Shown one piece after another: positions 1-60,077 of a stretch of 60,077 bases of DNA. Every line of letters begins with the position of its first letter. Within the stretch, counting starts at the first letter, position 1. A program made the translations under genes and the position numbers. Source of the stretch: Eubacteriaceae bacterium (lineage in GTDB: Bacteria; Bacillota; Clostridia; Lachnospirales; Lachnospiraceae). The notes below the pieces were generated by a model, which saw only the letters and a program-made list of their open reading frames with translations, was not told the DNA's origin and did not search any database. The stretch covers positions 1 through 60,077 of the forward strand of contig CAJTFB010000025.1 of NCBI GenBank assembly GCA_910575665.1, written 5' to 3'.

Positions 1-129
1 TTCTATAAATACAGAACCAAAGGTTCTGGGAGTGATAATAAAAATAAAAGCAGTGGGCAAAACCGTATAAATACTTACTTTGTTGAGTTTTGCTCATGGC
101 TAATTATATTTTGATTGGAGTGATTTTTT

Positions 130-1443
130 TTGGAGCCCGGTGACGCGACAAATTCTATCGTGCTAAACATTGTTATCATATTTATTCTGTTGCTTTTATC
201 TGCCTTTTTTTCGTCGGCAGAGACAGCGCTGACAACTTCAAACAAACTCAGAATGCGAGCTTTGGCAGAAGAAAAGAACAAAGCGGCGATGAGAGTCTTA
301 AAACTTCTTGAAAATCCGTCGAAAATGCTGAGCTGTATTCTTATATGCAACAATGTGGTAAACCTTTCGGCATCTTCAATTTCAACTTCTCTTGCTTTTT
401 CCATCTGCAAACAGATGGGACTAGAGAACAATACCAGTCTGGGCGCCGGTATCGCTACTGGAATACTGACTTTTCTGATCCTCATCTTTGGTGAGATTTC
501 GCCCAAAACCATGGCAACCATCAATGCCGAAAAAATGGCGCTTGCTTTCAGTCGGTCCATATTACTCCTGACAAAGCTTTTAACTCCTGTAATCTTTGTC
601 ATTGATAAGTTTGTAGTATTCTTCCTTTTTATACTTCGCGTGGACACAAGTGGAGCCGGAAAAGGAATTACCGAAGATGAACTTCGAACTTTTGTGGACG
701 TAAGCCACGAAGAAGGTGTGATTGAGAGTGAAGAGCGGAAAATGATTACCAATATCGTTGATTTTGGTGATTCCATCGCAAAGGACGTCATGATCCCGCG
801 ATTGGATATCTGTATGGTAGAGCTTTCAATCTCTTATGATGAACTCCTCTCGGAATTTACGGAAAGCAAATTTGCACGTATGCCTGTCTATGATGAAACC
901 ATAGACAACATCGTGGGGATCATAAATTTAAAAGATTTTGTATTCTACAAAGGGGATAAAAATGATTTCACCCTGAAAAATCTGATCCGGGATGCGCACA
1001 TTACCTATGAATACAAAAATGTGTCGGAACTCTTTATGGAAATGCGTAAGGAATCCATTCCTATGACCATTGTTCTGGATGAGTATGGAGCTCTCTCCGG
1101 TCTGATCACAATGGAGGATCTAGTCGAAGAGATCGTAGGGGAGATCCGTGATGAATACGATGAAGATGAGGAAGATGAGATTCAGCATATCTCTGAAAAT
1201 GAATACATTCTTCTTGGATCTACCCCACTGGATGATGTCAATGAGCTGTTAGGCATTCCATTGGAATCCGATGAATACGATTCTATTTCCGGCCACATCA
1301 TTAAACTTTTAGAGCATTTCCCGAATCCTGGGGAATGCGCAAATGATGACTACGCTGTATATACTGTACTGGAAGCAGAAAAGAACCGCATTGACAAAGT
1401 TCATATTTTGATCCATCCTCAACCGGAAGAAGAGGAAGAATGA
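130..1443 (+). CDS. CNNM/CBS-domain membrane protein (HlyC/CorC family)
   Basis: A 437-residue integral membrane protein of the CNNM (DUF21) plus CBS-pair plus CorC_HlyC family, whose members are linked to Mg2+/Co2+ transport or export. About three to four membrane segments lie in residues 1-165, with the family signature LIFGEISPKTMA near residue 120. A CBS pair follows at about 210-340 (DVMIPR starts it; IVLDEYGALSGLITMEDL ends it), then a CorC_HlyC domain and a very acidic tail. The start is TTG at 130, chosen because GGAG at 117-120 sits nine bases upstream and no better start is near. It stands alone on the plus strand, convergent with the Tad-like operon. The transported ion cannot be told from sequence. 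Confidence 0.9.
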   Translation: MEPGDATNSIVLNIVIIFILLLLSAFFSSAETALTTSNKLRMRALAEEKNKAAMRVLKLLENPSKMLSCILICNNVVNLSASSISTSLAFSICKQMGLENNTSLGAGIATGILTFLILIFGEISPKTMATINAEKMALAFSRSILLLTKLLTPVIFVIDKFVVFFLFILRVDTSGAGKGITEDELRTFVDVSHEEGVIESEERKMITNIVDFGDSIAKDVMIPRLDICMVELSISYDELLSEFTESKFARMPVYDETIDNIVGIINLKDFVFYKGDKNDFTLKNLIRDAHITYEYKNVSELFMEMRKESIPMTIVLDEYGALSGLITMEDLVEEIVGEIRDEYDEDEEDEIQHISENEYILLGSTPLDDVNELLGIPLESDEYDSISGHIIKLLEHFPNPGECANDDYAVYTVLEAEKNRIDKVHILIHPQPEEEEE

Positions 1444-1507
1444 TCTGGTACAACTTAATATCCTTTCGTTTGTTATGAGCATATCTTATCTGGTATGGCC
1501 GTCAGTT

Positions 1508-1909
1508 CTACAGAGCCAAAGCCAGGTGAGAGTGCTCTTTTTTTTCAAAGATCACCGTTCTTCTCACTTTAATTTCTTTCTCTTTCATATTTAGAAAAGT
1601 GATCTTCTCCGTCACTTCGATGTCCATAAGCCCCTGTTCCACGTCAGCAGATATAACATTCACGGTCATATCCACATCGGAATTTGTCCTCATAACCAGG
1701 GCTTGAAGAAACGCAGCGATAAACTCATTCTTATCTTGAATCCCATAACTCTCCTGTTCCATTACTTCTTTCATCGTCTGTGACACCGACACCGCCAGGG
1801 AATCTTCCAATTCCTGCAAAGCTGCCGTCTTACTATCGATTACGGTATGTATCGCCAACACTAAAAGAATGGCGCTGATACATACCGAAGAAACTATAAC
1901 TGATTTCAT
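1508..1909 (-). CDS. Small membrane-anchored protein, last gene of Tad-like operon
   Basis: 133 residues with one N-terminal membrane helix (about residues 5-24) and a hydrophilic exported-looking remainder with mixed charge and repeated Val/Thr strands. I do not recognise a named family. The architecture, a short cytoplasmic tail, one helix and a small beta-rich domain, is that of a TadE/TadF-like minor pilin. Its ATG overlaps the stop of the preceding gene by 4 bases (1906-1909), so translation is probably coupled. It is the promoter-distal gene of the operon that starts at 9016. Function inferred only from position and topology. Confidence 0.75.
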   Translation of the reverse strand: MKSVIVSSVCISAILLVLAIHTVIDSKTAALQELEDSLAVSVSQTMKEVMEQESYGIQDKNEFIAAFLQALVMRTNSDVDMTVNVISADVEQGLMDIEVTEKITFLNMKEKEIKVRRTVIFEKKEHSHLALAL

Positions 1910-2232
1910 CTTGAATATCCCTCTATCTCATATTTTTTTACGATTCCTGCCAGTGGTATGACATACCGGAATCCAAGCGTGATCTTGGCATCCTTTTTAT
2001 TTTCCTCCCCGTACACTTGAACCTTTAGTTCATATCCCACCTTTTCTGCTCGTTTCTTACAGTCTTCAATGACATCCGCGTCAAAATAACTGTTTTCTAC
2101 CTGTGTCACTACGCTTCCATGAAATTCTCTGGCACTGGAGTACAATACATTTTGTATAATATATGCAATTCCGATCCATATAAATATCAACAAAAGCAAA
2201 AATGTTATAAAATGCTCAATTACCATTTTCAT
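1906..2232 (-). CDS. TadE-like minor pilin candidate
   Basis: 108 residues. I chose ATG at 2232 because GAGG lies six bases upstream (2239-2242); an in-frame start at 2268 would overlap the previous gene by 53 bases instead of 17. The protein begins MKMVIEHFITF and then has one long hydrophobic helix (about residues 9-30) followed by a soluble domain. A glutamate at residue 6 just before the helix resembles the E5 of type IV pilins. It has no leader peptide and no cysteine near the start, apart from one in the soluble part. It overlaps both neighbours and is surely translated with them. TadE-like role is an inference. Confidence 0.7.
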   Translation of the reverse strand: MKMVIEHFITFLLLLIFIWIGIAYIIQNVLYSSAREFHGSVVTQVENSYFDADVIEDCKKRAEKVGYELKVQVYGEENKKDAKITLGFRYVIPLAGIVKKYEIEGYSR

Positions 2233-2734
2233 ATTTTTCCTCATTTCCGTAGGGCGAATCTTTCCCACTTCCCGCTACACCGCCGTAATCAACCAATACC
2301 AGAAGTCTTTTTTCCGTCACCTTACCAGTAATCGGACTCTGGACGTGGACAAGATAACGGTAGATCCCTGGAGTTCCCCATCTCTTTTCTTCATTTTCTC
2401 CTAAAATATTTTTGTATGCTGTGATCACTTTTCCGCTGGCATCTCTCTCTGCCACCTGAATACAACTTGAAAGATCTCCCCGATCAAAATCCAGCGCCGA
2501 GAGATACGATCCAAAATCCACTTTTTCTCCACTTTTTACCTTAAAATCTTTTACAAATAAAACTGGAGAAGTACGTCTTTCCTCATTGGATGAAAAATCT
2601 GTCTTTACGCTGTCAGAAACCCCTCCTGCCCGATGCCATCCCACCAAAAAGGACATGAGTACAATAGATATGATAAAAAAAGATACCATTACTGCCAACA
2701 TTATTTTTCCATATTCCGATATAAAAAACTGCAT
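2216..2734 (-). CDS. Exported protein with leaderless Flp-like N-terminus
   Basis: 172 residues. The N-terminus MQFFISEYGKI carries the E7-Y8-G9 signature shared with three other proteins of this operon, followed by one membrane helix to about residue 32. The remaining 140 residues look extracellular, with a central stretch (about 55-150) having the alternating pattern of an immunoglobulin-like or bacterial surface beta domain and ending in VTEKRLLVLVDYGG. No known family recognised. The start has GGAGG five bases upstream; that ribosome site lies inside the last codons of the 46-residue gene before it. It may be a minor pilin or tip-like subunit, with the N-terminal helix serving assembly. 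Confidence 0.75.
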   Translation of the reverse strand: MQFFISEYGKIMLAVMVSFFIISIVLMSFLVGWHRAGGVSDSVKTDFSSNEERRTSPVLFVKDFKVKSGEKVDFGSYLSALDFDRGDLSSCIQVAERDASGKVITAYKNILGENEEKRWGTPGIYRYLVHVQSPITGKVTEKRLLVLVDYGGVAGSGKDSPYGNEEKYENGN

Positions 2735-2735
2735 T

Positions 2736-2876
2736 TTATCCTCCCATCATTCGTTCCGCATAGTATAGCATAAATTGTGTAATCTTCACAAAAAGAAAAC
2801 CGATCAGCCCTGTCACAAACCCACACTCCAACGCACACAAAATAACCCTGCCATATTCTTTGATCATCTCACTCAT
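2736..2876 (-). CDS. 46-residue Flp-like peptide
   Basis: A small gene on the minus strand, 46 residues starting MSEMIKEYGRV, one membrane helix (about residues 11-32), then KITQ and a short polar tail. It has the same M-x5-E-Y-G start as its neighbours. Its ATG overlaps the stop of the 33-residue gene upstream in an ATGA arrangement (2873-2876) and it ends one base before the 172-residue gene, so it sits between two tightly packed genes and is very likely real. It resembles a pilin stripped to its assembly helix. Function unknown. Confidence 0.7.
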   Translation of the reverse strand: MSEMIKEYGRVILCALECGFVTGLIGFLFVKITQFMLYYAERMMGG

Positions 2877-2974
2877 AACACCATCTCCAGTATCAATGTA
2901 AACACGTAAATTAAAACCATACCCAGAAGTGTAGTGGTTACTGTCTCACCAAATTCCTCGATAAATTCATCCAT
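2873..2974 (-). CDS. 33-residue Flp-like peptide
   Basis: A very short gene of 33 residues starting MDEFIEEFGET, then a hydrophobic helix to the C-terminus. It has the operon-wide motif in the form E7-F8-G9. A strong ribosome site, GGGGGAG, lies a few bases upstream (about 2980-2986), and its stop overlaps the next start (ATGA). These two features, plus the shared motif, support translation despite the size. With only a helix and no head domain, it could be a pilin-like scaffold peptide or a membrane partner of the GspF-like protein encoded just before it. Confidence 0.65.
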   Translation of the reverse strand: MDEFIEEFGETVTTTLLGMVLIYVFTLILEMVL

Positions 2975-3006
2975 ACCGCTTCTCCCCCTTTTCATTAAAT
3001 ACCACT

Positions 3007-4317
3007 TCAATATAAGTTTTGAAATCTTCCCATAGTCATCGTTAGTAAATGGATCAGATCCAGCAGCAGCTTTACACTGGAAAGTACCATCGGAAGCTGT
3101 TTCAAAAGCCCCATCCCCGCCATTTTATTATTCTGGACAAAGACCTCACTTCGATCCATCAGACGGTTGTTCTGAGCCACCAGAAAGTCCAGTTGCCGTC
3201 TGGAATCTTCATAACCATTTGTACTAACAGAATAGAGTATTTTCATTCCTGTCTGTATCTCCGGAAGCTCCAGTTTTCCAAAAAACTCTAAATATGGCTG
3301 CAAATCTCTCGGCGAATCATAAATCTTCTCTGTAAGAGTCTGTATCTCCTGGCGAAATATCCCACCCGTCTGCGCCATGGATTTCTTAAGAGCCTGATAA
3401 CTGCTCTCTGTTTGCAGATAGAGCGTGACGATCATAATCCAATAAGGAAACTCCTGCCTTACATATCTTCCCAACACCCTTTTTGCCACATGAGTTGACA
3501 GTCCGGACACTGCTGCCGGATCTTTCTCCAATGTCCGATATAGTTTCTCCAGGCGAGCCTCCTCTTCCCCTTTGTTTTTACAGCCATCCAACCATTTCAC
3601 TGACAGCTTGCGATAGATCAAAACAATCAGCCACCACAGTGCCAAAAGGACCGCTGTAGTGGAAATCTGATAGATGGGATTGTCCGCTATGCGCAGACCC
3701 AACTCTTCTGGTGTGAGTAGTCTGGATACATAGCACAGTACCGCCGCTAGCCCTGCTGCAACTGCACACTCGGTCTTTATAAATTTCTTTCTCTTTTCAT
3801 AGATCGAAGTACGATTCTTCCAAAACTCCAGATCTTCCAGAAGAATGTCTAGGGAACTCCCGCTATCGCTTCCCGTCCTATCCCCATTACACAAAAAAGT
3901 ATGTATGATCTTCATTCGCCGGCTGTCGTATTCCTTTTCGATCTCTGCAAATGCCGCCTCTAAAATCGCTCCATCCTCCACACCCTCTCCCGTCAAAAAG
4001 ATATGTTTTGCCCTTTGGATCGCCCCGCCCATCCGGCTCTTTGGTTCAAAGAGGGAGCTGCAGTCCTCCATCGCCCTGCCAGTATGTCCCAGCCTGCGAT
4101 AAGAACAAAGAAGCTGTTCGAGATAGATCACCACCTGACCATACTCCTGTTCAAACTCCCTTTCCCGATAGATGTGAAAACGAATTCTTTTCAATGCCAG
4201 GCAGCCGCCGACAGTCAAACATATGATAAGTCCTGTACTCAGGCTATAGACCCACCCTATAACCAGCTGAATTCCGGCGGCAGCCAGAAATACGAACAAA
4301 CTCCGCCCCCATTTCAT
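3007..4317 (-). CDS. GspF/TadB-TadC-like inner-membrane assembly protein
   Basis: 436 residues. Two hydrophobic segments lie near the N-terminus (about 8-42), a helical cytoplasmic domain follows (about 45-180, with the GspF-like stretch YLEQLLCSYRRLGHTGRAM), then a membrane pair at about 188-240, a second helical domain and a final weakly hydrophobic segment. This is the layout of T2SSF/TadB/TadC proteins, which act as the membrane platform on which the Tad ATPase works. Canonical Tad loci have two such proteins, TadB and TadC; only this one, longer than either, is seen here. Its start overlaps the stop of the ATPase gene by 4 bases. The family is reasonably clear, the exact subfamily is not. 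Confidence 0.75.
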   Translation of the reverse strand: MKWGRSLFVFLAAAGIQLVIGWVYSLSTGLIICLTVGGCLALKRIRFHIYREREFEQEYGQVVIYLEQLLCSYRRLGHTGRAMEDCSSLFEPKSRMGGAIQRAKHIFLTGEGVEDGAILEAAFAEIEKEYDSRRMKIIHTFLCNGDRTGSDSGSSLDILLEDLEFWKNRTSIYEKRKKFIKTECAVAAGLAAVLCYVSRLLTPEELGLRIADNPIYQISTTAVLLALWWLIVLIYRKLSVKWLDGCKNKGEEEARLEKLYRTLEKDPAAVSGLSTHVAKRVLGRYVRQEFPYWIMIVTLYLQTESSYQALKKSMAQTGGIFRQEIQTLTEKIYDSPRDLQPYLEFFGKLELPEIQTGMKILYSVSTNGYEDSRRQLDFLVAQNNRLMDRSEVFVQNNKMAGMGLLKQLPMVLSSVKLLLDLIHLLTMTMGRFQNLY

Positions 4318-5381
4318 TCCCCCACCTCCGTCTGAAATACTGAAGATATCCCCTGTTCCAAAAATCTTCTCGCCAGGTTCAAGGGCAGTTTTTCTCCAGT
4401 CATCTCTCCGTGATCCACAAGCAGGGTTATTTCATTTACACTTTTTAAATAGTTCTCCCCTCTTCTGTCAAATGCGCAGATCTGCTCAATCCTCCTGGTG
4501 ATTCTTCCCCCATCTTCCACGATGCTTTTCACCAATATACCAATATTAATAAACCGATAGACATCGTTCAGAATCCGCTCTCTGCTCATATCACCGCCCG
4601 CCATATTTTTTATCCGGTCCGGAATATTTCTGACATCATCAGTGTGAAGCGTAGTCAGTCCATAAGTTCCCGTACTTAAGCTCTCCATTAGATAACGAAC
4701 CTCCTCGGATCTTGCCTCCGAAAGAATGATCCACCGGGGAAGCTGGCGAAGACAAGCTTTGATCGCCGCAGTATAAGTAAAATTTTCCGCCACTTTCATC
4801 TCCACACAATCCTTTCTTGGATTGATCTTACCGTAATGAATCTCTAAAGTATCCTCAATGGTTATCACTCGCTCTGAATCCGGAATAAACCGGGTAAGAT
4901 ACTTTAAAAGCTCTGTTTTGCCGGCTCCCGGCATTCCACATATAGCGATATTACAATGTGCCTGTATACATCCTTCCAGAAACTCCGCCACCTCCTTTTC
5001 ACAGTAGCCCTCCCGAATCATTTCTTCTTTTTTCATACGTCTCACTGCCGGAATCTTTCGTAGTGAGATCGTGACTCCAGAACTTGTGACACACTCGTGT
5101 ACAATACTGATCCTGAGTTCATCTGTCTCCGTCTCCAATACCGGATTCATTTTATTGAAAGGTATGCTCACCACACTAGAGATGAGGGAGGCAAAGCGTT
5201 CCACGAATTCCATCGTTAGCACCTCTCCAGCCTGATACCTTCCCTTTTTCAGATCGTCGATCCAGAGCTGCCTGCCATTCCAGTTGATATCTGTCACATC
5301 CTCTGAGACAATATAGGGATACAGCACTCCATAATCCTGACGTCTCAGCAAAAATCTGGCCTCAAAGTCCTCTATGTTCAT
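4314..5381 (-). CDS. tadA: TadA/CpaF-type secretion ATPase
   Basis: 355 residues. This is a PilT/VirB11-class ATPase that powers assembly of Flp/Tad pili or related secretion. Seen in the sequence: a CpaF-like N-terminal domain, Walker A ICGMPGAGKTELL with K155-T156, an Asp box near VITIEDTLE (about 172-180), Walker B with E222 in IILSEARSEE, and the His box GLTTLHTDD with H246. It is at the short end for the family because most TadA proteins have a longer N-terminal region. It overlaps the genes on both sides by 4 bases, and its neighbours are the GspF-like platform and pilin-like peptides. This confirms a Tad-related operon. Confidence 0.9.
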   Translation of the reverse strand: MNIEDFEARFLLRRQDYGVLYPYIVSEDVTDINWNGRQLWIDDLKKGRYQAGEVLTMEFVERFASLISSVVSIPFNKMNPVLETETDELRISIVHECVTSSGVTISLRKIPAVRRMKKEEMIREGYCEKEVAEFLEGCIQAHCNIAICGMPGAGKTELLKYLTRFIPDSERVITIEDTLEIHYGKINPRKDCVEMKVAENFTYTAAIKACLRQLPRWIILSEARSEEVRYLMESLSTGTYGLTTLHTDDVRNIPDRIKNMAGGDMSRERILNDVYRFINIGILVKSIVEDGGRITRRIEQICAFDRRGENYLKSVNEITLLVDHGEMTGEKLPLNLARRFLEQGISSVFQTEVGE

Positions 5382-5572
5382 TTTTTCCCTCCTGTCTGAA
5401 ATCCTGGCAGTGTAAAGCCAGACTCTGTCTCGATCTCCTGAAAAAAGCTGGAAAACAGTCCCTCAAACATGTTCTGAATCGGTTCCCGAAACAGTACGAC
5501 CACCGATACCAGAGCAAGTACTACCAATACTGCCACTATGATCTTTCCATATTCCTGTAAAAAATCTGTCAT
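5378..5572 (-). CDS. 64-residue Flp-like pilin candidate
   Basis: 64 residues starting MTDFLQEYGKI, a single hydrophobic helix (about 11-29), then an amphipathic segment and a short Gly/Pro tail. In size and design it matches Flp-type pilins. It differs from classical Flp because there is no leader: the glutamate-tyrosine pair that in Flp follows the cleavage site is here at residues 7-8 of the primary product. GGAGG six bases upstream supports the ATG at 5572, and its end overlaps the tadA start in an ATGA. It is the best candidate for the major structural subunit. No prepilin peptidase gene is seen in the window. Confidence 0.75.
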   Translation of the reverse strand: MTDFLQEYGKIIVAVLVVLALVSVVVLFREPIQNMFEGLFSSFFQEIETESGFTLPGFQTGGKK

Positions 5573-5601
5573 AAAATCCCTCCATATAAATATAACTCTT
5601 A

Positions 5602-8196
5602 TTATTTCTTCCTTAACCTGGAAAACATCTCTATAAATTTCTTATTACTCTCTCTAGAAAAGGGGTTCTCCTGGGTTTTAATAAAGGATTTGATCCTTTT
5701 CTTATCCTCTCCGGTGATCACCCAGACCTCCTCGTACTGCTCCTGCCCTTTATTCAGAGAATCTTCCAGGAGTCTGCGGAGTTTTTCGGTCTTCCACACA
5801 GAATCCGGTGAAAGGCTATCTAGGTACTCCCGGCTGATAAAACGCACATACCCCTCTTCCTCAATTGTAATATCGTTTTCCCGATCCACCACATGAACCG
5901 CAAACTCCTTCGCGCTCAACTTTCCCCGCCCATATCTTCTCTGCTCTCCCGGTTTCATATAAAAGCGGTGTCCAAACTGGTCACGGATCCTCACATGAAC
6001 TCGGTAACTACCCGCTCTATCAAAATCCGGCTTCTCCCATGAGATCTCCAGACCATGTTCCAGTTGTTCTTGTGTCTCTATGTCATCCCGGAAACGGATA
6101 CTTCTCCGAAAATCCTGTAAAATCTCCTCTTTCTGAGAATTTTGAATCTCAGATACAAAATAATATCGATCTGACACTTCCAGCTCCGGCGCCGCATTGG
6201 AAATCACCTCATATCTCTGGATCCACTGGCTAGAAACCCCGAAGGAATTAGCTGTTGACAAAACAATACTTCCCTTTCCGAGATGATCAGAATCTGTTGG
6301 GAGCCTGTCCGCTCCCTTTAATTCCCTAAAATCTGGTAAAATAATCTTTTCCACCCGGATTTTTCCCGTCAGGTCTCCCTCTAACTCGTCCTCTGCCCGG
6401 ATGCCATAGTGCATAATCTCCTGATCCACCTGCTCTTCCTCGTAGAATACCAGCTCTGCTTCTCCCCTGGAAAACATTGGGGCTTTTACCCACAGTGCAT
6501 ACAGTAGGATACTCTCCCCATCCTCTGCTAGATTTTTCACCGATCCCTTGTCCTTCCACTTTATCATCCCCGGCTCTGTCACCTTCGGTATCAACTGGGC
6601 AGACCAGCCCACAAACCCATAACCGGATCTTTTATATGTACAGGGATCCAGTGGTACGGTCTCATCCACATAAACCTTCTGCTCCCTCATTTCCCCCACG
6701 CCGCCGTTGGCATCAAATTTAATCACATACTTTTCCCTTCCAATATATAGTCCTCCTGATCTTGCTTCCAGGATAAACCGTTTTCGCTTCTTCAGCGAAA
6801 AATTCTTTTGCACTTCCCTTTCCTGCTCGCCCGATGTAATTCGTACCAGCAATTTTCCCTCTTGGTATCTTTCTGGCACAAGCTCACAACCTCCCCGGAT
6901 CCAGAGCTTTAGATCCACTGTAACATGCTGCTCCTCTGTTATCTGAATGCGGTTTACCTGTATATTTCCAGACAAAAATAACTTTCCTTCATCATGAAAA
7001 ATTCCCTTTTCTCCTCCTGAGATATTTCCACCCCGGATCTGGCTAACCCCCAGATTTCTCAAACCACATTCACTGCCCCGGATCTCACCACCGGTAACTT
7101 TGATGCTTGCTCCATTATTCCATACCGCCGTTCCCGCTCCACTGATTTTTCCGCCAGAGACGGTCAGAATTCCGGAAGAGGTACTACTTAGAAAGATCTG
7201 GGTTCCATGCCTCGCAGTGTTATTCCAGATCTTGCCCCCTGACACTCTAACCTCTGAGGAAGCGGATATATAAATTCCCCCGCCCCTCTGGTCTTCCGCC
7301 CGGTTTTCATAGATCTCTCCACCTTCCAATGACACTTGGCTCTCCTCATTCGTATAGACAGCGCCTCCGGCAAAGGATGCCTGATTATTCCGAATGATCC
7401 CGCCTGTGATTCGCAATCGGTTCTGATTGTAAACAGCGCCGCCAAATCCCCCGGCATTCTCTCCACTTCTATATCCCCTAGCAATGTTTCCCGTAATGGC
7501 TCCGCCTTGGATCCAAACCTCCCCCCGGTTATGTATGCCTCCGCCCCGACCGTCAAAATCAGAGCCCGTCTTCTGTCCGGTCACGACATTGTCTCGGATG
7601 GTTCCACCCTCCATCACGAAACTTCCGCCCTTCTCGACCCGAACACCGCTGCCGCCGGTTATAGACAGATTATCATAGATCACACTGCCCTCTCTCATAA
7701 CCACTTTTCCCCCGGAATGAATGGTGATTCCACCTCCACCATCCGTAAAAGATGTCAGGTTATAATTGGCACATAATCTGGCTCCCTTTTCAAGCAGCAC
7801 CATTCCCGACACGGTCTCTAACAGTCTCCCATTGATATCACCACTGACACTGCTGCTCCGGCCGCTTCCATTTAACGTCACTCCTTCCAATCTGAGACGT
7901 TCTCCCTGCATCCAGAGCAGAGTTCCCTTGTAGACAGGTTTTGTCTTTCTCCGAATCTGGTATCTGGAATTCCCGTCAATTGTCTTTTTTCCCTTTACCC
8001 GCAGCATCCGGCTGACCATGATATCTTTTTTTAAAAGGATAACAGCCTCACCACTCTGTGCCAGCGCTTGTTCCAGTTCCTTGAGAGTTTCTACCCGTCT
8101 GGTAACCGCCGCATCCGCCCTCTCTGGTATCAGAAACGCTGTTGCCGCCAGAAGAAACAGCATGAGAAGGATCCCCCTTCTTTTCACTGCCTTCAC
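5602..8196 (-). CDS. Large secreted beta-helix protein with InlB-like repeat
   Basis: 864 residues. A signal peptide is clear (MKAVKRRG, hydrophobic core, cleavage expected near ADA-AVTRR at about residue 29). Residues about 50-430 form repeated short strands with GG-x-I-x-NN and G-G-A-V-Y patterns typical of a right-handed beta-helix. An InlB-type B-repeat follows (about 490-560, FDANGGVGEM ... GFVGWSA), then Ig-like segments to about 780 and a charged C-terminal domain. There is no LPxTG motif, membrane anchor or choline-binding repeat. The start is GTG at 8196 with AAGGAG about ten bases upstream. This start lies 149 bases inside the upstream gene. Its place within the Tad-like operon suggests a surface or adhesion role. 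Confidence 0.85.
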   Translation of the reverse strand: MKAVKRRGILLMLFLLAATAFLIPERADAAVTRRVETLKELEQALAQSGEAVILLKKDIMVSRMLRVKGKKTIDGNSRYQIRRKTKPVYKGTLLWMQGERLRLEGVTLNGSGRSSSVSGDINGRLLETVSGMVLLEKGARLCANYNLTSFTDGGGGITIHSGGKVVMREGSVIYDNLSITGGSGVRVEKGGSFVMEGGTIRDNVVTGQKTGSDFDGRGGGIHNRGEVWIQGGAITGNIARGYRSGENAGGFGGAVYNQNRLRITGGIIRNNQASFAGGAVYTNEESQVSLEGGEIYENRAEDQRGGGIYISASSEVRVSGGKIWNNTARHGTQIFLSSTSSGILTVSGGKISGAGTAVWNNGASIKVTGGEIRGSECGLRNLGVSQIRGGNISGGEKGIFHDEGKLFLSGNIQVNRIQITEEQHVTVDLKLWIRGGCELVPERYQEGKLLVRITSGEQEREVQKNFSLKKRKRFILEARSGGLYIGREKYVIKFDANGGVGEMREQKVYVDETVPLDPCTYKRSGYGFVGWSAQLIPKVTEPGMIKWKDKGSVKNLAEDGESILLYALWVKAPMFSRGEAELVFYEEEQVDQEIMHYGIRAEDELEGDLTGKIRVEKIILPDFRELKGADRLPTDSDHLGKGSIVLSTANSFGVSSQWIQRYEVISNAAPELEVSDRYYFVSEIQNSQKEEILQDFRRSIRFRDDIETQEQLEHGLEISWEKPDFDRAGSYRVHVRIRDQFGHRFYMKPGEQRRYGRGKLSAKEFAVHVVDRENDITIEEEGYVRFISREYLDSLSPDSVWKTEKLRRLLEDSLNKGQEQYEEVWVITGEDKKRIKSFIKTQENPFSRESNKKFIEMFSRLRKK

Positions 8197-9016
8197 CCCC
8201 TATTTTCTCCTTGCTGTATGCTTCCTTCGCCTGCTCAAACAAGCACACCGTCTCCCTGGCAGCGGAAATAAACTCATAATTTATGTTGTCCGCCCCACAA
8301 GAAAAATTTTTTAACAAATAAGTGACCACATTTCCCTTTGTCAATGCATCCGCAAATCTCCGGTTATACGGAATCGTACCGACCATGTTTCCAGAAATCC
8401 CAAAGCGTCTTACGATATCGCTTTTCCTGATAATTGATTCCGGATCATAATTTCCTATAATATAAAATGCTTTTTTTCTTATTTCTGAGAAATTTCTGAA
8501 AAAATGAGATAGAAGCTGATCATTCTGACACAGATTGACTACGATCAAATCCGCTTCTTTTAAGATTTTCCTAGAACTTTCAAGAGATGATGAAGAGAGA
8601 TCCACACATACGGTGCCACAAACCTGTTCCAGCAGATCCATCACATTTTCTGCATGCCGGTTCAGCCGAAACTCCAGAAGATCCCGGTTCATGCCTCCCG
8701 GTGGGAGATAAAACACTCTCTGGTCAAACACGGACAGACATGTACGGAGTACAATACCAGAACTCACGTCGTCTCCCATGTCACAACAGTTTAAAATTCT
8801 ACCCAGCCCATTTTCTACAAAATATGAATTTTCTTCTTTTAGTTTGTCATAGGAATTTTGATTTAGAAACATACTACCAAGATTATTGATATTAGAATGA
8901 TTCTCAAACAGAACCATTTTAGACGGCTGAATCATAGCCGATAGGATACTGATACAGGACAGATTGCCTGTAACCCCGGATTTACCCGGCGAATTGCTCC
9001 AAAAAGCAATTTTCAA
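8048..9016 (-). CDS. TadZ/CpaE-like MinD-family protein
   Basis: 322 residues. The N-terminus MKIAFWSNSPGKSGVTGN resembles the deviant P-loop of ParA/MinD proteins, but the usual lysine-threonine end is replaced, as is common in TadZ, the polar localisation factor of Tad systems. Further MinD-like segments are VCVDLSSS (about residue 185) and LIVVNLCQND (about 205). An N-terminal receiver domain, present in some CpaE proteins, is absent. The last 50 residues (from about GGEGSEKKG) are low complexity and coincide with the overlapping signal-peptide region of the next gene, so they may be a recent extension. First gene of the operon, preceded by a good promoter. Confidence 0.7.
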   Translation of the reverse strand: MKIAFWSNSPGKSGVTGNLSCISILSAMIQPSKMVLFENHSNINNLGSMFLNQNSYDKLKEENSYFVENGLGRILNCCDMGDDVSSGIVLRTCLSVFDQRVFYLPPGGMNRDLLEFRLNRHAENVMDLLEQVCGTVCVDLSSSSLESSRKILKEADLIVVNLCQNDQLLSHFFRNFSEIRKKAFYIIGNYDPESIIRKSDIVRRFGISGNMVGTIPYNRRFADALTKGNVVTYLLKNFSCGADNINYEFISAARETVCLFEQAKEAYSKEKIGGEGSEKKGDPSHAVSSGGNSVSDTREGGCGGYQTGRNSQGTGTSAGTEW

Positions 9017-9055
9017 TCCATCACTTCCTTCTTTCTTTTTTGGTGGAATGGCATT

Positions 9056-9084
9056 ATCATATCACCATTTTTGTCTTTTGTAAA
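9056..9084 (-). promoter_or_regulatory. Promoter of Tad-like operon
   Basis: On the minus strand TTTACA (9079-9084) and TATGAT (9056-9061) are separated by 17 bases and lie 40 bases upstream of the TadZ-like start. This is the only good sigma-A type match found before the ten-gene operon. Confidence 0.55.
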
Positions 9085-9101
9085 TTGTCACAATGTAACA
9101 A
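9085..9101. promoter_or_regulatory. Dyad next to the Tad operon promoter
   Basis: TTGTCAC-AAT-GTAACAA is a 7-base inverted repeat with one mismatch directly abutting the -35 element of the operon promoter. Its position suits a regulator binding site. No regulator can be named. Confidence 0.35.
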
Positions 9102-9429
9102 AAGTCGATGGCATTTTTTATAACCTTTTACATAAATCGTTGCGATCCAACTTTAGATGCAGCGTCTGCTTCACTATGGAAATAGGGGTTGTCATTTTTT
9201 TTGCTGAAACCTAATTTATCTTAATCCATTCGCAAAAACCCATGAATAAAACATTTCTTTTGGAGATTTTTCGTATTCATAATCAAAATATGTATCTGTC
9301 CTTATTTTTGCCCTTACGAGCCGAAACAAAGGCAAATTTTTATTCCCCGCCGACTACCTTATCCAGCAACCTTGCGGAAGTACGCTTCGCTTCCCTTGTA
9401 GCGTGAGCGTAAATGTTCATCGTGGTACT
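9102..9429. other. Non-coding stretch before the palindromic element
   Basis: No credible gene on either strand. The segment is AT-rich to about 9345. Several short self-complementary patches appear from about 9345 on, and this part may belong to the repeat element that follows. Confidence 0.4.
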
Positions 9430-9702
9430 TAGCTCGATGGCGCTAATTTGAACCCTGCCTCCGACTTGTGATTTTCCAATTTGCTACGTCAACGTCAATC
9501 AACGTACCTCCAGTACGTTTCATTCCATTTCCTTGTAAATTGGAAAATCACAAGCGGAGGTCGAAGATTTCGGATTGTGATAGCAGCAAAATAGCTAGGC
9601 GCTTGAATGAGGTGATGTGGTGGCATCATCGAATGAAAGCAACAACGCTATTTTGCTGCTAGCGCAGTACGAAACAGGGTTCAAATTGGCACCGTCGAGC
9701 TA
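9430..9702. repeat. Nested palindromic element
   Basis: Outer arms of 28 bases (9430-9457 and 9675-9702) are inverted copies with three differences. Inside lie two further hairpins: arms 9458-9482/9537-9560 (24 bp with one bulged base) and arms 9581-9595/9647-9661 (15 bp, perfect). A small perfect hairpin, ACGTAC/GTACGT, sits in the first loop (9502-9518). Together they can fold as a three-way junction. The short open reading frames across it show no codon logic. It may be a mobile, MITE-like or REP-like unit, or a structured RNA. Confidence 0.6.
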
Positions 9703-9733
9703 CATCGGCGTGTCCGCCTTTGCTGTTGTGCCA

Positions 9734-9756
9734 TCGGGATTTGTCCCGCCTTTTTG
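9734..9756 (+). terminator. Possible weak terminator
   Basis: CGGGA-TTTG-TCCCG followed by CCTTTTT on the plus strand, just outside the palindromic element. No plus-strand gene is seen to end here, so the role is doubtful. Confidence 0.25.
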
Positions 9757-9854
9757 GAATAAGGAGGACAGTCGGAGGAACGGTTTTCGTGATTTATCTG
9801 GTTTACAGGCAATGCCGTTGATTAAAATATAGTTTGGAATTATCTTTGATAGCA

Positions 9855-10538
9855 TCATATCTGATACCCTCTTCCCCAACAGGTTTTGATAAAATCCGAA
9901 TGTACATTATCCCAGTTCAGTTTATTGCGGAGATTGGCATTATGCATCATCACCGCATTTTCCGAACAGAAAAATTCTTCATGCTATACCGCTTCATAAA
10001 TCTGCGCCATGGTCAGCACTTGCCCCTTGTTTCGCAGCATATATTCCAGAATGTCATACTCCTTGCGCGTCAGCTTCACTTCTCGTCCGCTTACCCATAC
10101 CTGACGGCTTTCCATGTCCACCGTCAGATCCTCCGTCAGGAGCGTGTGCGTCAGCTTTTCCGTTTCATTGTACTGTTTATAGCGGCGGAGCTGGGCTCTG
10201 ACGCGGGCGAGAAGCTCAATGGGCTTAAAAGGCTTCGTCACGTAATCGTCTCCTCCCACCGTGAGACCTTGTATTATGTCTATATCTTCCGTTTTCGCCG
10301 ACATAAATATAATCGGCATTTTGCTTCTTTCCCTTATTCGCAGACAGGCGCTGATACCGTCAATTTCCGGCATCATCACATCCATCAGGATCAGATCAAC
10401 CTGATAGTGCTTCAGAATATCCAGCGCCTGTGCTGCATTTTCACAGGCGAGGTAACGGTAGCCCTCATTGCCCAGATAGATGCCCAGAAGCCTGCGGATG
10501 TCTTTATCATCGTCGACAATCAATATGAATTCTTTCAT
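9855..10538 (-). pseudogene. OmpR-family response regulator with one nonsense codon
   Basis: Starting MKEFILIVDDDKDIRR, the receiver domain is complete: acidic pocket DDD, phospho-acceptor in LILMDVMMPEIDG, then the conserved Ser/Thr-Ala in MSAKT and the Lys in VTKPFKPIELL. The winged-helix DNA-binding domain follows. Reading stops at TAG (9984-9986) after QIYEAV, where relatives have tryptophan (TGG). Beyond the TAG the same frame continues with recognisable sequence, through NAVMMHNANLRNKL to FIKTCWGRGYQI, ending at TGA 9855-9857. The total of 227 codons is normal for the family. A single G-to-A change therefore inactivates it, unless it is read through. No sensor kinase is adjacent. The upstream frame is open into a membrane-protein remnant. 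Confidence 0.8.
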
Positions 10539-10829
10539 GATAGCTTCGAAGTGCTGCAAAACCGCCGAGGCAAGGAACATGAACAGAAGTTCCACAGCGA
10601 TCATCTGCCATCGCCTCAGACCGCACAAATCGCCAAGAAAACCCGAAAAGGCAATCATACCGATGGATATGACTTTAGCAATTATACCAATTTTCAGAAA
10701 CTGAGGCAATGGTATTTTAAAAAACCCCAGGCTGCCGATCTGTCTGGTTCCCCACAGTATCACTGCCGTTTCCGGCACCGGAACACATATAGGGCGCAGC
10801 ACACAGGCAAGAAAATAGACACACCACAT
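10539..10829 (-). pseudogene. Internally deleted VTT/TVP38-type membrane protein remnant
   Basis: From ATG at 10829, with AGGAG eight bases upstream, the frame reads MWCVYFLACVLRPICVPVPE and shortly after LWGTRQIGSLG. This is the N-terminal pattern of TVP38/TMEM64 (VTT, formerly SNARE-associated) membrane proteins. It then jumps to a C-terminal-looking part with MPLPQFLKIG-like and FSGFLGDLCGLRRW segments. Only about 97 codons remain of the usual 200 or more, so the middle appears deleted. There is no stop before the response regulator; the two are fused in frame. Family assignment is from memory of the motif. Confidence 0.55.
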
Positions 10830-10852
10830 AACGACATCTCCTAATATTGGGT

Positions 10853-11218
10853 TCATACCGCACCGTCCGCAGAAATCTGCTTCGCATAGCAGCATTTCAA
10901 TTTCATGTGCAGCACATATGCCGGGGGCAGATTTCGCCAAACCCTTACAATCTTTTGAATATTGAAATAATTTTCAAGAAAGGTTTTTCGCAACAGTGTA
11001 TACTGAAATGTGGAAAATACACCTTCCATTCCGATGGCCTTTTGGGTCTGTAACAGTATCCTGTGGGACACCTGCTGCGGAAGTGATGTAAATGGCAGCC
11101 CGGAAATGATATAATCCGCATGCCGAAACCCCTGTTCTCTTAAGAATCCGCATACATTTCTAGCATCTCCATGGATCAGCACCATTCCCGGCATTCCTTG
11201 GAACTGTTTCCGCAGTAT
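10853..11218 (-). pseudogene. 5'-truncated phospholipid-type methyltransferase remnant
   Basis: The frame open from the junction at about 11218 reads ILRKQFQGMPGMVLIHGDARN, later IISGLPFTSLP, and near the end RVWRNLPPAYV. These are the motif IV and C-terminal features of PmtA-like or RsmA-like SAM methyltransferases. The N-terminal SAM-binding motif (G-x-G-x-G) is missing. The remnant begins immediately at the stop codon of the serine hydrolase gene, which marks a recombination or deletion joint. About 122 codons of an expected 180-200 remain. Confidence 0.6.
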
Positions 11219-12646
11219 TTATTTTGCTTTCTGTATAATATATCGATATAGAATTATGCCTTTTATTAAACTGCTAACAAAAAATAATGTTGACGAAATA
11301 ACCACTGTTATAAAAACATCAGGGACAAACGACTTTGCCACCCATAACGGTGTTTCAAAAAAGGTCGGAACAAGCAGCAGAATAAAAACCGTTAAAAGCC
11401 AATCGAGTAATATGGGAAATAACGCTACCATAAATTTTTTCCCTTGCTTTATTCTTTGGATATATTTGAGGAGCAGACATAATGATAAAATTGCTGTTAC
11501 TAATACAGCCATCATAATTAAGTTGATCTGAACATGGCTCATTAAATACGCATTACCTGTAATTTCATTCGGCGGATTATCTAAAAGCATAAGAACCATG
11601 CCCCATCCCAAACTATCCATCATGTTGTTAGTTACAAAATAATCATTTACATTTGATGCAATGGCGATTGCTATATCTCTTTCGGGAAGAATAAAAATAC
11701 AAGAGGTTCCCGTTTCAACCAATCCGCTATGACGCAACACAGGTTCAGAAAGCGGCTCTCTTACGGTAGCCCAGCCGTACCCATACCAGAAAGGAATATC
11801 GCCATCAACATAAACTGTATCCCCATAAAACATCGTATCTATGCTTTGTTTCGAAATAATTCCATTTCCACCGTTCAGATACATCTGTAAATATTTCCCC
11901 AAATCATTCGTTGATGCAGAAATGTATCCCGCCGGTACAGTAATCCAAGAATATTCGGACAAAGGATATTTATGCCTATTTTTAATATGAATTCCCCAAT
12001 AATTTGTATAACCGTCAATCAATCCATTCTTTTTACTTTCGTCAAGGGTTGCAGCCGTATGTGAAAGCTGAAGCGGATAAAACACATTTTCAGTTATATA
12101 GTCATTGTATGATTGCCCACTGACTGCTTCGATGATTTTACCAAGCAGAGAGTAGTTTACATTCGCATAAATATGAATTCCCTGCTCATTGATAATTTTA
12201 TAATCTTCAAGGGTTTGATATTCGCCTAAGCCGCTTGTATGATTCAGCAATTGACTGACAGTGATTTTTTCTCCATCGGTTGCATCGGGCAAATAAGTCG
12301 ATATATTGGCACTTAAATCAATTTTTTTCTGTTCGACTAACTGCATAATACAGACAGCCGTAAATGACTTGCTGACCGAACCGAGAAGGAATGGTGTGTC
12401 AGGATTTTCACAGTCACCATAGTTTTCAGAGAATAACACCTTGTTTTTATCTACAATAGTTACAGACAACGAAGGAATGTGGGCATTTTTTACGCAGGTT
12501 TGTAAGTAGGTATCTATATCGCTATAAGTATTTGTTTCTTCTTCAGTTTCAGATTTGGCATAAACTAATTGTGTATTACAGAGGATATTCAATAAGCATA
12601 CAGCAAATAAAGTCGTAATACATGCAAGTGATATTTTTCTATTCAT
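11219..12646 (-). CDS. Membrane-anchored serine hydrolase (beta-lactamase/PBP4* family)
   Basis: 475 residues. A signal sequence or anchor (residues 5-30) precedes a class C beta-lactamase-like domain: SVSK (S90, K93) as nucleophile motif, YANVNYSLLG as the Tyr motif (about residue 160) and HSG near residue 307. Four hydrophobic segments make up the C-terminal 110 residues. Such proteins act on peptidoglycan peptides, D-amino acid esters or small esters; true beta-lactamase activity is not implied. The gene is clearly more AT-rich than its neighbours and its end abuts a truncated methyltransferase, so recent transfer is likely. It has its own promoter at 12685-12713. Confidence 0.85.
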   Translation of the reverse strand: MNRKISLACITTLFAVCLLNILCNTQLVYAKSETEEETNTYSDIDTYLQTCVKNAHIPSLSVTIVDKNKVLFSENYGDCENPDTPFLLGSVSKSFTAVCIMQLVEQKKIDLSANISTYLPDATDGEKITVSQLLNHTSGLGEYQTLEDYKIINEQGIHIYANVNYSLLGKIIEAVSGQSYNDYITENVFYPLQLSHTAATLDESKKNGLIDGYTNYWGIHIKNRHKYPLSEYSWITVPAGYISASTNDLGKYLQMYLNGGNGIISKQSIDTMFYGDTVYVDGDIPFWYGYGWATVREPLSEPVLRHSGLVETGTSCIFILPERDIAIAIASNVNDYFVTNNMMDSLGWGMVLMLLDNPPNEITGNAYLMSHVQINLIMMAVLVTAILSLCLLLKYIQRIKQGKKFMVALFPILLDWLLTVFILLLVPTFFETPLWVAKSFVPDVFITVVISSTLFFVSSLIKGIILYRYIIQKAK

Positions 12647-12684
12647 AATCTCTTTTTTTCTTTTTAACTTTATGATACAAAAAC

Positions 12685-12713
12685 ATTATATAATTAAAGT
12701 GCTTGAAACGCAA
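12685..12713 (-). promoter_or_regulatory. Promoter of serine hydrolase gene
   Basis: Minus strand TTGCGT (12708-12713), 17-base spacer, TATAAT (12685-12690), about 40 bases upstream of the ATG at 12646. Confidence 0.55.
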
Positions 12714-12757
12714 CGGTCAAAACATACTTTATCATTTACTGATTCCAAAAGCGTAAC

Positions 12758-12802
12758 AAACAGCAGCACCGCATCCTGCTTACGATGCGGTACTGCTGTT
12801 TT
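12758..12802 (-). terminator. Terminator-like hairpin after the VOC gene
   Basis: A long stem (AACAGCAG-ACCGCATC paired with GATGCGGT-CTGCTGTT, one mismatch) with an eight-base loop lies 30 bases beyond the VOC gene. It is followed on the minus strand by TGTTACGCTTTT and on the plus strand by TTTTCATT, so it could work in both directions. Confidence 0.6.
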
Positions 12803-12831
12803 CATTAAACGCTGCAAAAGCGGAATGGCCT

Positions 12832-13290
12832 TTACACCTCATCTTTTGTTTTCGGCAGAAGTCGATTATCTTCTGATAATCTCAAGAACGGGGCATAGGC
12901 AACTTCCCATGGATATCCATCCAGATCCAGAAAATATCCTGAGTACCCGTCACATCCTCCCCAGTCCTTCCACTGTGGTTTCTGCCAGCTTGTGGCGCCG
13001 GCTTTTACTGCCGTTGCAAACAATTCGTCTACTTCTTCTGCACTGCTGCCGTTAATGGCGAGAGTGAATCCTCGATATTGTGCTTTGGGAGTCACTTCCA
13101 TTTGTGCATCATGTCCAAGGAAATCATAGGGAACCAGACCTAACACGATATTGTCGGCAAGCATATAGGTACAGATTTTAGGATCTGACTCCGGGGAACA
13201 TTCCCATCCCAGGGCTTCATAGAAGCGAATTGACTGCTCCAGATCATCCACTCCAAGGGTGATGATCGAAATACTTTTTGCTCTTGCCAT
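12832..13290 (-). CDS. VOC (glyoxalase/bleomycin-resistance) family protein
   Basis: 152 residues from ATG at 13290; GGAG lies seven bases upstream, while the longer frame starting further up has no suitable site. The fold pattern is two beta-alpha-beta-beta-beta modules: SIITLGVDDLEQSIRFYEALGW starts the first in pattern, and GYSGYFLDLDGYPWEVAY ends the second. Metal-ligand-like positions are E in WEVAY and a likely partner in the first half. Substrate is unknown; relatives include lyases, isomerases and resistance proteins. It follows the nucleoside operon on the same strand after about 90 bases that contain a hairpin, so co-transcription is possible but uncertain. Confidence 0.8.
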   Translation of the reverse strand: MARAKSISIITLGVDDLEQSIRFYEALGWECSPESDPKICTYMLADNIVLGLVPYDFLGHDAQMEVTPKAQYRGFTLAINGSSAEEVDELFATAVKAGATSWQKPQWKDWGGCDGYSGYFLDLDGYPWEVAYAPFLRLSEDNRLLPKTKDEV

Positions 13291-13335
13291 CACCATTCTC
13301 CTTTCTTCTTTCTCAAACGAACACACTATTTTTTT

Positions 13336-13369
13336 GCCTGGCGGCGCCAATTTGAACCCGCCGTCAGGC
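13336..13369. repeat. Hairpin carrying the motif GCCAATTTGAACCC
   Basis: Arms GCCTGGCGGCG (13336-13346) and CGCCGTCAGGC (13359-13369) pair over 11 positions with one G-T wobble. The loop region holds GCCAATTTGAACCC, which also occurs in the outer arms of the palindromic element at 9430-9702. The run of T precedes the hairpin on the plus strand, so it is not a standard terminator for the minus-strand operon. Confidence 0.5.
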
Positions 13370-13380
13370 TGCCCTGAGTT

Positions 13381-14097
13381 TTAACACTCATCTTTTAACT
13401 CTTTGATCTTTGCCTTCAGCGCCGGAATATCATCATGCAGCTTCAATACGGTGCTTCCTACAAATACACCATCTGCCCCTGCCTCTTTCGCCATAGAAAC
13501 ATCTTCTGGCTGATAGATTCCTACACCGCAGTAGATTGGCCTTGTAATGCCGCGGCTTCTTAAGTACTGGATGCAGTCTTTCAGTTCAGGATAGTCCGGG
13601 TTGACATATCCTGTCGTTGGTTTTGCCTGAAGATAAACAAATCCATTGGAACGTATAGCAGATTCTACTTCTGTTTCATCCAAATAGTACTGCACATAGC
13701 AGCTCACACGAATGCCGGCTTCAATCAATTTATTTTTAATTGTTTCGTCTTCCAGACCAACTAAAATTAAGTCCTTGAATTCATGTTCCAGGCAAAATTT
13801 CTCAAATACCTCGTATCCCATTTGTTTGATGGTATTTTCATAGGACAATAGAATAAAAGATGTGTTTGGATTGTTTTTCTTCGTCGTCACCATTCCATCC
13901 ATGTATTTCTGGAAATCACTGCAGTTCTCCAGCGCTTTTTCCATTCTTCCAGAGATCAGCTCGCTTTCCAGATATGGATTCGTAGACGGAAAGTCGATTT
14001 CGATGACATCACAGCCAGCTTCCGAATAAATTTCTGCCATCTCAATGCTGCTTTCTATTGTTGGATATCCATTGGATAAATAACATATAAGTTTCAT
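13381..14097 (-). CDS. TrpA-like TIM-barrel enzyme
   Basis: 238 residues with clear relation to tryptophan synthase alpha chain, a TIM-barrel retro-aldolase. The start, MKLICYLSNGYPT, matches TrpA's FltaGyPt. The catalytic glutamate is present in VIEIDFPSTNP, but the place of the second catalytic residue (Asp60 of TrpA, in LADG) reads YLES, so Asp appears replaced by Glu. The phosphate-binding loops CGVGI and ADGVFVGS are kept. There is no trpB nearby, so it is probably not a tryptophan enzyme but a paralogue acting on a phosphorylated substrate. Last gene of the GntR-controlled operon. Reaction unknown; C-C bond cleavage is an inference. Confidence 0.75.
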   Translation of the reverse strand: MKLICYLSNGYPTIESSIEMAEIYSEAGCDVIEIDFPSTNPYLESELISGRMEKALENCSDFQKYMDGMVTTKKNNPNTSFILLSYENTIKQMGYEVFEKFCLEHEFKDLILVGLEDETIKNKLIEAGIRVSCYVQYYLDETEVESAIRSNGFVYLQAKPTTGYVNPDYPELKDCIQYLRSRGITRPIYCGVGIYQPEDVSMAKEAGADGVFVGSTVLKLHDDIPALKAKIKELKDEC

Positions 14098-14112
14098 TTT
14101 TTTCCCTTCCTT

Positions 14113-15261
14113 CTAAAAAATAGTTTTGAACAGTTCCTCCATCTCTGTCTTTGTCGGAATTGCAGGGTTGGTCTTTGTGCATCCATCGGCAAGCGCCATA
14201 TCAGCCATCTCCGGGATTTTCTCCTGATATTCTGCTTTCTGTTCTTCGCTGAGCAGTGCGGAGATCTTATCTGTAATATGTAACTTCTTATTTAATTCCA
14301 TAATGCCAGCCTCAAAGCTATCCAACTTTTGCTCTTCCGCCATATTTTTGTAAATGTTCCGAGCCTCAGCGCTTTTCGCTTCGTTGAAATGAATCACGTA
14401 GGGAAGCACTATGGCGTCGCCAAGTCCATGAGCGATATGGAAGAAACTTCCCAGTGTATGCGCGATGGAGTGTACAATCCCAAGTGACACGTTTGTGAAG
14501 GCCAGGCCTGCAACCATGGATGCGTTCAACATCTTTTCTCTTGCTTCCACATTCCCTCCATATTCGTATGCCAAGGGCAGATAGGTGAAGATATCTTTGA
14601 CTGCCTGTTTTGCAAGAATATCCGATACATAGTTTGCACGCTGGGAAACCAGGGCTTCTACTGCATGTGTCATGGCGTCCATTCCCGTCTCAGCCGTAAT
14701 GTGTGCAGGCATGGACATGGTGACTGCCGGATCACAAATGGCAATGTCAGGCATCATTTCCATATTTCCTATCCCGTGTTTTATTCCACGTTCATTGTCG
14801 GAAATTACGATCGAACGGGATACTTCGCTGGCTGTTCCGCTTGTAGATGGGATACAGCACAGTCTTGCTTTGGTCCGCAGTTTAGGAAATTCATTCGGCG
14901 GCAGAATTTCCTCGATTGTCTTCAATTCCGGATGTTCATAATAAATCCACATGGCTTTTGCCGCATCCATTGCGGACCCGCCGCCTAAGCCAACGATCAG
15001 GTCTGGTTGGAATTCCAGCATCTCACCTGCTCCGCGAAGAACCGTTCCAAAGGACGGATCCGGCTCCACGCCGCGGATCACGCTTACCTGCGCCCCCGCA
15101 TCACAGAACAGTTCCTCCACCTTTGCCAGCATTCCGCTTTTCTCCATACTGCTTCCACCAACAACAATACTTGCTCTCTGGGCATCGATGCTTTTTATAT
15201 ATTCCAGGCTTCCAGCTCCGAACATCAATTCAGAGCCAGCCAGTTTCATAGGTCTCATCAT
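14113..15261 (-). CDS. Iron-containing alcohol dehydrogenase
   Basis: 382 residues, full-length group III (Fe-ADH) NAD(P)-dependent dehydrogenase. Seen: cofactor loop GLGGGSAMDAAK (about 92-103), CCIPSTSGTASEVS (about 135-150), and the metal site with D-x-x-x-H in ETGMDAMTHAVEAL, then H in IVHSIAHTLGSFFHIAHG. Members reduce aldehydes or ketones, for instance lactaldehyde or propanal, or oxidise the alcohols. In this operon it may handle an aldehyde released by one of the two TIM-barrel enzymes. Sixteen bases separate it from the TrpA-like gene, so they are co-transcribed. Confidence 0.88.
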   Translation of the reverse strand: MMRPMKLAGSELMFGAGSLEYIKSIDAQRASIVVGGSSMEKSGMLAKVEELFCDAGAQVSVIRGVEPDPSFGTVLRGAGEMLEFQPDLIVGLGGGSAMDAAKAMWIYYEHPELKTIEEILPPNEFPKLRTKARLCCIPSTSGTASEVSRSIVISDNERGIKHGIGNMEMMPDIAICDPAVTMSMPAHITAETGMDAMTHAVEALVSQRANYVSDILAKQAVKDIFTYLPLAYEYGGNVEAREKMLNASMVAGLAFTNVSLGIVHSIAHTLGSFFHIAHGLGDAIVLPYVIHFNEAKSAEARNIYKNMAEEQKLDSFEAGIMELNKKLHITDKISALLSEEQKAEYQEKIPEMADMALADGCTKTNPAIPTKTEMEELFKTIF

Positions 15262-15275
15262 AATATTTTCTCTCC

Positions 15276-16064
15276 TTATGCTAATCCGTTTAATACTTTT
15301 TTCACCAGGTCATAGTCGATCGGATTTGTCAGTATTCCACCTTCTTTTAAGCTGGAACCGATGATTGCACCATCCGCAACCTGCATTTGCTCCTTGATGT
15401 TTTCTGCTTTTACGCCACTTCCGGCAAATACAGGGAGCTTCACTACCTGTTTCACACGTTTGATCAGATCAATAGGTGTTTCTTCCCCAATCTGAGTCCC
15501 GGTTACAATAATCCCATCTGCGCCACTTCCCGCCGCTTCGCATGCGGACTGCTCAATAGAAATATATGGAAGCAGCATGTGGGCATGTTTTACCTGGACG
15601 TCCGCCAGGATTTTAACATGTTCCAGACCCATTTGTTTCCGAAATTCCATACATTTCTTTGCACAGGGATAAATGATTCCATCGGTGGTACACACGGTAT
15701 CCACAAAGACCGGAACCCGGATAAAGGATGCTCCTGACACCGCTGCAATTGCGATGTCTGCCTCGCAGTCGTTGAACGCTGCATCGATTCCAATCGGAAT
15801 TTTTACTGCATTCCCTACGGCTGCCGCTGCCGCCGTCAGAGCTGCCAATTGTGCTTTATTGATATGAGCGGAGAATGGCGTATCCCCCATGTTTTCTACA
15901 ATGACTGCGTCCACTCCGGCCTTTTCCAGCGTCACTGCGTCCTGCACCGCCTGGTCGATCACCTTCTGATAGTCTCCAGAAAACCCGGCTGTTGTCGGCA
16001 GTGGAAGACAATGTACCATACCGATTATAGTAGATGATTGTAATTGAAATAGCTGTTTACCCAT
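15276..16064 (-). CDS. BtpA/SgcQ family TIM-barrel protein
   Basis: 262 residues. Family signatures are GMVHCLPLPTTAGF at the start, VIVENMGDTPF (about 55-65), FIRVPVFVDTVCTTDGIIYP (about 118-137) and IVTGTQIGEETPID (about 205). BtpA is linked to photosystem I stability in cyanobacteria, and SgcQ lies in an E. coli sugar operon; most members have no proven reaction. The barrel resembles phosphate-binding aldolase or isomerase enzymes. Here it sits between a nucleoside phosphorylase and an Fe-dehydrogenase, which points to a step in sugar-phosphate breakdown. The substrate cannot be inferred from sequence alone. Confidence 0.85.
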   Translation of the reverse strand: MGKQLFQLQSSTIIGMVHCLPLPTTAGFSGDYQKVIDQAVQDAVTLEKAGVDAVIVENMGDTPFSAHINKAQLAALTAAAAAVGNAVKIPIGIDAAFNDCEADIAIAAVSGASFIRVPVFVDTVCTTDGIIYPCAKKCMEFRKQMGLEHVKILADVQVKHAHMLLPYISIEQSACEAAGSGADGIIVTGTQIGEETPIDLIKRVKQVVKLPVFAGSGVKAENIKEQMQVADGAIIGSSLKEGGILTNPIDYDLVKKVLNGLA

Positions 16065-16115
16065 ATTCTTTGTACCTCCCTTATATACTTTTTTGCTTAC
16101 TCCTGATTTATTCTG

Positions 16116-16877
16116 TCACTTCTCCTGATTGTGTTTTTGATGGTAATTGTAAATTCCCTCCAACGCCGCTCTGCACAACAGGTCTTCTGCCTCCGTCCGT
16201 TCCTGTCCCTGGAGTGTCTCCTTAAGATTTTCCAGAACGGTTACCATTGTAAGTACACAGGTTTTTACATTCATCAATCTTCCCAGAGTCATCATGCAGG
16301 AGGATTCCATATCAATTCCGGTTACACCAAGTTTCTTTACTTCTTCAAAGGTTTTTGACATATCCCGGCCCCATTCCTTGGAGAATTTGGAATCGTGCAT
16401 GCAGCTGTAGAATCCGTCCATTGTGCAGTTCAGACCGTTTGCATATCGTTTGCCCATTGCTGTAACCGTTTCGTTCATAACATTTACCAGTTCAAAATCA
16501 GCAACTGCCGGATAGCTTAAATCCACATAAGTCTGACTGGTGCTTTCCCGTCTCATGGCAGCCAGTGGAATCATAAAATGTCCCAGCATATCGTCCTGCA
16601 TAGACATGACCGTTCCCATACGAACAGCAACCTCCATGCCAGCCTCGTACATTTCTTCCATCGCGATTGCCGACGACGGGGCTCCGATCCCCGTGGACGT
16701 CACGGTGATATCCACACCTTTATATGTTCCTGTATACGTATTGAACTCCCTCATAAATGCGACTTTTTTCGGTTCATCCAGATATTTTTTTACCACTTCC
16801 ACTCTCCACGGATCTCCTGAAAAAAGTACATATTTTGAAACGGTTTCTCTGTCAGCACCCATATATAAAGTACTCAT
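16116..16877 (-). CDS. Nucleoside phosphorylase (uridine phosphorylase-like)
   Basis: 253 residues from ATG at 16877; a GTG at 16895 adds six residues (MRRWIS) and cannot be excluded, although GAGG lies inside that extension about 12 bases before the ATG. NP-I family features: LFSGDPWRVEVV near the start (the GDP-x-R phosphate loop), TSTGIGAPSSAIAMEEM (about 55-75), VRMGTV (about 86) and GVTGIDMESSCMMTLG (about 190), where Met-Glu contacts ribose. These enzymes split nucleosides with phosphate to base and ribose-1-phosphate. Together with a nucleoside importer and a PfkB kinase, it defines a nucleoside-degrading route. Base preference is not evident. Confidence 0.87.
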   Translation of the reverse strand: MSTLYMGADRETVSKYVLFSGDPWRVEVVKKYLDEPKKVAFMREFNTYTGTYKGVDITVTSTGIGAPSSAIAMEEMYEAGMEVAVRMGTVMSMQDDMLGHFMIPLAAMRRESTSQTYVDLSYPAVADFELVNVMNETVTAMGKRYANGLNCTMDGFYSCMHDSKFSKEWGRDMSKTFEEVKKLGVTGIDMESSCMMTLGRLMNVKTCVLTMVTVLENLKETLQGQERTEAEDLLCRAALEGIYNYHQKHNQEK

Positions 16878-16931
16878 GCTTATCCATCGCCTCACTTTCT
16901 ATCTGAACTTTCTACTCCCACTTCATAACTT

Positions 16932-17891
16932 TTATTTCGCCCTGTTCTCTTCCGCCTTCGCAAGAAGTTCCTGCTCCGTTGGGATATTCGAACAGCAGCC
17001 TTCTTTTTGCAATACAAAATGAGACAGCGCGCTTCCCAACTCACAGCAGTTCTTTGGATCACAGCCATTCAAATAGCCATAAATAAACCCTGCCATATAA
17101 CCATCGCCAGATCCGGTAGCATCCACTACATGCTCCACTTCACAGATTCCGATTTTTTCCTGTCGTATCGCGTCCCCTTCACGAATATAGCACAGACTTC
17201 CGTCTTTCCCCAGTGTAGTCACAATGATGTTCGCTTTCCCGACCTGGAACAGTTCTTTGATATCTTTCATCCCGAGCAGTTCCTCTATGATTTTCCGCTC
17301 TACCTCATTTGAAAAAATGATTTCACTCTCGGTCAGTAATGTTTTTAAAAATTCCTCCGGAAAAGCATCAAAATCATCTTTCATTCCAAAGACAATCGGA
17401 ATGTTATGTTCCTTACATTTCTTAAAAAATTCCCTGTTATCTTTCTGTGGCGCTACTGTGATAACACCAAGACGTACATTTTCAAACATTTCATCCTTCA
17501 TTGGTCCCGCATATTTTTCATCCATCGCACCAGGATAGAAAATGGTGATATGATCGTTATGGTTATCCTGCAGCAGATAACATACACTGGTTTTTTCATC
17601 CGGAATCTCTGTTATGCCGTCTAAGGGAACATTTCCGTCCATCAGGAACTGCTTGAACCCATTGGACTCAAAGTCCTCACCAACACGAAGGATTGGTAGT
17701 GCACGCATGCCAAGCCTGCACAGGGCATAAGCAATATTGACAGAGCATCCGCCATAGTTGATGTTTACATTGGATTGGTTCTCAACGAGAGAGGTGAACC
17801 CAATGCGCGCCGGCGAAGCGATTCGAATGATGTGGTCCATACTGACATATCCACTTGTCAACACATCTGTTTTTCTTATACTCATTTCCAA
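16932..17891 (-). CDS. PfkB-family sugar/nucleoside kinase
   Basis: 319 residues. PfkB features: GYVSMDHII at the start, GGCSVNIAYALCRLGM (about 47-62), and the signature DATGSGDGYMAGFIYGYL (about 255-272), whose Asp is the catalytic base. The family phosphorylates ribose, nucleosides, ribose-1-phosphate or related substrates with ATP. Next to a phosphorylase the likely substrate is either the intact nucleoside or the pentose phosphate. Ribose-1-phosphate kinases of this family are known from archaea, which makes a bisphosphate intermediate conceivable. It is spaced about 50 bases from the genes on both sides within the operon. Confidence 0.87.
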   Translation of the reverse strand: MEMSIRKTDVLTSGYVSMDHIIRIASPARIGFTSLVENQSNVNINYGGCSVNIAYALCRLGMRALPILRVGEDFESNGFKQFLMDGNVPLDGITEIPDEKTSVCYLLQDNHNDHITIFYPGAMDEKYAGPMKDEMFENVRLGVITVAPQKDNREFFKKCKEHNIPIVFGMKDDFDAFPEEFLKTLLTESEIIFSNEVERKIIEELLGMKDIKELFQVGKANIIVTTLGKDGSLCYIREGDAIRQEKIGICEVEHVVDATGSGDGYMAGFIYGYLNGCDPKNCCELGSALSHFVLQKEGCCSNIPTEQELLAKAEENRAK

Positions 17892-17945
17892 GCCAAACCT
17901 CCTAACACTAGTTATTGCCGAATCTTATATCATGTACCGGTCATT

Positions 17946-18512
17946 TTATAGTTCCTCTTTATCTAACATCTCCTGAAACTTCTTCATGTCAATTACATGC
18001 CCAAGATATTTATCAATATCATTTAAATGTACTTCATTGACCACTTTGTCATTCGTAGCGACGCACTCCCGGATAACATAGGGTGTGTAGTCCAGATAAA
18101 AGGCGTCGGTTACGGTGGCGCGAATGCAGCAATTTGTTTTTGTTCCGACAATAATCGTATTTTCGATGCCGTTTTCCCGCAGTACCAGATCGAGATCGGT
18201 ACCGAAGAAACCACTGTATCTTCTCTTTGGAATCACATAATCCTTCTCCTCATCCACGGTCAGAAGTGGATCGATTTCTATTCCAAATGTCCCCTCGATG
18301 CAGTTTGGTCTCATAGTAGCCGCTTTTCTGTCTATCTTTCCTCTGCGGTTCCGGTGCTGAAGGAAGATAACAAGAAGATTTTGTTTTCTGGCCGCCTCCA
18401 GCACTACCTGAATATTTTCCAGGATATTCCTGTTTTCAGGATAGTAGACAAGTCCCAGCGGATCCGTAAAATCCCGAACCATATCTACTATAATTAAAGC
18501 ACTTTTTCTCAT
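17946..18512 (-). CDS. Isochorismatase-family cysteine hydrolase
   Basis: 188 residues. The catalytic triad is visible: D10 in ALIIVDMVRDF, K96 in VIPKRRYSGF and the nucleophile C128 or C129 in VGTKTNCCIRATV. The cis-peptide region around it is also typical. The family includes nicotinamidase, biuret and ureidoacrylate amidohydrolases and N-carbamoyl hydrolases. In this operon it may deamidate or decarbamoylate a base-derived product, which hints that the imported nucleoside carries an amide or ureido group. It starts three bases after the permease gene ends, so translation is coupled. Confidence 0.85.
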   Translation of the reverse strand: MRKSALIIVDMVRDFTDPLGLVYYPENRNILENIQVVLEAARKQNLLVIFLQHRNRRGKIDRKAATMRPNCIEGTFGIEIDPLLTVDEEKDYVIPKRRYSGFFGTDLDLVLRENGIENTIIVGTKTNCCIRATVTDAFYLDYTPYVIRECVATNDKVVNEVHLNDIDKYLGHVIDMKKFQEMLDKEEL

Positions 18513-18515
18513 ACC

Positions 18516-19421
18516 TTATACCCCACGAACTTTATGATTTCGATATTTCACGATAGATACAACGGTCAATACTACCGTCATTACCACATAGGGAATGACG
18601 TCAAATACAGCGGCAGCGGCGCCGGCATGTAAGCTTAAATTTACGGAGAGCGCTCTTGCCAGACCGAAGATCACGGCATACACAGATGAGGAAAGCGGGT
18701 CTCCCCTTCCACAGTAGATGGCCGCAATCGCGATAAATCCACGTCCTGCTGTCATATTGTTTGTAAAAATCGTCATACGCTCCAGTGCCAAGTTGATTCC
18801 TGCCAGTGCACAGAAGAAGGAGCCAAGCAGCACAGCCAGATAACGATATTTGTTCGTATTTAAACCAAGACTTTTCGCTGAATCTTCATTTTCCCCAACG
18901 ACACGTACATAGATTCCAAACTTCGTGCGGTACATCAAAAACCAGATGAGCACGATGAATACAAAAGAAATGTAAGTAATGACTGTATGTCCGCTGAGAA
19001 TGCTTCCGAGAATTGGAATATTTTCTATCACCGGAATGTTGAGTTTAAAGTCCGCAGCATTTGTAAAATCCAGTCTAATGTTTGCGGAATTCATAAGCTG
19101 TAAAACAAATCCTGCAATCGCGGTCACTGACATATTAATAGCAAGACCAATGATGATTACATTTCCTTTACAGGAAACGCCAAAGAATGCGAATATCAAT
19201 CCGATTACCATGCACGCGCCGATAGCAGCCAGATATCCCAGTACAATGTTTCCCGTCTGAAAGCTGATCAAGACAGAGAAGAAGGAGCCCGCCAGCATCA
19301 TACCTTCCAGTGCTATATTCAATACATTTGCTTTATAGGCGAAGATTCCACCAAGTACACAGAGCAGAATCGGCACTGCGTGATAAATAGAATCATATAT
19401 TATTCCATTAAGAAATGCCAT
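18516..19421 (-). CDS. BMP-type ABC transporter permease 2
   Basis: 301 residues from ATG at 19421, preceded by AAAGGAGG; this start shares one base with the stop of the upstream permease gene (TAATG). About eight to ten membrane helices, with the BPD_transp_2 family look, such as LNIALEGMMLAGSFFSVL near residue 35 and VGENEDSAKSLGLN (about 185). The latter is the cytoplasmic EAA-like loop that meets the ATPase. It is the second membrane subunit of a nucleoside importer like NupPQ of Bacillus or the PnrA-dependent system of spirochetes. Partner subunits are encoded directly upstream. Confidence 0.9.
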   Translation of the reverse strand: MAFLNGIIYDSIYHAVPILLCVLGGIFAYKANVLNIALEGMMLAGSFFSVLISFQTGNIVLGYLAAIGACMVIGLIFAFFGVSCKGNVIIIGLAINMSVTAIAGFVLQLMNSANIRLDFTNAADFKLNIPVIENIPILGSILSGHTVITYISFVFIVLIWFLMYRTKFGIYVRVVGENEDSAKSLGLNTNKYRYLAVLLGSFFCALAGINLALERMTIFTNNMTAGRGFIAIAAIYCGRGDPLSSSVYAVIFGLARALSVNLSLHAGAAAAVFDVIPYVVMTVVLTVVSIVKYRNHKVRGV

Positions 19422-20503
19422 TATGCTACCTCCTTTCGACCTATCCATTTACGGATACGCGCTTTCAACCCAAAGCGTTCATCCAGGAACTGCACGGCAA
19501 GGAAGAGAATAATCAAGCTCTGAAGGACGCCTACAATTTCCTTTGGTACCGATGTGTACATGTTAATGTTGTCAGCGCCGGTTTTCAATGCGCTGAAGAA
19601 AATAGCCGCCAGCAAAATGCCGATTGGATTGTGTCTTCCTAAAAGTGCAATTAACATTCCATCCCACCCAAGTCCCGTTGTACCGGAGAATGTCAATGTA
19701 TATTTGAATTTCTCACTCATCATTTGTCCGGAGCCGGCAAGCCCGGCCAGAGCACCACTGATGCACATTAAGAGAATAATCTTTCGTCTGACGCGCATTC
19801 CCGTTGCTTCCGCAAAGTCTGGGTTATTCCCGATGGCGGTAATCTGCAGTCCGAGTTTCGTTTTCCTGAATATAAATGTCATGACAATCAATACCGCCAA
19901 TGCAAGAAAGAAAAACATAGTCAGTCTGGAATTGTCAATGCCAAGCCGCTTAAACATCGCACTTCCGTTAATCGTCGGCGTACAGACATATCCAGAACCA
20001 GCTTCCCGGAAGGGGCCGGATGACAAGTATTCCAACACTTTGATCATGGCATAGTTCAGCATCAGGGTCACAACCATTTCATCCACATGGAAATAAGCCC
20101 GTAGGATCGCCGGAACCAATGCGAACAAAACACCACATGCCATTCCGATCGCCATGCAGATCACTTTTTCCAGTACCGAGCTGGATAAATCCAGGGAGGC
20201 ACCGACAATCCCAGCGAAGAACCCCCCAAATAATAGCTGTCCTTCTACTCCCATATTGAAAATATTCGCCTTGAACGTAATCGCAATCGCAAGCCCTGTC
20301 AGCAGTAACGGGGAAGCATAATGCAGGGTATTCAAAAATCCTCTCGTCGTAAAAAGGGACTTTCCAAGCATCATGCTATAAGCTTCGATTGGATTTTCTC
20401 CAATACAAAGGATGATAATGCCGCCAATAAAAAATGCCAATGCAACAGGAAGCAGTGTGTTTAGAATTTGTGGACCGATGTAACTTGATTTACTCTTCCC
20501 CAT
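19421..20503 (-). CDS. BMP-type ABC transporter permease 1
   Basis: 360 residues, about ten helices, BPD_transp_2 family. Landmarks are FNMGVEGQLLFGGFFAG (about 83-99), the periplasm-facing equivalent of the second permease's LEGMM motif, and ITAIGNNPDFAEATGM (about 222-237) as coupling loop. It overlaps the end of the ATPase gene by 14 bases (20490-20503), and RBS GGAGGGGG lies within the ATPase reading frame. It forms the transmembrane channel with the next gene product. Nucleoside specificity is inferred from the family and from the catabolic genes in the operon. Confidence 0.9.
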   Translation of the reverse strand: MGKSKSSYIGPQILNTLLPVALAFFIGGIIILCIGENPIEAYSMMLGKSLFTTRGFLNTLHYASPLLLTGLAIAITFKANIFNMGVEGQLLFGGFFAGIVGASLDLSSSVLEKVICMAIGMACGVLFALVPAILRAYFHVDEMVVTLMLNYAMIKVLEYLSSGPFREAGSGYVCTPTINGSAMFKRLGIDNSRLTMFFFLALAVLIVMTFIFRKTKLGLQITAIGNNPDFAEATGMRVRRKIILLMCISGALAGLAGSGQMMSEKFKYTLTFSGTTGLGWDGMLIALLGRHNPIGILLAAIFFSALKTGADNINMYTSVPKEIVGVLQSLIILFLAVQFLDERFGLKARIRKWIGRKEVA

Positions 20504-22031
20504 GTCCGCCCCCTCCTTTCTGACCGGCGCCTGCCATCAATAATCCAATTTCCTCCGAAGTCGTCACCCGTGGATCCACCTCGCCGATGATGCTGCCCTT
20601 ATACATAACGGCAACCCGGTCGGACAAACTCATAATTTCCGACAATTCACTGGAAATAAGCAAGACTGCCTTTCCTGAATTGCGAAGGGCCAATAGCTGT
20701 CGATGGATAAATTCAATCGATCCAATATCAACGCCCCGGGTTGGCTGACAGGCAATGATTAAGTCAGGATTATTCTCAAACTCTCTTGCGATGATCACCT
20801 TCTGCGCATTTCCACCAGATAACTGAGATACAAGACCATACCGGTCGGAAACACGGATATCATATTTCTGGATGAAATCATTGCACAATTGTTTCATGTT
20901 TTTTCCCCTGAGAATGCCTTTACTGCAGACATTATGAGAGTCAAAATATCCTGCAATACAGTTCTCCGGAATGGACATATCCCGGCATAAACCCTGTGCA
21001 TAACGATCCTCCGGAATGATTCCAATTCCAAACTTACGAAGCTTATCCGGCCAGGCGTTGGTAATGTCCTTGTTATTCAATACCACTCTTCCCCTGGTCA
21101 CGGTCATCACACCTGTTAATACTTTGATCAACTCGCTCTGCCCGTTGCCTTCCACACCGGCAATTCCCAATACCTCACCTTTACGCACAGACAGAGAAAC
21201 ATTGTGCAAAATCTCCTGATTGGCATCATTTACCGTGTAAATGTTTTCCACACGGTAAGCCTCTTCCTCTTTCGGAGCCGGACCATCCTCGTTCTTTACG
21301 GTGAGAACAACATCACGTCCAACCATCATCTGCGCCAGCTCGGTCTCACTGGTATCCTGTGTCTTCACATTTCCAATCACCTGACCGCTCTTTATCACTG
21401 TCACACTGTCACTCAGATACATAACTTCCCGTAACTTATGGGTGATAACTATGATGGTCTTGCCCTGATCCCGCAGCACCTTCAGATTTTCCATCAGCTG
21501 GTCAACTTCCTGCGGCGTCAGAACCGCCGTCGGCTCATCCAGAATCAGGATATCCACGTTGCGGTATAACATTTTCAGAATTTCAACCTGCTGGCACAAT
21601 CCCACCGAAATATCCTGAATCCTTGCCATTGGATCAATCTGAAAATGGTACTGCTCAATTAACTCATTTACCTTTTCGATCTCTTTTCGCCGGTCGATCA
21701 AACCCTTTTTCGTAATCTCACTTCCAAGCAGAATGTTCTCATACACGGTGAAGCTTGGCACCAGTTTAAAATGCTGATGCACCATGCCGATTCCATGCCG
21801 GATTGCATCTGTTGGAGAATTCATAACAAGTTCTTCCCCATTCAGGAGTATCTTCCCACTCGTCGGTCTGAATACACCATAGAGCATATTCATTAATGTT
21901 GACTTACCGGCACCGTTTTCCCCAACAATACATTTAATTTCCTGCTTTCCTACTTGGAGATTAATATTATTATTTGCGACAAAATCACCAAATTTTTTGG
22001 TCAAATTTTGTGTTTCAATAATCATACTCAT
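20490..22031 (-). CDS. Nucleoside/sugar ABC transporter ATP-binding protein
   Basis: 513 residues from ATG at 22031, chosen because GAGGGGA lies just upstream; the longer frame extends into a hairpin. Two fused ATPase domains. The first has Walker A GENGAGKSTLMNML (about 39-52), signature SVGLCQQVEILKML (about 145) and Walker B ILILDEPTAVL. The second has a weak P-loop GVEGNGQSELIKVL (about 290) and LSGGNAQKVIIARE (about 405), and its Walker B region reads LIIACQPTRGVDIG, with Cys in place of the usual Asp-Glu. That asymmetry is usual in RbsA/MglA/NupO-type importers. It is the energy subunit for the two permeases that follow. Confidence 0.92.
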   Translation of the reverse strand: MSMIIETQNLTKKFGDFVANNNINLQVGKQEIKCIVGENGAGKSTLMNMLYGVFRPTSGKILLNGEELVMNSPTDAIRHGIGMVHQHFKLVPSFTVYENILLGSEITKKGLIDRRKEIEKVNELIEQYHFQIDPMARIQDISVGLCQQVEILKMLYRNVDILILDEPTAVLTPQEVDQLMENLKVLRDQGKTIIVITHKLREVMYLSDSVTVIKSGQVIGNVKTQDTSETELAQMMVGRDVVLTVKNEDGPAPKEEEAYRVENIYTVNDANQEILHNVSLSVRKGEVLGIAGVEGNGQSELIKVLTGVMTVTRGRVVLNNKDITNAWPDKLRKFGIGIIPEDRYAQGLCRDMSIPENCIAGYFDSHNVCSKGILRGKNMKQLCNDFIQKYDIRVSDRYGLVSQLSGGNAQKVIIAREFENNPDLIIACQPTRGVDIGSIEFIHRQLLALRNSGKAVLLISSELSEIMSLSDRVAVMYKGSIIGEVDPRVTTSEEIGLLMAGAGQKGGGGHGEE

Positions 22032-22057
22032 AGCAATTCCCCTCATTTTGGATAAAA

Positions 22058-22100
22058 TAAGGGCGCCTAAAGCCCTTCTCAAAACCCTTAGGCGCCCTTA
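22058..22100 (-). terminator. Hairpin between the lipoprotein and ATPase genes
   Basis: Perfect 13-base inverted repeat (22058-22070 and 22088-22100, TAAGGGCGCCTAA type) followed on the minus strand by TTTTATCC. It lies between the BMP lipoprotein stop and the ATPase ribosome site. It could be a leaky terminator or an mRNA-stabilising stem that gives more binding protein than transporter. Confidence 0.7.
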
Positions 22101-22113
22101 GTCGGTTGAACGC

Positions 22114-23295
22114 TTATTCCGTTTTCACTGTTACATTTGGACAGGTTGACGGATCAAAATCTTCATTTAACTGTTTGTTCGTTACGTCGATTGTTCCATT
22201 TGAAATCTGATCGCTGATCTCCTGTAACTTCCCTTTGATCTCTGTCCATACCTCCTGATCCTGTACATGCTTGCCCATCTCTTCCAGATCGGTAATTCCA
22301 GTAGCTCCGGAAGCAAGGTTGTAGGTCTGCAGCCTGTCCATCTCGTCAATCTTGCCGTCTGCATAAGCCTGTGTGATTGTCTTCACAGGAACTCCTGTGA
22401 TCTTCAATACACTTGTCAGAACGAAACCTGGCTGCTGCCCGTCTAAATTGGCGTCTGTCTGAATTGCCAGTTTACCAACTTCTTTTGCCTTTGCCGTGAT
22501 ACCATCACCAACAACACCTGCATCCGCAAATACTACGTTTGCCCCCTCATCGTAGAACGTACCAGCTACGGTACTTCCAAGAGCGGAATCAGTAAATCCT
22601 GCATCGTATTTCGCATAATAGTTGTATTTTGCCTTATACTCTTCCGCAGCCTTGTTGATACCTTCTATAAATCCATAGGAATATACAAGAATACCATTGG
22701 AATTTGTTCCGCCGATGAAGCCGATTCCCCTTGACTTATCCAGAGGTGTCAGTTTATAAGACTTATCAAACAGTTTTTCCATATTTTCATTTACCAGTAC
22801 AGATAAGTAACCGGCAAGGTAAGATGCTTCGTGAACATCAAACAATACGGAAATTACATTGCTGTAGATCTGTTTTCCCGAGTCATCCTTATTTGGATCG
22901 TCGTTAAACACGACAAATGTTGTATCCGGATATTGCGCTGCAATCGCTTCGGAACCTCCAACACCTTTGATCAACGCATCGAAGTCATATTCCAGGGAGA
23001 ATATCAGATTGTAACCATCCGCTGCTAACGTCTCCAGTGCTTCCGGAACACCGTTAGCAGGCTCAATTATCTTATATTCACACCCGATCTTTTCGGATAA
23101 TTCTTTGATTCCGTCGCAGGCAGACTGATTATATCCATTGTCATTCTGTCCAGAATTAGAACATACAATTGCAACCTTCAAGTCACTAGAGCCACCAGCC
23201 TTATCCCCGGAATCCCCTTCACTGCCGCAGCCTGTAAATATCATAGTACATAATAATGCCATAACTAAAACTAGAGTACCCACTTTTCTTTTCAT
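22114..23295 (-). CDS. BMP-family nucleoside-binding lipoprotein
   Basis: 393 residues from ATG at 23295 (GGAG six bases upstream). A lipoprotein signal peptide ends in MIFTGCGSEG, with Cys as the lipidated residue at about 23. The mature part follows the PnrA/BMP/Med pattern: KVAIVCSNSGQNDNGYNQSA, where the NDNGYNQ loop holds the ligand; GIGFIGGTNSNGILVYSYGF (about 210); and VFADAGVVGDGI (about 265). Proteins of this family bind purine or pyrimidine nucleosides at the cell surface. It is the second gene of the operon and probably the most highly expressed because of the hairpin that follows it. Confidence 0.92.
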   Translation of the reverse strand: MKRKVGTLVLVMALLCTMIFTGCGSEGDSGDKAGGSSDLKVAIVCSNSGQNDNGYNQSACDGIKELSEKIGCEYKIIEPANGVPEALETLAADGYNLIFSLEYDFDALIKGVGGSEAIAAQYPDTTFVVFNDDPNKDDSGKQIYSNVISVLFDVHEASYLAGYLSVLVNENMEKLFDKSYKLTPLDKSRGIGFIGGTNSNGILVYSYGFIEGINKAAEEYKAKYNYYAKYDAGFTDSALGSTVAGTFYDEGANVVFADAGVVGDGITAKAKEVGKLAIQTDANLDGQQPGFVLTSVLKITGVPVKTITQAYADGKIDEMDRLQTYNLASGATGITDLEEMGKHVQDQEVWTEIKGKLQEISDQISNGTIDVTNKQLNEDFDPSTCPNVTVKTE

Positions 23296-23311
23296 ACCAT
23301 TCTCCTTTCTA

Positions 23312-24040
23312 CTATCGTAATTGATGAATATAAAATTTAAACTTATCTGTTCGATAGCAGCATTTGAAATACTCAATGGGAACTTCTTTCCCGTTCACCT
23401 GGCCATATGTCGTGCAACAAAATTGCAACAGTGGAACATTTTCTTCAACGTCCAGATTCTCCGCGAGTTCCCCATGGGCGCTGATTGCTTCGATTGTCCG
23501 TGTCGCTTTCGTAATCTTCACACCATATTTTTCTTCAATAATCCTATACAAAGAAACCTTTGAAAAATCATAAAGATCAATATCCGGAAAAATCTTATAC
23601 GGAAGGTAGGTTGTTGTAAAGTTTAATGGTTCCTCGTCTGCAAAATAAATACGGGACAGCCGAAATACCTGATCCGCATCGCTCAAATTCAAGCTTGTCC
23701 GCCTCTTTGCATCCGCAGTAACGACCTCTTCGCTTAATACTTTCCGACTCGGTGTGTAGCCCAGTTCCTCAATATCCTGCGTACAACTGGTGATGGATAC
23801 TAGGTTGTTCTGGTCCCCTTCCCCTTTTACATATGTGCCTTTTCCGTGAATACGGTATAGATATCCCTCATTGACTAATTCGCCAATTGCCTTTCGAACC
23901 GTAATTCTGCTCACATCGAAAAGTGTAATTAATTCCCTCTCACTCGGAATCGCTTCCTTTTCCTTATATGAACCGTTATCAATATTATGTATTATCTTCT
24001 GTTTGACTTGGAGATATTTAGGCGCCTTAAATTCCTCCAT
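23312..24040 (-). CDS. GntR-family (HutC/UTRA) transcriptional regulator
   Basis: 242 residues. The winged-helix domain spans about 5-75 (IPSERELITLFDVSRITVRKAI, then EGYLYRIHGKGTYV), and a UTRA ligand-binding domain follows at about 95-235 (RKVLSEEVVTA, FRLSRIYFADEEP, FSKVSLYRIIEEKYG). UTRA domains sense small metabolites, often sugar phosphates. The gene is the first of the nucleoside operon and is preceded by AAGGAGG. Three similar operator-like sites lie upstream (24060-24248), so it probably represses its own operon until an intermediate accumulates. Confidence 0.9.
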   Translation of the reverse strand: MEEFKAPKYLQVKQKIIHNIDNGSYKEKEAIPSERELITLFDVSRITVRKAIGELVNEGYLYRIHGKGTYVKGEGDQNNLVSITSCTQDIEELGYTPSRKVLSEEVVTADAKRRTSLNLSDADQVFRLSRIYFADEEPLNFTTTYLPYKIFPDIDLYDFSKVSLYRIIEEKYGVKITKATRTIEAISAHGELAENLDVEENVPLLQFCCTTYGQVNGKEVPIEYFKCCYRTDKFKFYIHQLR

Positions 24041-24059
24041 TTCAGTTCCTCCTTTCTAT

Positions 24060-24095
24060 TCTGGTTATATCCAAATTTTACTGGTCATAACCACA
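24060..24095. promoter_or_regulatory. Two phased GntR operator sites
   Basis: TCTGGTTATATCCAAA (24060-24075) and ACTGGTCATAACCACA (24080-24095) share CTGG-N6-CC-A and are 20 bp apart, two helical turns. They lie between the promoter and the GntR start codon, where binding would block transcription. Confidence 0.55.
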
Positions 24096-24104
24096 TCTGT
24101 TGAC

Positions 24105-24136
24105 ATTATATTATTATAATACCAGCTAATTGTCAA
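24105..24136 (-). promoter_or_regulatory. Promoter of the nucleoside operon
   Basis: A perfect TTGACA (24131-24136) is followed by an AT-only block with TATAAT at 24113-24118 and at 24105-24110, and TAATAT at the ideal 17-base spacing (24108-24113). Which hexamer is used is unclear. Transcription would begin about 60 bases before the GntR start. Confidence 0.55.
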
Positions 24137-24232
24137 TATCGTAAAAATATCTAGTTTTTTCGCTACTTCTTTGTATGATTTCAACAAGTTTTTTCGAACT
24201 TTTTGTTAAAAAATAGTAAAATTATACATTTA

Positions 24233-24248
24233 ACTGGATATAACCAGT
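24233..24248. promoter_or_regulatory. Distal GntR operator site
   Basis: ACTGGATATAACCAGT is a palindrome with perfect ACTGG/CCAGT arms and is the best match to the consensus of the two proximal sites. It is about 150 bp upstream of them, which would allow DNA looping. Confidence 0.5.
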
Positions 24249-24310
24249 ATTAAGTGGTATTATTTGAATCATATTCATTTACATACAATCTTTATGATCG
24301 AGCCAGCATC

Positions 24311-24337
24311 AAAAAAGCCCGCCAAAAGGCAGGCTTT
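24311..24337 (-). terminator. Rho-independent terminator after the 226-residue membrane protein
   Basis: Minus strand AAAGCCTGCC-TTTT-GGCGGGCTTT followed by more T. It lies 14 bases past the stop at 24351 and is the most standard terminator in the window. Confidence 0.8.
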
Positions 24338-24350
24338 AACTCCATTCATT

Positions 24351-25031
24351 CTACAGCTTTTCCTTGTGCTCCCTCTTTCTCCTCACCTGGATCTTTACTG
24401 GCTCACAGGTCCCCACATATTTTCTTGTGGTGATCAGATATACCACATAAAAAATAGCAGCCAAAATGGATATCACCTGGTATACACGGCTCACGCTGGT
24501 GTGACCTACAAAATCCAGGAAGGTAATAAAGACACGGCAGAACACAGTAACCCACCACCCAAACAATATCCTTGTATTGGTGGCACGGTTTACCAGAGCA
24601 TCCGTGATACCGGCAGTGGAGTAAAGTACAAAATATTCCATAAAAAGCTCCGAGGCTGCCAGTCCAAAATAGAGTACCAGGATCCATACAACCAGCTCCG
24701 GTCCCTGTACCAGAAATCCAGATATTCGCAGCAGTACCGCTAGAACTGCTGTCAGCAGAATCAAGGGAATGCTGTATAAATACTGCTTGTTGTAGCGCAG
24801 CAGCATACAAACTCCCACCAGCAGAAGCACACAGCCCAGTACATCCGGCAGATAGTCAATTCTGACCTGTTCCCCGAGCACGTTGGTCACCGTATAGGTG
24901 CGGATCGACTCACTCAGCTCATGGGATCCCACCGCTCCTTCCAGATCAAATGCCGGATAACTCCATGCGGACACCCCATAGATATCGATTCCTGTCAACA
25001 AAAGTCCGATTGCGATCAATATAACAGCCAC
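24351..25031 (-). CDS. Hypothetical multi-pass membrane protein
   Basis: 226 residues with about six hydrophobic helices and a basic, lysine/arginine-rich C-terminal tail. The first loop (about residues 20-60) is polar and probably extracellular. I do not recognise the family. The start is GTG at 25031, with GGAGG seven bases before it; this is one base after the stop of the PAP2 phosphatase gene, so the two form a unit and may work on the same membrane lipid or carrier. A terminator follows the gene. Confidence 0.75.
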   Translation of the reverse strand: MAVILIAIGLLLTGIDIYGVSAWSYPAFDLEGAVGSHELSESIRTYTVTNVLGEQVRIDYLPDVLGCVLLLVGVCMLLRYNKQYLYSIPLILLTAVLAVLLRISGFLVQGPELVVWILVLYFGLAASELFMEYFVLYSTAGITDALVNRATNTRILFGWWVTVFCRVFITFLDFVGHTSVSRVYQVISILAAIFYVVYLITTRKYVGTCEPVKIQVRRKREHKEKL

Positions 25032-25032
25032 T

Positions 25033-25563
25033 TTACTTCCTCCTTTTTTCTTCTGTCCTCTGTATAATGCAGATGCTGAGCAGCGCCATCGCCGTTCCCA
25101 TCACCGCTCCCGCAATGATATCGGTGGGATAATGCACATAAAAATACATCCTTGAAGTAGCGATCAATACCGCCAGTCCAAACGCGATGTAGCCATATCG
25201 GCGCTTCCAATAGAAAATCGACACAGCCCCAGCAAAAGAAGAGAAGGTATGCCCAGAAGGAAAAGAGTAATCCTTGGGGATGCCAATCAGCATCTCCACT
25301 TCCGGATGCCGCCAGCAGGGTCTTGGTCTGGCAATGAGATTTTTCAGCAGACCATTTCCAAAAATCAGACACATCAAAAGTGATAATAGCAGTATACAGC
25401 CATATTTTCTGTGTTCACTTTTCACCAGAAGCAAAATGCCTGCCAAAATCCAGACAATACCCGCCTCACCTATAGACGTAAAAAACTCGTAAATCCCCGT
25501 GAAAACCGGGTTGTGGATCTGTTGAAAAAAATCCAGTATACCAGCGTCAAATGCTTCAATCAA
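25033..25563 (-). CDS. PAP2-family membrane phosphatase
   Basis: 176 residues, five or six helices. The three phosphatase motifs are complete: KNLIARPRP (motif 1, K-x6-RP), PSGHTFSS (motif 2, His acts as acid) and SRMYFYVHYPTDI (motif 3, catalytic His and Asp). Such enzymes dephosphorylate undecaprenyl pyrophosphate, phosphatidic acid or PGP. A cell-wall lipid-carrier role is plausible but not shown. The start is TTG at 25563 with AAGGCAG seven bases upstream; no better start is near. It is coupled to the downstream membrane protein gene. Confidence 0.87.
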   Translation of the reverse strand: MIEAFDAGILDFFQQIHNPVFTGIYEFFTSIGEAGIVWILAGILLLVKSEHRKYGCILLLSLLMCLIFGNGLLKNLIARPRPCWRHPEVEMLIGIPKDYSFPSGHTFSSFAGAVSIFYWKRRYGYIAFGLAVLIATSRMYFYVHYPTDIIAGAVMGTAMALLSICIIQRTEEKRRK

Positions 25564-25601
25564 TGTGTCACTGCCTTTCTATGTCTTTTAGGAGGCCACG
25601 C

Positions 25602-26873
25602 CTATTTTACCTGAATTCTGATATAGGCTTTCCGGCTGCCTTTTTTGGCATATATCTTTACCGTTCCCCTTTTTTTCGCTTTTACTACACCACTTTTAGA
25701 AACTGTGGCAATTCTCTTAGATGATGAGCGCCATGTCACACTCTGTCCCAATCTCAGCGGCCAGACAGATGCTTTTAATTTGAGTCTCTGCCCTCTTTTT
25801 AAGGATTTTCCGCCAGAAATCTTTACCGTGGAAATCCTTGCCAGCATATTTTTTACTTCGTTCCGGCAGATTTTTTTATACAGACTCTCATAACTGTACA
25901 GGGAATAGCCGGATACATCGGCGTATTTTCGTGTTTTGCTGATCTCGCTGGCCACTACCTTAGAACTCCGTTTCCACCCGATGTCATAACTATCCCGCAT
26001 TCCGCCCCGGTAGAGCCCCAGACCGATATACATCGGCACCTTCGCCGTATTCATCCCTCTCCATTGTTTCAATCTCTGGTCAAATAATTTGGTGAATTTT
26101 CCCCCCAGCATATAAGCGTTGGACCAATAGATCTGCGGCACGATATAGTCCACATATCCAGGTACACTAAGCCATGTCTTCACATCGGCGCCAATTGCCT
26201 CACAATTATCCACATTCCCCGCAGGGCTGATGCCAAAAAGAAGATTAGGGGATTTCTGCTTCACGGTATTGTACACCGACTGAACCATCTGATTCACATA
26301 ACTTTTTTTCTTTTTCTGAGATAATGACGAATATTTGGAATATTGTTTGTGTCCTTTGGATGGGTAAAAATAATCGTCAAAATGGATGCCATCCACGGAA
26401 TAACCATCGATCACTTCTCTGACCGCCAGCAAAATACGACTGTTTGTCGACTCCTGGGCTGGATTGTATATCTTTTTCTGGGTGATCCGGTAGGGATTCA
26501 TCCAGGCATGAAAGGAGAGTTTGTATTTATGCGCCGTCTCTACAAGGATCGCCAGCGGATCATAGTCCGGCTCTGCGTCACCCATGTATGTACTGAAGTC
26601 AAAATTATCCGACTTCCAGATGGCGTCGTCAAAAGCTCTCACATGAAAATAAACGGTATTACATCCATTGTCCCGGATGTTACGAAACATTTTATCTGCA
26701 TTCCAGCGGAAGGTGCTCTCCGGCTTATTCTTTAAACCTGCCCCCTCATACTCGTAAAAGGACACCCAGACCGCCCGCGTCTCCTTTGCCTCCGCTGCTC
26801 CCGCATTGACTGTCCACAACAGCACTGCCGCCAAAAACATCATGAAACTATAGAAACTTCTTCTTTTTATCAT
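25602..26873 (-). CDS. Secreted GHL10/DUF187-type glycoside hydrolase with Big_2 domain
   Basis: 423 residues from ATG at 26873 (GAGGGAAG upstream; an ATG 15 bases earlier adds MREDR). A signal peptide precedes ETRAVWVSFYEYEG, the start of the GHL10 domain. Further marks are NGCNTVYFHVRAFDDAIW, VDGIHFDDYFYPS (about 150-160, likely acid residues) and VDYIVPQIYWSN (about 240). The C-terminal 75 residues form a Big_2-like Ig fold: WRSSSKRIATVSKSGVVKAKK. GHL10 proteins are thought to cut peptidoglycan or related glycans. The Big_2 module resembles those in the surface protein at 28689-30839. Confidence 0.88.
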   Translation of the reverse strand: MIKRRSFYSFMMFLAAVLLWTVNAGAAEAKETRAVWVSFYEYEGAGLKNKPESTFRWNADKMFRNIRDNGCNTVYFHVRAFDDAIWKSDNFDFSTYMGDAEPDYDPLAILVETAHKYKLSFHAWMNPYRITQKKIYNPAQESTNSRILLAVREVIDGYSVDGIHFDDYFYPSKGHKQYSKYSSLSQKKKKSYVNQMVQSVYNTVKQKSPNLLFGISPAGNVDNCEAIGADVKTWLSVPGYVDYIVPQIYWSNAYMLGGKFTKLFDQRLKQWRGMNTAKVPMYIGLGLYRGGMRDSYDIGWKRSSKVVASEISKTRKYADVSGYSLYSYESLYKKICRNEVKNMLARISTVKISGGKSLKRGQRLKLKASVWPLRLGQSVTWRSSSKRIATVSKSGVVKAKKRGTVKIYAKKGSRKAYIRIQVK

Positions 26874-26975
26874 TCTGTCTTCCCTCATTTCTGTAAGTAT
26901 CTTGTATTACTATTTTTCTATCATACCCGAAAAATATACAAACATATGGCAGTCCCGTTGATTCGTGTCAGAACA

Positions 26976-27878
26976 CTATCCCAGCAGTCCCGTGCTAAAA
27001 TATCTCTCCATACGGTCTGCCAGCACGGTGGCGATCACTTTATCTTTACCATATTTTTCAGCCAGCATTTTGCATGCCCACACGTTTGCACCAGAAGAAG
27101 TCCCACACAACAACCCCTGTACACTGGCGAGTTCCCTGGCTGTGCGAATGGCATCTTCGTCAGTCACTTCTATAATATCATCAATCAATGATGTATCTAA
27201 CACATCCGGGATAAAACCATCCCCGATTCCCTGTATGCTGTGCAGGCCCGGTTCATGCCCCAACAACGCGGATACGTTTTTGGGTTCTACTGCCGCCACT
27301 TTCAGATCAGGATTCTTTTCCTTCAGATACTTTCCGATGCCCTGGAGGGTACCGCCGCTTCCCAGGCCAGAAACAAAAATATCCACCTTTCCCTCCAGCT
27401 GATCGTATAACTCCACAGCTGTAGTATTATAATGTATCGCCGGATTATTGGGATTGACAAACTGCTGGGGAATAAAACAGTTTCCCATTTGTGCTGCCAG
27501 TTCCTCCGCCTTTTTCACCGATCCATCGATACTCTCCTCTGGTGGCGTGAGAACTAGTTCCGCCCCCAGGGCGCGTATGATCTTCTTTCGCTCCTCGCTC
27601 ATATTCTCTGGCATTACAATGATCACACGGTATCCTTTGCGCACCCCCACGAAGGCAAGACCTATACCGGTATTGCCGCTGGTAGGCTCCACAATGGTCA
27701 TTCCCGGTCTCAGCTCACCGGATTTTTCCGCCTGCTCAATCATATTTTTGGCAACCCGGTCTTTGATACTGCCTCCCGGATTCAGAAATTCTGCCTTCCC
27801 ATAGATCGACAGCCCTGTCATCTGTCTCAAGCTTACTAATGGTGTATTTCCAATCAGGTCAATCACATTTTCTATCAT
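26976..27878 (-). CDS. cysK: Cysteine synthase (O-acetylserine sulfhydrylase)
   Basis: 300 residues, full length. It makes cysteine from O-acetylserine and sulfide. The PLP lysine is K39 in NPGGSIKDRVA; the substrate loop is PTSGNTG (65-71); the PLP phosphate loop is GLGSGGTLQGIGKYL (about 172-186); the cofactor-ring serine lies in GTSSGAN (about 263). The C-terminus ends soon after LADRMERYFSTGLLG, as in CysK. Cystathionine beta-synthase-like relatives share these motifs, but length and the GSIKDR context favour CysK. No serine acetyltransferase gene is adjacent. Confidence 0.92.
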   Translation of the reverse strand: MIENVIDLIGNTPLVSLRQMTGLSIYGKAEFLNPGGSIKDRVAKNMIEQAEKSGELRPGMTIVEPTSGNTGIGLAFVGVRKGYRVIIVMPENMSEERKKIIRALGAELVLTPPEESIDGSVKKAEELAAQMGNCFIPQQFVNPNNPAIHYNTTAVELYDQLEGKVDIFVSGLGSGGTLQGIGKYLKEKNPDLKVAAVEPKNVSALLGHEPGLHSIQGIGDGFIPDVLDTSLIDDIIEVTDEDAIRTARELASVQGLLCGTSSGANVWACKMLAEKYGKDKVIATVLADRMERYFSTGLLG

Positions 27879-27939
27879 TTCTCTTTCCCGCCTTTTATTC
27901 CCATTTTCTTATTCTGTCGGAGAATGCCCAGCATATCCG

Positions 27940-28464
27940 TCAATATTTTTTCAAGCTCCGGATATAACGGAAGGTCTCCTTCTCCCCCTTCTCCTTCAAC
28001 ATGCGCAGAAGCTTCTCGATCAGATCAGAGGTCTCTGGATGAATCATACGACAGTATTTGCCCTTCTCAAAATATGCCAGGGGCATATCCTCTTTATAAT
28101 TCTTTCCATAATAAATCTTACTCGCTGCCACCCGGTCACAGAACATTTCTTTCACATATTTCACCGGCATCTTCACCGGCTCCTTGAATCTCGTCTTTGG
28201 ATCATAGTCCTGCCAGTATTCAAAATGATGTTTATTCCTTCCCTGATGATGAAGCCATGCGATGGAATAACCGTTGCGTTCCCGCTCTTCCGCGTTCGGG
28301 CTCCGGTCCCCTTGATAGTACCTGGCTCCCTGAATAAATTCTGTAGGAGAATATTTCGACAGGTCATGCCGCAGCCCCTGCCATAGTATTCCGGCATGAA
28401 AGCAGTTTCGGATCACCTCATGTCTGTGCCTTGTAATCGTACAAAAATGTTTCCACGGCTGCAT
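27940..28464 (-). CDS. DUF5662-family protein
   Basis: 174 residues from ATG at 28464, with GAGGGTG upstream; the open frame extends further but runs through a leader with hairpins. Typical DUF5662 features: HRHEVIRNCFHAGILWQGLRHDLSKYSPTEF at the start in pattern, then HHQGRNKHHFEYW (about 90-102). The many His and Asp residues suggest a metal-dependent, HD-like phosphohydrolase fold, but no activity is proven for the family. The leader upstream (28512-28580) shares a conserved block with the leader of the RND transporter gene. Confidence 0.8.
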   Translation of the reverse strand: MQPWKHFCTITRHRHEVIRNCFHAGILWQGLRHDLSKYSPTEFIQGARYYQGDRSPNAEERERNGYSIAWLHHQGRNKHHFEYWQDYDPKTRFKEPVKMPVKYVKEMFCDRVAASKIYYGKNYKEDMPLAYFEKGKYCRMIHPETSDLIEKLLRMLKEKGEKETFRYIRSLKKY

Positions 28465-28511
28465 TGTTCTCACCCTCACTATCATTTTTCCTGTATTTTT
28501 TATCCTAATTA

Positions 28512-28580
28512 TTGTGCGCTTTTTGCACAAACCAAGTTGCGCAAGGAACTTGCCAATAAATTTGACAGAACTTATTTTAT
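28512..28580 (-). promoter_or_regulatory. Conserved two-hairpin leader of the DUF5662 gene
   Basis: Hairpin CAAGTT/AACTTG (28533-28538, 28547-28552) and hairpin TTGTGC/GCACAA (28512-28517, 28525-28530), preceded on the minus strand by a block with ATAAGTTCTG and ATTTATT. The same order and similar sequence occur before the RND gene (38989-39068). Confidence 0.55.
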
Positions 28581-28610
28581 CATAACAAATATTGAGAGTT
28601 TTTGCAACTG

Positions 28611-28645
28611 AAAAAGGACCCTGGCGGATATTCTGCCGGGGTCCC
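28611..28645 (-). terminator. Terminator of the Big_2 surface protein gene
   Basis: Minus strand GGACCCCGGC, nine-base loop, GCCAGGGTCC with one mismatch, followed by TTTTT. It lies 44 bases past the stop at 28689. Confidence 0.8.
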
Positions 28646-28688
28646 TCTAAACATTAGAAATATTTCTTTTCTATGAGGATTCGTTATT

Positions 28689-30839
28689 TCACTCTGCCTT
28701 CATAACAGTTACAGAAACAGCACCAGATCCAGCTACTGTAAAGCTGCCAGTCAGCTGATAATCTCCAAGATAAGAATCCTCATCAACATATTTTCCATAA
28801 CCATCCGAATACGTGATAAGTTTTCCATATGCCGAAATAAGATCACTATTCGTTCCTGCTGCCGGTGAGAACTCATAGGTTCCAGCCTTCAGATAGGTGT
28901 ACAAAGTGTAATCATCATAGTCACAGCGGATGGAAGTAGAAACACCGTTCACATCATATACATATGGACGGCTCTCAATCTCATAACCAGCAGCCCCCGG
29001 GATAGATGGAACAATATTTACTTTGTAAACAGGAAGTGTGTAATCCTTCACAACTGTTCCTGTAGTGTACGTATTCCCCACGGTATATTCATAACCACCG
29101 CCAAAGTATGCCATCTGAGAGTACTCTCCCGGAATGATCCTGGCCTTGTAGGTTCCATCTGCTCTTACTGTACCAGAGAAAGCATCGTAATTTCCATAGG
29201 CATCTCTCTTTGTATTTCCTGTTACCTCAATGCCCTTTGCCGGAGCTCCAGAAGCATCCTTAACCGTACCAGTCAGCACGACACCATCTACAATCGTAAG
29301 AGTGAATGGGAAAGAAGCCTGACGCGCCGGATTTAAAGCGTCCTTCACAACAACGTTTACATTGTATGTTGCAGCCGGTACTGCTACATAATTTCCGTTG
29401 GCGTCTTTCGCATGACCAAGATCCCCTTCGATGGAGCAGGTATCTACCTGAGCGGGAAGACCTGTGACAGAATACTCATAGTCACCGGATCCACCAGCGA
29501 TCACACCATTACCTAAATCTTTAATATTTTCAAAGCTAAAATTGAAACCAGATGCCTCATTGATATCCTTCGTCATCGGGTTGTCTGGCTGATAGGAAAG
29601 AATGGTATCGCCTAGGAAGTTACCCACGATGGTATTTTCATCACCAACATAGAAGACATAGCTTCTCTTAAAGCTCTTACCGTTCTCGTCTACGCCAGTA
29701 AGCACTGCTGTTGTTCCATTTTCAACCTTTTTGAACTTACCTTTTACATCAACATTTGTCCCCTCTTTGCTGATGTATGCCTTCAAGCCTTCTGGAAGAC
29801 CTGTGATGGAATATTTTACAACACCAGCTGCTCCTACATTCTGAAGACTAAAAACTTCATCAAAACTTTCGCCTACCATACCTGTTACACGTGTAACTGT
29901 ATCTGTCACACCATAGGCATTTGTTCCTGGAACATCCCCTACATAGACCTCTTTGGATTTGTCAACAGCCAGAGCTGAAACCGTAACCTTAACATAAGAG
30001 TAGCTCATGATACTACATGTGTTGTCAAGAAGAACATCATAAGTTTTTCCGCCATCTGTAGAAATTACTTTTTCGATTCCCTTAGAAGCTCCATAAGTAC
30101 CATTTGGTGTCTTCTTATTCTGCACAACAAAGTTAGCAGCGGTCAATGCCTTGGCACTTGTCAATGATACACGTACCACACCGTCGTTTGGAACAGTGAT
30201 GTCTTTGATGCCAGCACCAATCGTAACTTTACATGTTGCTTTTTTACCGCTTCCATCGGCAGCCTTTGCCGTGATCGTAGCAGTACCTTCTTTCACACCC
30301 TTAACAACACCCTTAGAAGTTACAGAGGCAATCTTCTTATTGGAAGAAGACCATGCGATCTTATTGCTCACATTCTTCTTCGGTGTAACCTTAGCGGTAA
30401 GCTTCTTTGTGGCACCAACGGCCAGAGTTGCCTTCTTGGTGCTAATGGTTACTTTCTTAACAGCAGCCTTCTTTACAATTACTTTGATCGTAGCTTTTTT
30501 CTTACTGTTCTTTTTGGATGTAACCGTGATCTTTGTGCTGCCTGCTTTTACACCTTTTACCTCACCTTTACTGTTTACGGTAGCAATTTTCTTGTTTGAT
30601 GATTTGTATGTTACCTTTTTGTTAGCCTTTTTATTTGGCGTAACTTTTACAGTTGCGGTAAGCTTAATTTTCTTCCCTTTAGCAACATAGGCTGTCTTGC
30701 CTGATGGTGCAGTAACTGTAACCTTTTTAACCGTTACTTTTTTAGCCTCTGCAGTTTCTGGATTTACAACTGCGGTCATCCCCAAAACCATGGCTAGTGA
30801 TAAAGCTCCGGCTAAACCCTTTTTTGCGAACCTTTTCAT
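28689..30839 (-). CDS. Secreted surface protein with two Big_2 domains
   Basis: 716 residues. The signal peptide MKRFAKKGLAGALSLAMVLG is followed by cleavage near AEA-KKVTV. Two Big_2 (bacterial Ig-like) repeats (about 35-205) each contain S-S-N-K-K-I-A-x-V and GVKxGxTxIT. The remainder is beta-rich, with a carboxypeptidase-regulatory-like segment at about 515-600 (GTVKDASGAPAKGIEVTG). The N-terminal part is very lysine-rich, as in wall-binding proteins. No LPxTG or C-terminal anchor is seen. A single gene, with a strong promoter and terminator of its own, so likely an abundant exported protein. Function unknown. Confidence 0.87.
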   Translation of the reverse strand: MKRFAKKGLAGALSLAMVLGMTAVVNPETAEAKKVTVKKVTVTAPSGKTAYVAKGKKIKLTATVKVTPNKKANKKVTYKSSNKKIATVNSKGEVKGVKAGSTKITVTSKKNSKKKATIKVIVKKAAVKKVTISTKKATLAVGATKKLTAKVTPKKNVSNKIAWSSSNKKIASVTSKGVVKGVKEGTATITAKAADGSGKKATCKVTIGAGIKDITVPNDGVVRVSLTSAKALTAANFVVQNKKTPNGTYGASKGIEKVISTDGGKTYDVLLDNTCSIMSYSYVKVTVSALAVDKSKEVYVGDVPGTNAYGVTDTVTRVTGMVGESFDEVFSLQNVGAAGVVKYSITGLPEGLKAYISKEGTNVDVKGKFKKVENGTTAVLTGVDENGKSFKRSYVFYVGDENTIVGNFLGDTILSYQPDNPMTKDINEASGFNFSFENIKDLGNGVIAGGSGDYEYSVTGLPAQVDTCSIEGDLGHAKDANGNYVAVPAATYNVNVVVKDALNPARQASFPFTLTIVDGVVLTGTVKDASGAPAKGIEVTGNTKRDAYGNYDAFSGTVRADGTYKARIIPGEYSQMAYFGGGYEYTVGNTYTTGTVVKDYTLPVYKVNIVPSIPGAAGYEIESRPYVYDVNGVSTSIRCDYDDYTLYTYLKAGTYEFSPAAGTNSDLISAYGKLITYSDGYGKYVDEDSYLGDYQLTGSFTVAGSGAVSVTVMKAE

Positions 30840-30893
30840 ACTTTAGTTCCTCCTTATCCATTTTTGTGATACTTTATTTAAGATACGCGTCTC

Positions 30894-30922
30894 ATTATAC
30901 CACTGTGATAGTCACTTCGCAA
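30894..30922 (-). promoter_or_regulatory. Promoter of the Big_2 surface protein gene
   Basis: Minus strand TTGCGA (30917-30922), 17-base spacer, TATAAT (30894-30899). The start codon at 30839 has AAGGAGG nine bases upstream, giving a leader of about 48 bases. Confidence 0.65.
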
Positions 30923-31005
30923 CCCCAAATAAAAAATTTATCATTTTGGAAAGGATATCGCAAGAAAATGTTACCATTTTTAGCAGTTTTATTACCAATT
31001 AGTTA

Positions 31006-31569
31006 TTATGAGACATGATGATATTTGAATACAATCTGCTGCCGGATTTCCTCTGCTTTTTCCCTCGAAACCAACTGCTGCAAAAGAGCAAAACCGAATT
31101 CCATCGAGGTCCCCAGTCCCCGGCTGGTTACAACGTTTCCATCCACCACTGCCATCTCGTCCACAAACTCTGCTCCTGTCAGCTGATCCTCAAAGCCGGG
31201 ATAACAAGTCGCCTTTTTTCCCTCCAGTATACCGCAGGCTCCAAGTACCGACGGCGCTGCACAGATTGCCGCAACGATTTTTCCCGCTTCGTTCATCTGT
31301 TTTAATGCCTTGGTCACTCTGTCACTAGCACCCAGATTTCTCGTTCCCGGCATCCCTCCGGGAAGAATGATGGCGTCCTGCTCTTCCATAGAAGTCTGTG
31401 CCAGAGTTCTATCCATAGATACGGTGATTCCGTGGGAACCAGTAACCTGTATCGCCTCTGTGATGGATACTAGTTTCAGGTCCACACCACCTCGCATCAA
31501 TATATCTGCGGTCATCAATGCCTCTACCTCTTCAAATCCTTCTGCAAATAACATCACTGCCTGTTTCAT
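31006..31569 (-). CDS. DJ-1/PfpI (YajL-like) family protein
   Basis: 187 residues, full length. The family nucleophile is C103 in VAAICAAPSVLG, with the assisting glutamate in the start segment AEGFEEVEA and the loop LPGGMPGTRNL before it. YajL/DJ-1 relatives are described as stress chaperones or glyoxalase-like enzymes; the exact activity is disputed. The ATG overlaps the stop of the pseudouridine synthase gene by 4 bases (31566-31569), so the two are co-expressed. Confidence 0.9.
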   Translation of the reverse strand: MKQAVMLFAEGFEEVEALMTADILMRGGVDLKLVSITEAIQVTGSHGITVSMDRTLAQTSMEEQDAIILPGGMPGTRNLGASDRVTKALKQMNEAGKIVAAICAAPSVLGACGILEGKKATCYPGFEDQLTGAEFVDEMAVVDGNVVTSRGLGTSMEFGFALLQQLVSREKAEEIRQQIVFKYHHVS

Positions 31570-32561
31570 AATCTTTCATCCTTTCTCGCTCTTTTGATTA
31601 ATTGTTTTACTCTGTTCTCCTGATAAAAATCTTTCGGCAACTCTGCCCGGAATACCTTTTCACTCAGATCTGAAAAATCTCCCTCCAACACCGGAAATTT
31701 TAGTTCATAGGCATGAAGCAGCTGTCTTTTTATTTGGCTGTCTTCGATCCCATCCCCATACTTGCGGTCCCCCAGAATCGGATGACCAAGACTGGCAAGA
31801 TGGCTGCGGATCTGATGGGTTTTTCCGGTATAGAGACGAATCCGCACAAGAGTGCATGTCCCGTCTGCCGCAAGGGATTCATATCCTGTCTTTATATAAG
31901 ACGTCCCAGGAGTATCCTGACCCAATATCTCTACTTTATTGGTCTTTTTATCTTTTTTTAGCCATGCCTGCTGGACACCCTTCTGCTCCATAACTCCATG
32001 CACTACCGCCAGATAGTACTTTTCGATCTTCCGCTCTCGGAGAAGTTCCGACATACACTGCAGTCCGGACAGAGTTTTTCCCCCGATCACAATTCCGCTG
32101 GTATTCCGGTCCAGGCGATTGCAGATCCCCGGTCGAAATCCCATCTCACCACCGCCGGTGTACTCCAGAAAATATTCCACCAGACTGACATCTCCTGCTG
32201 CTGCTTTTTGGGAAAGCATTCCCGGCGGCTTGTTGATCAGGGCAATGTGCTCATTTTCAAAGAGGATATCCAGTATAACTGCCTCTCTACGGGGAATCAC
32301 AGCGCCCTCTGCTCGCCGGGATCTTACTGTGTCTGCCCCATTGCCAGTGAACTTTTCCAACGTCTCATCGGATAAAAAAAAGGTCAGCACGTCTCCCTCA
32401 CGGAGTATCTCACTGCCCTCCGCCCGTTTGCCATTTCGCTTGATATTTTTTTTGCGGAGCATTTTATATAGAAAACTTTTGGGCGCTTCTGTCAAATATT
32501 TCTGTAGAAACTTGTCCAGTCTCTGCCCGCACTGGTTTTTCCCGATCCGGATTTCTTTCAT
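31566..32561 (-). CDS. RluA-family 23S rRNA pseudouridine synthase
   Basis: 331 residues. An S4-like RNA-binding domain comes first (RLDKFLQKYLTEAPKSFL; LREGDVL), then the synthase domain with the catalytic Asp in CNRLDRNTSGIVIGGKT (about 145) and later RLYTGKTHQIRSHL (about 250). RluA-type enzymes convert uridines in rRNA to pseudouridine; RluC or RluD equivalents are most likely here, but the position modified cannot be told. GGAGG before the ATG lies in a 15-base string that recurs at 59911-59925. Confidence 0.9.
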   Translation of the reverse strand: MKEIRIGKNQCGQRLDKFLQKYLTEAPKSFLYKMLRKKNIKRNGKRAEGSEILREGDVLTFFLSDETLEKFTGNGADTVRSRRAEGAVIPRREAVILDILFENEHIALINKPPGMLSQKAAAGDVSLVEYFLEYTGGGEMGFRPGICNRLDRNTSGIVIGGKTLSGLQCMSELLRERKIEKYYLAVVHGVMEQKGVQQAWLKKDKKTNKVEILGQDTPGTSYIKTGYESLAADGTCTLVRIRLYTGKTHQIRSHLASLGHPILGDRKYGDGIEDSQIKRQLLHAYELKFPVLEGDFSDLSEKVFRAELPKDFYQENRVKQLIKRARKDERL

Positions 32562-32652
32562 GCTTCACCTCCATTCGCGCACAAACTTGCAGGGTGAAAA
32601 ATTTAATTTCACTCTTTCCTCCATTTTCCCGCTGCTTTGATATAAACCAAAT

Positions 32653-33243
32653 TCAGACTGCCAAGATCTTTAGATACTCTGACACTTTGTCCTGTCTCTC
32701 TATATAGTCCTCATCTCTCTCCTGTTTGCTGCTGCCCTCGGTCAACTGACGGTAATATTTATAAAATTTCTCATCGGTGGAAAATAATTTCACCTGATAG
32801 CCAGAGGCCTGACTGTCCACACCTTTTTGCAAATAGTCGAGAATGTATGCTTCTTCCTGCTTTTTTTCACTTAATATCCCCATGACATTCTGATTTTGAA
32901 TGATTAGAAAATCAAAACTCATGATCTTGTCCGGTGAAGTAAATACATAATCTGTATATAGAATTCCCTCTTCTGCCACCGTCTCCCGCATCCGGTCATA
33001 CCGATCCTTGTCCACGGACTTGCGGGGAACCATGACTACCAGAGAGATAATCCTTTTCGCCGCCGGAAGCACCATAAGAATTCCCAGGACCGTAAATATA
33101 TTTGCCCTCGTTCCCGTAATCAGCAGACCTATCAAAAACAAGCCCACACCCACTGCCACAAACAACAGAAGCATAAGGCTCTGAAAGATTTTCTGTTTCT
33201 GTATATAACCAAATTCACACTTTGTCCCTTTGATCTTCTCCAT
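32653..33243 (-). CDS. Hypothetical protein with two membrane helices
   Basis: 196 residues from ATG at 33243 (GGAGG eight bases upstream). Two adjacent helices (about 22-65) are followed by a soluble cytoplasmic domain with an acidic, charged C-terminal stretch (EGSSKQERDEDYIERQDKVS). I recognise no characterised family, though small proteins of this layout are common in Lachnospiraceae. It lies between the M23 peptidase gene and the pseudouridine synthase on the same strand, 16 bases after the peptidase stop, so it belongs to the murI-M23 unit. Confidence 0.75.
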   Translation of the reverse strand: MEKIKGTKCEFGYIQKQKIFQSLMLLLFVAVGVGLFLIGLLITGTRANIFTVLGILMVLPAAKRIISLVVMVPRKSVDKDRYDRMRETVAEEGILYTDYVFTSPDKIMSFDFLIIQNQNVMGILSEKKQEEAYILDYLQKGVDSQASGYQVKLFSTDEKFYKYYRQLTEGSSKQERDEDYIERQDKVSEYLKILAV

Positions 33244-33259
33244 GTTCTTCCTCCATTTG

Positions 33260-34081
33260 TTAAGTTTCCAGATACCGCAGTATTTCATAGGGATTAATGC
33301 TTACTTCCTGCCCCTGGATGTCAATATACATTCCAAAGTGAAGGTGTACATCAAATTTGCCCTTTGTTCCCTCTTTTCCATAACCGCTGTTTCCCACGTA
33401 CCCCAAAGTCTCGCCAGCCTTTACTGTATCCCCCGACGCAAGCCCCTGGCGGTAAGAGTCCAGATGGGCATAATAGGCATAGAGTCCATGCTCGCTCCGG
33501 ATCCCGATGCGGTATCCGCCCAGCTCCAGCCAGCCGATTTTTTCTACCACTCCATCACAGATACTCACGGCTGGAAAATATCCAGGAACATTGTTTGAGG
33601 TCATGATATCAACCCCTTCATGCCTTCGGTCTCCGCCATAACTCCTGGCATTTCCCCAGGAATTTTCATAGGAAAAGCTCGCTTCTCCGCTGCCGTCCAG
33701 CGCCACAGGAAAACAACTGATATCACGGAGCACAGACCCATAGGCATCCAGGTAAGAGTTTACCACCTCATCCTCTGCCTGCCATTGGAAAAAAAATGGC
33801 ACCCGCTTTGCTTCTCCATACATCGACCGAAAAGCTAGCTCCCGGAAATATGTGTCTCTGAAAGGGGCTTTCTCTGCCAGTTCCTCCGCCTTGATATCAA
33901 AACACCGGAATTCCTCGGAATCCGCCGACAGAGCCTGTACTTTCGCTGCCTTTGCCCCATTCAAGATCCATCCTGTCTCCAATGGCACACTGATACATAA
34001 CAGCAAAAGAAGGATCCAACGAAATCCGCTTTTGTTCCAGCAAAAAAATCCCTTGTTTCTTTTTTTTAGCTTATTTCCCAC
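33260..34081 (-). CDS. M23-family (LytM) metallopeptidase
   Basis: 273 residues with an N-terminal membrane anchor (about 16-40). The peptidase domain holds the zinc ligands: H and D in RRHEGVDIMTSN (about 152-160) and the HxH of DVHLHFGMYI (about 248-257), plus AYYAHLDSYRQG (about 205). Such enzymes cut peptide cross-links in peptidoglycan. The start is GTG at 34081 with AGGAGG seven bases before it. It lies 14 bases after murI, which makes a small cell-wall operon. Confidence 0.88.
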   Translation of the reverse strand: MGNKLKKRNKGFFCWNKSGFRWILLLLLCISVPLETGWILNGAKAAKVQALSADSEEFRCFDIKAEELAEKAPFRDTYFRELAFRSMYGEAKRVPFFFQWQAEDEVVNSYLDAYGSVLRDISCFPVALDGSGEASFSYENSWGNARSYGGDRRHEGVDIMTSNNVPGYFPAVSICDGVVEKIGWLELGGYRIGIRSEHGLYAYYAHLDSYRQGLASGDTVKAGETLGYVGNSGYGKEGTKGKFDVHLHFGMYIDIQGQEVSINPYEILRYLET

Positions 34082-34095
34082 CCAAAAACCTCCTG

Positions 34096-34908
34096 TTAAA
34101 AGGATTCTATGTCAATGATCTCCGCCTTTTCCACATGGCAGGATAACACATCATCAGCAAAGGAAATAAATTTTTCCACGCCATCACTGACAAAATAATC
34201 ATATGAAGGTTCTTTCTCATCTATGCCTGTTGAATTCAACAGATCTTTCTCCGTCAACAGTGTTTTCAGGGACTTTGCCGTCTCATAAGCGGGATTCACC
34301 AGCTTTACGTTTTCTCCCATCTCCTGGCCGATGATCCTCCGAAGCAGGGGATAATGGGTACATCCAAGAATCAGCGCATCGATATCATATTCTTTCAGCT
34401 CATGCAGATATCTGCCTACAATATCTTCTGTGACCCGGTCTTCCCAGAGCCCTTCCTCCACCAGCGGCACAAACAGCGGACAAGCCTTGCTCACCACCGT
34501 GATATCCGGATCAATGCGATGTAAAAATTTATTATAGATTCCACTTTTGATCGTACTCTCGGTGCCGATGATACCGATGTTTTTCGTCCTGGTGGTCTTG
34601 GCTGCCATAACTGCCCCTGGCTCCACCACTCCCAGGACAGGAATGTCGATCTCATCTCGAATCTCATCGAGAGCAAGGGCACTGGCTGTATTGCACGCTA
34701 CCACCACAGCCTTGACATTCTTTGTCTGCAAAAAACGCACGATCTGCCTACTGTATTTGCATACCGTTATTTTGGATTTGCTTCCATAGGGGACTCTGGC
34801 GGTGTCTCCAAAATAGACCAGATTTTCTCCTGGCAGCTGCCGCATAATCTCTTTGACAACTGTAAGTCCTCCCACTCCCGAATCAAAAACTCCAATCGGT
34901 GCATCCAT
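34096..34908 (-). CDS. murI: Glutamate racemase
   Basis: 270 residues from ATG at 34908; AAAGGAG lies about 12 bases upstream and the product begins MDAPIGVFDSGVGGL, the conserved N-terminus. The two catalytic cysteines are in VVACNTASA (about 72) and LILGCTHYPLL (about 185). The enzyme makes D-glutamate for peptidoglycan. Followed closely by an M23 peptidase gene. A hairpin at 34945-34980 separates it from the RND gene upstream. Confidence 0.95.
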   Translation of the reverse strand: MDAPIGVFDSGVGGLTVVKEIMRQLPGENLVYFGDTARVPYGSKSKITVCKYSRQIVRFLQTKNVKAVVVACNTASALALDEIRDEIDIPVLGVVEPGAVMAAKTTRTKNIGIIGTESTIKSGIYNKFLHRIDPDITVVSKACPLFVPLVEEGLWEDRVTEDIVGRYLHELKEYDIDALILGCTHYPLLRRIIGQEMGENVKLVNPAYETAKSLKTLLTEKDLLNSTGIDEKEPSYDYFVSDGVEKFISFADDVLSCHVEKAEIIDIESF

Positions 34909-34944
34909 ATTCCATATCCGCTCCTTTATATCTCCTACTATTAT

Positions 34945-34980
34945 AAAAGGCCACCTGGGCAGATGCCCTGTGACCTTTTT
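34945..34980. terminator. Terminator between the RND gene and murI
   Basis: Long stem AAAGG-CAC-GGGCA with near-perfect partner and T-rich flanks on both strands (TTTTATAAT on minus, TTTTTATTATAG on plus). It lies 44 bases past the RND stop and would end that transcript. Confidence 0.7.
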
Positions 34981-35023
34981 ATTATAGTATGTTTGCATTT
35001 ACTGTGCAACTACATTTTCCGTC

Positions 35024-38000
35024 TTATTTTCCTAAATCCTCAAACTTAACATCTTTCTTGCGATTGAGGATCGCATAGATACAAGGCACCACAAATAGAG
35101 TAAGCAGCGTACCATAGATCAATCCTCCAATGGTAACAATCGCCATCGGACGCACCATATCCGATCCGCTGTCTCCGCTGACCACCATCGGCACCAGACC
35201 GAGGATCGTTGTAATGGCTGTCATAAGAATCGGGCGAAGCCTCGTCTGACCGGCCTCCACAATGGCATCTAATTTGTTCATTCCCTGCTCCCGCAACTGG
35301 TTGATATAATCTACCAGCACAATACCATTGTTTACGATAATACCAGAAAGCATGACAAATCCGATCATTGCAATCACACTGATCTCACTGCCGGATACCC
35401 AGAGTCCCAGAAATCCTCCCGTAAAAGCAAGGGGAATCGTAAACAGGATGATAAATGGTGAGAGCAGCGACTGGAACTGAGCAACCATGATCAAGTACAT
35501 AAACAGTACACCCACAATAAACATCAGCGCCACCTGTCCCATGGACTCATTGATGTTCTCATCTTCTCCTGTATACTCCAGTTCGTAGCCTGCCGGGACC
35601 TCATAATCTTTCAGTGTCTCTCTGAGTTCATTGCTGACCAGCCCGATATTGTGGTCGTCATCCACCACTGCCGATACCGTCATATAACGGGTCTGCTTGT
35701 TGCGGTTGATGGACTTGGGAGAATCGGCAAGACTAAAATCTGCGATCTTACTCAGTTTCACTTTTTTCTTCTTCTGAGTTTCTGTATCCGTATACTCGAT
35801 CTTCATCTTCTGGATATCTGTCCGCTTCATGGACTCATCCTGGTCATCGCTGACATACACATTCAGCTCTTCAGTATCGGTGGAGACGGTTGTTGCTGTA
35901 CTTGCATCCTTGATCCTTCCGTTGATCTGCTGGAATACCTGGGCTACCGTAAGGGAATATTTCATTGCCTTATCCTTATTTACCGCGATACGGAACTCTT
36001 TATTGCCCTCTTCCATTCCGTTGGAGACCTCAGCAATTCCCTCAACTTTTTCTACTTTTGCCATGATCTCTTCAGATATTTTCTGAAGTTTATCCAGATC
36101 CTTTCCCTTGATCTGGAGAGTGATGCCAGAACCAAACATGGATCCCATATCCATAGCCGAAGTACTAACTTCGATATCACAGGCGATATCCTTTGTCTTA
36201 CGCTCTATCTCCTTCTTCAAGTCCTTGTTGGAGTGGGGGGTATCTTCATCCAGAAGCACATACATGGATACGGCATTTCCTGTGCCAGACATCATGGACA
36301 TGGTCCCTCCACCGGACATAGCTCCCACGGTATGGATCCCATCGATTTCAAGGATCCGGTTCATCGCTTCTGTAGACATCTCCTGAAGATCACTCTCTGA
36401 CATCGTCATATTGTCATCCGGCGGCGACACGGTAATCGTCATCTGAGTACTTTCCATATCCGGCATAAAGGTCGTTCCCCTGGAAGCCGAGAGCACTGCA
36501 AAAAGGACAAGCAGAATAAGTGATCCTAAAAATACCAAAATCTTTTTTCTCAAAAGCATAGATAAAAGTGTTCCATACACATTTTGAACCTTAGGAAGAA
36601 ATCTGCCTCTATGCTCCTTTGTTCTGCGGAGCATTCCCTGGGACATCGCCGGCACTAATGTCAAGCCGACCACCAGACTGGCAAGCAGCGAATACGCCAG
36701 TGTCAGAGCAAGGTCTGTAAAGAGCTGTCTGGTGATTCCCTCGGTAAATATAATCGGTGCAAACACACACACCGTCGTCAACGTAGAGGCCAGGATCGCT
36801 CCGGCTACTTGTTTTGCTCCCTCGATGGACGCCTCTTTCACGGAATATCCCTCTTCATTTCTCAGACGGAATATGTTCTCGATCACCACGACGGAGTTAT
36901 CCACCAGCATTCCGACTCCCAGCGCCAGTCCTGACAGGGAAATGACATTCAGGGATACGCCGCTGAAATACATGAGCACGATGGCTGTCACCACACTCAG
37001 GGGTATGGAACACGCCACGATGATCGTCGGACGTAAATCCCATAAGAACAACAGGAGGATCAAAATAGAAAGAATACCACCGTACAGCAGATTTTGTACC
37101 ACAGAATCTACCACCAGATCGATATATACACCCTGATTCATCAAAACACTGATATGAAGCCCTTCCTCAGCCTCCTCCAATTCCTCAAACTGTTCCAGAA
37201 GGCGGTCCGTCACGTCTCCAGTGGAATATCCTGTCGCCTTTTCCATCGTTAATGCCACAGCTGGATTTCCGTTTACCATGGCATACACTTCATCCGCATT
37301 GTTTGTGACTGCCACATCTGCCACATCCGATAGTTTGATCGGGTCCAGTCCCTCCAGCCCCATATCACAGATCACCAGATCCTGAATCTCACCGTCGGAC
37401 TCCAGCTTATCCCCCACTCTTACGAGATAGGAGGCGTCTTTCTCTGCAATATATCCCGCCGGCATATCAAAGTTTTCAGCAGAAAGAATCTGCTCAACCA
37501 TAGACTTTGTAATTATTTTATCAAGATTCGTATTTTCTTTCGTCGCTTTAGAACTGTCTTTTAGTGCGGTCTCTGCCTCATTCAGCTTTGACTCCCCGCT
37601 TGTCACCTCTGCCTCCGCTACACTGAGTTTAATGGCAGCCAAAACTTTCTGTTTGCTGAGTTCCTGTGCTGCTTCCTCTAACGAAATCTGTCCCTTCTGC
37701 AGCTTCGACTTGGCATCTGTAATCTTTTTCTTCGCTTCCTGAATCTGCTTTTTGCCCTTGGTGATCTCTTTCTTGCTCTTTGTAAGCTTGGTCTCCTCTG
37801 TGTTGATCTTCGTAAGACCATCCTGCGCCTGGGCGAGCCCCGACTCAATCTCAGCGATCTTAGCGGGGAGATCTTCCTCTTTGATTCCCTGTTCTTTAAG
37901 CTTTCCCTGGATCACTTCGATCTGTGCCTTTACAGACTCCAGCTTTATATTCAGCTCCTGATTTCCCCCCGTCGCCGCAATCTGGGCTTCCAGTGCCTTT

Positions 38001-38968
38001 TTCTGGGCATTCAGGCCATTCAGTCCGGTCTGCAGCTGCACCAGTCCGTCCTTCGCGGAGGTAAGGGATTTTACTGTGGTCTCCAGCTGTGTTTTCTGTG
38101 TTCTGAGCTGCACCAGCCCCTCATTTAACTTCTTCTCTGAATCCAGGATGGTCTTTTCTTTGGACTCCAGCGTTTTCAGGTTGGTATTGAGAGTCTCCAG
38201 GGTCTTTTCCATCTTTTCTGAGTTTTTGGCAATCTCAGCCTCCCCCTCAGCAAGCTTCTGTGCTGTCTCTTCCTGTTTCTGATTCAGCGTTTTCTTTCCA
38301 CTCTCGATCTTATCTTTGTTGTCAGAAATCTTCTTACTGGCATCATCCAGTTTTCCTTCCACTGCATCTTGGACCTTTTGATTCATCTCATCGATCTTAT
38401 CCTGCTGGATGATTACCTCTACTTTTTTGCGTACCTTTCCAGAAGCATTGACCGACGCAACTCCCTCCACACTCTCCAGCTCCGGGATCACATCATTTTC
38501 TGCCTTTTCTGTAACCTGCGTGCTGTCCAGATTATCATAATCTACCGCGGCCACCATGATCGGCATCATGTCCGGATTCAGCTTCATAATGGTAGGGCTG
38601 CCAATGGTGTCATCCCACTGTGCCGATACCATATCCAGGCTCTCTCTCATATCAATGGTAGCCGCATTCATATCTGTACTTTCATTGAATTCTAAGATCA
38701 CCACAGATACATTGCTGTTGGACACCGATGATACTTCTTTCATATTACTGATACTTGCCATTGCCTGTTCTACCGGTTTTGTAACGGCAGTCTCTACCTC
38801 TTCCGGGCTGGCCCCCGCATATGTGGTCATCACAATGGCATAGGGAAGTTCCATATCCGGCATGAGATCCGTACTCATATTCCGGAAAGACAAAAAACCC
38901 AGTACAAGAATAAGCACCACTGCCACAAGTACTGTATACGGTTTCTTTACACTTAATTTGGGTAACAC
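35024..38968 (-). CDS. RND-family transporter with long coiled-coil insertion
   Basis: 1314 residues, an HAE1/AcrB-type or SwrC-type efflux pump. About twelve helices, with the usual PDMELPYAIVMTTYAGASPEEVE opening pattern and the proton-relay region in helix 4 (ALGVGMLVDNSVVVIENIFR). Between the first extracellular subdomain and its docking segment, residues about 198-480 are inserted. They are rich in Lys, Glu, Gln and Leu heptads and predicted to form a long antiparallel coiled coil. Usual HAE1 length is about 1030, so the insertion explains the excess. The start is GTG at 38968 with AAGGAGG upstream. Its leader is long and structured; the divergent TetR protein is the likely regulator. 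Substrate unknown. Confidence 0.9.
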   Translation of the reverse strand: MLPKLSVKKPYTVLVAVVLILVLGFLSFRNMSTDLMPDMELPYAIVMTTYAGASPEEVETAVTKPVEQAMASISNMKEVSSVSNSNVSVVILEFNESTDMNAATIDMRESLDMVSAQWDDTIGSPTIMKLNPDMMPIMVAAVDYDNLDSTQVTEKAENDVIPELESVEGVASVNASGKVRKKVEVIIQQDKIDEMNQKVQDAVEGKLDDASKKISDNKDKIESGKKTLNQKQEETAQKLAEGEAEIAKNSEKMEKTLETLNTNLKTLESKEKTILDSEKKLNEGLVQLRTQKTQLETTVKSLTSAKDGLVQLQTGLNGLNAQKKALEAQIAATGGNQELNIKLESVKAQIEVIQGKLKEQGIKEEDLPAKIAEIESGLAQAQDGLTKINTEETKLTKSKKEITKGKKQIQEAKKKITDAKSKLQKGQISLEEAAQELSKQKVLAAIKLSVAEAEVTSGESKLNEAETALKDSSKATKENTNLDKIITKSMVEQILSAENFDMPAGYIAEKDASYLVRVGDKLESDGEIQDLVICDMGLEGLDPIKLSDVADVAVTNNADEVYAMVNGNPAVALTMEKATGYSTGDVTDRLLEQFEELEEAEEGLHISVLMNQGVYIDLVVDSVVQNLLYGGILSILILLLFLWDLRPTIIVACSIPLSVVTAIVLMYFSGVSLNVISLSGLALGVGMLVDNSVVVIENIFRLRNEEGYSVKEASIEGAKQVAGAILASTLTTVCVFAPIIFTEGITRQLFTDLALTLAYSLLASLVVGLTLVPAMSQGMLRRTKEHRGRFLPKVQNVYGTLLSMLLRKKILVFLGSLILLVLFAVLSASRGTTFMPDMESTQMTITVSPPDDNMTMSESDLQEMSTEAMNRILEIDGIHTVGAMSGGGTMSMMSGTGNAVSMYVLLDEDTPHSNKDLKKEIERKTKDIACDIEVSTSAMDMGSMFGSGITLQIKGKDLDKLQKISEEIMAKVEKVEGIAEVSNGMEEGNKEFRIAVNKDKAMKYSLTVAQVFQQINGRIKDASTATTVSTDTEELNVYVSDDQDESMKRTDIQKMKIEYTDTETQKKKKVKLSKIADFSLADSPKSINRNKQTRYMTVSAVVDDDHNIGLVSNELRETLKDYEVPAGYELEYTGEDENINESMGQVALMFIVGVLFMYLIMVAQFQSLLSPFIILFTIPLAFTGGFLGLWVSGSEISVIAMIGFVMLSGIIVNNGIVLVDYINQLREQGMNKLDAIVEAGQTRLRPILMTAITTILGLVPMVVSGDSGSDMVRPMAIVTIGGLIYGTLLTLFVVPCIYAILNRKKDVKFEDLGK

Positions 38969-38988
38969 CTTTTATTCCTCCTTTTTGC

Positions 38989-39068
38989 GTGCATTTTCTG
39001 CACAGGTTAGGTTTTTACACAAAGTTGCGAATGCAACTTGTTAATAAATCCGTCAGGACTTATATTTA
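38989..39068 (-). promoter_or_regulatory. Conserved two-hairpin leader of the RND gene
   Basis: Perfect hairpin AAGTTGC-GAAT-GCAACTT (39022-39039) and perfect hairpin GTGCA-TTTTC-TGCAC (38989-39003), preceded on the minus strand by ATAAGTCCTG and ATTTATT. The sequence and order match the leader at 28512-28580. The second hairpin ends a few bases before the ribosome site. Confidence 0.6.
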
Positions 39069-39071
39069 CTG

Positions 39072-39198
39072 GCATAAGCACCCACATCGAAACCTGCGGT
39101 TTCTCCATGTTCGTTAGACTCACATAGACTTTCTGTCACATACATTTGTCTGCAAGCAGACATGTATGTGTCAAAAAGTCTGCGTTCGTGCTTATGCG
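39072..39198. repeat. Branched palindromic element in the RND leader
   Basis: Outer arms GCATAAGCAC/GTGCTTATGC (39072-39081, 39189-39198) are perfect. They enclose a small perfect hairpin GAAACC-TGC-GGTTTC (39089-39103) and a long hairpin of about 25 bp (39127-39179, core ACATACAT/ATGTATGT). The fold is a three-way junction. Nothing in it looks coding. Confidence 0.6.
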
Positions 39199-39201
39199 TT
39201 C

Positions 39202-39231
39202 ATTGTATCACAACTGTTTTTTTTTTGCCAA
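39202..39231 (-). promoter_or_regulatory. Promoter of the RND gene
   Basis: Minus strand TTGGCA (39226-39231), 18-base spacer, TACAAT (39202-39207). Transcription would start near 39195 and give a leader of about 225 bases containing the branched palindrome and the two-hairpin block. Confidence 0.5.
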
Positions 39232-39252
39232 TGAAAAGAATGTTTCTATTTT

Positions 39253-39291
39253 GTTAACACACGTGTTCACAGTTATTAAACATGTGTTGAC
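39253..39291. promoter_or_regulatory. Probable TetR operator
   Basis: Inverted half-sites GTTAACACACGTGTT (39253-39267) and AACATGTGTTGAC (39279-39291) face each other. The right one covers the -35 hexamer of the tetR promoter, and the pair is about 20 bp from the RND promoter. Confidence 0.5.
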
Positions 39292-39315
39292 TTTCTTACA
39301 GCGTTATATTATAAT
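39287..39315 (+). promoter_or_regulatory. Promoter of the TetR gene
   Basis: TTGACT (39287-39292), exactly 17 bases, TATAAT (39310-39315). About 145 bases upstream of the start at 39461. Confidence 0.65.
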
Positions 39316-39460
39316 CATTCACAACTAAAATTACAACCAACAGTATTTTACATTCTGTAAGATATGCAACACTTTCTTAAAAATATGTTTACTATCGGCT
39401 GAATATAAATATGTCAGTACACTAGTCCTATGGAGAACTTTGAAAAGGGGGATATCTGCA

Positions 39461-40036
39461 ATGGGAATCGATGCAAGAACAAGATATACAAAAATGATGA
39501 TCCGGGAGAGTTTTATCCAGCTGCTAAAAGAGCAGCCCGTCTCTAAGATCACCGTCACAAAAATATGTGAGATGTCAGAGATCAACCGCGCCACTTTTTA
39601 CAAATATTATGAAGATGCATTTGATCTTCTTCAGAAGCTGGAGCAGGAATTTTTAGAGGAACTTCTTAGCAGCCTGTCCCAGTTTGAACAGCACAGCATC
39701 CGGGAGAGCTTTATCCAGTTATTAGAACATCTGAAAAAACGGGGCGAATGGTTTCAGATCGTGGGTTCTTCCCACGGTGATCCTCAGTTCGCCTCCCGAA
39801 TCCTGTCCGTCTGCTATGAAAATGCTTCCTTTCTAATTCAGAAGTTTTTTCCTCAACTCACCGAAACACAAAAAAAATGGCTGTACTATTTTCTCGCCCA
39901 CGGGTATGGCGGTATGTTGGGCTGCTGGCTTGACAACGGACTTCAGGAGCCCACAGAAGAAATCGCCCGCTTTGCCGAGGAACTTCTTCTTAAGGTAACT
40001 GCTCTGCCAGCCACATCCCCCGAAACCAACGCATGA
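39461..40036 (+). CDS. TetR/AcrR-family transcriptional regulator
   Basis: 191 residues from ATG at 39461 (AAGGGGG upstream). The N-terminal helix-turn-helix is clear: KMMIRESFIQLLKEQPVSKITVTKICEMSEINRATFYKYY, quoted in part as ITVTKICEMSEINRATFY (about 30-47). The C-terminal half is all helical and of the TetR_C type seen in Firmicutes, with an unknown ligand. It diverges from the RND transporter gene, an arrangement usual for a local repressor. Its 3' end overlaps the GH18 gene on the other strand by 47 bases. Confidence 0.88.
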   Translation: MGIDARTRYTKMMIRESFIQLLKEQPVSKITVTKICEMSEINRATFYKYYEDAFDLLQKLEQEFLEELLSSLSQFEQHSIRESFIQLLEHLKKRGEWFQIVGSSHGDPQFASRILSVCYENASFLIQKFFPQLTETQKKWLYYFLAHGYGGMLGCWLDNGLQEPTEEIARFAEELLLKVTALPATSPETNA

Positions 40037-41114
40037 TCTGCCACACGCCAATCCCCTTGAGGCCGTATTCTGGGAGAAGAGCATATTTATCACGAATACT
40101 CCTGACATCTTCAAACCAGACCACATGCTCGGTTCCGCTTTCATCCAAATATTCAAAATATGGGCTCCTGGCTATATCATCAAAACGAATTTCCGCGCCA
40201 TTCTGGATGGCGATCTGCACCGCCTCCACATTTCCGATGGTTCTCGCCTCCGTCTCCTCGCGCACAAAGGGAAGAGGCCAGTCATAACCATAGTTAGGCA
40301 CTCCCAGATTGATCTTCGCTGGATCGATCTCTGTCACCGCATAATCTACTACCCGCCGTACCATGTTCAGGGGAGCAACTGCCATTGGGGGACCATATTT
40401 ATAGCCCCACTCATAAGTCATCAACAACACCTCATCTGCTGCGTTCCCCAAAGCCCCATAGTCTTTCCCCTCATACAGAAGCCCCTTCTGATCCGCCGAA
40501 GTTTTGGGGGCTAGGGCAACGGATACTACAAAACCGTTTGCGTGCATCCGCTCGGCGGTTTTCTCCACAAAGGCAGTAAAGGCATCTCTGTCCTCTGCCA
40601 GAATGAATTCAAAGTCAATATCGATGCCACCATAGCCTTTTTGCTGCATAACAGAAACCAGATTTTCTAAAAGCTGGTCGGCCACTACGTCATTGGTGAC
40701 CAATTGATGGATCAAATTATTATTAAATTTGCCGTCACTACCAAAGGGAGTGAGAGTCAGTACTGGCATCGTTCCATTTTCCTGGCATAACTCGATCATC
40801 CAACTCTCATCTCTGGGAGGATAGACCAGCGCTCCCTCCAAGGTAAAGCCATAGGAAAAGATAAACAGCCGGTTCAAAAAAGGAATAGTCTGCCCCAGAA
40901 CCCAGTTGCTGATATAGGTATAAGCGTATCCTCCTGCATCAATCCGCCTCGGATCTGCTGTCTCGTCATACTCTCCTATTAGAAGCGCCTGCCCCACCGC
41001 CAGCGGATAGGGAAAGACCAGTTGGTTGTTCCAGATGATACTCTCTACCGACACAGAAAATTCCTGGGCGATCCGATCTACAGAATCCCCCGGTCTCACT
41101 ACATAGATCTCCAT
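39990..41114 (-). CDS. LysM-GH18 protein (spore-cortex YaaH-like)
   Basis: 374 residues from ATG at 41114 (AAGGAAGGG upstream). One LysM domain (residues 1-48, YVVRPGDSVDRIAQEFSV) precedes a GH18 barrel with the catalytic signature YGGIDIDFEFI (about 155-165), where the final Glu is the acid. MTYEWGYKYGPPMAVAPL (about 245) marks the later barrel strands. The protein lacks a signal peptide, as do YaaH/SleL-type spore lytic or spore-coat N-acetylglucosaminidases that are deposited on spores. That suggests a spore-former, which is an inference. Convergent overlap with tetR at its 3' end. Confidence 0.87.
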   Translation of the reverse strand: MEIYVVRPGDSVDRIAQEFSVSVESIIWNNQLVFPYPLAVGQALLIGEYDETADPRRIDAGGYAYTYISNWVLGQTIPFLNRLFIFSYGFTLEGALVYPPRDESWMIELCQENGTMPVLTLTPFGSDGKFNNNLIHQLVTNDVVADQLLENLVSVMQQKGYGGIDIDFEFILAEDRDAFTAFVEKTAERMHANGFVVSVALAPKTSADQKGLLYEGKDYGALGNAADEVLLMTYEWGYKYGPPMAVAPLNMVRRVVDYAVTEIDPAKINLGVPNYGYDWPLPFVREETEARTIGNVEAVQIAIQNGAEIRFDDIARSPYFEYLDESGTEHVVWFEDVRSIRDKYALLPEYGLKGIGVWQIMRWFRGMWLAEQLP

Positions 41115-41233
41115 AACAGCCCTTCCTTTTGTTCCTGCCGCCAGAGCAAAACTATTACTTTGATCTTGCAAGGGCGGCAAATGTCATGAATAATATATGC
41201 AGCAAAACTCAGAATGTGATCAGAAAACATATT

Positions 41234-43180
41234 TTAACACTGTTGTTGTACATATTGGATAAACTCAGACTCCGGCACTGGCTTGGAAAAATAATATCCC
41301 TGAAGATAATCGCAACCCATCTCTGTCAATTTATCCTGATGCTCTTCATTCTCAACGCCCTCTACCACCACCTGCAGGTTCAACCGCTTGGCAAGATCGA
41401 TGCTGCTCTCTAATGTGATCATCGCCTTTTCATTTTCAAAAGCTCCCCACAAAAGGCTCTTGTCAATCTTGACAATACGAAAAGGAAATTTGTATAAAAA
41501 GCCGATATTTGAGTATCCGGTTCCGTAATCATCCAGAGAAAAACCTATTCCCTTCTGGTTCAGGGCAGATACATTGTCCTGAAACGCTCCCATCTGAGTT
41601 ACCTCAGCGGTCTCCGTGATCTCCAGATTGATCTGGTCTGGCTCTACCCCGTACTCCGCCATGATATCCCAGAGCCGCTTGTGAAGCCTCTCCTGCATAC
41701 ACTGCACCACAGACAAATTCACCTCAATAAAACGGATGCCATACTGTTCCAGTCCATGGGCCCGGATAAACTGACAAACAGATCGAAAGGCAAACTCCCC
41801 AATCTTCATAATAAGTCCATTCTGTTCCGCGATGGGAATAAATTCCTCTGGGGATATGAAACCGTGTTCTGTATTTTTGAGACGGATCAGCGCTTCCGCC
41901 GATACCACACGTTTTTCTTCCACCGAATAGATCGGCTGGTAATACATCTCAAATCCATCCTGATCCACCGCTTCCTGAATCAGCTTCTGCACCAACAGAC
42001 TCCGTGCCACCGCCCCGATCTTCATATCCTTCATCGTCAGTACCGGATGATCGATGAGACGGGAATAATCATTGATATAGTCCAGACACTCTTTCAGCTT
42101 TCCCGCCTGATTGAGCTCTTCTTCTTTTCCCCAGGAAAACATGCCGATATGGTAAGCACACCGGATCTGATTGTCTCCGATCTGCCATGCCCCACTGAAC
42201 CTCTCATTCAGACGCTGCAAGGCGCTGTCTGCCGCCTCCTGCCCAAAATCTTTCTTAAAGGCAAGCAAAAACTGGCTGTTAGTATAATGAAATACATACC
42301 CTTGGGGAAATGCTTCCTGCAGATACAAAATAACGGTTCGGGCCAGCCTCTCCTGAAAATCCTTTCCCAAGGTAACCCGGTACAACTGAAAATCATGAAC
42401 CTTGATCACAAAAAGATACCGTCGGCCGATCCAGTTTAAATTGCTTTCAATAATATCCATAAAAGCATGACGGTTCAGCACCTTAAAGTCCTCGTCATAA
42501 AAGTCAGCTAATTTCGCTGTGGAAAAAAACAAGATCATGAGCGCCACCGTGACACCAAAACATTCCACCAGAAGCTTCGGATAAAAATACTGAACCCCGG
42601 CGCTTACGATACAAAGCGTAATATAAAAATATGTAACCACCCTCTGAAGCCAGGATAATCTTTCCCGATATTTGCTGATCATAATAAGAGATAACAAAAC
42701 ATAAAACAACACAACTGCATAAACGATCAGCAGCAGAGAGCCTCGATAATACTTAAAGTTCTCATCTAGACGAAAGATCCAGCCCGTCCAGAAATTCGAT
42801 ACCACCAATACAAAAATACCCGCCATGGGAAGACAGGTAATGATCTGGAGCCACCGTTTTCCTACGCCATACTGATCCGCCATAAAACAGCAATAGAAGA
42901 AAAAGGCAAATGCCGTCACACTGTGCAGTAGAAAATAGCACAGATGGGACCCATACAAAATCTGATAGATAAAAGGCAGAGTAAGCTTCGACCCGATCAC
43001 ATTGATGATATCCATACCGATAACCAGAAAATGGCTCAGCAACATGACTTTCAGCATTCGGTTCTGCATATTATTGATGTGTTTGATCATATAAAAGGAT
43101 ATAATCAACACCGACATAACAATTAGAGAAGCATAATCAAAATATATGATATAGTTCATATTGGCGTAATCCAATCTCAT
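41234..43180 (-). CDS. EAL-domain c-di-GMP phosphodiesterase with degenerate GGDEF
   Basis: 648 residues. Seven or so helices occupy residues 1-220 as a probable sensor. A GGDEF-like domain (about 235-385) has TNSQF where GGDEF should be, so it is not a cyclase. The EAL domain (about 390-645) has all catalytic features: EALIRL, NLSV, EITET, DDYGTGYSN, KIDKSL, VEGVE and LQGYYFSKP. It should therefore hydrolyse c-di-GMP, with the sensor controlling it. It precedes the glycan cluster on the same strand but its promoter is separate. A role in controlling surface polymer or motility is likely. Confidence 0.9.
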   Translation of the reverse strand: MRLDYANMNYIIYFDYASLIVMSVLIISFYMIKHINNMQNRMLKVMLLSHFLVIGMDIINVIGSKLTLPFIYQILYGSHLCYFLLHSVTAFAFFFYCCFMADQYGVGKRWLQIITCLPMAGIFVLVVSNFWTGWIFRLDENFKYYRGSLLLIVYAVVLFYVLLSLIMISKYRERLSWLQRVVTYFYITLCIVSAGVQYFYPKLLVECFGVTVALMILFFSTAKLADFYDEDFKVLNRHAFMDIIESNLNWIGRRYLFVIKVHDFQLYRVTLGKDFQERLARTVILYLQEAFPQGYVFHYTNSQFLLAFKKDFGQEAADSALQRLNERFSGAWQIGDNQIRCAYHIGMFSWGKEEELNQAGKLKECLDYINDYSRLIDHPVLTMKDMKIGAVARSLLVQKLIQEAVDQDGFEMYYQPIYSVEEKRVVSAEALIRLKNTEHGFISPEEFIPIAEQNGLIMKIGEFAFRSVCQFIRAHGLEQYGIRFIEVNLSVVQCMQERLHKRLWDIMAEYGVEPDQINLEITETAEVTQMGAFQDNVSALNQKGIGFSLDDYGTGYSNIGFLYKFPFRIVKIDKSLLWGAFENEKAMITLESSIDLAKRLNLQVVVEGVENEEHQDKLTEMGCDYLQGYYFSKPVPESEFIQYVQQQC

Positions 43181-43209
43181 CTCTCCTTCTCAAAGCAACA
43201 GAATTCATT

Positions 43210-44376
43210 CTACAATCCATATTTATTTTCCAGCATATCAACGATCCGTTTTGCTGACCTTCCATCCACATAAGAATGGAACATCTCCTTTGCGCGCATT
43301 CGCTCTGTTCTGCTGGTATCTATTCCCTCCGCTGTATCCCGGATAAAGCGGGTGAGATCTTCTATATTTTCAACATAAAATCCCTTGATAAATGCTTTAT
43401 AATCTGGAAACGCCGGAGTAAAATGCTGAAAATATTCCTCTCTGTCTTCAATGGTAAGCGCCACTGGCTGATCCGTCAGTAAGTAGTCAAAATACACAGA
43501 GGAATAATCGGTGATTAATCCCCCTGAATTTGCCAAAAGCTCATATAGTGTCATCTGGAAATCTTCAAGATACGAATCGTCTGCAATCCTTATATGTGTC
43601 AACCCGCTGTCCCGGAACAGGGACAACTCCTGAACCGGATGGGGCCGGAACAGAACAAGGACATTTTTCTCACAGAGTACCCGGTGAAAAACCTCCAGCT
43701 CTTCTTTGTCGTGGATACAGGGCATGCCATAGGGATATTCATTTGCCATGGCTCCCTCCAAATGCCGCCGATGCTGACGGTAGGTCGGCATCCAGACAAT
43801 CACCCTGCGGTAATCCGCCACCGTTTCCTTCCACATCGGACAGGAAGGCAGATTTACCAGCACATCATTTCGCGGATAACCCAGATAGCATAAATTCTGT
43901 TCCGGGACAAGAATCTGCTCTGTATAGATTTCTTTCCAAAACTGTGACAAAACCAGGTATTTGTCACAGTCTCCAAACTTTCTGCTATAATTCAGATCTA
44001 TCTTCACCGGCATGCCATGCCCTAGATGAATACGAATCTGCCCTTTTCTCCGCTTGTAGATAAAGGAATTGCAGTCAATAATATACTTTGACGTGTTCAG
44101 GACATACGTCCTGCGGATCGTCTCTTTCAATCCTCCAGGCTCATTTTCAAAAACAGACACCCCTTCGGGAAGTTCGGGCACTTCACCACCGCGAAAGGTC
44201 TTCATCCAATACAGACGATACCGTTTCAGCATCCCCCGCCTCAAAAACTCCTGGTATAAGGCAAGAGAATTATCCGAAAAATCCGGATGACTCTCAAAGA
44301 TAACAGCCCTTCTCAATGGAAGGATTCGAAAGATTAAAATAAATAACTTTTTTATTATTTTTCCCAAATTTTCCAT
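43210..44376 (-). CDS. CDP-glycerol:glycerophosphate transferase (TagF/TagB-like)
   Basis: 388 residues, single glycosyltransferase-B type domain of the Glyphos_transf family. Marks: HLGHGMPVKIDLNYSRKFGD (about 130-150, with the conserved HGMP in place of HGTP), LGYPRND (about 180), VIWMPTYRQHRR (about 205), LFRPHPVQ (about 260), and the catalytic site LITDYSSVYFDYLL (about 305). Such proteins transfer glycerol- or ribitol-phosphate from CDP-polyols. It has no good ribosome site and starts two bases after the dehydratase gene stop, so translation is coupled. A second, longer family member is at 55317. Confidence 0.9.
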   Translation of the reverse strand: MENLGKIIKKLFILIFRILPLRRAVIFESHPDFSDNSLALYQEFLRRGMLKRYRLYWMKTFRGGEVPELPEGVSVFENEPGGLKETIRRTYVLNTSKYIIDCNSFIYKRRKGQIRIHLGHGMPVKIDLNYSRKFGDCDKYLVLSQFWKEIYTEQILVPEQNLCYLGYPRNDVLVNLPSCPMWKETVADYRRVIVWMPTYRQHRRHLEGAMANEYPYGMPCIHDKEELEVFHRVLCEKNVLVLFRPHPVQELSLFRDSGLTHIRIADDSYLEDFQMTLYELLANSGGLITDYSSVYFDYLLTDQPVALTIEDREEYFQHFTPAFPDYKAFIKGFYVENIEDLTRFIRDTAEGIDTSRTERMRAKEMFHSYVDGRSAKRIVDMLENKYGL

Positions 44377-44378
44377 AA

Positions 44379-46349
44379 TTAATGCGGAAGTTTCTTGCTG
44401 GATTCATAAAACTCTGTAAATTTGTGATCCAGGCTCTTTTTCTCCCGTCTTCGTTCCTCTTCTTTTATGTGATAGGTAGGTACGAGATCTGAAATGATTT
44501 CTTTGATATTAGGAACCTCGCTGTATACCTCTTCATACAATCGCTCCAGTTGATCAAAAAATGCAGCTTCATCAAACTGAATTGGTTTACCAATATGAAT
44601 CAGGGCATTTTCCGTCTCCATCAGCCCCTCCTCATCCATAAGAATCTCCTCGTACAGTTTCTCTCCCGGACGAAGCCCGGTGTAAACGATCTTAATATCC
44701 TCATCGGGAACATATCCGGAGAGCTTGATCAGGTTTCTGGCAAGATCATCAATCTTCACCGGTTCTCCCATATCAAGGACGAAAATCTCACCACCCTTGG
44801 CAAAGGCCCCCGCCTGCAGAACCAGGGAAACCGCCTCCGGTATCGTCATAAAATACCGAATGATGTTCTTATCTGTCACCGTCACCGGTCCTCCCGCCTC
44901 GATCTGCTTTTTAAACAACGGAATCACGCTTCCATTGCTGCCTAGAACATTTCCAAACCGGACTGCCACAAAATCCGTAGAGGATTGCCGATTCAACCCC
45001 TGTACGATCATTTCACAGATCCTTTTGGAAGCCCCCATGATATTCGTAGGATTCACTGCCTTGTCAGTAGAGATCAATACAAACTTTTTGGCGCCGTACT
45101 TATCCGCCGCCAGGGCTGTCTTATAGGTACCAAATACATTATTTTTGATCGCCTCATTCGGGCTGTCCTCCATCAGCGGCACATGCTTGTGGGCCGCAGC
45201 ATGATAGACGATATCCGGTCGGTATTGCTCAAAAATCTTATCCACCCGGCTAGTGTTGCGCACAGAACCGATCAGAACTTCCAGATGCATATGGGGATAC
45301 TTTGCCCGGAGCTCCTGCTGGATGTCGTAGGCATTGTTTTCATACACATCAAAAATGATCAACATCTTGGGCCGATTTGCCGCCAGCTGCCGGCAAAGCT
45401 CGCTGCCTATGGAGCCACCCCCACCGGTGACCAGCACCACTTTATTTTTCACATAACCGGTGATGGATTTCAGGTTGGTCTCCACCGGCTCCCGCCCTAA
45501 CAGGTCTTCAATCTGCACTGGACGAAGCTTTTCTACCGCCGCCTCGCCATTCACAAACTGATACACCCCTGGAAGGATCTTTAACTCCGCCCCGGTCTGC
45601 TGGCACAGCTCCAGGATCTCTTTCACATCCTTTTTCGGCGCACTGGGCATGGCCAGCACGATCTCATCGATGGCAAAATACTTCGCCGCATCCAGGATCC
45701 GTTCTCTACCGCCGATCACCTTCACACCGTTGATAAACGTGTTGTGCTTGGCTTTGTTATCGTCGATGATACAGCAAATATTGCTATCCAATTTCTTGCT
45801 CATCTTCAGCTCATTGATCACGATATTACCGGATTCTCCCGCTCCAATCACCATCGTATTGCGCATCCCTACGCCATGGACATTTTCGTTGTACAAAAGT
45901 CGGATAATCCGGTAGGAAAACCGGACGCCCAGCGTCATAATAAACAGGAGCAGTAGATAGATCACAAAATAAGATCTCGGCAGTCTCCGGTAGGTTCCAA
46001 ATACCGTCAGAAAGTGGACCACCGCGGACAGTGCACATGCCACGGCAATATTTAAAACCTCTCCGAGACTGGCATAGCGCCAAAGGCTGTTATACAGACG
46101 GAACAGGGCAAAGATCAACAACGTGATCAGGGTATTGATAATGATAAGTTCTTGCAGCGTCGTCACATATCCCTGGGGATAATCCGACGTGATACCGCTT
46201 TTTATGAACCTGTCCCATCTCAGCTCATAGCGGATAAACAACGCCGCAAAAGAACACAGGTTAATACAGGCTGCGTCCCAGACCACCAGCAGAATCCGAT
46301 AGATCATGGACAGTCTGCCACTTTCCACATATTTTTTAAACCAGAGCAT
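44379..46349 (-). CDS. CapD/FlaA1-type nucleotide-sugar dehydratase/epimerase
   Basis: 656 residues. Four N-terminal helices (about 15-135) are followed by a CoA_binding-like Rossmann segment (about 140-250, VIGAGESGNIVINEL) and the main SDR domain: GGGGSIGSELCRQL (about 312-325), HAAAHKHVPLMEDSP (about 385), STDKAVNPTNIMGASKR (about 430) and RFGNVLGSNGSV. Soluble and membrane members are UDP-GlcNAc 4,6-dehydratases or C5/C4 epimerases that supply a modified sugar for glycan synthesis. The gene starts with GGGAGG in place and has a strong promoter shared back to back with the wzy-like gene. Confidence 0.92.
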   Translation of the reverse strand: MLWFKKYVESGRLSMIYRILLVVWDAACINLCSFAALFIRYELRWDRFIKSGITSDYPQGYVTTLQELIIINTLITLLIFALFRLYNSLWRYASLGEVLNIAVACALSAVVHFLTVFGTYRRLPRSYFVIYLLLLFIMTLGVRFSYRIIRLLYNENVHGVGMRNTMVIGAGESGNIVINELKMSKKLDSNICCIIDDNKAKHNTFINGVKVIGGRERILDAAKYFAIDEIVLAMPSAPKKDVKEILELCQQTGAELKILPGVYQFVNGEAAVEKLRPVQIEDLLGREPVETNLKSITGYVKNKVVLVTGGGGSIGSELCRQLAANRPKMLIIFDVYENNAYDIQQELRAKYPHMHLEVLIGSVRNTSRVDKIFEQYRPDIVYHAAAHKHVPLMEDSPNEAIKNNVFGTYKTALAADKYGAKKFVLISTDKAVNPTNIMGASKRICEMIVQGLNRQSSTDFVAVRFGNVLGSNGSVIPLFKKQIEAGGPVTVTDKNIIRYFMTIPEAVSLVLQAGAFAKGGEIFVLDMGEPVKIDDLARNLIKLSGYVPDEDIKIVYTGLRPGEKLYEEILMDEEGLMETENALIHIGKPIQFDEAAFFDQLERLYEEVYSEVPNIKEIISDLVPTYHIKEEERRREKKSLDHKFTEFYESSKKLPH

Positions 46350-46451
46350 TGCTCTTCCTCCCTTTCCGTCAATCCTTATTTGTCATATGGCGCCGCTACA
46401 CCACCAGAGGTTTTCCCTCTCTAACTCTCATTATTTTCCTTTTCTACAATT

Positions 46452-46480
46452 ATTATATAAAAAAAAGTTGAAAAAATCAA
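46452..46480 (-). promoter_or_regulatory. Promoter of the dehydratase/TagF-like operon
   Basis: Minus strand TTGATT (46475-46480), 17-base spacer, TATAAT (46452-46457). The -35 is one half of the palindrome GTTGA-AAAAA-TCAAC (46467-46481). Confidence 0.65.
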
Positions 46481-46509
46481 CATATGAGTGTATACTCACT
46501 AGAGTATAC
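46468..46509 (+). promoter_or_regulatory. Promoter and dyad of the wzy-like gene
   Basis: Plus strand TTGAAA (46468-46473), 17-base spacer, TATACT (46491-46496). The -10 lies in one arm of GTATACTC-ACTA-GAGTATAC (46490-46509), a perfect 8-bp dyad over the likely start of transcription. Confidence 0.65.
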
Positions 46510-46533
46510 TCTTAGGAAAAAGGGAGGATCATC

Positions 46534-47895
46534 ATGAAAATCAAATTACAACAGATTATCTGCTGTTATATTATCTTTTATGCTCTATATAGCGTTTCAA
46601 CCCGGTTTATACCAACAGCTGTGCTATGGGAAGGACCGGCGGCAGATATTTTATATAAGTCTATCATCATCGGAGGCGGGATTCTCTCGCTTTTTTGCCT
46701 GTATGTTTTGAGAAACAGCCGAAAACCGGATATCCAGACCATTCTTCTCGGTGTATTTATCCTGGTTCTCGGTGTATCTTCCCTACTGAATTACAAATAT
46801 GAACTGGCAGGTAATATTCTTAGTCTCGCCACCTTTGCCTCCCAGCTGATTCTTTTTTATTTTCTGCCAAAGATTCTTACGGAAAACAGGCTTGTGCGCT
46901 GTCTTCAACTCACAGCCCTTTTAACCTCTTTTTTTTGGAACATAGGCTGCATCGCATCTCTCTGGCAATATATAAGAAATATCCACTATACAATTTTGAA
47001 TCCAGAGGGACACAGAATTCGGCAGGGCATCGTTGACGGCAGGCTGTTTGGGTTATTTTCAGATCCGAATTTCGCCGCCTTTACTTCCCTGATCCTTATT
47101 CTCCTTCTGCTGTTTACGATCCGGAAGACCAGCTTTTTCCCATTAAAGATCTACGGCTGGACAAGTATCGCACTCAATATTTGTTATATCATTATGTCAA
47201 ACTCCAGAACGATCTTTATCGCAGCAGCGGGTACGATTTTATTTACCGTGGTTCTCATCACTTACAGGCAGCACCGCTCCAGAGAGGAAGTAACTCCGGG
47301 CAAATTTTTTGTTCAGAGTGCAAAGAGGGGGCTCATCACCCTGGTAGCCATGATCGCTGTCTACTCTCTGATCTTTTTCCCACTGCGTCAGATTGGACAG
47401 ATGCTGCAACCAGAACGCGCCGTAAATGACATGGTCCGCGAGGATGTGAATACCGATAACATCACCAATAACCGTTCTACTATATGGAAAAATTACCTGT
47501 CTCTGTATAAAGAAAAACCCCTATTTGGCTTTTCTGTCCGAAGTGCTCTTCCCTATGTGACAGACAAGTACCCGGACAGCTATCTGGCTAAAACTCAGTA
47601 CGTCACCCACAATGGCTATCTCTCCCTCCTAATGGAGACCGGAGCCGTTGGTTTTTGCGTGATGGGAACTTTTTTCCTTCTCGTTTTACTACAGTCCATA
47701 AAAAAACTCCGGCAAAAAGAAACAGTCAGAGAGAGCTACTTATTTTTTACCTCACTGACTGTATCCATCCTAATCTTTCTAATGTGTTTTCACGATGTGT
47801 TCTTTACGGTAAATATTGAGACCATGCTGCTTTATATCGCCGTCGGCTATCTCCAATGTGCCAACAAAGGAAGTTTGGCAGCACAGTCAGCCTGA
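46534..47895 (+). CDS. O-antigen ligase/polymerase-like (Wzy) membrane protein
   Basis: 453 residues, about eleven helices and a large extracellular loop (about 290-350) with NNRSTIWKNYLSLYKEKPLFGFS, typical of the Wzy_C/O-antigen ligase family. In a monoderm these proteins polymerise or attach glycan repeats on an undecaprenyl carrier. The ATG at 46534 has GGGAGG six bases upstream. It is the only plus-strand gene in this part of the cluster and its last nine bases overlap the end of the GT4 gene. Confidence 0.87.
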   Translation: MKIKLQQIICCYIIFYALYSVSTRFIPTAVLWEGPAADILYKSIIIGGGILSLFCLYVLRNSRKPDIQTILLGVFILVLGVSSLLNYKYELAGNILSLATFASQLILFYFLPKILTENRLVRCLQLTALLTSFFWNIGCIASLWQYIRNIHYTILNPEGHRIRQGIVDGRLFGLFSDPNFAAFTSLILILLLLFTIRKTSFFPLKIYGWTSIALNICYIIMSNSRTIFIAAAGTILFTVVLITYRQHRSREEVTPGKFFVQSAKRGLITLVAMIAVYSLIFFPLRQIGQMLQPERAVNDMVREDVNTDNITNNRSTIWKNYLSLYKEKPLFGFSVRSALPYVTDKYPDSYLAKTQYVTHNGYLSLLMETGAVGFCVMGTFFLLVLLQSIKKLRQKETVRESYLFFTSLTVSILIFLMCFHDVFFTVNIETMLLYIAVGYLQCANKGSLAAQSA

Positions 47896-48993
47896 CACCA
47901 TATCCTCGATCAGTGCCCGCCACTGGCTGAGGATTTTTTCTTTTCCGAATTCCCCAAGATTCCTGCCGGAACACTCTGACATCCGTACCCTCTTCTCCTG
48001 GCTGCACAGAAGATCATAGATCTGACACGCCATCTCTTCTGTGTCATAGGGCGGTATCAATATACCATCTGTTCCATTCTCTATGATCTCCCCCGGTCCC
48101 GACACGATATCAAAACTCACCAGTGGCAGATGATTGGCTTTCGCCTCCAAAAGAACCAGAGGAAGCCCCTCTCGGTAAGAGGTGAGCACATACATGCTGT
48201 GTCCCCGGTAACAGCGCTCCATCTCGTTGGTCAACCCCATAAGCTTTACATTTTCCTCTAGTCCCTCTTCCTGTATCCGCTGTTGGATCTCCTCCCACAG
48301 ATCTCCTTCCCCATATACTTCCCACACAAAATCTTTGGTCTTTTTTTGTAACGCCGCTGCCACATCTACCAGAAGGTCCATTCCTTTTTCCTTGGAAAAG
48401 CGTCCCGCTGTCAGTATCTTCCGGCTATCCGCATCATAATCCCCAGTCTCTCCTAGGATCACATCATCAATCCAATTGTAAATCGTAATGACCCGTCCCG
48501 GTGGATACCCAAATTTATCATAATACGCTTCCTCGCTCTGTCTGGTCAGTACCACCGTCCGTGTCGAATACCGGGAACCAATGGTTCTCATGATCCGCGC
48601 TGGCTTCTCGTTCCACTGGTTCAAGAGGGCTCCATGATCACAGAACACCTTTGGTATCTTCAATCTCCGTCCAAGCAGGCCTCCACACAGACCAGCATAG
48701 GCGCCTACATAAAACAAAAGATCGATACCTTCCTGGCGGCAGAAACGGCGAAATTTCTTTCCTGCTTTCAAAATCACATCCCGTATCCTCCCCTTGTAGG
48801 GCAGGATATTCTCATAATGAATGCCCTTTTCTAACGGATAGGCACACGCCGATTTCTCATGGATCAGGCTGATAATATAAATTTCGTACTCTTCGTCCTC
48901 TCTGGCAAGGACATTGGAAAGGTTTTGAAGCACCTGCTGGGCGCCTCCCCTGGTACTCATATCAAAATTTACAAAACCGATTTTTTTTTTCAT
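47887..48993 (-). CDS. GT4-family glycosyltransferase
   Basis: 368 residues from ATG at 48993; AAGGAAG lies seven bases upstream, and the longer frame (MEGRWI) has no site. GT-B fold. The N-terminal domain has FVNFDMSTRGGAQQVLQNL; the C-terminal donor domain has ILTAGRFSKEKGMDLLVD (about 195), VYGEGDLWEEI (about 230) and the signature YREGLPLVLLEAKANHLPLVSFD (about 275-297), with the E-x7-E pair in EGLPLVLLE. It likely adds a hexose or HexNAc to the surface glycan repeat. Confidence 0.9.
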   Translation of the reverse strand: MKKKIGFVNFDMSTRGGAQQVLQNLSNVLAREDEEYEIYIISLIHEKSACAYPLEKGIHYENILPYKGRIRDVILKAGKKFRRFCRQEGIDLLFYVGAYAGLCGGLLGRRLKIPKVFCDHGALLNQWNEKPARIMRTIGSRYSTRTVVLTRQSEEAYYDKFGYPPGRVITIYNWIDDVILGETGDYDADSRKILTAGRFSKEKGMDLLVDVAAALQKKTKDFVWEVYGEGDLWEEIQQRIQEEGLEENVKLMGLTNEMERCYRGHSMYVLTSYREGLPLVLLEAKANHLPLVSFDIVSGPGEIIENGTDGILIPPYDTEEMACQIYDLLCSQEKRVRMSECSGRNLGEFGKEKILSQWRALIEDMVSG

Positions 48994-49055
48994 AATCCAT
49001 CTTCCTTCCAAAATCCAACCTGGTGTCGCTAGCTCAACGAATCCATCGAGCTAAG

Positions 49056-50042
49056 CTAATCTCCCATGATTTTGTAATACAAATATAAAGCTCTTGTCCT
49101 CTGGCGCTTTATGAGATTCAACAAAAATCTGTCCTTTACCCCAAAACACTGCTTCCTGTCATAAAGCCCGCCCACGCTTTTCATTTTTCCCCATTTCCTC
49201 ATGTATTCCCGACAGGTTCCGGCGTCAAATCCAGATTTCCCCACCAGGGCATATAACTTATTTTTCACCGCTGTAAGATAAAAATGAGATAAAAATTCCG
49301 GATCTGGCTTTCCTCCACAATGATCCCAAAAAGCAGCCACACTCTGGAACAGCCGCTCCTCGATCTCCATGGAATCCTCCCGGAATTTGAACGAGAGGGA
49401 CTGATCATTCACATTGTGGTAAAAATACAACGCCTCTGGCAACAGGCTGATTTTCTCCGCCTGCTCCAGCACCTTCAGGTTAAACAGCAGATCCTCTCCT
49501 TTGTTGAGATCAAGAGGAAATGTCGCCTCTGCTTGCTCCAATACCCTCCTCCGGTACAACTTATTCCAGGGAACATGGATCAAAAACCGGGTAAAAAGAG
49601 AGGGAAACTGCTCCAGAATGCCCTCCCGCCCCTGCAGCAAAAGATCCGGAGGCAGAACTTCCCTCTTCTCTCTTTCGTTATAGTAGCCACAGATGACAAG
49701 ATCACTGTCATCCCGCTCCATACGTTCCACCAGACGACGGCAGGCATCCGGATACAGCATATCGTCACTGTCTGCAAACTGGATATACTCCCCCTGTGCC
49801 CTGGCAAGACCATAATTTCTCGCCGCCGATACGCCCTCATTTTTCTTCGTGAACACATGGAAATAAGAATAGTTTTTCTCATATTCCCGGCACAGTTCCA
49901 GACTTCCATCACTGGAACAGTCATCCACCACGATGACCTCCAACCCCTTATCATTCTGATTGATGATACTATCAAAACATTCTGCCAGCCGGTCCCTGGA
50001 ATTATAGACCGGAATAATAATAGACAGCAGACCTTTGTTCAT
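49056..50042 (-). CDS. GT2-family glycosyltransferase
   Basis: 328 residues. GT-A fold: SIIIPVYNSRDRLAECFDSI at the start, VVDDCSSDGSLEL (about 38), AARNYGLARAQGEYIQFADSDDML (about 75-98) with the DxD-type DSDD, and the later NKLYRRRVLEQ (about 160). A basic C-terminal end (LIKRQRTRALYLYY) may touch the membrane. It is the first of a GT2-LicD-LicD-GT2 group on the minus strand. Donor and acceptor sugars are unknown. Confidence 0.9.
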   Translation of the reverse strand: MNKGLLSIIIPVYNSRDRLAECFDSIINQNDKGLEVIVVDDCSSDGSLELCREYEKNYSYFHVFTKKNEGVSAARNYGLARAQGEYIQFADSDDMLYPDACRRLVERMERDDSDLVICGYYNEREKREVLPPDLLLQGREGILEQFPSLFTRFLIHVPWNKLYRRRVLEQAEATFPLDLNKGEDLLFNLKVLEQAEKISLLPEALYFYHNVNDQSLSFKFREDSMEIEERLFQSVAAFWDHCGGKPDPEFLSHFYLTAVKNKLYALVGKSGFDAGTCREYMRKWGKMKSVGGLYDRKQCFGVKDRFLLNLIKRQRTRALYLYYKIMGD

Positions 50043-50058
50043 CTTTCCCTCGTTCCTC

Positions 50059-50943
50059 TCATGGTTTTTCTGATATACGTTTCACTGGATAACTGGTTCC
50101 CCGATACTTTTTGTAACTGTTATGAACATCCACACACACGCCATCATGAGAGGGAACCTGCTTTTCCTCCGGCGGCAGTTCCATATAATTACCGAAGGCC
50201 ATTTTCAGATACGTGTCATAACCGACGGGAATGGGCAGCTTATAACCCTCAAAGTCTTTGTACACAGCAGATTCAAAGATCTCCCTGGGATACTCGTTGA
50301 CCATATAATTGTAACGCACACAGAGTTCTGTCACATAGCCGCAGTCGCGGATAGGATACCGAGACATATGACGCTCACAGATTCGCGCCATCCGCCACCG
50401 GTTCTTCCATCCCGGAACCAAGGCTAACATACACTTTCCGATAACATACAATAGCTTCCCCTTGCTGGTGGGCGCCTCCTGGTTGATGTAGATCTGATAA
50501 GCAAGCCCCCACAAAAGCTGGCATTTGCGCCTCCAGCGCGAAGAAGGACAACCGTCCAGAGGCAGGATCTCCAACCGGACGCCATGAGCCATATCAAGAT
50601 CCATCTGTCTCTCCTTTACAAAAGTGGTCTCCTCATCAGTGATCGCGGTAAGTTGGGATCGTAAAAATTCTGTTTCACTGGTCCGGCTCAGCCGGTACTT
50701 GCTTTCATCCATCTCCTGCTTCCACAGACGGCACATTTTCTCATAATCCTCCCTGGGCATAAATACGTCGATGTCATCATCCCAGGGAATAAACCCTCCA
50801 TGGCGTAGCGCGCCAATACAGCCGCCGCCGCACAGATAAAACAACAGATGATGTCTCTCACAAAATTCCTGAAACACCAGCGTGATCTCCAGACATTTTT
50901 TCTGAAGCTCTTTTAATTCTGCCAGCTCTTTTTCACTCAGCAT
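50059..50943 (-). CDS. LicD-family phosphotransferase, copy 1
   Basis: 294 residues. LicD signature near the N-terminus: CGGGCIGALRHGGFIPWDDDIDVFMPREDYEKM, quoted in part as GFIPWDDDIDVFMPREDY (about 52-69). LicD proteins move phosphocholine or other phospho-alcohols onto cell-surface glycans and hold a nucleotidyltransferase-type acidic site (DDDID). Close in length and sequence to the next gene. No choline kinase or CTP:phosphocholine enzyme is seen in the window, so the group transferred may instead be a polyol phosphate from CDP. Confidence 0.9.
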   Translation of the reverse strand: MLSEKELAELKELQKKCLEITLVFQEFCERHHLLFYLCGGGCIGALRHGGFIPWDDDIDVFMPREDYEKMCRLWKQEMDESKYRLSRTSETEFLRSQLTAITDEETTFVKERQMDLDMAHGVRLEILPLDGCPSSRWRRKCQLLWGLAYQIYINQEAPTSKGKLLYVIGKCMLALVPGWKNRWRMARICERHMSRYPIRDCGYVTELCVRYNYMVNEYPREIFESAVYKDFEGYKLPIPVGYDTYLKMAFGNYMELPPEEKQVPSHDGVCVDVHNSYKKYRGTSYPVKRISEKP

Positions 50944-50952
50944 AGTTTATCC

Positions 50953-51828
50953 TCACATTTCCTTTCTATCTTCCACCGGAATGCAGGGTCTGTCCAGATC
51001 CAACAGAACGCAGTCATGGTGTGCCTTCTGTTTTTCCTTTGGCGGCAGCTGCATATAGTCTCCAAAAGCTTCCCTGAGATATCCGTCGTAACCGATGGGA
51101 ATAGGCATCTTTCGTCCCTCAAAATCTACAAAAACTGCCTTTTCAAACCATTCTTTCCGGTATTTTTTCTTCATGTAATAAGGTCCCGAACAGAGCTCAG
51201 TAATATAGCGGCACTCCCGGATCGGATAACGGGTCATCTTTTTCTTTGCCAGCTTCCAGATCCGATAGCGGGTCTTCCTTCCCCGAAAGATCCCAAGGAG
51301 CAAGCGGCTTCCGGCTGCCATCAGTCCCCCATGCTTTTCCGGCACAGTCTGTGCCCGGAACAGCGAGTAGATCAGCGCCCACATGCACTGAAACTTCCTC
51401 TGCCACCGTCCCTCCGGATACCCGTCCAGGGGAATCACATCCAATGCCACTCCGTGGGGGATAGTAAGATCCTTCTGATAGGGTTTCACCTGGGTGGTCA
51501 TGCTGTCTCTGAGGGTGGCAAAATTGTTCCGGTCCATGTAATCCTCTGTGGTATCCGAAAGAAGATATCGCTTTCCTTTTTCATAGGAACGCCACTGGCT
51601 CACAAATACCTCATAGTCCTCTCTCGGCATAAAAAAATCCAGATCGTCATCCCATGGGATAAACCCTTTATGCCGCAGCGCACCGATACAACCCCCTCCA
51701 CAAAAATAACAGACCAGGCCCCGTTCCTGGCAGAACGCCACAAACACCTCTGCCATCTCCAAGCTCACCCGGTGCAGTCCCTCTAATTCCGTTTCCGTAT
51801 ATTCTCTCTGTTCCATCGGCTCCCTCAT
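50953..51828 (-). CDS. LicD-family phosphotransferase, copy 2
   Basis: 291 residues, paralogue of copy 1: CGGGCIGALRHKGFIPWDDD and LDFFMPREDYEVF at the start, LDVIPLDGYPEGRWQRK (about 138-154) and RYPIRECRYITELC (about 210). Its start overlaps the stop of the GT2 gene upstream by 4 bases (51825-51828). A second in-frame ATG 12 bases later, with GGGAG before it, is also possible. The two copies may modify different sites on the same repeat. Confidence 0.9.
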   Translation of the reverse strand: MREPMEQREYTETELEGLHRVSLEMAEVFVAFCQERGLVCYFCGGGCIGALRHKGFIPWDDDLDFFMPREDYEVFVSQWRSYEKGKRYLLSDTTEDYMDRNNFATLRDSMTTQVKPYQKDLTIPHGVALDVIPLDGYPEGRWQRKFQCMWALIYSLFRAQTVPEKHGGLMAAGSRLLLGIFRGRKTRYRIWKLAKKKMTRYPIRECRYITELCSGPYYMKKKYRKEWFEKAVFVDFEGRKMPIPIGYDGYLREAFGDYMQLPPKEKQKAHHDCVLLDLDRPCIPVEDRKEM

Positions 51829-52871
51829 TCCTTTTCTGGTTGGTTTTCATAGGTACAACAATTCGTTGTACTAGCATGTTTTCTTCGCCAGAATGGCATT
51901 TTTACCAGTCCCACCAGCGTTCCCACCCCGTAACTCACATGCAGAAAAAAGAACAGCGCAGGCAGCAAAAGATATCCTGGATATTTTTTCTGTCCTTTGA
52001 CAGCCAGGAACGCCATCCCCACAGCCATCAACCAGTACATGGACCACATCAGCACCGCCAGCTGAGGAAACGACAGCCACGCCAGAAGGGAAGTAAACAA
52101 TATCCCGCACAAAAAGGCAAAGGGCACAAAATGATAAAGGGACAGGCAGCCGGGACAGACGCCCACTGTCAGGCCGATCCAATAGCCATTGGCACACTTC
52201 TGTCGGCACATTTTTCTCAGATTTGGTCGGATCATCTGGTAGGAAATGATCCCTGGCACCATACAGAGCCGGAACCCATTCTGGCGCAGGCGGTAGTGAA
52301 ATTCATTGTCCTCCGTCCGCCCCAGATCCTCTCGGAATACACCCGCCTTTTCAAAGACTTCCCGTCGGTAAGCTCCGTGAAAAAATGACTTCACATAAGC
52401 TTTTTCTCCCTCTCGGCGAAATCCCGCGGCGCTGCTGCCGAACATAGAGCTCTCGGCAGTGAGAAGAACCTGCTGCCAGGAAGATTTCTCTTCTACGATA
52501 TTAGGTCTGACACCTCCTGTCACCATCTCTCCCTCTTCCAGCGCCGCTACATTCCCCGCCACAAATTCCGGCGGAATACTGCTGTGAGCGTCCACCCGGA
52601 TCAGCGCCTCCGTGGTAAATGCCTGGATGGCACAGTTCCAGCCACAGCTCTGGCGTCGTTTCGGATTGTCCACCACCTGTATGTTTAAAAACTCTTCTTT
52701 ATTCTCTTTCGAAAACTTCTGCATCAAATCTCTGGTACCATCCTCAGACCGGCTGTCCACCAGTACAACTTCTATCTGATCGTGGGGAAATGTCTGCTTG
52801 ATCAGATCCCCCAGAATCCGTGGAAGATTCTTTTCTTCATTATAGGCGACGATGCCAACTGAAACTTTCAA
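51825..52871 (-). CDS. GT2-family glycosyltransferase with C-terminal helices (ExoA-like)
   Basis: 348 residues. The GT-A domain occupies about 1-230: VGIVAYNEEKNLPRIL, VLVDSRSEDGTRDL (about 38), ALIRVDAHSSIPPEF (about 90, with the D-x-H acid site common in this subfamily) and GRTEDNEFHYRLRQNGFR (about 183). Three or four hydrophobic segments follow (about 245-325). This is the layout of ExoA/HasA-type membrane glycosyltransferases. The start is TTG at 52871 with GAGGG upstream, and a promoter lies at 52928-52956. Confidence 0.88.
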   Translation of the reverse strand: MKVSVGIVAYNEEKNLPRILGDLIKQTFPHDQIEVVLVDSRSEDGTRDLMQKFSKENKEEFLNIQVVDNPKRRQSCGWNCAIQAFTTEALIRVDAHSSIPPEFVAGNVAALEEGEMVTGGVRPNIVEEKSSWQQVLLTAESSMFGSSAAGFRREGEKAYVKSFFHGAYRREVFEKAGVFREDLGRTEDNEFHYRLRQNGFRLCMVPGIISYQMIRPNLRKMCRQKCANGYWIGLTVGVCPGCLSLYHFVPFAFLCGILFTSLLAWLSFPQLAVLMWSMYWLMAVGMAFLAVKGQKKYPGYLLLPALFFFLHVSYGVGTLVGLVKMPFWRRKHASTTNCCTYENQPEKE

Positions 52872-52927
52872 AGTTATCCCTCTTTTCGTCGTGCCAGGTC
52901 AATCCCAAATACACTTAAATACTACAT

Positions 52928-52956
52928 ATTATAAGGTAACCTCTGGATACTTGCAA
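52928..52956 (-). promoter_or_regulatory. Promoter of the GT2-LicD-LicD-GT2 unit
   Basis: Minus strand TTGCAA (52951-52956), 17-base spacer, TATAAT (52928-52933), about 55 bases upstream of the TTG start at 52871. Confidence 0.65.
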
Positions 52957-52977
52957 GTCCTTCTCCTGAAAAACTTC

Positions 52978-53006
52978 TTGCCCTTCTGTCCGGAAAGGTT
53001 TATACT
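52978..53006 (+). promoter_or_regulatory. Promoter of the GT2-GtrA gene
   Basis: Plus strand TTGCCC (52978-52983), 17-base spacer, TATACT (53001-53006), 73 bases upstream of the ATG at 53079. It is divergent from the promoter at 52928-52956. Confidence 0.55.
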
Positions 53007-53078
53007 TAAAGAAAAATAAGTACTTGCGGAATTTTTTTCCACCCTCCGGCGACGTGCTGGAATTAATAGGAGAAGATT

Positions 53079-54179
53079 ATGGGGACATTTTATCACGAAA
53101 TAGCCATTGTTATTCCCGCCTTGAATCCAGATGACCGGATGATCACTCTCGTAAAGGAACTGACGGAGGCCGGCTTTGAAAATATCATTTTGGTGGACGA
53201 TGGCAGTGAGATCAGTAATCGAAAATACTTTAAGACCTGTAAAGAAGAATATAACTGCCGCATCCTGCGGCATGTCATCAATTTTGGAAAGGGCATTGCG
53301 CTAAAATCTGCTTTTAACCACATTCTGGACAACCGTCCCGATATAAATGGTACTGTGACTGTGGACTGTGATGGACAGCATGTGATTGAAGATATCCTCA
53401 CCTGCGCCAGGCTAGTGCACGAACACCCGGATCACCTGATCCTCGGCTGCCGCCAGTTTGACGATAAGGAGATTCCCCTGCGCAGCCGTTTCGGCAACAA
53501 ATTTACAAGACACTTTATCAAACTTTTATGCGGCATCAACGTATCCGATACCCAAACCGGGCTGCGCGGCATGTCCCGGACGTTGATACAGGAATATTTT
53601 GCCAAAACAAAAGGGGAACGCTTTGAATACGAAATGAATATGCTCCTGTGCGCCAGGGAATGCCAGATCCCCATCCTGGAATTTCCCATCCGCACCATTT
53701 ACCTGGAAAACAATGAGAGCTCTCATTTTAACCCCTTTATCGATTCCATACGGATCTATAAGGTATTTCTCAAATTTATGCTCAGCTCTCTTTCCAGCTT
53801 TGTTATTGATATCGCTCTGTATTACTTGCTGGGACTGATCTTCCGCCCGCTTATCGGCGACAAAGTCCAGATCTCCTTTTTCGGTCTGGAGATCTCGCTG
53901 CTTATTTTGTTGCGCAGTGTACTATCCAGGTTGGGATCCTCCTTGTACAACTTTACCATCAACAAACGCCAGGTATTCCACAACGAATCAAAGGATTATA
54001 AAATCATATTAAAATATTACACACTGTGCATCTGCCAACTAATCATATCTGCACTGCTGGTGGACAAGGCTCTGACCTTTATCTTCTCATCCACCATACG
54101 CAAATGCATCATTGATACGATCTTATTTACTGTCAGTTTCCAGATTCAGAGGGAATGGGTATTTAAAAAGCGTAAGTAA
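53079..54179 (+). CDS. GT2-GtrA fusion protein
   Basis: 366 residues from ATG at 53079 (AGGAG six bases upstream). The first 225 residues are a dolichol-phosphate-mannose-synthase-like GT2 domain: VIPALNPDDRM, ILVDDGSE (about 37), VTVDCDGQHVIEDI (about 92, D-x-D site) and DTQTGLRGMSR (about 155). Residues about 230-365 form four helices of the GtrA/DPMS family, which usually flips or binds the lipid-linked sugar. The fusion of both functions in one chain is known in Firmicutes. It likely charges undecaprenyl phosphate with a sugar for side-chain addition. Confidence 0.88.
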   Translation: MGTFYHEIAIVIPALNPDDRMITLVKELTEAGFENIILVDDGSEISNRKYFKTCKEEYNCRILRHVINFGKGIALKSAFNHILDNRPDINGTVTVDCDGQHVIEDILTCARLVHEHPDHLILGCRQFDDKEIPLRSRFGNKFTRHFIKLLCGINVSDTQTGLRGMSRTLIQEYFAKTKGERFEYEMNMLLCARECQIPILEFPIRTIYLENNESSHFNPFIDSIRIYKVFLKFMLSSLSSFVIDIALYYLLGLIFRPLIGDKVQISFFGLEISLLILLRSVLSRLGSSLYNFTINKRQVFHNESKDYKIILKYYTLCICQLIISALLVDKALTFIFSSTIRKCIIDTILFTVSFQIQREWVFKKRK

Positions 54180-54202
54180 TATTTCTTTTGCTTACAATCG
54201 CT

Positions 54203-55159
54203 CTACTTATCATCCAATATGTCCTGGATGGCATATTTGGGTCTTCCCTTTGTCTCCATGTACACCTTCCCGATGTATTCGCCCACGACGCCGATGGCAA
54301 GAAGCTGCAGCCCTCCCAACGCCCAAATGGAGACGATCAGGCTGCTCCAGCCCGGCACCGTATCACCTAGTACAAACTGCATAATAGAATAAAACAGCAT
54401 GAGAACACTGACAAAAAATACAACAAATCCAAGCCACACGATAAAACGAATGGGCTTGACACTAAAGGAAGAAATTCCGTCAAAGGCAAATGCTAACATT
54501 TTTTTCAGCGGATACTTACTCTCTCCGGCAAACCGCTCGTGTCTTTCATAATACACCGTATCCGACGGATAACCGATCAACGGGATCATCCCTCTCAAAA
54601 ACAGGTGAACTTCTTTATAATCCTCCAGCTGCTCCAGCACACGCCGGCTCATCAGCCGGTAATCTGCGTGATTGAATACGATATCCACTCCCATCCATTT
54701 CATCATTTTATAAAAGCCCTCTGCTGTGGTCTTCTTAAAAAATGTATCCTTTTTCCGGCTGCTCCTCACCCCGTAGACCACATCATTTCCGGCATAATAT
54801 TTATCTAACATCTCATCAATGGCGTTCACATCATCCTGTAAGTCGGCATCGAGAGAGATCGCCACATCTGCGTACTCTTTGGCATACATCAACCCCGCCA
54901 GCACCGCATTCTGATGCCCCCGGTTCCGGGACAGGTTCAGCCCGCTCACCAACCGATGATCCCCGTGCAGACGTTTAATAATGATCCAGGTCTGGTCTCT
55001 CGAACCATCATTTACAAAGACGATCCGGCTGTCATCGCTGATTTTGTCCGCAGCGATCAGGTCTTCCATCTTTCGGGTCAGCTGCTTTGCCGTCTCATCT
55101 AGTACCTCCTCCTCATTGTAGCAGGGTACCACAAGATAAAGCGTACTTTTTGCCTTCAT
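54203..55159 (-). CDS. GtrB-like polyprenyl-phosphate glycosyltransferase
   Basis: 318 residues from ATG at 55159 (GGGGG upstream). The GT2 domain starts LYLVVPCYNEEEVLDET, with FVNDGSRDQTW (about 42), ISLDADLQDDVNAIDEM (about 95) and ADYRLMSRRVLEQL (about 160). Two helices follow at about 235-300, as in GtrB/YkcC/CsbB enzymes that make undecaprenyl-phosphate glucose or similar carriers. Together with the GtrA fusion upstream it could deliver sugars outside the membrane. It converges with that gene (23 bases apart). Confidence 0.9.
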   Translation of the reverse strand: MKAKSTLYLVVPCYNEEEVLDETAKQLTRKMEDLIAADKISDDSRIVFVNDGSRDQTWIIIKRLHGDHRLVSGLNLSRNRGHQNAVLAGLMYAKEYADVAISLDADLQDDVNAIDEMLDKYYAGNDVVYGVRSSRKKDTFFKKTTAEGFYKMMKWMGVDIVFNHADYRLMSRRVLEQLEDYKEVHLFLRGMIPLIGYPSDTVYYERHERFAGESKYPLKKMLAFAFDGISSFSVKPIRFIVWLGFVVFFVSVLMLFYSIMQFVLGDTVPGWSSLIVSIWALGGLQLLAIGVVGEYIGKVYMETKGRPKYAIQDILDDK

Positions 55160-55190
55160 ATTTTTTCCCCCATATCGTATATTTGTTTTC

Positions 55191-55219
55191 ATTTTATACA
55201 TTGTTGCTCTGGTTGTCAA
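55191..55219 (-). promoter_or_regulatory. Promoter of the GtrB-like gene
   Basis: Minus strand TTGACA (55214-55219), 17-base spacer, TAAAAT (55191-55196), 32 bases upstream of the ATG at 55159. Confidence 0.65.
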
Positions 55220-55239
55220 ACTTAATCTTTCCTTTGTAA

Positions 55240-55267
55240 TTGACATAAAATACAAATATGGTAAAAT
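55240..55267 (+). promoter_or_regulatory. Promoter of the TagF-DUF115/kdsB/aldolase module
   Basis: Plus strand TTGACA (55240-55245), 16-base spacer, TAAAAT (55262-55267), 50 bases upstream of the ATG at 55317. Divergent from the GtrB-like promoter 20 bases away. Confidence 0.65.
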
Positions 55268-55316
55268 AGATTGAGATGCACGTTTATGAAAAAAGATATT
55301 GAGAAAGAATAAGAAT

Positions 55317-57419
55317 ATGGATAAACGATTGAAATATAGATTAAGACAAGATCTGTCTCTTTTAAAAAACCGGATCAAATACAAATTGTACCGGATCTTT
55401 TATGTCACCCAGGATAAAATGGTCTTTTTTGAATCCTATCATGGAAAACGCTGCGGAGACAGCGTAAAAGCTATATATGATGAGATGGCAGAGGATGAGG
55501 CCTTTCGTGACTACACCTTTGTATGGGCATTTACAGATCCGAAAAAACACAGGGAACTGGCAGAAAATCCCCGTACAATCCTGGTAAAAAAAGGGAGCCG
55601 GAATTATTTTCGCTATGCGGCCGCCTCCCGATTCTGGGTAAATAATGTGACTGTTCCCGACTTTCTGATTCCTGGGAAACATCAGGTCTATATCGAAACC
55701 TGGCATGGCACACCGCTGAAACGGCTGGGCTGCGATATCGAGACGGACAGCGATCCGAGACAGTCCAGAGAGCGCATGCACAAACGTTACCGGAAAAAAG
55801 GAAAGAAAGTGACTCATTTCCTCTCTCCTTCCCCTTATTATAGTGAAAAGATCACCTCGGCCTTTGGTCTGGAGAAGCCGAAGAATAATCAGTTCATCGA
55901 ATGCGGCTATCCCAGAAACGATGCGCTCTTTCACTACAGTGAGGAACATATCGCGCAGATACGGAAACAGCTGGGTATCCGAGAGGAACAGAAGGTGATT
56001 CTCTATACCCCCACTTGGAGAGATACAGATTTTCAAGCACAGTCCGGCTTCCATTACAACGCTTCTGTGGATCTGGAAAAAGTGATGAAAGGGCTTCCAG
56101 AGAATTGTGTGCTCTTATTCCGCGCCCATCATCAGATTGGGATCTCCGGTATTATTGAAAACACACCCCAGATCATCGACGTCACAGACATAGACAATAT
56201 CAATGATCTTTATATCATCAGCGACCTGATGATCACAGACTACTCTTCTACCATGTTTGATTTCAGCGTGCTAAAACGCCCCATGGTATTTCATATGTAT
56301 GACAGGGAAGAATATGCCAATAACATCCGGGGCTTTTACTTTGACCTCTCGGAGCTGCCAGGTCCCATCACCGAAGATGAGACGGCGCTTGCCCAGGCGG
56401 TCACACAGCAGCTGGAACACTTTGATTTCAGCAAGGATGCCAAATATCAGGCCTTTCATGATAAATTCAATCAATGGGAGGATGGACAGGCTGCCAGGCG
56501 GGTCATCGACAACTGTATTGCCATTCCGGCCCACAAACCCGGACTGTGGGAATCCCTGATCCAGACATTCAAAAAAAATATGAATCGCATCCGCATCGTA
56601 TACATGATCGTTCGCTACAACATTACCGGATGGTTTAATATGCACGGGTTTTTCCTGAACAATAATGGAAGACGCCTCATGGACATGAAGGATTGCCACA
56701 AAGGAGAGCGGTGCTTTCTGATCGGTAACGGCCCCAGTCTGTCACCGGAGGATCTCCACCTATTAAGAGACGAGTACACTTTTGGAACAAACATGGTGTA
56801 TAAAATATTTGATAAAACTGACTGGCGCCCCAGTTTCCACTGTGTATCCGACAGCATCTATGCCACAAAGCTGCGGGACGAGCTATATAACAATGTAAAG
56901 TCACCCTTATTTACCATTGAGAAGACCTATCATAAAATGACCAAGCGGACGCTGGACACCACCTATGTTCACACCATCGCCAGCGAACGATATAAGGTGA
57001 GAGGAAACATCTTTGCCTACTGTATGGTGAAGGCAACGGTTCTGTCCCTTGCCGCCGAGTTTGCCTTTCATATGGGCTTCTCGGAAATCTATCTGCTGGG
57101 GGTGGACTGCACCAATCCTCATGCCGCTGGAGGTCATTTTACCGACAACTATACAACAAAAGAAATCGCCCAGACCGATATTTCCCGCATCAAAACCCGT
57201 ATGAACAAAGAGAATGTGACCACGGAACAGATCGGGGAACATATCATTGACCGGTCCCTGTTCGTCTACCGGCTGCTGAAAAAATACGCCGACCGGCATG
57301 GAATCAAGATCTACAATGCTACCCGGGGAGGGAATCTCGAAGTCTTCCCAAGAGTCCAATTGGAAGATGTTCTCGCCGCCGAAAAACCGGGGCCCGGTAC
57401 CCATAACAAAAAGAAATAG
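55317..57419 (+). CDS. TagF-like transferase fused to a DUF115/MptE-like domain
   Basis: 700 residues from ATG at 55317 (a TTG 18 bases earlier is possible; neither has a strong ribosome site). The first part (about 1-400) is a Glyphos_transf domain: ETWHGTPLKRLGCDIETD (about 125), CGYPRNDALF (about 195), LYTPTWRDTDF (about 225), LLFRAHHQ (about 260) and LMITDYSSTMFDFSVLKR (about 303). After a linker, about 445-690 matches the MptE-like/DUF115 family: GERCFLIGNGPSLSPEDLHLL, FGTNMVYKIF and IYLLGVDCTNPHAAGGHF. DUF115 proteins are linked to glycosyl or nonulosonate transfer. The chain may therefore carry two transferase activities. First gene of a three-gene unit. Confidence 0.87.
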   Translation: MDKRLKYRLRQDLSLLKNRIKYKLYRIFYVTQDKMVFFESYHGKRCGDSVKAIYDEMAEDEAFRDYTFVWAFTDPKKHRELAENPRTILVKKGSRNYFRYAAASRFWVNNVTVPDFLIPGKHQVYIETWHGTPLKRLGCDIETDSDPRQSRERMHKRYRKKGKKVTHFLSPSPYYSEKITSAFGLEKPKNNQFIECGYPRNDALFHYSEEHIAQIRKQLGIREEQKVILYTPTWRDTDFQAQSGFHYNASVDLEKVMKGLPENCVLLFRAHHQIGISGIIENTPQIIDVTDIDNINDLYIISDLMITDYSSTMFDFSVLKRPMVFHMYDREEYANNIRGFYFDLSELPGPITEDETALAQAVTQQLEHFDFSKDAKYQAFHDKFNQWEDGQAARRVIDNCIAIPAHKPGLWESLIQTFKKNMNRIRIVYMIVRYNITGWFNMHGFFLNNNGRRLMDMKDCHKGERCFLIGNGPSLSPEDLHLLRDEYTFGTNMVYKIFDKTDWRPSFHCVSDSIYATKLRDELYNNVKSPLFTIEKTYHKMTKRTLDTTYVHTIASERYKVRGNIFAYCMVKATVLSLAAEFAFHMGFSEIYLLGVDCTNPHAAGGHFTDNYTTKEIAQTDISRIKTRMNKENVTTEQIGEHIIDRSLFVYRLLKKYADRHGIKIYNATRGGNLEVFPRVQLEDVLAAEKPGPGTHNKKK

Positions 57420-57434
57420 AAAGAAGGAATGTTC

Positions 57435-58175
57435 ATGAAAATTATCGGTGTTATCCCTGCACGGTATAAATCCAGCCGTTTTCCCGGCAAGCCACTGGTA
57501 GATATCTGTGGCAAACCAATGATCTGGTGGGTGTACCAGCAGGCAAAAAAAGTACCTGAATTCGATGAAGTTTATGTGGCGACGGATGACGAACGTATCA
57601 AAGCAGCCTGCGACGAGCATACTATGAAAGTGATCATGACCTCAGATAAGCACGAAACCGGATCGGACCGGGTGGCTGAGGTAGCATCCAAGGTAGAGGG
57701 GGATCTGTTCATCAACATTCAGGGGGATGAGCCGGTCATCAATCCCGAGATGATCCAGGAGGTCATCTCCATCTTTTTCGAGGACGATTCTGTTTACTTT
57801 GGAAGCCTGAAAAAAGAGATTACCGATCCAGAGGAGATCAAAGCGACCAGTACGGTAAAGGTCGTTACGGATCAGCGGGGAGATGCCATGTACTTCTCCC
57901 GTTCTGTGATTCCCTCCAACATAAAGGACGGACATCTGGCAAGAGTGTTCCGCCATGTGGGAATTTACGCCTATAAGAGAGATTTTCTCAAAGAATTTTC
58001 CCAGATGACCCAGACCGAACTGGAGCTGGGAGAGGGAATTGAACCGCTTCGCGCCATGGAACGGGGTTATAAAATGCGCCTCAAAGAGACCAAGCACGCC
58101 TCCATCGGGGTGGATCTGCCTGAACACATTGAAAAAGTGGAGCGTGTGATCCAGGGAATCGATACATTAGATTAG
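57435..58175 (+). CDS. kdsB: CMP-Kdo synthetase (KdsB) homologue
   Basis: 246 residues from ATG at 57435 (AAGGA seven bases upstream; the ATG six bases earlier is too close to it). All KdsB hallmarks are seen: VIPARYKSSRFPGKPL at the start, KHETGSDRVAEVA (about 72), INIQGDEPVINPEM (about 95), MYFSRSVIPSN (about 150), RHVGIYAYKRDF (about 175) and IGVDLPEHIEKV near the end. KdsB couples CTP to Kdo or a close relative to form the CMP-sugar donor. Kdo is normally an LPS sugar, so in a monoderm the product is more likely a Kdo-like acid in a wall or capsule polymer. Between two DUF115-containing genes. Confidence 0.92.
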   Translation: MKIIGVIPARYKSSRFPGKPLVDICGKPMIWWVYQQAKKVPEFDEVYVATDDERIKAACDEHTMKVIMTSDKHETGSDRVAEVASKVEGDLFINIQGDEPVINPEMIQEVISIFFEDDSVYFGSLKKEITDPEEIKATSTVKVVTDQRGDAMYFSRSVIPSNIKDGHLARVFRHVGIYAYKRDFLKEFSQMTQTELELGEGIEPLRAMERGYKMRLKETKHASIGVDLPEHIEKVERVIQGIDTLD

Positions 58176-58256
58176 CCAGGCCCTGTGCAGCAGGATCTAT
58201 GATGACAGGGAATTAGCCTGCACTCCGGAACTCCCGGAGAGAAAGGAGTAGAAGAT

Positions 58257-59867
58257 ATGAAACGAGTACAACTATTGGACTGTACACTGCGGGATGGGGG
58301 ATATCTCGTGGATGCCCAGTTTGGAAATACAGTAATCAAGGGTATGATCAAGGGACTTGCAGAAAGCGGCATCGATGTGGTGGAATGTGGTTTTTTAAAG
58401 GATGAGCCCCACGAAAAGGGAAGTACGATATTTAACAATGCGGCGCAATTGCGCCCTTTTTTGCCGGAGGACCGCCGCCAGGCTTCTTACGTCTGCTTGG
58501 CAGACTACAGCCGCTACACCATCTCCAATCTGGAACCCTTTGACGGCACTTCTATCGATGGCGTCCGCGCCTGTTTCTTTAAGAAGGAACGCTATGACGT
58601 GATTGATTTTTGCCGGGAGATCACAGAAAAGGGCTATAAACTCTATGTACAGCCCGTGGATATCCTGGGTTACTCCGACGCAGAGCTTTTGGAACTGATC
58701 GAAAAGATCAATCCACTGGAGCCCTATGCCTTTAGTATCGTGGACACTTTCGGTTCCATGTATAAAGAAGATCTTCGCCGGGTATTTTACCTGATCGACC
58801 GGAATCTGAATGCCTCATCCCGCATCGGCTTCCACTCCCACAATAATCTTCAGATGTCCTTCTCCTTATCCCAGGAATTTGTGGATATGACCCAGGGACT
58901 AAGAAAGGTCGTCATCGACGCCACCATGGCAGGTATGGGCCGGGGCGCCGGCAACACCAATACAGAACTGGTCATGCAGTATATGAACCGCAAATACAAT
59001 GCCGGCTATGATATCGATGTCGTTCTCGATCTCATCGACAACTATGTGGATGGAATCCGCAGCACCTGCAGCTGGGGATACTCCACCCCGTATTTCCTCG
59101 CTGGCTCTTACAGCGCCCACGTCAACAACATCGCTTATCTGACGGCAAAAGCCGGGATATCCAGCCGGGATATCAATTATATCCTGAACCGCATCGGCAG
59201 TGACGCCAGAAAGCGTTATGACTATGATCTTCTGGAAAAAACCTATATGGAATATAACGGGACGATCCGGGATGATGAAAAAGATGTGGCACTTTTAAAA
59301 GAGAATCTTCAGGGTAAGGATATTCTGATGCTCCTTCCGGGTCACAGCATCGTCACTCACAAAGAAGAAATCCTGAAATATTGCCAGGAAAAGAAACCTG
59401 TGGTGGTCAGTGTCAATCTGCTCTCCCACGATTATCCTATCAACTATGTGTATTTCAGCAATAAAAAACGGTATAATTACTGGAAAAACGCAAGCCGCTT
59501 TAAAGAATACAAAAAAATCGTCACCTCCAATGTAACGAACGTCGAAGATAAAAATCAGCATATCATCGATTTTACAAGGCTGGTAAAATGCGGATGGGAT
59601 CAGCTGGACAATTCAGGCATCCTGCTTCTTCGTCTTCTGGACGAACTGGCCCCCGCTTCCATCGCCATGGCGGGCTTTGACGGCTACAGCCACGATTCCA
59701 GCAGCAACAACTACATGCACAAGGAAATGGAAAAGACACGAAATATCAAAAATGCCGATGAGGCAAACCGCGATGTCCAGAGTATGCTGGAAGACTATTT
59801 CAATACCAGGCAATCCGACTGCCCAATCCAGTTCCTGACACCATCCCGGTTTGAGATCAACCAATAG
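58257..59867 (+). CDS. DRE-TIM aldolase fused to a DUF115-like domain
   Basis: 536 residues (GGAG eight bases before the ATG). Residues 1-275 are an HMGL-like barrel: LLDCTLRDGGYLVD (R12, D13), VVECGF, IVDTFGSM (D163) and the metal ligands H193 and H195 in GFHSHNNLQM. This matches 4-hydroxy-2-oxovalerate aldolase and other DRE-TIM enzymes that form or break C-C bonds with pyruvate or acyl donors. After about 340 a Rossmann-like part (ILMLLPGHSIV, VVSVNLL, YVYFSNKKRYNYW, SIAMAGFDGYSHD) resembles DUF115. KdsA and NeuB are absent, so this enzyme may make the acid sugar that KdsB activates. Inference from context. Confidence 0.85.
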   Translation: MKRVQLLDCTLRDGGYLVDAQFGNTVIKGMIKGLAESGIDVVECGFLKDEPHEKGSTIFNNAAQLRPFLPEDRRQASYVCLADYSRYTISNLEPFDGTSIDGVRACFFKKERYDVIDFCREITEKGYKLYVQPVDILGYSDAELLELIEKINPLEPYAFSIVDTFGSMYKEDLRRVFYLIDRNLNASSRIGFHSHNNLQMSFSLSQEFVDMTQGLRKVVIDATMAGMGRGAGNTNTELVMQYMNRKYNAGYDIDVVLDLIDNYVDGIRSTCSWGYSTPYFLAGSYSAHVNNIAYLTAKAGISSRDINYILNRIGSDARKRYDYDLLEKTYMEYNGTIRDDEKDVALLKENLQGKDILMLLPGHSIVTHKEEILKYCQEKKPVVVSVNLLSHDYPINYVYFSNKKRYNYWKNASRFKEYKKIVTSNVTNVEDKNQHIIDFTRLVKCGWDQLDNSGILLLRLLDELAPASIAMAGFDGYSHDSSSNNYMHKEMEKTRNIKNADEANRDVQSMLEDYFNTRQSDCPIQFLTPSRFEINQ

Positions 59868-60077
59868 CCCAAACTTGGTAAGAACTTTAGTTCTTTGATG
59901 CGCAAAAAACGTGCGCGAATGGAGGAAAAGTTTGAAACAAATAAGTAGAGGAGATCCAAGAAAGAAAAGTATAGCAAATAAACCACCTATATAGCTGGTT
60001 TTAAAAACTAAATATAGACACAATACCTAATCAGGTAACAGCAACAACATCATCTTTGATGATATATCCCCGTAGTT
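59868..60077 (+). other. Structured leader at the window end
   Basis: After the aldolase stop come AAGAAC-TTTA-GTTCTT (59880-59895) and GCGC-n9-GCGC hairpins, then the string GTGCGCGAATGGAGG (59911-59925), which is also found before the pseudouridine synthase gene. Small hairpins (ACCT/AGGT near 60027, TCATC/GATGA near 60048) follow. It looks like the leader of a gene beyond the window. Confidence 0.4.
59932..59994 (+). CDS. Possible 20-residue leader peptide
   Basis: TTG at 59932 opens a 20-codon frame (MKQISRGDPRKKSIANKPPI) that ends in TAG; GGAGG lies six bases upstream. It is basic and has no known match. The strong ribosome site is the only support. It may be a regulatory leader peptide or chance. 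Confidence 0.3.
   Translation: MKQISRGDPRKKSIANKPPI

Follow-up and report, generated by a model that had tools for sequence, protein, structure and literature searches.

The well-known routes to Kdo and to nonulosonic acids begin with a synthase that depends on phosphoenolpyruvate (PEP). NeuB is such a PEP-dependent enzyme and belongs to another barrel family than the DRE-TIM aldolases. In the NeuB-NeuA pathways, a 2-keto-3-deoxy acid is converted to its CMP derivative, which serves GT42/Maf-like transferases as donor. The classical Kdo pathway consists of KdsD, KdsA, KdsC and KdsB, according to an excerpt of PMC3149649. Here we describe a gene set that has a KdsB-family CMP synthetase and a KdsC-family phosphatase in common with the classical pathway, whereas a DRE-TIM aldolase replaces KdsA and KdsD (neither was found over its cut-off) and KdsB lacks the LEQL[RK] motif. 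The genes suggest an undescribed way to make, activate and attach acid sugars on surface polymers.

The window, that is, the whole stretch of 60,077 nucleotides that was analysed, is an entire contig and breaks off just ahead of the fourth gene, kdsC. The other three genes form one run on the plus strand (Table 1). As originally predicted, KdsB lies between the TagF-DUF115 fusion and the aldolase fusion, and this run was confirmed at 55317-59867.

Table 1. Features of the gene run and of its separated fourth gene.
Feature	Position	Strand	Remark
Candidate promoter, TTGACA-16-TAAAAT	55240..55267	+	5' of the first gene; 11/12 consensus, pattern match
TagF/TarF-type polyol-phosphate transferase with C-terminal DUF115 (PF01973) fusion	55317..57419	+	Alternative TTG start at 55299
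DUF115 domain, Maf/GT42-like, predicted CMP-ulosonate transferase	56562..57416	+	Profile comparison
KdsB-family cytidylyltransferase, aldolase-linked subgroup	57429..58175	+	IEPLR where canonical has LEQLR
Aldolase gene, DRE-TIM barrel and C-terminal domain	58257..59867	+	
DRE-TIM (HMGL-like) aldolase barrel	58257..59261	+	R12, D13, H193 and H195 match the DmpG metal site
Aldolase C-terminal domain, predicted Maf/MptE/GT42-type fold	59235..59864	+	GNGPSL motif absent
34-bp dispersed-repeat-like motif	59896..59929	+	Between aldolase and contig end
kdsC of the set	C16:137-640		At the start of another contig of the same genome (G000)

The aldolase falls in PF00682, a broad family, and shares the DRE-TIM barrel, the metal-site residues and the active-site arginine with DmpG (PDB 1nvm) and with a putative Bacteroides aldolase (3dxi). 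Its four metal-site and arginine residues, invariant in 14/14 aldolases, align with R17, D18, H200 and H202 of DmpG, which we take to be the metal ligands (the aspartate and the HxH) and the active-site arginine. Unlike DmpG, the aldolases possess a tyrosine at the position of H21 (a cysteine in 1/14), so that the acid-base chemistry may differ. The window enzyme further differs from these aldolases in its extra C-terminal domain, in its low score against the 4-hydroxy-2-oxovalerate aldolase equivalog TIGR03217 (72.8 bits against a cut-off of 286) and in its polysaccharide-locus context. The original prediction had named a role in 4-hydroxy-2-oxovalerate breakdown as evidence that would overturn it, and the TIGR03217 score speaks against this role. 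More generally, the aldolase might be an acyl-CoA- or keto-acid-condensing enzyme like isopropylmalate synthase, or a breakdown enzyme, with KdsB as a neighbour only because both lie in a surface-polymer locus. The breadth of PF00682 is consistent with this reading, as are the homocitrate synthases among the fold neighbours and the TPP enzymes or radical SAM gene beside some family members. However, the best structural matches are aldolases, the scores fall far below the leuA and homocitrate cut-offs as well, and the kdsB-aldolase order, mostly with a phosphatase, is kept in distant loci without KdsA. We consider such an enzyme quite improbable.

The original prediction called for a survey of genomes, and the KdsB-aldolase pair did recur. 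In 14/14 close relatives whose upstream DNA is available, KdsB lies directly upstream of the aldolase. KdsC, a Kdo-8-phosphate-type phosphatase, lies directly downstream in 14/14 relatives with downstream DNA. The KdsC of the window's genome scored 164.2 bits against TIGR01670 (cut-off 106.95) and stayed under the stricter NF007019 cut-off (160 against 208). No phosphatase adjoins the pair in G246 and G298. The adjacency of KdsB and aldolase is kept across phyla; two Leisingera plasmids carry the pair with a HAD gene, by annotation (four of the nine plasmid records with an aldolase match were opened). In one genome, G690, a KDG-kinase-like gene stands beside the pair, a possible clue to chain length on which we do not rely. 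Of 299 genomes sampled from the window's family, 63 have the long aldolase (at least 468 bits); this count includes the genome of the window. When 391 genomes of the class were surveyed for KdsB, 205 had a match; 10 genes exceeded 100 bits (the next match had 65 bits), and only these 10, 7 of them above the curated cut-off, were followed. The aldolase directly follows 8 of the 10.

The aldolase loci were also analyzed for other partners. Among 67 aldolase matches, one (G461) reaches profile position 455 only and several read through a stop; the 29 best-scoring full-length ones, with the window as an extra, make a non-random sample biased to the window's kind. A CTP_transf_3 gene was the neighbour in 22/29 of these loci, 11 being KdsB and 11 others, and was missing from the 1.5-kb flanks in 7/29. 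Some loci without it contain in its place genes for a TPP enzyme, for an aminotransferase or for a radical SAM protein. Thus, aldolases of this family take part in other pathways as well.

KdsA (TIGR01362) was above the cut-off in 0/18 genomes with the KdsB-aldolase pair, against 405.6 bits in the control genome G243; this exclusion was tested in one direction, KdsA being looked for in pair genomes. G243 belongs to the same family as the window and has the order kdsB-kdsA-kdsD-kdsC, so that the aldolase of related genomes occupies the slot held there by KdsA. A separate KdsA elsewhere in the window's genome was considered and rejected, the sole PF00793 match being a 340-residue DAHP-synthase-like frame. 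KdsD (TIGR00393) was above the cut-off in 0/8 pair genomes (8 of the 18) and in 2/2 KdsA genomes; the match in G104 (113 bits) lies under the 203.7-bit cut-off.

We consider it probable that the predicted activities of the run amount to a pathway that makes a CMP-activated 3-deoxy-2-ulosonic acid without KdsA. Judging from its family, its metal site and its position among these genes, the DRE-TIM barrel would form a 3-deoxy-2-ulosonate phosphate from an aldehyde with a terminal phosphate and from pyruvate, whose enolate would be bound to a divalent metal. The phosphate would then be removed by KdsC (in other loci by a different HAD phosphatase), as family membership and gene adjacency suggest. 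The KdsB relative would then form the CMP-sugar, and the GT42/Maf-like DUF115 domain on TagF may transfer this sugar onto a wall polymer containing polyol phosphate. The aldolase route of the original prediction gains from the KdsA slot in G243 and from the lack of KdsA over its cut-off in pair genomes. It had suggested pentoses or tetroses for an assay of the aldolase; since a phosphatase belongs to the set, the aldehyde is probably phosphorylated rather than free, and the phosphatase step has been added.

The window KdsB belongs to its family by score (194.2 bits against TIGR00466, cut-off 155.2) and lies nearest to KpsU; we infer its substrate. The aldolase-linked KdsBs, 24 of 24 of those tested, fall on one side of a branch (95/94) as a single group. 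In KdsB, LEQL[RK] presumably contacts Kdo. This motif, used as a marker only (the passages of PMC3149649 gave no Kdo-contact residues of KdsB), is present in 8/8 canonical KdsBs and in 0/24 aldolase-linked ones. The Aestuarium KdsB, which was placed in neither group of the comparison, also lacks it, and no aldolase is annotated in the stretch of DNA read around it.

These data bear on whether the product is Kdo itself. The aldolase would then be a non-homologous substitute for KdsA, forming Kdo-8-phosphate from pyruvate and arabinose 5-phosphate, the latter supplied by an isomerase other than KdsD, and the product would be true CMP-Kdo. The KdsB and KdsC scores over their cut-offs, the closeness to KpsU and the shared gene slot agree with this, and an excerpt of PMC11339370 indicates that a Maf transferase can use CMP-Kdo. 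However, KdsD over its cut-off accompanies KdsA and not the aldolase, LEQL[RK] is lost throughout the aldolase-linked group, and elsewhere in the aldolase family the partner is a different CTP_transf_3 synthetase, so that the product probably varies. We regard this route to true CMP-Kdo as unlikely. From the missing KdsD and the altered motif in the sugar-binding domain of KdsB, the ulosonic acid made by the aldolase is probably a sugar other than Kdo.

The original prediction had also stated that neither KdsA nor NeuB was present. This held for KdsA and for the window's cluster, in which no NeuB was found, but two neuB genes lie elsewhere in the window's genome. One is an orphan, with no cytidylyltransferase in the 9 kb read; the other (contig C8) adjoins its own SpsF-like cytidylyltransferase, named by eye. 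NeuB exceeded 100 bits in 6/18 pair genomes. Of the remaining 12, 11 have matches of 28-43 bits (Pfam's low cut-off is 22.1), 7 of which overlap with hits of the KdsA model. A neuB elsewhere that feeds this KdsB had been named as a refuting finding; in that case the aldolase would make some other modification of that polymer. The two NeuB genes, one of them an orphan, fit this possibility. Yet the set does without NeuB above 100 bits in most pair genomes, which differs from the NeuB-NeuA pathways and led us to reject NeuB as a general source for KdsB; moreover, the C8 gene has a partner of its own, and KdsB stays beside the aldolase across phyla. Feeding by NeuB is highly improbable.

The original prediction had proposed an acid-sugar system in a monoderm. 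Acid-sugar wall polymers of monoderms, the teichulosonic acids, are already known (excerpts of PMC6801904 and PMC7831098). Those of actinomycetes resemble the proposal for the window in that a wall polymer of a monoderm contains an ulosonic acid; according to these excerpts their sugar is of the Kdn type. Among the open-licence literature matches listed, none described an aldolase-KdsB route in its title or at the start of its abstract, and the parts available of the matches listed reported no activity for members of the set.

The C-terminal domain of the aldolase had been called a second DUF115. Since a search with the full-length model hardly tested this domain, it was modelled by itself, and the fold search with this model pointed to a Maf-type fold. 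A comparison by hhalign detected no sequence homology to DUF115, and GNGPSL of the transferases was found in 0/15 aldolase C-terminal domains. A broader reading falls just short of an even chance: a whole family of bacterial surface acid sugars would be made by a pyruvate-dependent DRE-TIM aldolase with a fused Maf-fold domain instead of the PEP-dependent synthases KdsA and NeuB, each version having its own phosphatase and its own CMP synthetase (KdsB-like or another CTP_transf_3), and the product in the window's lineage would be a non-Kdo ulosonic acid residing on a polyol-phosphate wall polymer. If true, pyruvate aldolases would be another way to acid sugars, genome searches with kdsA or neuB would overlook such sugars, and gut bacteria would bear a surface sugar visible to host lectins and phages.

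The TagF part matched PF04464 and scored 292.1 bits against the TarF equivalog NF041712 (cut-off 550). Its DUF115 domain matched FlagModPseD at 7.3e-8, with a score far under the FlagModPseD cut-off, and its profile matched CstII at 1.6e-5 to 3e-5 and Maf (5mu5) at 3.5e-4. GNGPSL is kept in 11/11 TagF-linked DUF115 domains. The domain is thus sialyltransferase-like and related by profile to CMP-sugar transferases, in line with the sugar-transfer role first proposed for it; the transfer activity is a prediction. Maf, CstII (GT42) and WaaZ are related to the DUF115 proteins by profile, and the window domain differs from them in its fusion to TagF. Polysialyltransferase-like genes that score above the Pfam cut-off are present in L063, L064 and L065.

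Reading of the open frames bore out the three genes of the original prediction, and Pfam and NCBIfam agree with their names. The window is one entire contig (C25, 60077 bases), which ends 210 bp past the aldolase, and its genome (G000; 4.19 Mb, 163 contigs, 98% complete) has close relatives in records named Roseburia, Lachnoclostridium, Eubacterium or Lachnospiraceae.

Features of the gene run, of contig C16 in the same genome, and copies of a 34-bp motif
Feature	Position	Strand	Basis or remark
Two adjoining LicD-family genes	window 50059-51828		part of the surface-polymer region; conserved in several relatives
Promoter-like site	window 55240-55267		upstream of TagF-DUF115, KdsB and aldolase
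TagF-DUF115	window 55317-57419	+	ORF, Pfam, NCBIfam
KdsB	window 57429-58175	+	ORF, Pfam, NCBIfam
Aldolase with C-terminal domain	window 58257-59867	+	ORF, Pfam, NCBIfam
kdsC	C16 137-640		very start of contig C16; TIGR01670 164.2 bits (cut-off 106.95)
34-bp motif	window 59896-59929
34-bp motif	L025 2826-2859
34-bp motif	L007 15386-15353
34-bp motif	L010 9635-9602

Across 391 genomes of the class, TIGR00466 gave some match in 205, with 7 over the cut-off and 10 over 100 bits. The surroundings of all ten KdsB genes above 100 bits were read (those of G000 within the window). In eight, the aldolase lies directly 3' of KdsB, and in the ninth (G243, of the window's family) the genes follow the textbook order kdsB-kdsA-kdsD-kdsC, a DUF115 gene lying some 4 kb off. 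Thus, the aldolase occupies the slot of KdsA, for which it probably substitutes. It would join pyruvate to a phosphorylated aldehyde, and transfer of the CMP-sugar onto a polymer is the proposed last step; we infer the donor, aldehyde, chain length, polymer and transfer alike. KdsC was found in four of the eight loci (for G000, on the presumed next contig) and another HAD gene, closest to phosphoglycolate-phosphatase models, in two; the other two had no phosphatase gene. In the tenth genome (G011), KdsB is next to a DapA/NanA-class aldolase gene (dapA 89 bits, below the cut-off of 206), possibly another pyruvate-aldolase partner of KdsB, and no KdsA was detected within its 8.7-kb contig. This KdsB has the canonical motif and is directly followed by the aldolase gene (L058 4702-6400).

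KdsA was over the cut-off in two of the 391 genomes (G243 and G202), but in none of the eight aldolase genomes of this sample. The same held for ten further genomes with the pair in the family sample (positive control G243, 405.6 bits), and KdsA over the cut-off is therefore missing in 18/18 KdsB-aldolase genomes. Matches below the cut-off of 314 reached 135.3 bits in the family sample and 124.5 bits in G104; most of those listed fall within frames 336 to 355 residues long, like those of DAHP synthases, and one in G469 (105.8 bits) has a frame of just 279 residues. KdsD was over the cut-off in both KdsA genomes and in none of the eight aldolase genomes, G104 giving a 113-bit match below the cut-off of 203.7. 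In G202, of the window's family, KdsA stands beside KdsD on contig C54 (L068, L109), but the best KdsB match of this genome (E 3.2e-9) is not a strong one.

The original prediction of a route free of both KdsA and NeuB stands for KdsA, whereas G000 carries two neuB genes, by which KdsB might instead, though improbably, be fed. One adjoins an SpsF-like cytidylyltransferase, named by eye. The other is an orphan directly behind ATP-synthase genes (contig C4, L025 3393-4430); the 9 kb examined around it contain no cytidylyltransferase. NeuB exceeds 100 bits in only 6 of the 18 KdsB-aldolase genomes, G000 included. In the remaining 12, a match is absent in one and reaches 28 to 43 bits in 11 (Pfam cut-off 22.1); seven of these 11 coincide with KdsA-model matches and were thus read as DAHP synthases.

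The tree of 33 KdsB rows has a branch (support 95/94; in 94% of 200 bootstrap trees) that sets the 24 aldolase-linked rows, Leisingera included, apart from all others. The LEQL[RK] motif is found in none of these 24 but in all eight canonical rows, and is kept in the five PDB KdsB chains listed among 13 matched. No aldolase is annotated in the 8.7 kb examined around the Aestuarium KdsB, which also lacks the motif and breaks a simple rule. R12, R17, K21, D100 and D229 of the window KdsB are invariant in the alignment; matched by eye to the available text of PMC3149649, they would be CTP- or metal-binding residues. According to the same text, the C-terminal domain of KdsB binds Kdo. The altered motif in this domain, together with the absence of KdsD, suggests that the product is likelier a sugar other than Kdo than true Kdo.

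Of the 14 loci that extend upstream, 13 have DUF115 immediately 5' of KdsB (L016 is the exception). The domain is free-standing in L018 and in Ruminococcus bromii YE282 (L021), and is retained with a shortened TagF part in L014 and G331 (L060). Thus, DUF115 rather than TagF is the more constant partner of KdsB. With the DUF115 profile, matches were obtained to CstII sialyltransferases (E 1.6e-5 to 3e-5) and, at E 3.5e-4, to Maf; as far as the available text of PMC11339370 goes, a Maf of Clostridium botulinum transfers Neu5Ac and Kdo from CMP donors. Far below the cut-offs, TagF-linked DUF115 (window, L023, L017) matched the flagellin-modification model PseD (7.3e-8 to 8.1e-8), and standalone relatives matched the WaaZ Kdo-transferase model (L059, 4.7e-7; L066, 3.2e-4); no model matched the standalone DUF115 of L018 and L021. 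Four KdsB-aldolase loci that are DUF115-free in the stretch read (L062-L065) contain polysialyltransferase-like genes. The PF07388 cut-off of 23.3 bits was passed by 4/10 proteins scanned (23.7 to 32.1 bits; two of them from L064 and one from each of L063 and L065), that of L062 falling just below (22.6); no such gene was among those examined in L061.

A KdsC-like phosphatase gene is immediately 3' of the aldolase in all 14 related loci that continue beyond it, and kdsC lies at the C16 start; therefore, the full set is DUF115, KdsB, aldolase and KdsC. From the gene order of relatives, C25 and C16 would be neighbours. Downstream of kdsC on C16 are a further TagF-DUF115 fusion (with PF04464 and PF01973), a dehydrogenase, and a CDP-ribitol-type cytidylyltransferase (NF001183, 359.7 vs 166 bits), a content compatible with a ribitol-phosphate polymer. 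Assignment of the dehydrogenase as TarJ was dropped, its matches being weak (best 54.8 vs 469 bits). The 34-bp motif, whose end is GGAGGAAAA, is repeated (at least 88% identity) in G000 and relatives, where its copies lie at gene starts or before them. It looks like a dispersed repeat with a ribosome-binding site and may have caused the contig break.

The long (full-length) aldolase occurs in 63/299 genomes of the window's family, its own counted (67 matches of at least 468 bits). The 29 loci analyzed with 1.5-kb flanks are the best-scoring of these matches, so the sample is not random. A CTP_transf_3-type synthetase is near the aldolase in 22 of them: KdsB in 11, another CTP_transf_3 protein in 10 (Pfam confirms all ten), and a weaker match in L088 (25.3 vs 22.6 bits). 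In 13 of the 29, the flank includes KdsC or another HAD gene (12 adjacent; one gene further in L081; split into two pieces in L082), a count that draws in part on scans of five HAD genes. No such synthetase was found in the flanks of the other seven, among which L091, L095 and L096 have the aldolase near acetolactate-synthase-like TPP enzymes, two of them also with an aminotransferase or nucleotidyltransferase. Thus, part of the family serves another pathway.

In a 398-genome phylum sample, two more genomes have the long aldolase (E <=1e-120). In G690 it is beside KdsB, with a KDG/KDGal-kinase-like gene (L128 337-1374) directly after, in the phosphatase's place; in G1027 KdsB is not in the flank. 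Among plasmid records, no KdsB is annotated beside the aldolases of Desulfobaculum and Priestia (4 of 9 matching records read), and the aldolase-KdsB-HAD triad is annotated in another phylum, in Leisingera caerulea S216 and Leisingera sp. M527. On a plasmid of Streptomyces sp. NBC_00963 (L123), kdsA, a SIS-domain gene and kdsB are annotated together; by annotation, this is a case of Kdo genes in another monoderm.
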